From IMG/VR virus record IMGVR_UViG_3300033155_000057, positions 1 to 21,232 of that record: a DNA stretch of 21,232 bases; one strand, 5' to 3'. Below are positions 1 to 21,232 of this stretch, in pieces (the stretch's first letter is position 1; every line of letters starts with the position of its first letter). Both the position numbers and the translations under genes were made by a program. The stretch comes from a virus. The notes beneath the pieces were generated by a model. The model saw only the letters and a program-made list of their open reading frames with translations. It was not told where the DNA came from and made no database searches.

Positions 1-1
1 A

Positions 2-604
2 GGCCGAGCAGGTTCTAGTGTACGCATTGCAGATGAAGCAGAAGTTCTTGAAACTGTTAAACCTAAAGTAGACATCGAAGTTGAAAAGCCAGATGCCGAT
101 GCTGAAAAGTTAATCGCTGATGAAGCTGCTGCTGAAAAGCTAGTTGCTGATGAGTTAGCTGCTAAGGAAGTTACAGTTGCTGATGAACTTGTACTTGCAC
201 AAACAGAAAACGCTACTCTTACAGTTAAGTTAAATCTTGCTGATGCTAAGGTAGTTGAACTAACAGATACACTTGAAGCTAATGTAGCAGACAAAGTTGA
301 AGTTGTTCTTAAGGCAATCGAACTAACAGACATGACAGACTTCTCTGGTAAGACAGTGATGGAAATTCGTGCTATGGTTGTTGCCGACATTATGCCTACG
401 CTGAACCTTGAAGGTAAAGACGATGCATACGTTACTGCTTGCTACGATATGTTGTGCACAGATGCAACTAGTGAGTCCCCAATGAGTAAACTTTTACGTA
501 AGGAAATTGTTGCAGTCAAGGTACTTGATAGTGCTACTGCTAAAGACCCTGTAAAGGTTGCTCGTCAGAAAATGATTGACAGACAGAAAACTCAGTCAGT
601 TTAA
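2..604 (+). CDS. Prohead protease/scaffold-type protein (DUF2213), C-terminal part only
   Basis: The reading frame is open from the first bases of the window to the TAA at 602-604, so this is the last 200 residues of a gene that starts upstream. The ATG at 332 is internal and is not a start. The first ~110 residues are an Ala/Glu/Asp/Lys/Leu-rich stretch that should form a coiled coil, as in scaffold regions. The rest contains a GKTVMEIRAMVV segment and a GKDDAYVTACYDML segment, which resemble the C-terminus of DUF2213 proteins. That family is usually a fused head-maturation protease and scaffold encoded just before the cement and capsid genes, as here. The protease domain would lie outside the window, so catalysis cannot be judged. 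It would act inside the prohead and be removed at maturation. Confidence 0.75.
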   Translation, partial: GRAGSSVRIADEAEVLETVKPKVDIEVEKPDADAEKLIADEAAAEKLVADELAAKEVTVADELVLAQTENATLTVKLNLADAKVVELTDTLEANVADKVEVVLKAIELTDMTDFSGKTVMEIRAMVVADIMPTLNLEGKDDAYVTACYDMLCTDATSESPMSKLLRKEIVAVKVLDSATAKDPVKVARQKMIDRQKTQSV

Positions 605-632
605 ATAACATAACCCTTAAAGGAAATTAATA

Positions 633-1106
633 ATGCCTATTCAAGATTTTAATATCTATACTGCTAACGGTTACGCTGGTGACTTGGTAGATTCTGGCCC
701 ACGCGTAGTTCAGACTGGCGTACTTACAACTGCTGCTATCGGTTACGGTATTGGTATGCAACGTGATGCTGCTGTTGAACGTGGTGCAAAACCTGGAGCT
801 GCTGCTAACGTGTATGCAATCTCACAACGTGAATTGAACCATGAAGCAACTAACAAACCTTCTGATGGTGCTACTCAGTACAATGTTACTGAATCTGTAT
901 CTATGATTCGTGAAGGTTACTTGTACATCGAACTTGGTGCTGGTGCTGCTGGTATTACTGCTGGTGAAGCTCTCCATGTAGTTGAAGCTACTGGTGTGTT
1001 TAACAAAGACACTATCGCTGCTGGTACTGTTGCTTGTACTAACATATTTGCTGAAGAAACTGGTGTCGTTGGTGACATCATCAAAGTACGTATCGACATC
1101 GTATAA
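633..1106 (+). CDS. Capsid structural cement/decoration protein (Gp24-like)
   Basis: This 157-aa protein is rich in Ala, Gly, Thr and Val, with an N-terminal segment (VDSGPRVVQTGVLTTAAIGYG, within residues 20-41) and a C-terminal AGEALHVVEATGVFNKDTIA stretch. Both are typical of the small beta-rich cement proteins encoded immediately upstream of DUF2184 capsid proteins. Such proteins sit on the outside of the capsid shell and stabilise it. It starts at ATG 633 behind AAAGGA. The initiation region (617-635) is almost identical to that of the capsid gene at 1158-1178, suggesting matched high expression. The assignment rests on composition, size and neighbours; I see no catalytic motif. Confidence 0.72.
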   Translation: MPIQDFNIYTANGYAGDLVDSGPRVVQTGVLTTAAIGYGIGMQRDAAVERGAKPGAAANVYAISQRELNHEATNKPSDGATQYNVTESVSMIREGYLYIELGAGAAGITAGEALHVVEATGVFNKDTIAAGTVACTNIFAEETGVVGDIIKVRIDIV

Positions 1107-1122
1107 TAACTAACTCTTAACT

Positions 1123-1157
1123 GATGGGCTACACTAATGTAGTCTGTCTCTTATAAT
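1123..1157 (+). promoter_or_regulatory. Intercistronic hairpin in the leader of the capsid gene
   Basis: An 11-bp stem (1123-1133 with 1138-1148, loop CTAA, three G-U pairs in RNA) sits in the 69-base gap before the capsid gene. It is followed by TCTTATAATTTT. The T-run is interrupted, so it is at best a weak terminator; mRNA 5'-end protection or attenuation is equally possible. A TATAAT occurs at 1152-1157, but no convincing -35 hexamer lies 16-18 bases upstream, so I do not call a promoter. Confidence 0.45.
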
Positions 1158-1175
1158 TTTAAAGGAAACTTAATA

Positions 1176-2276
1176 ATGTCTAAAATTTGTAATGTCGCAG
1201 TAATCGACGAAGACACTGGCTTACCTACTGGTGCAATGGAAGAAGTCCTTATGACTGATGCTGTTGAGAGCTTAGTAAATCAGGGTATCTTCTTGAACGA
1301 CGATGAAGGCTTGTTCTTCCAACGTCAACTTGAGTATATTCAGGCACAGAGCTTTGATGTATTGTACCCAGAGTTAATGGGTCGTCAGGTCTTCGGTGTT
1401 AACACTGAAGGTGGTGAAGGTATTAACCAAATCACTTATCGCTCATACGACAAACGTGGTGAGACTGCTATCATAGCAGGTAAAGCCACTGACTTGCCTC
1501 GTGGTGACATCTCTGGTAAAGAGTACACTATCGATGGACGTACACTTGGTAATGCATGCGGTTACTCTGGTCAGGAACGTGGAGCTGCTAAGCTGACTGG
1601 TATGCCTCTTGAGCAACGTAAAGCTGATGCTACTCGTCGTTCATACGAAGAGAAAGTAAATCAGATTATCTGGTTCGGCTCTGCTGCTGATAAGCTACAT
1701 GGCTTCTTCGCTGGCCCCGCTGGTGCAGGTGATGGAAACCCTTGGGAAAACGTAACTAGTACTGTTGTAGCTGCTGCTGCCGGTGGTGGTAACTCTACAG
1801 TCTGGGGTGTTGATAAGACTCCTGATGAAGTTATCGCTGACTTAACAGGTGCTTGTGTACAGATGTATTCTGACACCAAGAAATTGTTCAGTCCTAACAC
1901 TATCCTGTTATCTGTTGAGAAGAAACAGTACCTCATGAATACGCCTCGTTCTATTCATAGTGACATCTCAATCATGAACTGGTTCATAGCTAACAACGCT
2001 TTCATCAAGTCTGCTGATGACTTCAAAGACATCAACGAACTTGCTGGTATCTATTCAGCAAATGGCACTGATGCATTTGACCCTGATGGTGGCTTAGTAG
2101 AAGGCTTCACTGTTCTTGCTAACAGTCTTGAGAATGTTCGTATCCGCGAACCTTTCCCTTACGTACACTTACCTGTACAGTACAAAGGTCTTGAGTTTGA
2201 GATAAACTGTTACGGTCGCTTTGCTGGCACTGAAATGATTCGTCCAGCTGCTGTACAGCACTTCCACAACATCTAA
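1176..2276 (+). CDS. Major capsid protein (DUF2184 family)
   Basis: This 366-aa protein matches DUF2184 major capsid proteins (HK97-type shell fold) in length and pattern. The N-terminus runs FFQRQLEYIQAQSFDVLYPEL. It is followed by the shell segment around ITYRSYDKRGETAIIAGKA (residues ~86-104) with DLPRGDISGKEYT after it. A middle block, RKADATRRSYEEKVNQIIWF, leads into a Gly/Ala-rich loop. The C-terminal half contains NTILLSVEKKQYLM and ends with RIREPFPYVHLP and EINCYGRFAGTEMIRP. It forms the capsid lattice. The start at ATG 1176 follows TTTAAAGGAAAC, an RBS region shared with the upstream cement gene. Position after protease/scaffold and cement, and before connector genes, agrees. Confidence 0.9.
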   Translation: MSKICNVAVIDEDTGLPTGAMEEVLMTDAVESLVNQGIFLNDDEGLFFQRQLEYIQAQSFDVLYPELMGRQVFGVNTEGGEGINQITYRSYDKRGETAIIAGKATDLPRGDISGKEYTIDGRTLGNACGYSGQERGAAKLTGMPLEQRKADATRRSYEEKVNQIIWFGSAADKLHGFFAGPAGAGDGNPWENVTSTVVAAAAGGGNSTVWGVDKTPDEVIADLTGACVQMYSDTKKLFSPNTILLSVEKKQYLMNTPRSIHSDISIMNWFIANNAFIKSADDFKDINELAGIYSANGTDAFDPDGGLVEGFTVLANSLENVRIREPFPYVHLPVQYKGLEFEINCYGRFAGTEMIRPAAVQHFHNI

Positions 2277-2294
2277 TAGCTAAAGGTGTAGGTC

Positions 2295-2591
2295 ATGATT
2301 CAGTTGATAAAATTGGCCTTTAAGCAACCTATGCAAGCTATGGTCATAGCCCTGTGTCTTGGTGTAACAACCATGCACATGGGGCTTATGTCTGTTGGTG
2401 TAGCTATCGCTGACTTGGAAGTTAAGTCAGAGGTACATGCTAACATAGGTAAGCAGGTCATACTGATAATGGAAATGCTTATCAGGAATGAACAAACAGT
2501 ACTGTATCTTAAGAAAGATGCAGAACATTTAAGAGAAGGACAGAAGAGAATGTTAGACCACATAGCTAACACAACTCACTACCCTAACTAA
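2295..2591 (+). CDS. Small membrane protein of unknown function in the head operon
   Basis: This is a 98-aa protein with one clear hydrophobic segment at about residues 13-38 (MQAMVIALCLGVTTMHMGLM and following). After it comes a hydrophilic, probably alpha-helical tail with alternating charged residues (VKSEVHANIG, LYLKKDAEHLREGQKRML) that could form a coiled coil. The net charge near the N-terminus (K7, K10) would favour N-in, C-out insertion. A rather weak RBS (AAAGG, 8 bases upstream of ATG 2295) suggests modest expression beside very strongly expressed neighbours. I do not recognise the family. Its place between capsid and connector genes is unusual for a membrane protein; host envelope modification, superinfection exclusion or a virion membrane-contact role are only guesses. 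Confidence 0.6.
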   Translation: MIQLIKLAFKQPMQAMVIALCLGVTTMHMGLMSVGVAIADLEVKSEVHANIGKQVILIMEMLIRNEQTVLYLKKDAEHLREGQKRMLDHIANTTHYPN

Positions 2592-2604
2592 CGGAGAAGA
2601 AAGA

Positions 2605-3039
2605 ATGAGAGTACGTAATAATTTAAAGAAAAATATTGGTGTAATTGCTAAGAGCACAGGTGTAGGTTTACCTCCACGTATATTAATTCCAGCTGGCTCT
2701 ACGCTAGAACTGGATGATGAGTTCTGGACAGCTAACTTTGCTGAACCTGCACAAAGCTCTATTGATAGCAAGGCACTAACTATTGTTAAAGCTGTAGTAC
2801 TATCTAAAGATGAAGAAGCTGCTATTAAATCTGCCAAGCTAGAAGAAGCTCGTGCACTTATTGCTGCTGCTGAAGCCGATGAAGATTCAGAGTTTGACTT
2901 TGAAGAAGCTGAAGTTGTTGAAGCAGTTGTAATCGAACCAGCTGATGTTGACGGTGTTGATGCAGTTATCGTAGTTGCTGATGAAGATGCAACTGACATT
3001 GTACTTGCTAACGAAGTTGATTCTTCTGAAGCTGAATAA
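2605..3039 (+). CDS. Small head-region protein with long acidic tail, unknown function
   Basis: This 144-aa protein has two parts. Residues 1-~55 look like a small beta domain with a PRILIPAGSTLELDDEFW segment, a pattern common in small proteins encoded just after phage capsid genes. Residues ~70-144 are almost entirely Ala, Glu, Asp and Val, very acidic, with a predicted helical stretch (EEAAIKSAKLEEARALIAAA) and then a low-complexity tail. The RBS GGAGAAGA precedes ATG 2605. The acidic tail could act as a scaffold-like or DNA-mimic segment, but this is inference. I do not recognise a named function. It sits directly upstream of the DUF4054 adaptor, so a head-completion role is plausible. 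Confidence 0.6.
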   Translation: MRVRNNLKKNIGVIAKSTGVGLPPRILIPAGSTLELDDEFWTANFAEPAQSSIDSKALTIVKAVVLSKDEEAAIKSAKLEEARALIAAAEADEDSEFDFEEAEVVEAVVIEPADVDGVDAVIVVADEDATDIVLANEVDSSEAE

Positions 3040-3052
3040 TTAAAGGTGAACT

Positions 3053-3412
3053 ATGAGTACTGTAGCAAAATTCCATACGAGATTTCCTGAGTTCTGTGAT
3101 GAAGATGATGACCGAGTTCAGTTGTTTCTGGATGACTGCTCACTACTCATGGGAACTCCTGAAAGGTGGTTAGACTTCTTTGATGTAGCACACGAATACT
3201 TCACAGCACATTACATGATTGTAGCTAACGCTCAAGAGTCAGGTGATTCTGGTGTACTTGCTCCTATAAGGAAACAAGAAGTAGATGACGTTATCATTGA
3301 ACAAGCCATAGCTGAATCTCAACCAACCTTCGATGAACTGCAAAGTACATCTTATGGTAAACGATTCTGGCAGTACCGAAAGATTTGTTTCGTAGGTATC
3401 TATGGAGTCTAA
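3053..3412 (+). CDS. Head-tail adaptor protein (DUF4054 family)
   Basis: This is a 119-aa, mainly helical protein beginning with a TVAKFHTRFPEF motif. The F..RFPEF opening, a DDRVQLFLDDCSLLM helix, a central AHEYFTAHYMI helix and the late TSYGKRFWQYRK segment are characteristic of DUF4054 proteins. These resemble gp6/gp13-type connector proteins that dock onto the portal after DNA packaging. The length is normal for the family. ATG 3053 follows AAAGGTGAACT. It is the first of three neck genes in the usual order (adaptor, closure, terminator). Confidence 0.82.
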   Translation: MSTVAKFHTRFPEFCDEDDDRVQLFLDDCSLLMGTPERWLDFFDVAHEYFTAHYMIVANAQESGDSGVLAPIRKQEVDDVIIEQAIAESQPTFDELQSTSYGKRFWQYRKICFVGIYGV

Positions 3413-3424
3413 GGAGTAAACTCT

Positions 3425-3799
3425 ATGACAATGCAAATGCAACGAGCATTCAATAGTAGGATGCTTACTAAGATGGTAAGGTATAGTATACCTGAAGGAA
3501 GCTATGATGCAAATAACAATTGGGTCGAAGCTAAACCTACAAAGAGTTTTGTCTTTGGAGTAATTAAAGCTGGTAATAAATTCTCTCAGTTCGAGGAAGG
3601 TATTGCTATGATTAATGAAGATGGTGGTATACGTAATAGTGACTACAGAAGTTTATACATAACTGACAAATATCCAATAGTGATAGGTGACAAAGTAGGC
3701 TTCAAAGGAAAGTATTATAACATACTACAGGAATCTGATGAGGATGTGTTTGGATTTAATTCATTCATCATCGAGAAATCGGAGAACTGGACACCATGA
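3425..3799 (+). CDS. Head-closure / neck (stopper-like) protein
   Basis: This 124-aa beta-rich protein begins with a basic N-terminal segment (MLTKMVRYSIPEGSYDANNN). It has an internal pattern (FVFGVIKAGNKFSQFEEG, then RSLYITDKYPIVIGDKVGF and GKYYNILQESD) in which a strand-rich barrel ends with a 'Y.I....' strand. This is typical of the small head-closure or collar proteins between the DUF4054 adaptor and the tail terminator. It would seal the connector channel and form the tail attachment site. The TGA at 3797-3799 overlaps the next ATG at 3796 (ATGA), so translation of the two genes is coupled. The assignment relies mostly on position and size; sequence-level recognition is moderate. Confidence 0.6.
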   Translation: MTMQMQRAFNSRMLTKMVRYSIPEGSYDANNNWVEAKPTKSFVFGVIKAGNKFSQFEEGIAMINEDGGIRNSDYRSLYITDKYPIVIGDKVGFKGKYYNILQESDEDVFGFNSFIIEKSENWTP

Positions 3800-4326
3800 G
3801 ACAAGACGTACAAGCACTACAAGACTTCATCGACCTAATGGTTGGTGTAGATAAATTTTCATATCCCGCAAGACAGAACAACTCAAAGAAACCTGCCGAC
3901 GAGTTTGCACACATAAGACTTTTGGAAGAGTACCAAGTTGGTATACCTAACCAGAAAATTAAGTCGCAAACAGATGACCAAACTATTTACCGCACCCTTA
4001 GTCCCTCAAGACTTAGGTTTAGGGTTGGTGTGGTTGATACTGACGGTGCTGCACAAGTTAAGATTATGCATGGCTGGACTTCAGAAGCAATGAAGCAACT
4101 CATGATAACAACTGGCTATGGTTTTATAAATTGTCATCCTCTATCCGTAGAAGATGCTAAACTTGAAAAGGAATGGGAATTAAGAACAGGGTTCTCTATA
4201 GAACTCTACGTAACACGCGCAAGTGAAGAGACTGTGGATAACATTACTGGTATGAGTATCGATATGGTATACTACGCTAGTGATGTAGACACTCACTCTG
4301 AAACTTATAATATAAATAATATATAG
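3796..4326 (+). CDS. Neck/tail terminator protein (gp12-like)
   Basis: This 176-aa protein has a pattern seen in phage neck/tail-terminator proteins: an N-terminal helix (ALQDFIDLMVGV), a basic stretch with FAHIRLLEEYQVGIPNQ, a central strand pair (RLRFRVGVVDTDG, then AAQVKIMHGWTSEA) and a C-terminal WELRTGFSIELYVTRA strand. It would cap the tail tube and sheath and join them to the capsid neck. It is translationally coupled to the upstream gene through an ATGA overlap and lies 8 bases before the sheath gene. Family length is usually about 150-180 aa, so it looks complete. Confidence 0.7.
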   Translation: MRQDVQALQDFIDLMVGVDKFSYPARQNNSKKPADEFAHIRLLEEYQVGIPNQKIKSQTDDQTIYRTLSPSRLRFRVGVVDTDGAAQVKIMHGWTSEAMKQLMITTGYGFINCHPLSVEDAKLEKEWELRTGFSIELYVTRASEETVDNITGMSIDMVYYASDVDTHSETYNINNI

Positions 4327-4334
4327 GAACAATT

Positions 4335-5789
4335 ATGTCGATTGAAATAACTGAATTCGCTGATGTCTCTATCTCTGTATCTCCTGTTGGAGTGCAAGGT
4401 GGTAACTTTGGCATACTTGGTTTCCTTACTAAATTTTCTGATTTAGCAGATAATGTTATCACACCAGCTGAACGTGCTCGTGCTTACACAAGCCTTGCAA
4501 GTGTTGGTGGTGACTGGCAGACTGGCTCAGAAGTTTATAAGGCTGCTACTGCATTCTATGCACAGACTCCTACACCTACTGACTTCGTAGTTCTTATGAA
4601 TTATGATACCGCACAGGAAGCACAACTTGTTGGTGGTGGTCATGATATACTAACTGACTTAGTATCTATCACAACTGGTACTCTTGACTTAACAATTGAT
4701 GGTACTGCTGTCAATGTAACAGGTCTTGATTTCTCTGGTGCTGCTGACTTGGATGCTGTAGCAACTCTTATTACTACAAAGATTAATGCAGAGTACGTTG
4801 GTTCTGTTTGTACTAGTACTGCTTACGGTTTTGTAATAACTGGTGTAATTGCTAGTTCATCTGGTACAATAACTTTCGCAACTGGCACAGCTGCTGCTGC
4901 TCTCGGCTTAGAATCTTATCAGGCTAAAGTAAGTGACGGTGTTGATGTTGAAACTCCAATTGATTCATTAGCTGTTGCATTGACAATGGGTATTGAGTTT
5001 ATTGGTCTAGTTACTCACAAAGATTTCCGTGATGTCCTTGCTGGTTCTGAAGGTGAGACTACTTTAGAAATAGCTAACTGGGCAGAAGCTGCTAAGAAAA
5101 TATTCTGTAACACTTCAAATGATTTGTCTACACTTGGTACTTTGGAAACTTGTATCGCTTCACTTATTAAGCTGAACACACTACGCTTCAGCTTAACTAC
5201 GTTTAGCAAGAACCCTAACCTCTATCCTTCTGCATCTGTATTTGGTCGTGCTGCTTCTGTGAACTTCACAGCTATTGGTTCTACTATTACACTTAACCTT
5301 AAGACAATGCCTACAATCACAGCTGAAGATTTAACACCAGCTGAGTTCGGTAATCTTACTGCTAAGTACTGTTCAGCTGTTGTACAGATTGGTAAGTCAG
5401 TAAATGCTTACACAAGTTCTCGTAGGGGTTCAGGCTCATGGCTTGACACTACTCACGGTTTACTGTGGTTAGAGAATCGCTGTGAAGTTGATATGTTTAA
5501 CTTACTGTATCAGTCTCCTACTAAAGTTCCTTTCACACAGACAGGTATTAATATTACTGCTGCAACTCTTGACCGTTCACTACAGGCTGCTGTTCGCAAT
5601 GGCTTGTGTGCTCCAGGATTCTTGTCAGATGGTACTTACTTACCTGAAGGTTACATCATTGAGTCTTTGACTTTAGCTGAAGTGCCTAGTGGTGATAAGG
5701 GTAATCGTGTCTTCAATGGTCATTCATTTAAGATGGTTGGTGCTGGTGCGTTACATGAAGTAAACGTATCTGGCTCTTTCTCAGAGTAA
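4335..5789 (+). CDS. Contractile tail sheath protein (DUF3383 family)
   Basis: This 484-aa protein matches DUF3383 tail sheath proteins. It opens with a short N-terminal arm and a beta-rich VSISVSPVGVQGGNFG segment. An ITPAERARAYTSLASVGGDW block precedes a helix (EVYKAATAFYAQTP) and FVVLMNYDT. A Thr/Gly-rich protruding domain follows (about residues 115-200). Late come a conserved MPTITAEDLTPAEFGNLTAK block, a VNAYTSSRRGSGSWLDTTHG block and LENRCEVDMFNLLYQSPTK. It forms the contracting outer tube and shows that this phage is a myovirus. The start at ATG 4335 follows AGGAAC, 8 bases after the terminator gene. No frameshift or truncation is seen. Confidence 0.92.
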   Translation: MSIEITEFADVSISVSPVGVQGGNFGILGFLTKFSDLADNVITPAERARAYTSLASVGGDWQTGSEVYKAATAFYAQTPTPTDFVVLMNYDTAQEAQLVGGGHDILTDLVSITTGTLDLTIDGTAVNVTGLDFSGAADLDAVATLITTKINAEYVGSVCTSTAYGFVITGVIASSSGTITFATGTAAAALGLESYQAKVSDGVDVETPIDSLAVALTMGIEFIGLVTHKDFRDVLAGSEGETTLEIANWAEAAKKIFCNTSNDLSTLGTLETCIASLIKLNTLRFSLTTFSKNPNLYPSASVFGRAASVNFTAIGSTITLNLKTMPTITAEDLTPAEFGNLTAKYCSAVVQIGKSVNAYTSSRRGSGSWLDTTHGLLWLENRCEVDMFNLLYQSPTKVPFTQTGINITAATLDRSLQAAVRNGLCAPGFLSDGTYLPEGYIIESLTLAEVPSGDKGNRVFNGHSFKMVGAGALHEVNVSGSFSE

Positions 5790-5824
5790 TGTCTACAGAG
5801 ACAATTTAATAGCGAGGAGCTAAT

Positions 5825-6307
5825 ATGTATCAATACAGTTTTGCCAATGTAGACCTTGTACTTGACGTACCGGATGCTGCTGGAACATACACCAGCCATG
5901 ACATCAAAGGTTTTGGCACAGGCGAAGGTCTGATTAACATAGTACGTAGAGCACCAATAGCAACGACTCAGTTCGGTGCTTACGGTGACATGGTAGTATC
6001 AATGCAACGAATCAGAGCTGGTGACTTATCGTTCCCAGTACTGATGAATGCACCTGAGAATAAAATTCTTCAGGACTACGCAAACTACTTCCAAGCACAA
6101 GCAGATGCTGACGGTGCACTCATCTATCCTATACAGGCTAAGATGACAGACAACATGGGTAAGGATGAAGCTGTCCTTTCTAATGGTGTTGTCCTTGCAA
6201 TGCCAGCCATGCAACGTGGTCAGACAATGAATGTTGTCAATTGGGTAGTAACATTTGAGAGAGTAGTCTTCACACGTGAGAACGGTGATGACCTTGCTCA
6301 ACTTTAA
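5825..6307 (+). CDS. Tail tube protein (DUF3277 family)
   Basis: This 160-aa protein follows the sheath gene, the invariant order in contractile-tail modules. It contains a strand-rich N-terminus (YSFANVDLVLDVPD), an IKGFGTGEGLINIVRRAP segment, a GDMVVSMQRIRAGDLSFPVL segment and a C-terminal NVVNWVVTFERVVF strand. This is the pattern of DUF3277 inner tail tube proteins, which polymerise in hexameric rings around the tape measure. The strong RBS GAGGAG lies 5-10 bases upstream of ATG 5825. A strong terminator starts 14 bases after the stop codon, so this gene probably ends the most heavily expressed transcript. Confidence 0.88.
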   Translation: MYQYSFANVDLVLDVPDAAGTYTSHDIKGFGTGEGLINIVRRAPIATTQFGAYGDMVVSMQRIRAGDLSFPVLMNAPENKILQDYANYFQAQADADGALIYPIQAKMTDNMGKDEAVLSNGVVLAMPAMQRGQTMNVVNWVVTFERVVFTRENGDDLAQL

Positions 6308-6320
6308 GTAAACCTATAAG

Positions 6321-6360
6321 TAGCCTGTCCCTTTAATTAGGGATGGGCTATTTTGTTTTG
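6321..6360 (+). terminator. Rho-independent terminator after the tail tube gene
   Basis: A 12-bp stem (6321-6332 with 6339-6350, two G-U pairs, loop TTAATT) is followed directly by TTTTGTTTT. It lies between tube and chaperone genes, where phages often reduce transcription so that sheath and tube are made in excess of chaperone and tape measure. The tail of the U-run runs into the RBS (GGAGA, 6360-6364) of the next gene. Confidence 0.88.
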
Positions 6361-6370
6361 GAGAATTATT

Positions 6371-6751
6371 ATGGCTGGATATGCAGCAAAATTAAAAGAC
6401 GGTAGAGAAATATACATTCCAAGTTGGCCCGTAGATGTGGCACTTGAGAATCTAGCCAGTGCTGGAAAGTACCTTGGCTCAGAAAATGTAATTAACATCT
6501 CAGAATTAAACATGGCTTCTGTAATAGTGGCTATAATGAAATCAGAAGTCCCTGCAAAGACAGCGGAACTGGTAGCACACTTTGTGTGTAGTGTACGTAT
6601 CGATGGTAGCAAAATAGAACCAGCCACAGTTAATACAATGTTCGCTGATGATTTAAAAGGTGTAGCAGAAATGTTTGCACATGTTATACACGCGCAGTAC
6701 GCAGATTTTTTCGAATCAGGCTTAGTAAAGGAACACTCCCCAGTCAAATAG
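6371..6751 (+). CDS. Tail assembly chaperone, 0-frame product (G-like)
   Basis: This 126-aa protein starts at ATG 6371, which has GGAGA six bases upstream. The in-frame ATG at 6353 sits inside the terminator U-run with no RBS and is rejected. The sequence begins AGYAAKLKDGREIYIPSWPV and has a helical body (VALENLASAGKYLG, ASVIVAIMKSEVPA, ELVAHFVCSVRIDG). This is the pattern of small chaperones that coat the tape measure protein before tube polymerisation. Such genes lie between tube and tape measure and typically produce a longer second product by ribosomal frameshifting, for which this gene carries a canonical site at 6706-6712. The 0-frame product ends 13 codons after that site. Confidence 0.82.
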   Translation: MAGYAAKLKDGREIYIPSWPVDVALENLASAGKYLGSENVINISELNMASVIVAIMKSEVPAKTAELVAHFVCSVRIDGSKIEPATVNTMFADDLKGVAEMFAHVIHAQYADFFESGLVKEHSPVK

Positions 6752-6966
6752 ATTCTGGAGAGCAAACTCTTCTACCTTTGGACTACAACACAATCTATCC
6801 AGAGTTGAATGGTTACTTAATTAAGCCACTACTTAACGACCCTCCACTTTGCATGTTACGTGAACTGCAAGATGGTACTTATACAATTAAAGACTTGGAA
6901 GTAATGCATCAAGTTATAGAAATTAAACAACACATGAAGCCTTCACAGGTTTCTTCTCCTCCCTAA
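6371..6966 (+). CDS. Tail assembly chaperone, -1 frameshift fusion product (GT-like)
   Basis: This is the predicted join of 6371-6712 and 6712-6966, 198 residues. The -1 frame is open from 6610 to its TAA at 6964-6966. After slippage at T TTT TTC the product continues RIRLSKGTLPSQIDSGEQTL and includes LDYNTIYPELNGYLIKPL and a helical end (DLEVMHQVIEIKQHM). The downstream frame has no good start: a TTG at 6778 is 17 bases from the nearest GGAG. That makes a separate gene unlikely. By analogy with lambda G/GT, the extra T-like domain would bind tube subunits while the G part binds the tape measure. The fusion is inferred from sequence, not shown experimentally. Confidence 0.78.
6706..6712 (+). 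promoter_or_regulatory. Programmed -1 frameshift slippery site T TTT TTC
   Basis: In the chaperone frame the codons are GAT TTT TTC, giving the canonical X XXY YYZ heptamer T TTT TTC. After a -1 slip both tRNAs re-pair with TTT. A possible downstream stem, CTCCCCAG (6736-6743) with CTGGAGAG (6755-6762), has one mismatch. It is about 23 bases from the site, farther than the usual 5-9, so a different stimulator or weak efficiency is possible. Confidence 0.82.
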
Positions 6967-6980
6967 AAGGGAATCGGAGG
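6955..6980 (+). promoter_or_regulatory. Stem-loop over the chaperone stop codon
   Basis: TTCTCCTCCC pairs with GGGA and GGAGG across a TAAAA-type loop with a 3-base bulge, covering the frameshift product's stop codon. It would hide a decoy GGAGG at 6976-6980 and leave the real RBS (6993-6997) of the next gene free. No U-run follows, so it is not a terminator. Confidence 0.35.
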
Positions 6981-7002
6981 CTTATTCTTATTGGAGGTTA
7001 CT

Positions 7003-10000
7003 ATGCCTAAAGGTGATGGTTTTGGAGCAGGTCTTGGTGGACAAGGTGAAGATGATTACACCTACACTAACCAAGAGCACTCAGCTGGATATGAAGACGA
7101 ACTATCTGCTGAAGATTTAATAGCTACGCATAGTGCCTTAACTATGGGCAATGTTAATGCCGAAGTAACTGCTGAACAATTAATAGAAGCACACAAGGCA
7201 GAGCATGGTGATGCATATGGTACAGGTGGCGCAAGGTCTCCTGACCTACAGCTTCACAGGTTTGCTAGTATGGAACCTAGACAGATGCACCTTGCACATG
7301 AATGGCTGACCGGCAACTACGTCCACCAATCAAAGAGGGGTGAACAGATAGGTGAAGCCTTAGAAGAGTTCAGAAGCGTTACTGGAGTGTCTGATGCTGA
7401 AATGGCACAGAGATTCAAAAGCGAACTGAGAAGGACTGGCTACTTCGACTACACAGGCGAGGTTCCAAAGGATGCCACTTATACGGCTCCTAGTGGCTCA
7501 CAGGACACGAACATCGTTTTGAGTATGATGGGCAGGACAGCTAAGAATTATGAGGAGGCTGGAGCTGGTGGGAGACTTCTGGGCAATGTAGATGGACAGA
7601 ATGTAGGTGAATCTGCTGAAGGTCTTATAAGTGCTACCTCCTTCGTTAGGGAGTTTGCAGCAAAACTGATTGACCCTAGAGTTGCAGTTGGTGGAGTCAA
7701 GTATGGTTCTATCATGGGTGACTTAGAGACAGCTATCATTAACCAGATGGTAACAAGCACTGGGTATCGTGGACAGTCAAGTACTGTACCACTTCCCAAC
7801 GAGCTTCCCATTGATGGTTTAATACCCACTATCGGTAATGACCGTAATCCACAAGGTACTCCATTTACAAATTTAGGTTATGATGTTGCACTACAACAAG
7901 GTCAACTTGATGCAATGGGCGACTTAGCTTTTCTCAAGAAAGCAAACTATGCTGCAACTTACTTTCCTATTGATGGAACTAAGAAGGGTATGGGTGAGGA
8001 AGCTTGGGAGAAGAGAAAGGATATTGCAAGTGGTGACTTCACAGAGTTTAGTGAAATGTACTACGATGTTGCTCAAGTGTTTAAAGCTCAATTTGTTGAT
8101 GCCGGTGATGAGATTTATGGTAATGCTAAAACTTCACAGGCATGGAGAGCACAAAGTCAAGAGTATGATGCTCAAGCAGTAGTACGTGAAAGAATAAGTT
8201 TCTTAGGTTTAGCATGGGATGACTCTGCTGATACTCAAGGTATAGCACCAGAAACTCCTTATGACATTTTACACACTGGTAATAAATTACCTACGGACTT
8301 TAAAGATAAAACTTTTGCACCAGCTGGACAGAGAGTTACAGGTTCACAAAACATGAACTACGGTCACAATGTTGGCTTATCCTCTAGTGCAGATTTTGAA
8401 CAAAGAGTTGTAGACTTGATGTACCCTGAAGGTGTTCTTGGTTTAGATACTAAGACAGCTATGAATATGGATGATGCTATTGAATTAGTTTACCAAGGTG
8501 AAGAAGAACTGGACAGAAACCTTACAGGTCTGGTTACAGATAGGGATATTTATTTATCTGGTTCAAGGGATAGAAATATTCAGGGAAGTCAAGCATGGAA
8601 AGCAGAACGTAAAGGTACTGTGTCTGCATCTATGGCAAGCTTACTAAGTTCAAAAGATGGTATTGCTAAAATGGCTACCAATCTTGCGAGACAAGGTTTC
8701 AACTATGTACCTCAGTATGGTGCAGATGGTGGCTTCCAAGAGTTTGGCTTTACTGGTACGGATGCATCTGCAAAAGGTAACAGGAGAGAGAAGGCAACTA
8801 AAGAAGCTTTCCTTGCAACTGTTGGCTCTAACTTAAACTATGAAGAAGCTTTCTTTGAAACAAATAAGGACTTGCCCGGATTGGGTGCTTCACCTGATGG
8901 AAGATTGTTTAACCCTGATGGTTCATCGGCTGGCTTGTTAGAGCTAAAAACTTTACAGGACTCAACCTACAAAGGTTCAACTAAAAAGTACTACGACCAG
9001 ATGCAATTGCAAATGGCTGTCACTGGTGAGAAGCAAGTACACTTCTTTGCGCGTAACCAATATGGTGAAGCTGGTGACTACGAATATAACGTAGTTGAAT
9101 ACGATGCTGAAAGAGCTGAAGAGTTAATTGAAATGGCTAATACCGCACAGGAAATATCTGGTGGTATAACAACTAGAAAGGAGATGAATCAATTGCAAAG
9201 TATAATTCAAGCAAACAAAAGTAAAAGACGTTCATCTTCACAACCTGCTGTTGAAGGAACTACGTTTGATGATAAACAAGTAGATGAAACTGGAGAGGAA
9301 GTTGCAGCATTTAAAGCAACACCTGCTGAGTCATCTAAAGGTAAGAGTGAAGGTAAAACAATACTTGATAAGATGCTTAGTAGCAAAACTACTGATGCCT
9401 CACAACCTGACCAAGAAGAGTTAAGTCTGAAGAAGATTGAAGCTAGTCTTAAAGAAACACAACAGAAACAGAAAGGTACTGTTGGTATTAGCGCAAGTGG
9501 TAAGAGTCATGATGACCCACTAAATGCAAGTACTGGTGCACTGGCTGACATGCTTCGTAAAGAAGAACAGCAAGAGCTTGCCAAAGCTGCTAAGGGTGGT
9601 GGTGATGGTAAAGGTGTAGAAGCTAATGAGAATTTAGCTGAGTCTTCTTTCCATGCTGCTAAGATGATAAATCACTTTGCTGCTGTAGCTCAGAAAGCTG
9701 CATCGATACTTAAAGGTATTGGTGGTGGTCTTACTGGTGCAACTGAAGATGTACTTGACGAAGGCAGACTTGCTGCTCGTGTTGGTATGACTGCTGAAGA
9801 ACTTCGTGGTACTCGCGTAACACTTAGGGAAGCACAACTTACAGACAAGCAAATAAACGAAGTAGTTTCTGGTGCTGGCGAATTAGTGTCAACATTAGAT
9901 ACTGACTTAGGTGTTGCCGGTTTCGTTGAAAGTACTATTGTTCCTTTACATGCACTCAAAGCTAAACATCCTGAGTTAACTGACATGCCTATTGGTGATG

Positions 10001-10701
10001 TCACTGACTGGCAAGGACTTGATAACCAAGGCGTACAAGCTAAGGTTCAGGGTATGATGAGGGGTCTTACTCCAGCACTAAGAAAAGCTGTTGGCGATAG
10101 ACTACCTGCTGGTATTAGGGAATTAGCATTTGCTGCTGATGTAACAACTGGTGAGAAACTCAATGGTGCTATCGATAGTGAAATAGATATTGCTGGTGGC
10201 AGAAGAGTAGCTGGTGGTGCATATGAAGTTCAACGACTAGCTCAAGTAGTAAACGAAAGAGCTGCGACTACAACAAGAGCTGCTGGTATACTTGGTGAGA
10301 CCGCTACAACAATTGGAGATAACTTCAGTGTAGAAGGACTTGTAAGTTTCGGTACTAAGTTGCTTGCCATTGGTGGTGAAGAGGCTGCCATAGGTGCTGC
10401 TAAGTATGTAGGTGGTGGTGATATACACCAAGTTGCTAATCCTGATAGGATAGAGGCACTTAAACCTTCACAGGCAATAATGCAAACCTCCAAAGGTTCT
10501 ACTAACTTTGATAAGTATGATTCACATAAAACAAGTTTACCTTCAGCTGGAATTGGCCCGATACAATCTGGTGCTGAATCTAAAGAAGATGCTAAGATAA
10601 ACAATGTTCAGAACTTTGAAGTCAAGGTAACTCTTGGTGAGAAGGATGAAGTTGAAATTATTGAAGATGGTGAAACTAAACTTATGACAACAGGAGACTA
10701 A
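7003..10701 (+). CDS. Tape-measure-position protein with embedded lambda-exonuclease/YqaJ-type nuclease domain
   Basis: This is a 1232-aa protein. ATG 7003 is preferred because GGAGG lies 5 bases upstream; the TTG at 6991 overlaps that RBS. Its place between the frameshifted chaperone and the hub is that of the tape measure, and it is the only large gene there. Residues ~525-715 form a complete PD-(D/E)XK exonuclease of the lambda Exo/YqaJ type: an N-terminal SQAWKAERKGTVSAS motif, GNRRE (G592, E596), ASPDG (D632), LLELKT (E647, K649), and YYDQMQLQMAVTG (Q666, Q668, Q670) followed by VHFFARNQYG. Residues ~740-860 are low-complexity and charged, probably a flexible linker. The C-terminal ~370 residues are Ala/Gly-rich and helical. 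I see no clear transmembrane segment, which is unusual for a tape measure. The first ~520 residues are not recognised. It probably sets tail length and may carry a nuclease into the cell; the role is inference. Confidence 0.8.
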   Translation: MPKGDGFGAGLGGQGEDDYTYTNQEHSAGYEDELSAEDLIATHSALTMGNVNAEVTAEQLIEAHKAEHGDAYGTGGARSPDLQLHRFASMEPRQMHLAHEWLTGNYVHQSKRGEQIGEALEEFRSVTGVSDAEMAQRFKSELRRTGYFDYTGEVPKDATYTAPSGSQDTNIVLSMMGRTAKNYEEAGAGGRLLGNVDGQNVGESAEGLISATSFVREFAAKLIDPRVAVGGVKYGSIMGDLETAIINQMVTSTGYRGQSSTVPLPNELPIDGLIPTIGNDRNPQGTPFTNLGYDVALQQGQLDAMGDLAFLKKANYAATYFPIDGTKKGMGEEAWEKRKDIASGDFTEFSEMYYDVAQVFKAQFVDAGDEIYGNAKTSQAWRAQSQEYDAQAVVRERISFLGLAWDDSADTQGIAPETPYDILHTGNKLPTDFKDKTFAPAGQRVTGSQNMNYGHNVGLSSSADFEQRVVDLMYPEGVLGLDTKTAMNMDDAIELVYQGEEELDRNLTGLVTDRDIYLSGSRDRNIQGSQAWKAERKGTVSASMASLLSSKDGIAKMATNLARQGFNYVPQYGADGGFQEFGFTGTDASAKGNRREKATKEAFLATVGSNLNYEEAFFETNKDLPGLGASPDGRLFNPDGSSAGLLELKTLQDSTYKGSTKKYYDQMQLQMAVTGEKQVHFFARNQYGEAGDYEYNVVEYDAERAEELIEMANTAQEISGGITTRKEMNQLQSIIQANKSKRRSSSQPAVEGTTFDDKQVDETGEEVAAFKATPAESSKGKSEGKTILDKMLSSKTTDASQPDQEELSLKKIEASLKETQQKQKGTVGISASGKSHDDPLNASTGALADMLRKEEQQELAKAAKGGGDGKGVEANENLAESSFHAAKMINHFAAVAQKAASILKGIGGGLTGATEDVLDEGRLAARVGMTAEELRGTRVTLREAQLTDKQINEVVSGAGELVSTLDTDLGVAGFVESTIVPLHALKAKHPELTDMPIGDVTDWQGLDNQGVQAKVQGMMRGLTPALRKAVGDRLPAGIRELAFAADVTTGEKLNGAIDSEIDIAGGRRVAGGAYEVQRLAQVVNERAATTTRAAGILGETATTIGDNFSVEGLVSFGTKLLAIGGEEAAIGAAKYVGGGDIHQVANPDRIEALKPSQAIMQTSKGSTNFDKYDSHKTSLPSAGIGPIQSGAESKEDAKINNVQNFEVKVTLGEKDEVEIIEDGETKLMTTGD

Positions 10702-10703
10702 CT

Positions 10704-11474
10704 ATGGCTATGATAAAGTTCGGGCAGTATGTTAGAATCGAAGTTGTCTCAAAAGATAAAGCTGAGAAGTTTACATCGGATAGTTTAAGGATAGACTTTG
10801 ACATAAGGAATGTGTCAGAGTTTGTCAGAGCTAAGATTGATATTTATAATCTTACTTCCGAGACAGCTGGTGCTATAATGAATGGTGAAAACTATGTGTC
10901 TATTATTACTTCCTTGCATGGAGGCGAGGAGGTTACTATAGCTAGTAATCTTTATATTAGTAATGCAGTAAATGAAACTAAGTTACCAAACAACATTACT
11001 TCTTTATTTTGTTTCTCCTCTGTAAAGAAATCCTTTTTAGAATTTCAATTAAAGGATGTGCAGGTTAAGAACGCATCACTAAAGAATTGCATAGATGCAG
11101 TTGTGGCAAAATCAAAGTTCGAAGGAAATGTTCTATACAGACAATTTCCTGAAGGCTGGATAAGTAAAGCACCAGTTAAACCTGTTGCTAAACTAGAAGG
11201 TTCTGTGCAGTCATGTTTAAGAATTCTTGGTAATGAGTATAAGTACAACTACTACATTGATGGGGACAACTTAGTGCTGATGCATAAAGTAGAACCGGAG
11301 AATGAAAGTGCTACAACATTAAATAAAGATGAGCCTGATGTTAAACTGTCTACAGATAACATGAGGTCAAATCCTAAACTTGGGCCAGCTACTATTAGCT
11401 TAGAGTCTAACCTTGACTACTATATCAGGTTACTACAGATACCAAGTGTACCAGACAGTGCACAGAGGTTCTAA
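10704..11474 (+). CDS. Baseplate hub protein (gp27/XkdQ-like), reading frame as it stands
   Basis: This 256-aa protein opens with a strand-rich domain (IKFGQYVRIEVVSKDKAEKF, then RIDFDIRNVSEFVRAKIDIY and LTSETAGAI), typical of phage hub proteins. A helical middle (LKNCIDAVVAKSKF), LEGSVQSCLRILGNEYKYNY and GDNLVLM follow. Near the end it has NPKLGPATISLES, like the 'NP.L.PG..V.L.S' strand before the hub's final domain. The family then expects a 'G.Y.V....H.G....W.T' motif. In this frame that motif is absent and the sequence ends IPSVPDSAQRF, but it is present in the +1 frame. The gene therefore looks interrupted by one base or read by frameshift; the full product would be about 288 aa. It would form the central hub between tape measure and spike. 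Confidence 0.72.
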   Translation: MAMIKFGQYVRIEVVSKDKAEKFTSDSLRIDFDIRNVSEFVRAKIDIYNLTSETAGAIMNGENYVSIITSLHGGEEVTIASNLYISNAVNETKLPNNITSLFCFSSVKKSFLEFQLKDVQVKNASLKNCIDAVVAKSKFEGNVLYRQFPEGWISKAPVKPVAKLEGSVQSCLRILGNEYKYNYYIDGDNLVLMHKVEPENESATTLNKDEPDVKLSTDNMRSNPKLGPATISLESNLDYYIRLLQIPSVPDSAQRF

Positions 11475-11571
11475 CTTTACAAAACTTTGGCAGACTAATG
11501 CACAAGGAGTAAGTCCAGGAAATAACAGTGGCAAGCAAATGCCTACATCTAAATACAATTGGTTCAAGTGA
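11404..11571 (+). other. +1-frame continuation encoding the missing C-terminus of the hub protein
   Basis: The +1 frame is open from 11404 to TGA 11569-11571. It reads SGYYRYQVYQTVHRGSNFTK and then LWQTNAQGVSPGNNSGKQ, matching the hub signature of an aromatic strand, H-x-G, and W-x-T. It ends 7 bases before the next ATG (11579), restoring the tight spacing seen elsewhere. Without it there would be an otherwise unexplained 104-base gap. The switch must occur between about 11404 and 11430. CTT at 11412-11414 could re-pair as TTG in the +1 frame. There is no homopolymer there, no stop codon to stall on, and no strong upstream SD-like stimulator. A one-base assembly error or a true mutation is at least as likely as programmed frameshifting. 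Confidence 0.65.
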
Positions 11572-11578
11572 GGTTTAA

Positions 11579-12778
11579 ATGAGTGTTCCAGATAAAGCTT
11601 ACATTAAGTTTAAGCTGAACGAAGAAGATGAATACACTGAGATTAGATTTCACTCAGTCATATTCGAAGACCATGAAGTATCAAATGAAATAACTAAGTT
11701 TCCTGTTCAATCAGGATTCAATATAAGTAACCACTCCATTAGGCATAACAGGAAAGTTAACTTGTCAGCTATCATCACTAACACACAAATGTTGTTATCT
11801 GATGAGTTCCACGAGTACAGTCCTAATAATAACTCCAAAGCAATTACAGAAGTTCTTACTAAGATAGTTCGTGAAGCAGTATCGTGTGTTGTAGTTACTA
11901 ACCTAACCACATATGAACCTGTTATATTTAACAACTTCAAGACCAAGCAAGCTGAAGGCATGACCGATGCAGTAACTCTGTTGTTGCGTGGCGAAGAAAT
12001 ACAAATAGCTTCTACTATTAATAAGAATGCAGTAGACTTGAAAGTATTTACGGCTGTACCAGATAGTGAACGTGCAGCAAGGTTAGAAGAACTTAGGAAA
12101 GCTGGTTTCAGTATTAATCCAGCAGCGAGCTTATCACAAACAAGTGTTGACCTGTCTACTGGTTTTGCTGTTGCTACTTCTCTGCCTAATGGTACGAATG
12201 GTACAATGACATACAATCCAATAGCAAGCAATGCAGCTACTTCGACATTTACAAATGAAGTAAGTATATCGGAAGATGGTACTAAAGCTGGAGCAGCTGA
12301 TGAAACTGTTGGTGCTACTCCTGATGCAATCATTGCATTACAGAATGGTGCTAATGTGGTTGGTGGATGTTTAGTTGAAAGCACTGTTGGTTTAGCTACT
12401 GAGATTGCTGACGATTATCTTACAACTGCTGTTGGTAACTTACGCAGGTCTGCTTACGGTGGACTGTATGAGATACTTGGTGTTAACGGTGACAGAAGTA
12501 TGGGACAGAGATTACTAGGCATTGGTCTGGACTGTTTCATAGTTGGTGCTACTGCAACATTTAAGAAAGATGAAGATGATAACTTTTTAATAACTGGTGA
12601 AGACTTTGACACAGACTTACCTACAGTAGAGGATGCACTTAAAGGTGCTGCTGCTCATGGTGATACACTTGTCAATGGAGTAACTGGTATTGCATCACCA
12701 ACAACCATAACTAAAATAACTGGTAGTGCTGCTGGCGCACCAGACTTCTTAGGTGACTTGGTAGGAGACTTGTTCTAA
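11579..12778 (+). CDS. Dit-like baseplate protein
   Basis: This 399-aa protein starts at ATG 11579 behind GAGG. The N-terminal ~145 residues contain the pattern FEDHEVSNEITKFPVQSGFN followed by ISNHSIRHNRKVNLSAIITN. This resembles Dit-like tail proteins, in which a strand with a 'HPV..G..I.DH' type motif begins the hub-ring domain. The middle (VTNLTTYEPVIFNNFKTKQA, then LLLRGEEIQIAS) completes that beta domain. The remaining ~250 residues are Ala/Thr/Gly-rich, not recognised, with a possible helical stretch (ADDYLTTAVGNLRRSAYGGL). It would link the tube end to the hub and wedges. Its stop overlaps the next start (TAATG), so translation is coupled. A long antisense ORF in this region is a shadow. 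Confidence 0.68.
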   Translation: MSVPDKAYIKFKLNEEDEYTEIRFHSVIFEDHEVSNEITKFPVQSGFNISNHSIRHNRKVNLSAIITNTQMLLSDEFHEYSPNNNSKAITEVLTKIVREAVSCVVVTNLTTYEPVIFNNFKTKQAEGMTDAVTLLLRGEEIQIASTINKNAVDLKVFTAVPDSERAARLEELRKAGFSINPAASLSQTSVDLSTGFAVATSLPNGTNGTMTYNPIASNAATSTFTNEVSISEDGTKAGAADETVGATPDAIIALQNGANVVGGCLVESTVGLATEIADDYLTTAVGNLRRSAYGGLYEILGVNGDRSMGQRLLGIGLDCFIVGATATFKKDEDDNFLITGEDFDTDLPTVEDALKGAAAHGDTLVNGVTGIASPTTITKITGSAAGAPDFLGDLVGDLF

Positions 12779-13629
12779 TGATTAACAATGAACAGTACTC
12801 TATCATTTTACCTGCAAGGATTATTAAGTACTATCCAGAAAATCAGACAGCTGATATTTTAGTTTCGGCTGAACGTGTTACACATACATCAAGCAAGTCA
12901 AACAACTCTACAAGTAGAAGTGCTATTCTTGGTGTTCCAGTACATACACCTTCCGGTGGTGGATGGGCAATAACCTTTCCAGTTAAAGTTGGTGACACAT
13001 GTGTAATGCTGTTCAGTCAGATTGGCTACGACCACTGGTTATATGAAAACAAAGATAAGGCTGGAACCTACTTAGGTTTACCTAAGCCACACTTGTCGAG
13101 ACAGTTCAATGAAGACGATGGTTTTGCTTTCGTTGGTATGAACAGTTTACCACAAGCAGTACCAGACTATCATGCAACTCACTCACAGTGGCGAGGCCCA
13201 AATAGTTCCTTGCAAGTTATCTCACTGAACGATGATAAGACCATATCGATTATTAGTGACACGAAGGTAACAGTGACTACACCACAAGTTGAAGTTAACT
13301 GTACAGATGCTGTAGTGAATGCAAGTACATCAGTGAAACTTGATACACCTGATACGCACATTACTGGTACGTTGACAGTTGATGGTGCAGTAACTAATAA
13401 ATCAACAATGGACGTAACTGGTGCAGTAACTCACGGAGCTACAGTTGGAACCACAGGTGTTACTACTACTGGTGGTATTGCTGTTGCTGGTGGAGCTGCT
13501 GCTGATATGGGTTCAGGTGCAATGTCAAGTACAGGTACAATGTCAGTAAATGGTGTTGACTTAGAAACACATGTACATGCTGGTGACGGTGGTACTGGTT
13601 CTGGTGCAGATACTGGCCCACCTTTATAG
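12778..13629 (+). CDS. Baseplate spike / central puncturing protein (Gp138-type)
   Basis: This 283-aa protein has three parts. Residues ~8-130 form an OB-fold collar of Gp138 N-terminal type, with GGGWAITFPVKVGDTCVMLF as the signature (residues 60-79). Residues ~150-250 are a Thr/Val/Gly-rich beta-helix shaft with short repeating strands (TVTTPQVEVNCTDAVVNAST, then GAVTHGATVGTTGVTTTGG). The end, THVHAGDGGTGSGADTGPPL (264-283), carries H265-x-H267, the iron-binding tip motif known from P2 gpV and phi92 gp138. It is the membrane-piercing needle, mounted on the hub. It starts at ATG 12778, overlapping the upstream stop by one base. All parts look intact. Confidence 0.88.
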   Translation: MINNEQYSIILPARIIKYYPENQTADILVSAERVTHTSSKSNNSTSRSAILGVPVHTPSGGGWAITFPVKVGDTCVMLFSQIGYDHWLYENKDKAGTYLGLPKPHLSRQFNEDDGFAFVGMNSLPQAVPDYHATHSQWRGPNSSLQVISLNDDKTISIISDTKVTVTTPQVEVNCTDAVVNASTSVKLDTPDTHITGTLTVDGAVTNKSTMDVTGAVTHGATVGTTGVTTTGGIAVAGGAAADMGSGAMSSTGTMSVNGVDLETHVHAGDGGTGSGADTGPPL

Positions 13630-13638
13630 GAGATGTAA

Positions 13639-13998
13639 ATGCAATTAGCTTTAGACAATGACACACATGACCTCATCTTAAAAGATGGTGGTGGAGTGGA
13701 GAGAGTCACTGATGGTAGATATGTTGTCCAGCTAGTAAAGAGTAGACTGCTCACCGGTTTTGGTGAGTGGTTGCTCAACCCTAGTCTTGGATGGATAGAT
13801 TTAAGTGACTACAAAAAGAATCCTGACTTGTTTCATATAGAATTGAAAGCAAGACAGATAATATTAAGTACACCTAACGTGAACACTATTGATGAGTTCA
13901 CAATGGTACTGTCTAAAAGAATTTTAAATATTTCTTTTAAGGCAACTACTGTGTTCGGTGTAATAGATTTAACAATCCCTTGGGGAGGTACTACATAA
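13639..13998 (+). CDS. Baseplate wedge protein (gp25-like)
   Basis: This 119-aa protein is of the T4 gp25 / P2 W type. It begins LALDNDTHDLILKDGGGVER, a strand pair typical of the family, followed by a helix (YVVQLVKSRLLTGFGEWLLN) containing the conserved 'L.t..GE.......G.....' pattern. It ends with VFGVIDLTIPWGG. It would join the sheath initiator ring to the wedges. The RBS is AGGAG before ATG 13639. Its TAA (13996-13998) overlaps the baseplate J start by one base. Normal length for the family. Confidence 0.85.
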   Translation: MQLALDNDTHDLILKDGGGVERVTDGRYVVQLVKSRLLTGFGEWLLNPSLGWIDLSDYKKNPDLFHIELKARQIILSTPNVNTIDEFTMVLSKRILNISFKATTVFGVIDLTIPWGGTT

Positions 13999-15137
13999 TG
14001 TCAGGTTTAACTACTGAAGGTTTCACACCAGAAACTTATGATGACATAACAGATAGAATAAAAGCGAAGTTAGAAGTGCTATCTCCAGGATTTGACTTTA
14101 GTGATGAGTCTGTAGATGGTCAACTATTAGGAATAATGGGATTCGAACTGTCACAGGCATGGGAAGAACTTGGTGTAGTTTATCGAGCGTATGACCCATC
14201 ACAAGCCACAGGAGCTGCTCTAAGGAACTTGGGCATGATTTCAGGGCAAGTGTTCGGCTCTGCTACTCGCAGCCAAGCTACGGTCACGCTAGACGGTACA
14301 GCAACTACTTTTGTCCCTGCTGGTTCACTGGTAACGGATGCAGATGGAAACGAGTTCGAAACTCAATATGATGCTAAAGTACCAAGTTCAGTTCTATGCG
14401 TTGCTGTGCTCTCAGGAGTCATTACAGTTGATGCTGGTACACTTACTACTGCTAAGACAGTAATAGCTGGCTGGACAGGCGTAACGCAAGCCTTAGATGG
14501 TCGAGTAGGTGATACTGCTCAGACAGAATCGGCATATCGAAACGTCCGAAATAGAACAGTGTTAAGGAACTACACCAGTGTCGATGATGTCATGTCAGCC
14601 CGACTCTATGAGCTAGGTTTAGAACAAGTAACGGTAGTCAGCAATGAAACTGGCTCTACCTTACCAGACGGTACACCTACTAAACAGATTCACGTATTGG
14701 TCAGTCCAAATGTGGTAATACCAGATGAGGATATAGCTAGGGTAATACTAAATACTAAGCCACCAGCTACAACGACATTCGGAGCTACTACTGTAGTCCT
14801 TGATGACTCGCAGGGTGTGTCACATACAATTAAATTTACAGAAGCCGTAGAGGTTCCTATATTTATAAGTGTAGACGTTACTTACCTTGACAGTGACAAT
14901 GCTGGTTCTAAGGAGTTAATCGAGCAAGCTTTGATTGACCACATTAATAGCTTAGGTGTTAGCGAAGATGTTAGCTACTCAAGACTGTTTGGTTTAATTA
15001 CACCTTATGGTAAAGCGGAAGTTAATGCACTTACAATTGGCTTTGCATCTACTCCTACTGGAACTATCAACTTAACTATTGATGACGATGAGGCAGCAAG
15101 CACAATACTGGCTAATGTAATTGTAACGGAGACTTAA
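13998..15137 (+). CDS. Baseplate J protein (gp47/gp6-like wedge)
   Basis: This 379-aa protein starts at ATG 13998, which overlaps the upstream stop (TAATG) and has GGGGAGG about 9 bases before it; an earlier in-frame TTG at 13980 is part of that RBS region and rejected. The N-terminus SGLTTEGFTPETYDDITDRI and the segment EELGVVYRAYDPSQATGAAL RNLGMISG are the hallmarks of baseplate J proteins. A Thr/Ala-rich beta domain follows, then GDTAQTESAYRNVRNRTVL and SARLYELGLEQVTVVSNE, and a late VPIFISVDVTYLDSDNAGSK domain. It forms the wedge arms that open on host contact. Partners are the gp25-like and DUF2612 neighbours. Confidence 0.9.
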   Translation: MSGLTTEGFTPETYDDITDRIKAKLEVLSPGFDFSDESVDGQLLGIMGFELSQAWEELGVVYRAYDPSQATGAALRNLGMISGQVFGSATRSQATVTLDGTATTFVPAGSLVTDADGNEFETQYDAKVPSSVLCVAVLSGVITVDAGTLTTAKTVIAGWTGVTQALDGRVGDTAQTESAYRNVRNRTVLRNYTSVDDVMSARLYELGLEQVTVVSNETGSTLPDGTPTKQIHVLVSPNVVIPDEDIARVILNTKPPATTTFGATTVVLDDSQGVSHTIKFTEAVEVPIFISVDVTYLDSDNAGSKELIEQALIDHINSLGVSEDVSYSRLFGLITPYGKAEVNALTIGFASTPTGTINLTIDDDEAASTILANVIVTET

Positions 15138-15138
15138 T

Positions 15139-15765
15139 ATGGCTATACATATTTCACAGACTGACAAAGGTAATGAGATTCTAAACGGTCTCTTACTTAG
15201 GCAGTATCACGAGTCTCCAAACTTGCTACAGTACTTTGCAGCTTACATCGATGAGATGGACTTACTCTTTAAAACTATTGAGGATGTCCACTTTGGCAGA
15301 TTACTAGATTATGCAATTGGTGAACAGTTGGATGTAATCGGAAGGATATTACAACAGACAAGAGATGTTGTACTTCCGACAATCTGGTTTGGCTTCGATG
15401 GTGCTTCACCTATTGATGGTTTTGCTCCTGAAGCAGACCCAACAGAAGGTGGTGTATTCCTTAGTGAGTCACAAGCCGGTGTCTCTTCAGCTCCTCTGAC
15501 GGATGAAGAGTACAGAAAGCTTTTGAAGTGCAAGGGTTCTATTATGAACAGTGAAGATGCTGGCATAGAAACTATGTACAGTGCATTCGCAGCCTTGCTT
15601 GGTTTTATACCAGCTACGTTCCAGCTTACTGCTCCAGTCAATCAGGAGTTAACATTAACCCTATCTGATATTGATACTACTACAAGAGAGAACCAGTTGA
15701 TAATTTACACAGCTGATAAGTTCCTTGTACCTGCCGGTACAGTATTCAATACAGTTTTAGTTTAA
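15139..15765 (+). CDS. Baseplate protein of DUF2612 family
   Basis: This 208-aa protein begins one base after the baseplate J stop, with GGAG 7-10 bases upstream. It has the DUF2612 pattern: an N-terminal helix (LLLRQYHESPNLLQYFAAYI), then LLDYAIGEQLDVIGRILQQT (the 'LD.A.G.QLD.IG...' motif), a variable Gly/Pro-rich insert, LTDEEYRKLLKCKGSIMNSE, and a helical domain with a strand end (LTLTLSDIDTT, KFLVPAGT). In related phages this gene follows baseplate J and precedes the fibres. It is thought to be the wedge component that anchors fibres, like P2 gpI. Confidence 0.85.
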   Translation: MAIHISQTDKGNEILNGLLLRQYHESPNLLQYFAAYIDEMDLLFKTIEDVHFGRLLDYAIGEQLDVIGRILQQTRDVVLPTIWFGFDGASPIDGFAPEADPTEGGVFLSESQAGVSSAPLTDEEYRKLLKCKGSIMNSEDAGIETMYSAFAALLGFIPATFQLTAPVNQELTLTLSDIDTTTRENQLIIYTADKFLVPAGTVFNTVLV

Positions 15766-15774
15766 GGAGTCAAT

Positions 15775-16728
15775 ATGACCTCACAAGTAAACTTAGAAAG
15801 AATATGGGCCAGCACTGGCTCAATGACAGACCCACTTGATGTCAACTATGACCAAGGGTGGATAAGCGAGATACCTACATTTGAAGAGATGAACTATGTA
15901 CTCAATGCTATTGACAATAATATATTAGTTATAGCTGAAAGTGGTATCTTTGACTGGCAGAGTGATATAAATTACAAAGCTGGCACTTCGGTAAGAAGTG
16001 GAGTCAACACTTACTTCTGTAAGGCTAATAACATAAATCAATTACCAGCCTTAGATACGACAGGTAACTACTGGGTACTTGGTACTATATATGGTGGAGC
16101 AGCTACATCTTTGCTATTAAAGAATGGTGTTAAAACTGTTGACATCAACCCACGAGCTTCTGGTAATGTTTGGGATGGTTCTGATTATACTATTGAGAAT
16201 GCATCACCACTAATACAGTTAACAACATCAGGTGCTGGTACAAAGAACTGGGTGTTTGGTAATGTTGCTGGTGAGGTAGTTGTTATTGATGTAGATACTA
16301 CTACTCAACCTGATGGTCGTGACATCTCTTTAGGTGGGCCAGATACTAAGCGAGTATTTCATGAAGGACACTACCCAACATATCAAGAAGTTGTTGGAGC
16401 TATTCCTGACTCAGCTGGTAGTATTGCAAATGATGGTAAGTACTGGGCACGAAGAAACAACAACTGGTTTGAAGTAACAACCACATCTGTTCAGGACGAG
16501 CCACCACCACCTGTATTAGGTTTAGGTCAAGGCTGGTTCAACTTAGCTGATGGTCAGCTGTACATTGACATCGATGACGGTAGCTCCTCACAATGGGCAC
16601 CTGCTAATCCTCCAGTTATACCTACTATATATAAGGCAGAAGATGTATCCTATGATAACTCATCCTCTGGCTTAACCGCAACTAACATGCAAGATGCTAT
16701 TGATGAACTTGCAGCACTTCACCCTTAA
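15775..16728 (+). CDS. Tail fibre / baseplate-attached fibre protein
   Basis: This 317-aa protein is encoded right after the wedge genes. The N-terminus (MTSQVNLERIWASTGSMTDP, then GWISEIPTFEEMNYVLNAID) is typical of phage fibres that attach to the baseplate. Residues ~60-103 have a W...Y..G..V..G..Y......P.....W spacing (IFDWQSDINYKAGTSVRSGV and following), like carbohydrate-binding modules of the CBM5/12 type. The middle is Thr/Gly-rich. The C-terminus ends DNSSSGLTATNMQDAIDELA, a common junction motif of trimeric tail fibres. It may recognise surface glycans or bridge to the next fibre. No chaperone or peptidase domain is seen. Confidence 0.75.
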   Translation: MTSQVNLERIWASTGSMTDPLDVNYDQGWISEIPTFEEMNYVLNAIDNNILVIAESGIFDWQSDINYKAGTSVRSGVNTYFCKANNINQLPALDTTGNYWVLGTIYGGAATSLLLKNGVKTVDINPRASGNVWDGSDYTIENASPLIQLTTSGAGTKNWVFGNVAGEVVVIDVDTTTQPDGRDISLGGPDTKRVFHEGHYPTYQEVVGAIPDSAGSIANDGKYWARRNNNWFEVTTTSVQDEPPPPVLGLGQGWFNLADGQLYIDIDDGSSSQWAPANPPVIPTIYKAEDVSYDNSSSGLTATNMQDAIDELAALHP

Positions 16729-16738
16729 GGAGTAATTT

Positions 16739-18115
16739 ATGATTGACTTTCCGTCAAGTCCAGTAAATGGACAAGCTTATACTTACCCTACTACAGGTGT
16801 AAGGTACACATACAAGGACACTGGTGGTGGAACCGGGTTCTGGCAAGTAGTAACTCCAGGAACTTATGGCATAGCTACTGCTGCTGAAATTAACACTGGC
16901 ACAGAAATTGTTAAGTATGTAACTCCCTTGGAGCTAAAACAGTCTAACTACATGCAAGAGTCTGACTACTCAAGCAATGTTGCAACTGATGCTGAGATTA
17001 ATACTGGCACAAATGGTAACAAGCATGTAACTCCTCTGGAGCTGAAGCAGTCTGATTATATTGCTATGAATCAAGACAATGCTTCGGTTGCACAGACAGA
17101 CACTGGCACTGATACTAAGAAGTATGTCACACCAGCTGGCTTGAAAGGTTCCAAGTTTCTATCACATGGAAATGCTACCGATGTGGCTACTGCTTCTGAT
17201 GTGAATACTGGAACTAATACTTCCAAGTTTATTAACAGTAAGATACTGAAGGACTCAACTTACCTGTCATTAACAAATGATAAGGCACCTGCTTCAACCA
17301 TTAACACTGGTGCTGATGATACCAAGATTATTACGCCAAAGCAATTGCGTGATTCTACTTATATGTCACAGACAAGTGACTTGGCAAGTTCTGCTAATGT
17401 TGATACTGGTACTGCTGATAATAAGTACGTAAGTCCAAAAGGATTGAAAGATTCTAAGTATTTATCAAGCCAGAATGATATTGCAACTGCTTCTCAGATT
17501 AACACTGGTACGGATGGTGTTAGGGTTGTAACTCCTGAGTTCTTAAGAGACTCTACTTACTTGTCACTAACAACGGACAAAGCAAGCTCTGCTGAAGTTA
17601 CTACTGGCTCTAACGATACCAAGATTATAACTCCGGCACAACTTGCTGCTAGTAAGTATAACTCTGAAGGTGTTGTGCAGGTCTATACAGGCACTACAAG
17701 CACACAAGTAATAGTACCTGTTGATGTTGATTTCAATAATCTTATGCCAACAACAAGTCGTGGCATAGCTATGTTCAACAGAACTTTCACACCTAAGAAA
17801 ACAGGAACCTTGTTGAGAGTAGATTGGAATATACCTACAGGTGGTTTCAGTGGTTATGCCTTTGTTGGTATATTTAATAATGCAGGTACTTTAGTAGGTC
17901 ACTCTAGTACTGCATTGTTTGGTAACAGTGTAGTGTGGATTAACCAAACTGGCTGGTGCTCATTTGCACCTGTAGCTGGTGGTAACAACATAAGGTTGAG
18001 GTTGTTTACCTATGGTACTGCATATGAAAGCTACGCCAACCGTACAAGGTCTCCTGCTTATACATGGAACTCTAATGTATTTAGTCAGTGGTCTATATCA
18101 GAGTATCACCCATAA
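16739..18115 (+). CDS. Repeat-containing tail fibre with C-terminal receptor-binding-like domain
   Basis: This 458-aa protein opens with FPSSPVNGQAYTYPTTGVRY, a standard N-terminal fibre module, and W35. From residue 46 to about 308 there are eight repeats of 33-36 residues with the consensus ATA-EINTGTD-TKYVTPK-LKDSTYL, the repeated shaft module common in phage fibres. The last ~145 residues (from VVQVYTGTT) are a beta-rich, Gly/Asn/Trp-containing domain (FAPVAGGNNIRLRLFTYGTA). This is probably the receptor-contact head. It is the last gene before a strong terminator and probably helps set host range. A host-derived or phase-variable switch is not visible. I see no sialidase, lyase or other enzyme motif. 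Confidence 0.82.
   Translation: MIDFPSSPVNGQAYTYPTTGVRYTYKDTGGGTGFWQVVTPGTYGIATAAEINTGTEIVKYVTPLELKQSNYMQESDYSSNVATDAEINTGTNGNKHVTPLELKQSDYIAMNQDNASVAQTDTGTDTKKYVTPAGLKGSKFLSHGNATDVATASDVNTGTNTSKFINSKILKDSTYLSLTNDKAPASTINTGADDTKIITPKQLRDSTYMSQTSDLASSANVDTGTADNKYVSPKGLKDSKYLSSQNDIATASQINTGTDGVRVVTPEFLRDSTYLSLTTDKASSAEVTTGSNDTKIITPAQLAASKYNSEGVVQVYTGTTSTQVIVPVDVDFNNLMPTTSRGIAMFNRTFTPKKTGTLLRVDWNIPTGGFSGYAFVGIFNNAGTLVGHSSTALFGNSVVWINQTGWCSFAPVAGGNNIRLRLFTYGTAYESYANRTRSPAYTWNSNVFSQWSISEYHP
16874..17662 (+). repeat. Eight tandem protein-level repeats in the tail fibre
   Basis: Units start near residues 46, 82, 116, 150, 183, 216, 249 and 282 of the fibre. Each contains a TGT/TGA/TGS turn, a K-x-V/I-TP strand and an L-x-x-S-x-Y/F end. 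The DNA units are diverged, so this is old duplication rather than a fresh slippage array. Such shafts can vary in length by recombination between units. Confidence 0.85.
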
Positions 18116-18120
18116 TAAAC

Positions 18121-18157
18121 TGCCTATCTATCCTTAACCGGATGGGTAGGCATTTTT
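18121..18157 (+). terminator. Rho-independent terminator ending the tail fibre operon
   Basis: A 13-bp stem (18121-18133 with 18140-18152, two G-U pairs, loop TTAACC) is followed by TTTTT. It lies just after the fibre stop codon and separates the late structural genes from the block with the RNA polymerase gene. Confidence 0.9.
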
Positions 18158-18162
18158 CGTGG

Positions 18163-18201
18163 TTGTAAAGAATTCCGACATGTTTGTAAAGAATCTCGAC
18201 A
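18163..18201 (+). repeat. Two-copy direct repeat with 21-base period
   Basis: TTGTAAAGAATTCCGACA (18163-18180) and TTGTAAAGAATCTCGACA (18184-18201) match at 16 of 18 positions. Each copy carries TGT...ACA ends (TGTAAAG at one end, CGACA at the other), which gives a weak dyad. Two copies about two helical turns apart are typical of an operator pair or a pair of phage promoters. Function unknown. Confidence 0.7.
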
Positions 18202-18351
18202 GTTACACAGGCATCATATATGTGGCTGTTAAGTGTTACTTTGGCATGTTATAGGTAGTTATCTGGCTATGGTGCTGAGAAAAATAAAAAATAATTTATA
18301 TCTGCCTCTCCCGCTTGGCTGATTTGTGTATATATATAAAGGAGTCTCTTT

Positions 18352-18381
18352 ATGTTCTTTTGTATATCTGAATCAGTTTAA
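18352..18381 (+). other. Nine-codon mini-ORF in the leader
   Basis: ATG 18352 has a strong RBS (AAAGGAG, 18338-18344) and encodes MFFCISESV. Its first bases (ATGTTCTTTTGTAT) resemble those of the real gene at 18404 (ATGTTCTTGTATCAT), and both lie behind AGGAGT. It may be a leader peptide that controls translation downstream, or a relic of a duplicated start region. Confidence 0.4.
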
Positions 18382-18403
18382 CTAATCAATAGGAGTAAGC
18401 AAT

Positions 18404-18703
18404 ATGTTCTTGTATCATGGCACAACTAAGCTTAATGCTGAATGTGTTATTGATTATCCATTAGCTAAGGCATCAACGAATGGCTTTGGCTTCTACTTAA
18501 CCAATGACATTGAAGTAGCAAGACAATACGGTTCAAGTGTTGTTTGTTATGAAGTTAGCAATGACTTCACTTGTCAACTTGTTCGACCTTTCAACTATGA
18601 TGAAGAGAAGTCATATGATGGAAGACTTGAGTTTGTTCTTTCTCAACAGGAAGCAGACAAACTTGTTCTTAACTATTCTATTAACTCAACTATAATCCAT
18701 TAG
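18404..18703 (+). CDS. Small ADP-ribosyltransferase-like protein
   Basis: This 99-aa protein begins FLYHGTTKLNA (H5), the first strand of ADP-ribosyltransferase folds in which the His binds NAD. It continues with NGFGFYLTNDIEVARQYGSS, the 'GFY(L)T....A..(Y/W)' strand-helix seen in DUF3990, PARP-like and related families (Y31). A late acidic residue in RLEFVLS (E76) could be the third member of an H-Y-E triad. It is shorter than most ADP-ribosyltransferases, so it may be a minimal or degenerate version. AGGAG at 18391-18395 supports the start at ATG 18404. By analogy with T4 Alt/Mod it could modify host RNA polymerase or another host factor; the target is unknown. A non-enzymatic relative of the fold cannot be excluded. 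Confidence 0.6.
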   Translation: MFLYHGTTKLNAECVIDYPLAKASTNGFGFYLTNDIEVARQYGSSVVCYEVSNDFTCQLVRPFNYDEEKSYDGRLEFVLSQQEADKLVLNYSINSTIIH

Positions 18704-18712
18704 GAGTAACCT

Positions 18713-18865
18713 ATGAACACAGTACTAAAGGTTCTAGTCATTGTACTAGCCACTATCACATGTTACACAGCAGCAACAGGTGACATGTCCTACGTAGACA
18801 CTATCATATCAATGGCTGGTGTATGCACTGTATCATTCATGACACTGTTGGGGTTATCATCATGA
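18713..18865 (+). CDS. 50-aa membrane peptide, unknown function
   Basis: ATG 18713 follows AGGAG (18702-18706) and encodes 50 residues ending at TGA 18863-18865. There are two hydrophobic segments, about residues 4-19 (VLKVLVIVLATITCYT) and 30-48 (TIISMAGVCTVSFMTLLGL), joined by a short polar turn (GDMSYVD). Its stop overlaps the next ATG (ATGA), which supports it as a real, translationally coupled gene. Two-helix peptides of this size include small holins and inner-membrane regulators, but nothing here identifies which. No lysis enzyme is visible in the window, so a holin role is unsupported. Confidence 0.6.
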   Translation: MNTVLKVLVIVLATITCYTAATGDMSYVDTIISMAGVCTVSFMTLLGLSS

Positions 18866-19074
18866 GCGACTATCCAGTGTACAAGCACAATGAGGACTAC
18901 TTCCAATGCATCATTGACATGATTGTGTGTCTTGATAGGCTGGATGATGAGATAAGGGCAGACCCTGCAAATGGTGGTGATGCCTATGGACAGGGATATG
19001 AAGTACAAATGGATTTAGACAATGAAATGAACTGTGCAGGTGTCAACCTAGACACACATACTGTAGCACTATAA
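18862..19074 (+). CDS. Small acidic protein of unknown function
   Basis: This 70-aa protein starts at ATG 18862 (overlapping ATGA, GGGG about 8 bases upstream); the in-frame ATG at 18823 lies inside the upstream gene and is rejected. The sequence is acidic and mostly helical at first (EDYFQCIIDMIVCLDRLDDE), then Gly/Asp-rich (NGGDAYGQGYE). It contains three Cys residues without a clear metal-site spacing. I do not recognise the family. It lies in the same coupled block as the membrane peptide and just upstream of the phage RNA polymerase, so it is probably expressed with them. Confidence 0.65.
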   Translation: MSDYPVYKHNEDYFQCIIDMIVCLDRLDDEIRADPANGGDAYGQGYEVQMDLDNEMNCAGVNLDTHTVAL

Positions 19075-19098
19075 CTTAACTATAACTTAACTATAACT
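19068..19098 (+). repeat. 11-base tandem repeat upstream of the RNA polymerase gene
   Basis: ACTATAACTTA occurs as two full units (19068-19078, 19079-19089) followed by ACTATAACT (19090-19098). It begins at the stop codon of the small acidic gene and ends at the RBS (GGAG, 19099-19102) of the polymerase. The period equals about one helical turn. A related sequence, TAGCACTAACTTAACCTA, appears at 21183-21200 downstream of the polymerase. Confidence 0.75.
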
Positions 19099-19109
19099 GG
19101 AGTAACATT

Positions 19110-21056
19110 ATGAAAGCAATACACGAAGTACTATCTGAAGGCAACATCAACAAGTCTGCTCTACTGTCTACAATGGCAAGTGAGCTGTTTCAGAACAATC
19201 TCAACCCACGTATATCACTGATTACTGCTACGGCATACATTGGTGCTATTGAGTACTTGGATGATGAGGAGATGTTCATTGAAGCATTCGTTGATGGTCT
19301 GGAAGTGACATCACTGAGCATAACAGGTATCGAAGCAGAAGACATGCCTGATGATGTGATGGATACTACATGTATCATAGCTGCACTACAAGGTGCTAAC
19401 TACCTAACGGAAGAACACAAGGTAGGTGAAAGATTGATTGAACTGATGGAATTGCGCTCAGAGGCGTACTTACCAGCTTTGGCAGTCGATGGGGTCGAAA
19501 GAAGGTTTGGGTATGCACCAACACAATACTCAGCACTGTTCAAGGAAGCAATTCATGCTCTGGAGGACACTAAGTACACTGTAGATGATAGAATGCTATC
19601 AATCGCTTTACAGGTGCTTGCTGCTTCCGGTAAAGATGACGAGGAAGGTTATGTGCTACGTGGTTGTGAGAAGATGGACAGCAATGATGCGTATGTGAGT
19701 GAGTTCAAGGGTGACAGACGAGGTAGGATGTATCAAGCTTCATGTCATGGGCCAAATGGACAGGCTTCAGACCGTTCAAGAGCCTTGATGGACTTGTATG
19801 GTGTGCCAAGGGATTATGATGTTATGACAGCTCTTGACCACTTACGTCATGAAATGGCTGACATGGTATCTGTTGAGGGTGGCAAGGAGCGTAGACAGTT
19901 ACTTGTTGCTGCAACTGAGCATCCGGTAGAGTTCATACTCAAACATCAAGGTAAGGAGCATGGTGTTAGTAAGCCTTGGTCATTTGTGAAGGCAGCTAAG
20001 ATATTCTTGGACTTAGTAGAGTATCGTGATGCTGGAACAGATGGTAGACAGGTAGAGAAGCCTTACATAGGCATGGCATTTGGCTTAGATGCTAAGTGTT
20101 CTGGGCCTCAGTTGGGTGCTCTGATGGTAGGAGATGGTGATTTAGCTGCTGCTTGTGGGTTTAGCATGAAGGAGATAGATGATGCCTACATTCGTGCAAT
20201 AGGCGAGTGTGATAAGGCTGGATTTCACAATCTAACCAGAAATGACATCAAGAAGCCTTTCATGGGTATCTTCTATGGTCAAGGTAAGGATGCATTCATG
20301 CTACCTGATGATATGAGTGTTGCATTATGGACAAGCATACATGGTGAGACCATCATAGGTAACAGTAAGAGAGCTGAAGAGTTCCACAAGGCAGTAACTG
20401 CATCGTTCGGTGCTAAGATGATTGCAGTAAGGGAAGCAATGAGGTCTTACATGGGTAAGATTGAAGGCAAGGTTAGTCACTACTTACCTGATGGATTTAG
20501 GGTAGCAATGAACTATAAGATGAAAGTAAACATCTTGGGTGAATTGATGGAGTATGACACTCCTAAGTTTGATGTTAGACTAAGAAACAACGTAGAAGCG
20601 TATAAATTCATCAATATGCAGATGAACACCAAGGAAGTACATACTGGTGACTTTGCAAGGAATGGCTTCGTTAACATGGTTCAGGGAGTGGATGGACTGA
20701 TTGCAAGGCTGATTGTAGTACATCTTAAGAGATTAGGTGCACAACACATCATTGCTGTCCATGATTGCTTCCGAGTCAACGTAAAGGACATGGAGTTGCT
20801 AAAGGCTGCTATTAAAGAGGCTTATAGGGATTTATTCGGTAGCTACATAAACACAGCTACTGAGGACTTACCGAAGGGTCAGGACATACTAGGCTTGTAC
20901 TTTGATGGTATTAACGACCAACTGAAGAATATTGATGATGCTATTGATATTAGTCAGTTCTTCACCAGTGGTAAGCGTAGACTTCAGAAGATACATGGTG
21001 AGAAGCTTAACCATCTCATCAGTGCTCTTGGAACTACATACTACTTTGATAAATAG
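19110..21056 (+). CDS. Single-subunit DNA-directed RNA polymerase (T7-like, compact)
   Basis: This 648-aa protein has the hallmark motifs of T7-type RNA polymerases. GDRRGRMYQASCHGPNGQ (residues 201-218) matches T7 DWRGRVY. Motif A is GLDAKCSGPQLGALMVGD with D327 (T7 D537). Motif B is TRNDIKKPFMGIFYG with R377, K381 and Y389 (T7 R627, K631, Y639, with identical spacing). Motif C is VHDCFRV with H551 and D552 (T7 H811, D812). All catalytic residues are present. It is about 235 residues shorter than T7 polymerase, mainly before motif A and between A and B, so the promoter-binding N-terminal domain is reduced. It would transcribe phage genes from phage-specific promoters, independent of host polymerase. 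ATG 19110 has GGAG 8 bases upstream. Confidence 0.93.
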   Translation: MKAIHEVLSEGNINKSALLSTMASELFQNNLNPRISLITATAYIGAIEYLDDEEMFIEAFVDGLEVTSLSITGIEAEDMPDDVMDTTCIIAALQGANYLTEEHKVGERLIELMELRSEAYLPALAVDGVERRFGYAPTQYSALFKEAIHALEDTKYTVDDRMLSIALQVLAASGKDDEEGYVLRGCEKMDSNDAYVSEFKGDRRGRMYQASCHGPNGQASDRSRALMDLYGVPRDYDVMTALDHLRHEMADMVSVEGGKERRQLLVAATEHPVEFILKHQGKEHGVSKPWSFVKAAKIFLDLVEYRDAGTDGRQVEKPYIGMAFGLDAKCSGPQLGALMVGDGDLAAACGFSMKEIDDAYIRAIGECDKAGFHNLTRNDIKKPFMGIFYGQGKDAFMLPDDMSVALWTSIHGETIIGNSKRAEEFHKAVTASFGAKMIAVREAMRSYMGKIEGKVSHYLPDGFRVAMNYKMKVNILGELMEYDTPKFDVRLRNNVEAYKFINMQMNTKEVHTGDFARNGFVNMVQGVDGLIARLIVVHLKRLGAQHIIAVHDCFRVNVKDMELLKAAIKEAYRDLFGSYINTATEDLPKGQDILGLYFDGINDQLKNIDDAIDISQFFTSGKRRLQKIHGEKLNHLISALGTTYYFDK

Positions 21057-21232
21057 GAGGTAACATGAAAGAGACAACATGTTAGGTGACTAACCAGTAA
21101 TGAGGGCTACAGCCCGATAACATCATCCAAAGCTAATAGTTAACCCAGTCTGCTGCGTTCCGTCCTTTGGCAAGCATAACCATAGCACTAACTTAACCTA
21201 ATGACCAGAGGACAGACTTCAGGAGGTCTCGT
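21057..21232 (+). other. Apparently non-coding region after the polymerase gene
   Basis: I see no full gene in these 176 bases. They begin with a strong RBS (AGGAGG) and a 6-codon mini-ORF (ATG 21065 to TAG 21085, MKETTC). They also contain GGGCTACAGCCC (perfect short hairpin), a long-range CCAAAG/CTTTGG pair (21127-21132 with 21165-21170), the TAGCACTAACTTAAC motif, and near the window edge an AGACTT/AGGTCT stem with loop CAGG (about 21211-21226). It may be a structured RNA or a leader for the next gene; no known RNA family is recognised. Confidence 0.4.

Follow-up and report, generated by a model that had tools for sequence, protein, structure and literature searches.

The middle of the longest tail protein encoded in the window, by which we mean the whole stretch of 21,232 bases analysed here, is almost certainly a real lambda-Exo-type nuclease that has been kept by selection within the tape-measure-position protein. 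The window is an IMG/VR virus record and contains a head-tail module of a contractile-tailed phage. The preliminary description of this DNA knew of no described case of the arrangement, which is, however, not a one-off: the same fusion is found family-wide in the Chaseviridae and in a large uncultured sister group.

As ordered by PHROG matches, the tail genes of the window run from sheath through tube-type protein, tail chaperone and 1232-aa ORF to baseplate hub (Table 1), and the 1232-aa ORF between chaperone and hub is the longest of them. Its start codon is the ATG at 7003, which has GGAGG upstream. The same frame also opens at TTG 6991 (6991-10701, 1236 aa); we prefer the 1232-aa form because GGAGG precedes ATG 7003, while TTG 6991 overlaps this ribosome-binding site. 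Start site and PHROG neighbours thus bear out the length and the position between chaperone and hub that were originally proposed. Searches of Pfam and PHROG returned no tape-measure match for the 1232-aa protein, Pfam recognized a single domain in it, and comparisons of a long model with gpH-type proteins by Foldseek gave weak matches (E about 0.02). The near-full-length AlphaFold model (pLDDT 52.6) is helical in its C-terminal half and, outside the nuclease, too poor for naming further domains. No membrane segment common to all was found, the threshold being unmet in the window protein and in the Chaseviridae proteins tested; relatives within the lineage carry glycine-rich hydrophobic segments near the tape-measure C-terminus. 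The best explanation is that a myovirus akin to the Chaseviridae uses the 1232-aa protein as its tape measure; the kinship is seen in sheath homology (31-40% identity between the window and Chaseviridae sheaths) and in a common order of tail genes. Elsewhere in the window, a 99-aa ORF that starts MFLYHGT (18404-18703, + strand) resembles DUF3990 and ART-PolyVal weakly, at scores under the cut-off (E about 2e-4 to 3e-4), the latter being an ADP-ribosyltransferase found in polyvalent proteins; PADLOC gave no useful match.

Table 1. Features of the window discussed in the text (residues in the 1232-aa numbering).
Feature	Position	Strand	Remarks
Tail sheath	4335..5789	+	phrog_205, E=3e-89; served to find relatives
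Tail assembly chaperone	6353..6751	+	phrog_11820, E=1.8e-14
Tape-measure-position protein	7003..10701	+	1232 aa; between chaperone and hub, same place in Chaseviridae
Second low-confidence stretch, before nuclease	about 8095-8580	+	from near-full-length model
Lambda-Exo/YqaJ nuclease domain	8587..9186	+	PF09588 match 8596-9030, E=3.7e-9
Active-site Glu of GNRRE, E596	8788..8790	+	Glu in 56/57 aligned relatives, one gap
Active-site Asp of SPDG, D632	8896..8898	+	Asp in 55/57 aligned relatives, two gaps
E-L-K motif, E647 and K649	8941..8949	+	E-x-K in 20/20 domains inspected
Q-x-Q-x-Q helix, Q666, Q668 and Q670	8998..9012	+	invariant in A1 and A2
Predicted disordered linker after nuclease, ends approximate	9187..9750	+	pLDDT under 50; 10-23% identity, lowest among relatives
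Baseplate hub	10704..11474	+	phrog_196, E=5e-11

Several lines of evidence identify the nuclease. The match to the YqaJ family PF09588 scores 37.5 bits against a curated cut-off of 22 (residues 536-680 in the 1236-aa numbering), the RecE-like exonuclease phrog_434 matches with E=2.5e-12, and a phmmer search of the PDB gave LHK-Exo (E=9e-5) as the sole meaningful sequence match. An AlphaFold model of residues 518-732, built with 27 sequences, has a mean pLDDT of 84.8 and a pTM of 0.83. The nine best chains retrieved with this model by Foldseek are all lambda Exo or LHK-Exo, and VIA places LHK-Exo (Z 19.6, rmsd 2.7, 179 residues aligned) and lambda Exo (Z 18.7-19.2) ahead of other PD-(D/E)XK nucleases, which follow at Z 15 and below. 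The five motifs picked out in the preliminary description all lie where it had placed them and in the same order, namely SQAWKAERKGTVSAS at 8587, GNRRE at 8776, ASPDG at 8887, LLELKT at 8935 and YYDQMQLQMAVTG at 8989. Its proposal of a complete lambda-Exo/YqaJ domain with named catalytic residues is likewise upheld by the profile match and by conservation in relatives, and the predicted structure has the lambda-Exo fold.

The equivalence of the catalytic residues rests on the fold match together with the alignment, and by this comparison of sequences the active-site residues are near-invariant across the group. Further sequences flagged for the E-x-K motif proved either to be misaligned, with the motif visible, or to be cut at contig ends or frame breaks, and active-site conservation in the aligned domains rules out catalytic decay as a general state. 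Within the window lineage, no other part of the protein is as well conserved as the nuclease (31-41% identity, vs about 7-26% elsewhere), and for those Chaseviridae pairs where the ratio is computable, dN/dS of the nuclease is 0.01-0.10.

The preliminary description had also raised the prospect of a chimeric join. The window is given as a single metagenomic contig, which would be compatible with an assembly chimera or a mis-annotated gene fusion. However, contig L001, from another IMG/VR record, agrees with the window at 99.91% over 11,119 bp (10 mismatches) and spans the whole gene, and the fusion recurs in dozens of contigs of independent origin as well as in numerous cultured isolates, rendering an artefact of this kind vanishingly improbable.

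Uncultured relatives of the window were found through the sheath, with about 54-73% identity to the window sheath. Their tape-measure-position ORF, when complete, is usually 1137-1723 aa long, and the nuclease domain is present in every one of the non-redundant clusters whose tape-measure ORF is readable far enough (45/45); in the four clusters that do not show it (L083, L139, L145 and L196), the tape measure is cut off by the contig end. L089 seemed to be a domain-less relative by full-length blastp, a reading ruled out by domain-level blastp, which finds the nuclease with E=3e-27. A search for more relatives through the baseplate wedge had no finds, a search of genome contigs produced one contig that is itself truncated, and tblastn of the full-length window protein against the phage collection found no phage, the protein being too divergent. 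Standalone relatives of the nuclease, of about 190-224 aa, are more distant and about 30% identical. In one relative (G001/L082, IMGVR_UViG_3300001749_000003) the two ends of the contig share a 2,688-bp overlap (99.78% identity), so that the record, although classed linear, has the appearance of a complete genome, about 53.8 kb long once the overlap is removed. Chaseviridae, for comparison, have genomes of 52-56 kb with a single-subunit RNA polymerase and infect gammaproteobacteria. Relative G001 encodes, elsewhere, a 614-aa ORF that matches RNA polymerase (phrog_414), and in the window a 648-aa ORF (19110-21056, + strand) has a weak, below-cut-off match to the single-subunit RNA polymerase family PF00940 (E=0.002); window-type phages may carry two polymerase genes or a split one.

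Among cultured phages, a profile of the window lineage hits the tape-measure-position proteins of Myduc, Fifi44, ST32, LA93P2, Spp001, ZPAH14 and 4HA13, as well as that of the related Aeromonas phage PAGF2_10BT, and most of these Chaseviridae proteins also score above the Pfam cut-off for YqaJ. The VPs20 protein falls just below that cut-off and is unreported by the lineage profile; it retains the D and E-x-K residues and is a clear relative of the Aeromonas phage proteins. By these sequence criteria, both subfamilies of the Chaseviridae carry the nuclease in the tape-measure-position protein. Profile-profile comparisons align the window lineage with the Nefertitivirinae from the nuclease well into the C-terminal half (E=4e-8), the window lineage with the Cleopatravirinae in the nuclease region only (E=1e-11), and the two subfamilies with each other in the C-terminal half (E=1e-12). 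This chain of three links points to a single ancestral architecture and not to insertions on several occasions, and hence that a nuclease in the tape measure may be the ancestral state for the Chaseviridae and their uncultured sister group. The nuclease is missing from the tape measures of five myophages used as an outgroup (BgManors32, PAK_P1, a Rosemountvirus, a Jedunavirus and Vibrio phage 1.263.B). In the Cleopatravirinae, the same polypeptide ends in a C-terminal SLT transglycosylase, giving two domains, YqaJ and SLT, whereas a Pfam search found no match to the transglycosylase in the window protein. The host range of the family extends to E. coli K-12, as flopper grows on MG1655.

Existing labels for these proteins are heterogeneous. 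ST32 gp66 (L116 12545-16267) and its homologs are variously called tail fiber, putative endonuclease, tape measure and virion structural protein; ZPAH14 gp34 and the LA93P2 protein are annotated 'exonuclease', the former with a yqaJ note, and the PHROG names include 'exonuclease' (phrog_149) and 'virion structural protein' (phrog_19855). The public record of Shewanella phage Spp001 has two ORFs in place of a single tape-measure-position gene (L114 6112-9572), possibly through a frameshift or a sequencing error. Comparison of closely related tape measures reveals a further feature. Those of ST32 and phiEcoM-GJ1 (L116 and L203) share 88-100% identity across most of residues 1-160 and 720-1000, vs 28-75% across residues about 160-710, where the nuclease is 61% identical and the catalytic motifs are kept; ST32 and 4HA13 are more distant overall, yet their nucleases are 83% identical. 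Judging from these identities, the block of residues about 160-710 seems to have been swapped as a whole between ST32/GJ1-type tape measures. An arms race or a host-specific entry factor might lie behind such exchange, which alone favours no role.

In published LC-MS/MS of 4HA13 virions, the tape measure is the second protein listed, the capsid protein being the first (PMC9699118), and this tape measure carries the nuclease domain. In lambda, a fusion of an enzyme with the inner-membrane protein ManZ labels the tape measure as injection proceeds (PMC13190303), and in 80alpha three tape-measure copies are found close to a DNA end that is blunt and 5'-phosphorylated (PMC11661146). The transglycosylase in the Cleopatravirinae polypeptide indicates a protein that acts on the cell envelope during entry, and taken together these data make delivery of the nuclease into the cell plausible. 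Nuclease activity, cytoplasmic delivery, oligomeric state and substrate are what we infer in the model that follows. At something short of even confidence, we favour a catalytic, tail-delivered exonuclease that works at the site of DNA entry and most likely acts on the incoming genome's own ends.

According to this model, an intact lambda-Exo-type PD-(D/E)XK exonuclease would be stored inside the tail as the middle part of the tape measure, which would be ejected either before the genome or together with it and set free on the inner side of the membrane channel. Long flexible linkers would permit the nuclease to fold at the channel and possibly to trimerise, since lambda Exo is a trimeric ring and some phages have three tape-measure copies. 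The nearest substrate would be the phage's own blunt, 5'-phosphorylated genome ends, whose limited 5'-to-3' trimming would generate long 3' tails; within terminal repeats, these tails could anneal to form a circular genome. RecBCD prefers near-blunt ends, and the 3'-tailed ends would be poor substrates for RecBCD-type nucleases before any phage gene is expressed. The full proposal, that the family and the uncultured clade resect their own incoming ends prior to gene expression and do so for circularisation via repeats, denial of ends to RecBCD, or both, is more doubtful than the general reading.

Lambda-type exonucleases need a DNA end, and an enzyme that depends on ends and comes in with a linear genome is better suited to own-end processing than to an attack on circular host DNA. 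Further support for processing of the phage's own ends comes from the family-wide occurrence and strong conservation of the domain, from the detection of the domain-bearing tape measure in 4HA13 virions, from the finding of no second YqaJ in the two longest related records, and from the linear genomes of the Chaseviridae, which bear terminal repeats of about 3 kb (PMC12842549), 3120 bp in 4HA13 (PMC9699118). Other observations count against it. Four related records, two of which approach full genome length, yielded no RecT, ERF or Rad52 annealase, so some other protein would have to carry out annealing, and the same phages (ST32 and 4HA13 among them) encode a separate gp6/FEN-type 5'-3' exonuclease, so end resection would not be unique to the tape-measure nuclease. 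The model is weakened, too, by the harm that a processive exonuclease, if unrestrained, could do to the phage's own DNA. Finally, annealing of terminal repeats draws on the genome ends of the Chaseviridae, and those of the window lineage may differ.

Other roles can be envisioned for a nuclease in this location. It could serve as an offensive or clearing effector that degrades the host chromosome, plasmids or the DNA of competing phages at broken or linear ends during the first few minutes after infection, which we consider unlikely. That large phage proteins carry ejected enzymatic domains is a recurrent theme, exemplified by the polyvalent proteins (PMC5512222). The exchanged GJ1/ST32 block, with its catalytic motifs kept, resembles an arms-race module, but it also includes non-nuclease sequence, and no self/non-self marker was found. 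Moreover, the known biochemistry of the lambda-Exo fold is end-dependent, whereas the host chromosome and plasmids are circular.

It is quite improbable that the nuclease acts solely in virion morphogenesis, for example to trim the end with which the DNA enters the tail or to check head-tail joining, with no role in the cell. The DNA end of 80alpha does lie close to the tape measure N-terminus (PMC11661146), and T4 gp4 is a head-completion nuclease needed for packaging (PMC7824862); however, the nuclease described here sits mid-protein between low-confidence, probably disordered stretches, the tail tube is generally thought too narrow for a folded copy, and tape measures normally enter tails before the DNA. 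We assign a very low probability to the domain being a structural fossil, that is, a spacer or DNA-binding module without catalysis. Standalone exonucleases of the same genomes could cover recombination, but the E, D and E-x-K residues are kept across three divergent groups in which other tape-measure sequence is barely alignable.

Tape measures are usually seen as passive rulers, at most with a cell-wall enzyme, and a conserved exonuclease in one, throughout a cultured phage family, implies that DNA processing is delivered at entry, before phage gene expression. If true, this would add a step to genome entry and would be relevant to the survival of linear phage genomes in the face of host exonucleases. 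Recognition of the arrangement would also unify proteins now named exonuclease, endonuclease, tail fiber or tape measure. As for its novelty, which the preliminary description had raised, our literature search found no description of a fusion between a tape measure and YqaJ or another exonuclease, with passing mention possible in the Y2 and phiEcoM-GJ1 genome papers; nevertheless, some databases already label the protein as exonuclease or yqaJ. A nuclease in the tape measure is unmentioned in the ICTV Chaseviridae profile (PMC12842549), and the main text of the polyvalent-protein survey makes no mention of YqaJ or tape measures (PMC5512222). Thus, the parts are known and have been labelled piecemeal, and it appears that the tail-embedded, family-wide arrangement is undescribed in the searchable literature.

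In profile, fold (Z 18.7-19.6) and active-site motifs, the window domain resembles the lambda Exo, LHK-Exo and YqaJ exonucleases (PF09588). These enzymes are normally standalone proteins of about 200-230 aa, produced early and with an annealase gene nearby, whereas the window-type nuclease forms one domain of a structural tail protein that is late and about 1140-1720 aa long. The arrangement is likewise unlike the exonuclease-annealase pair of phage SynExo systems, given the RecT/ERF/Rad52 results for the four relatives. The closest counterparts are the tape-measure-position proteins of the Chaseviridae (ZPAH14 gp34, 4HA13_0067 and ST32 gp66), which share both position and domain with the window protein. 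Tape measures bearing a transglycosylase or a peptidase similarly place a catalytic domain in a tail protein; the known examples act on peptidoglycan, whereas the window domain is a DNA nuclease. Polyvalent ejected proteins (Iyer 2017) are also large and multidomain, and are thought to be delivered with DNA. With respect to incoming genome ends, a further parallel may lie in proteins of a different kind. T4 gp2 and Mu gpN are ejected protectors of genome ends, and the window-type nuclease would, like them, operate on incoming ends before gene expression; they bind those ends, whereas the window-type nuclease would cut them.
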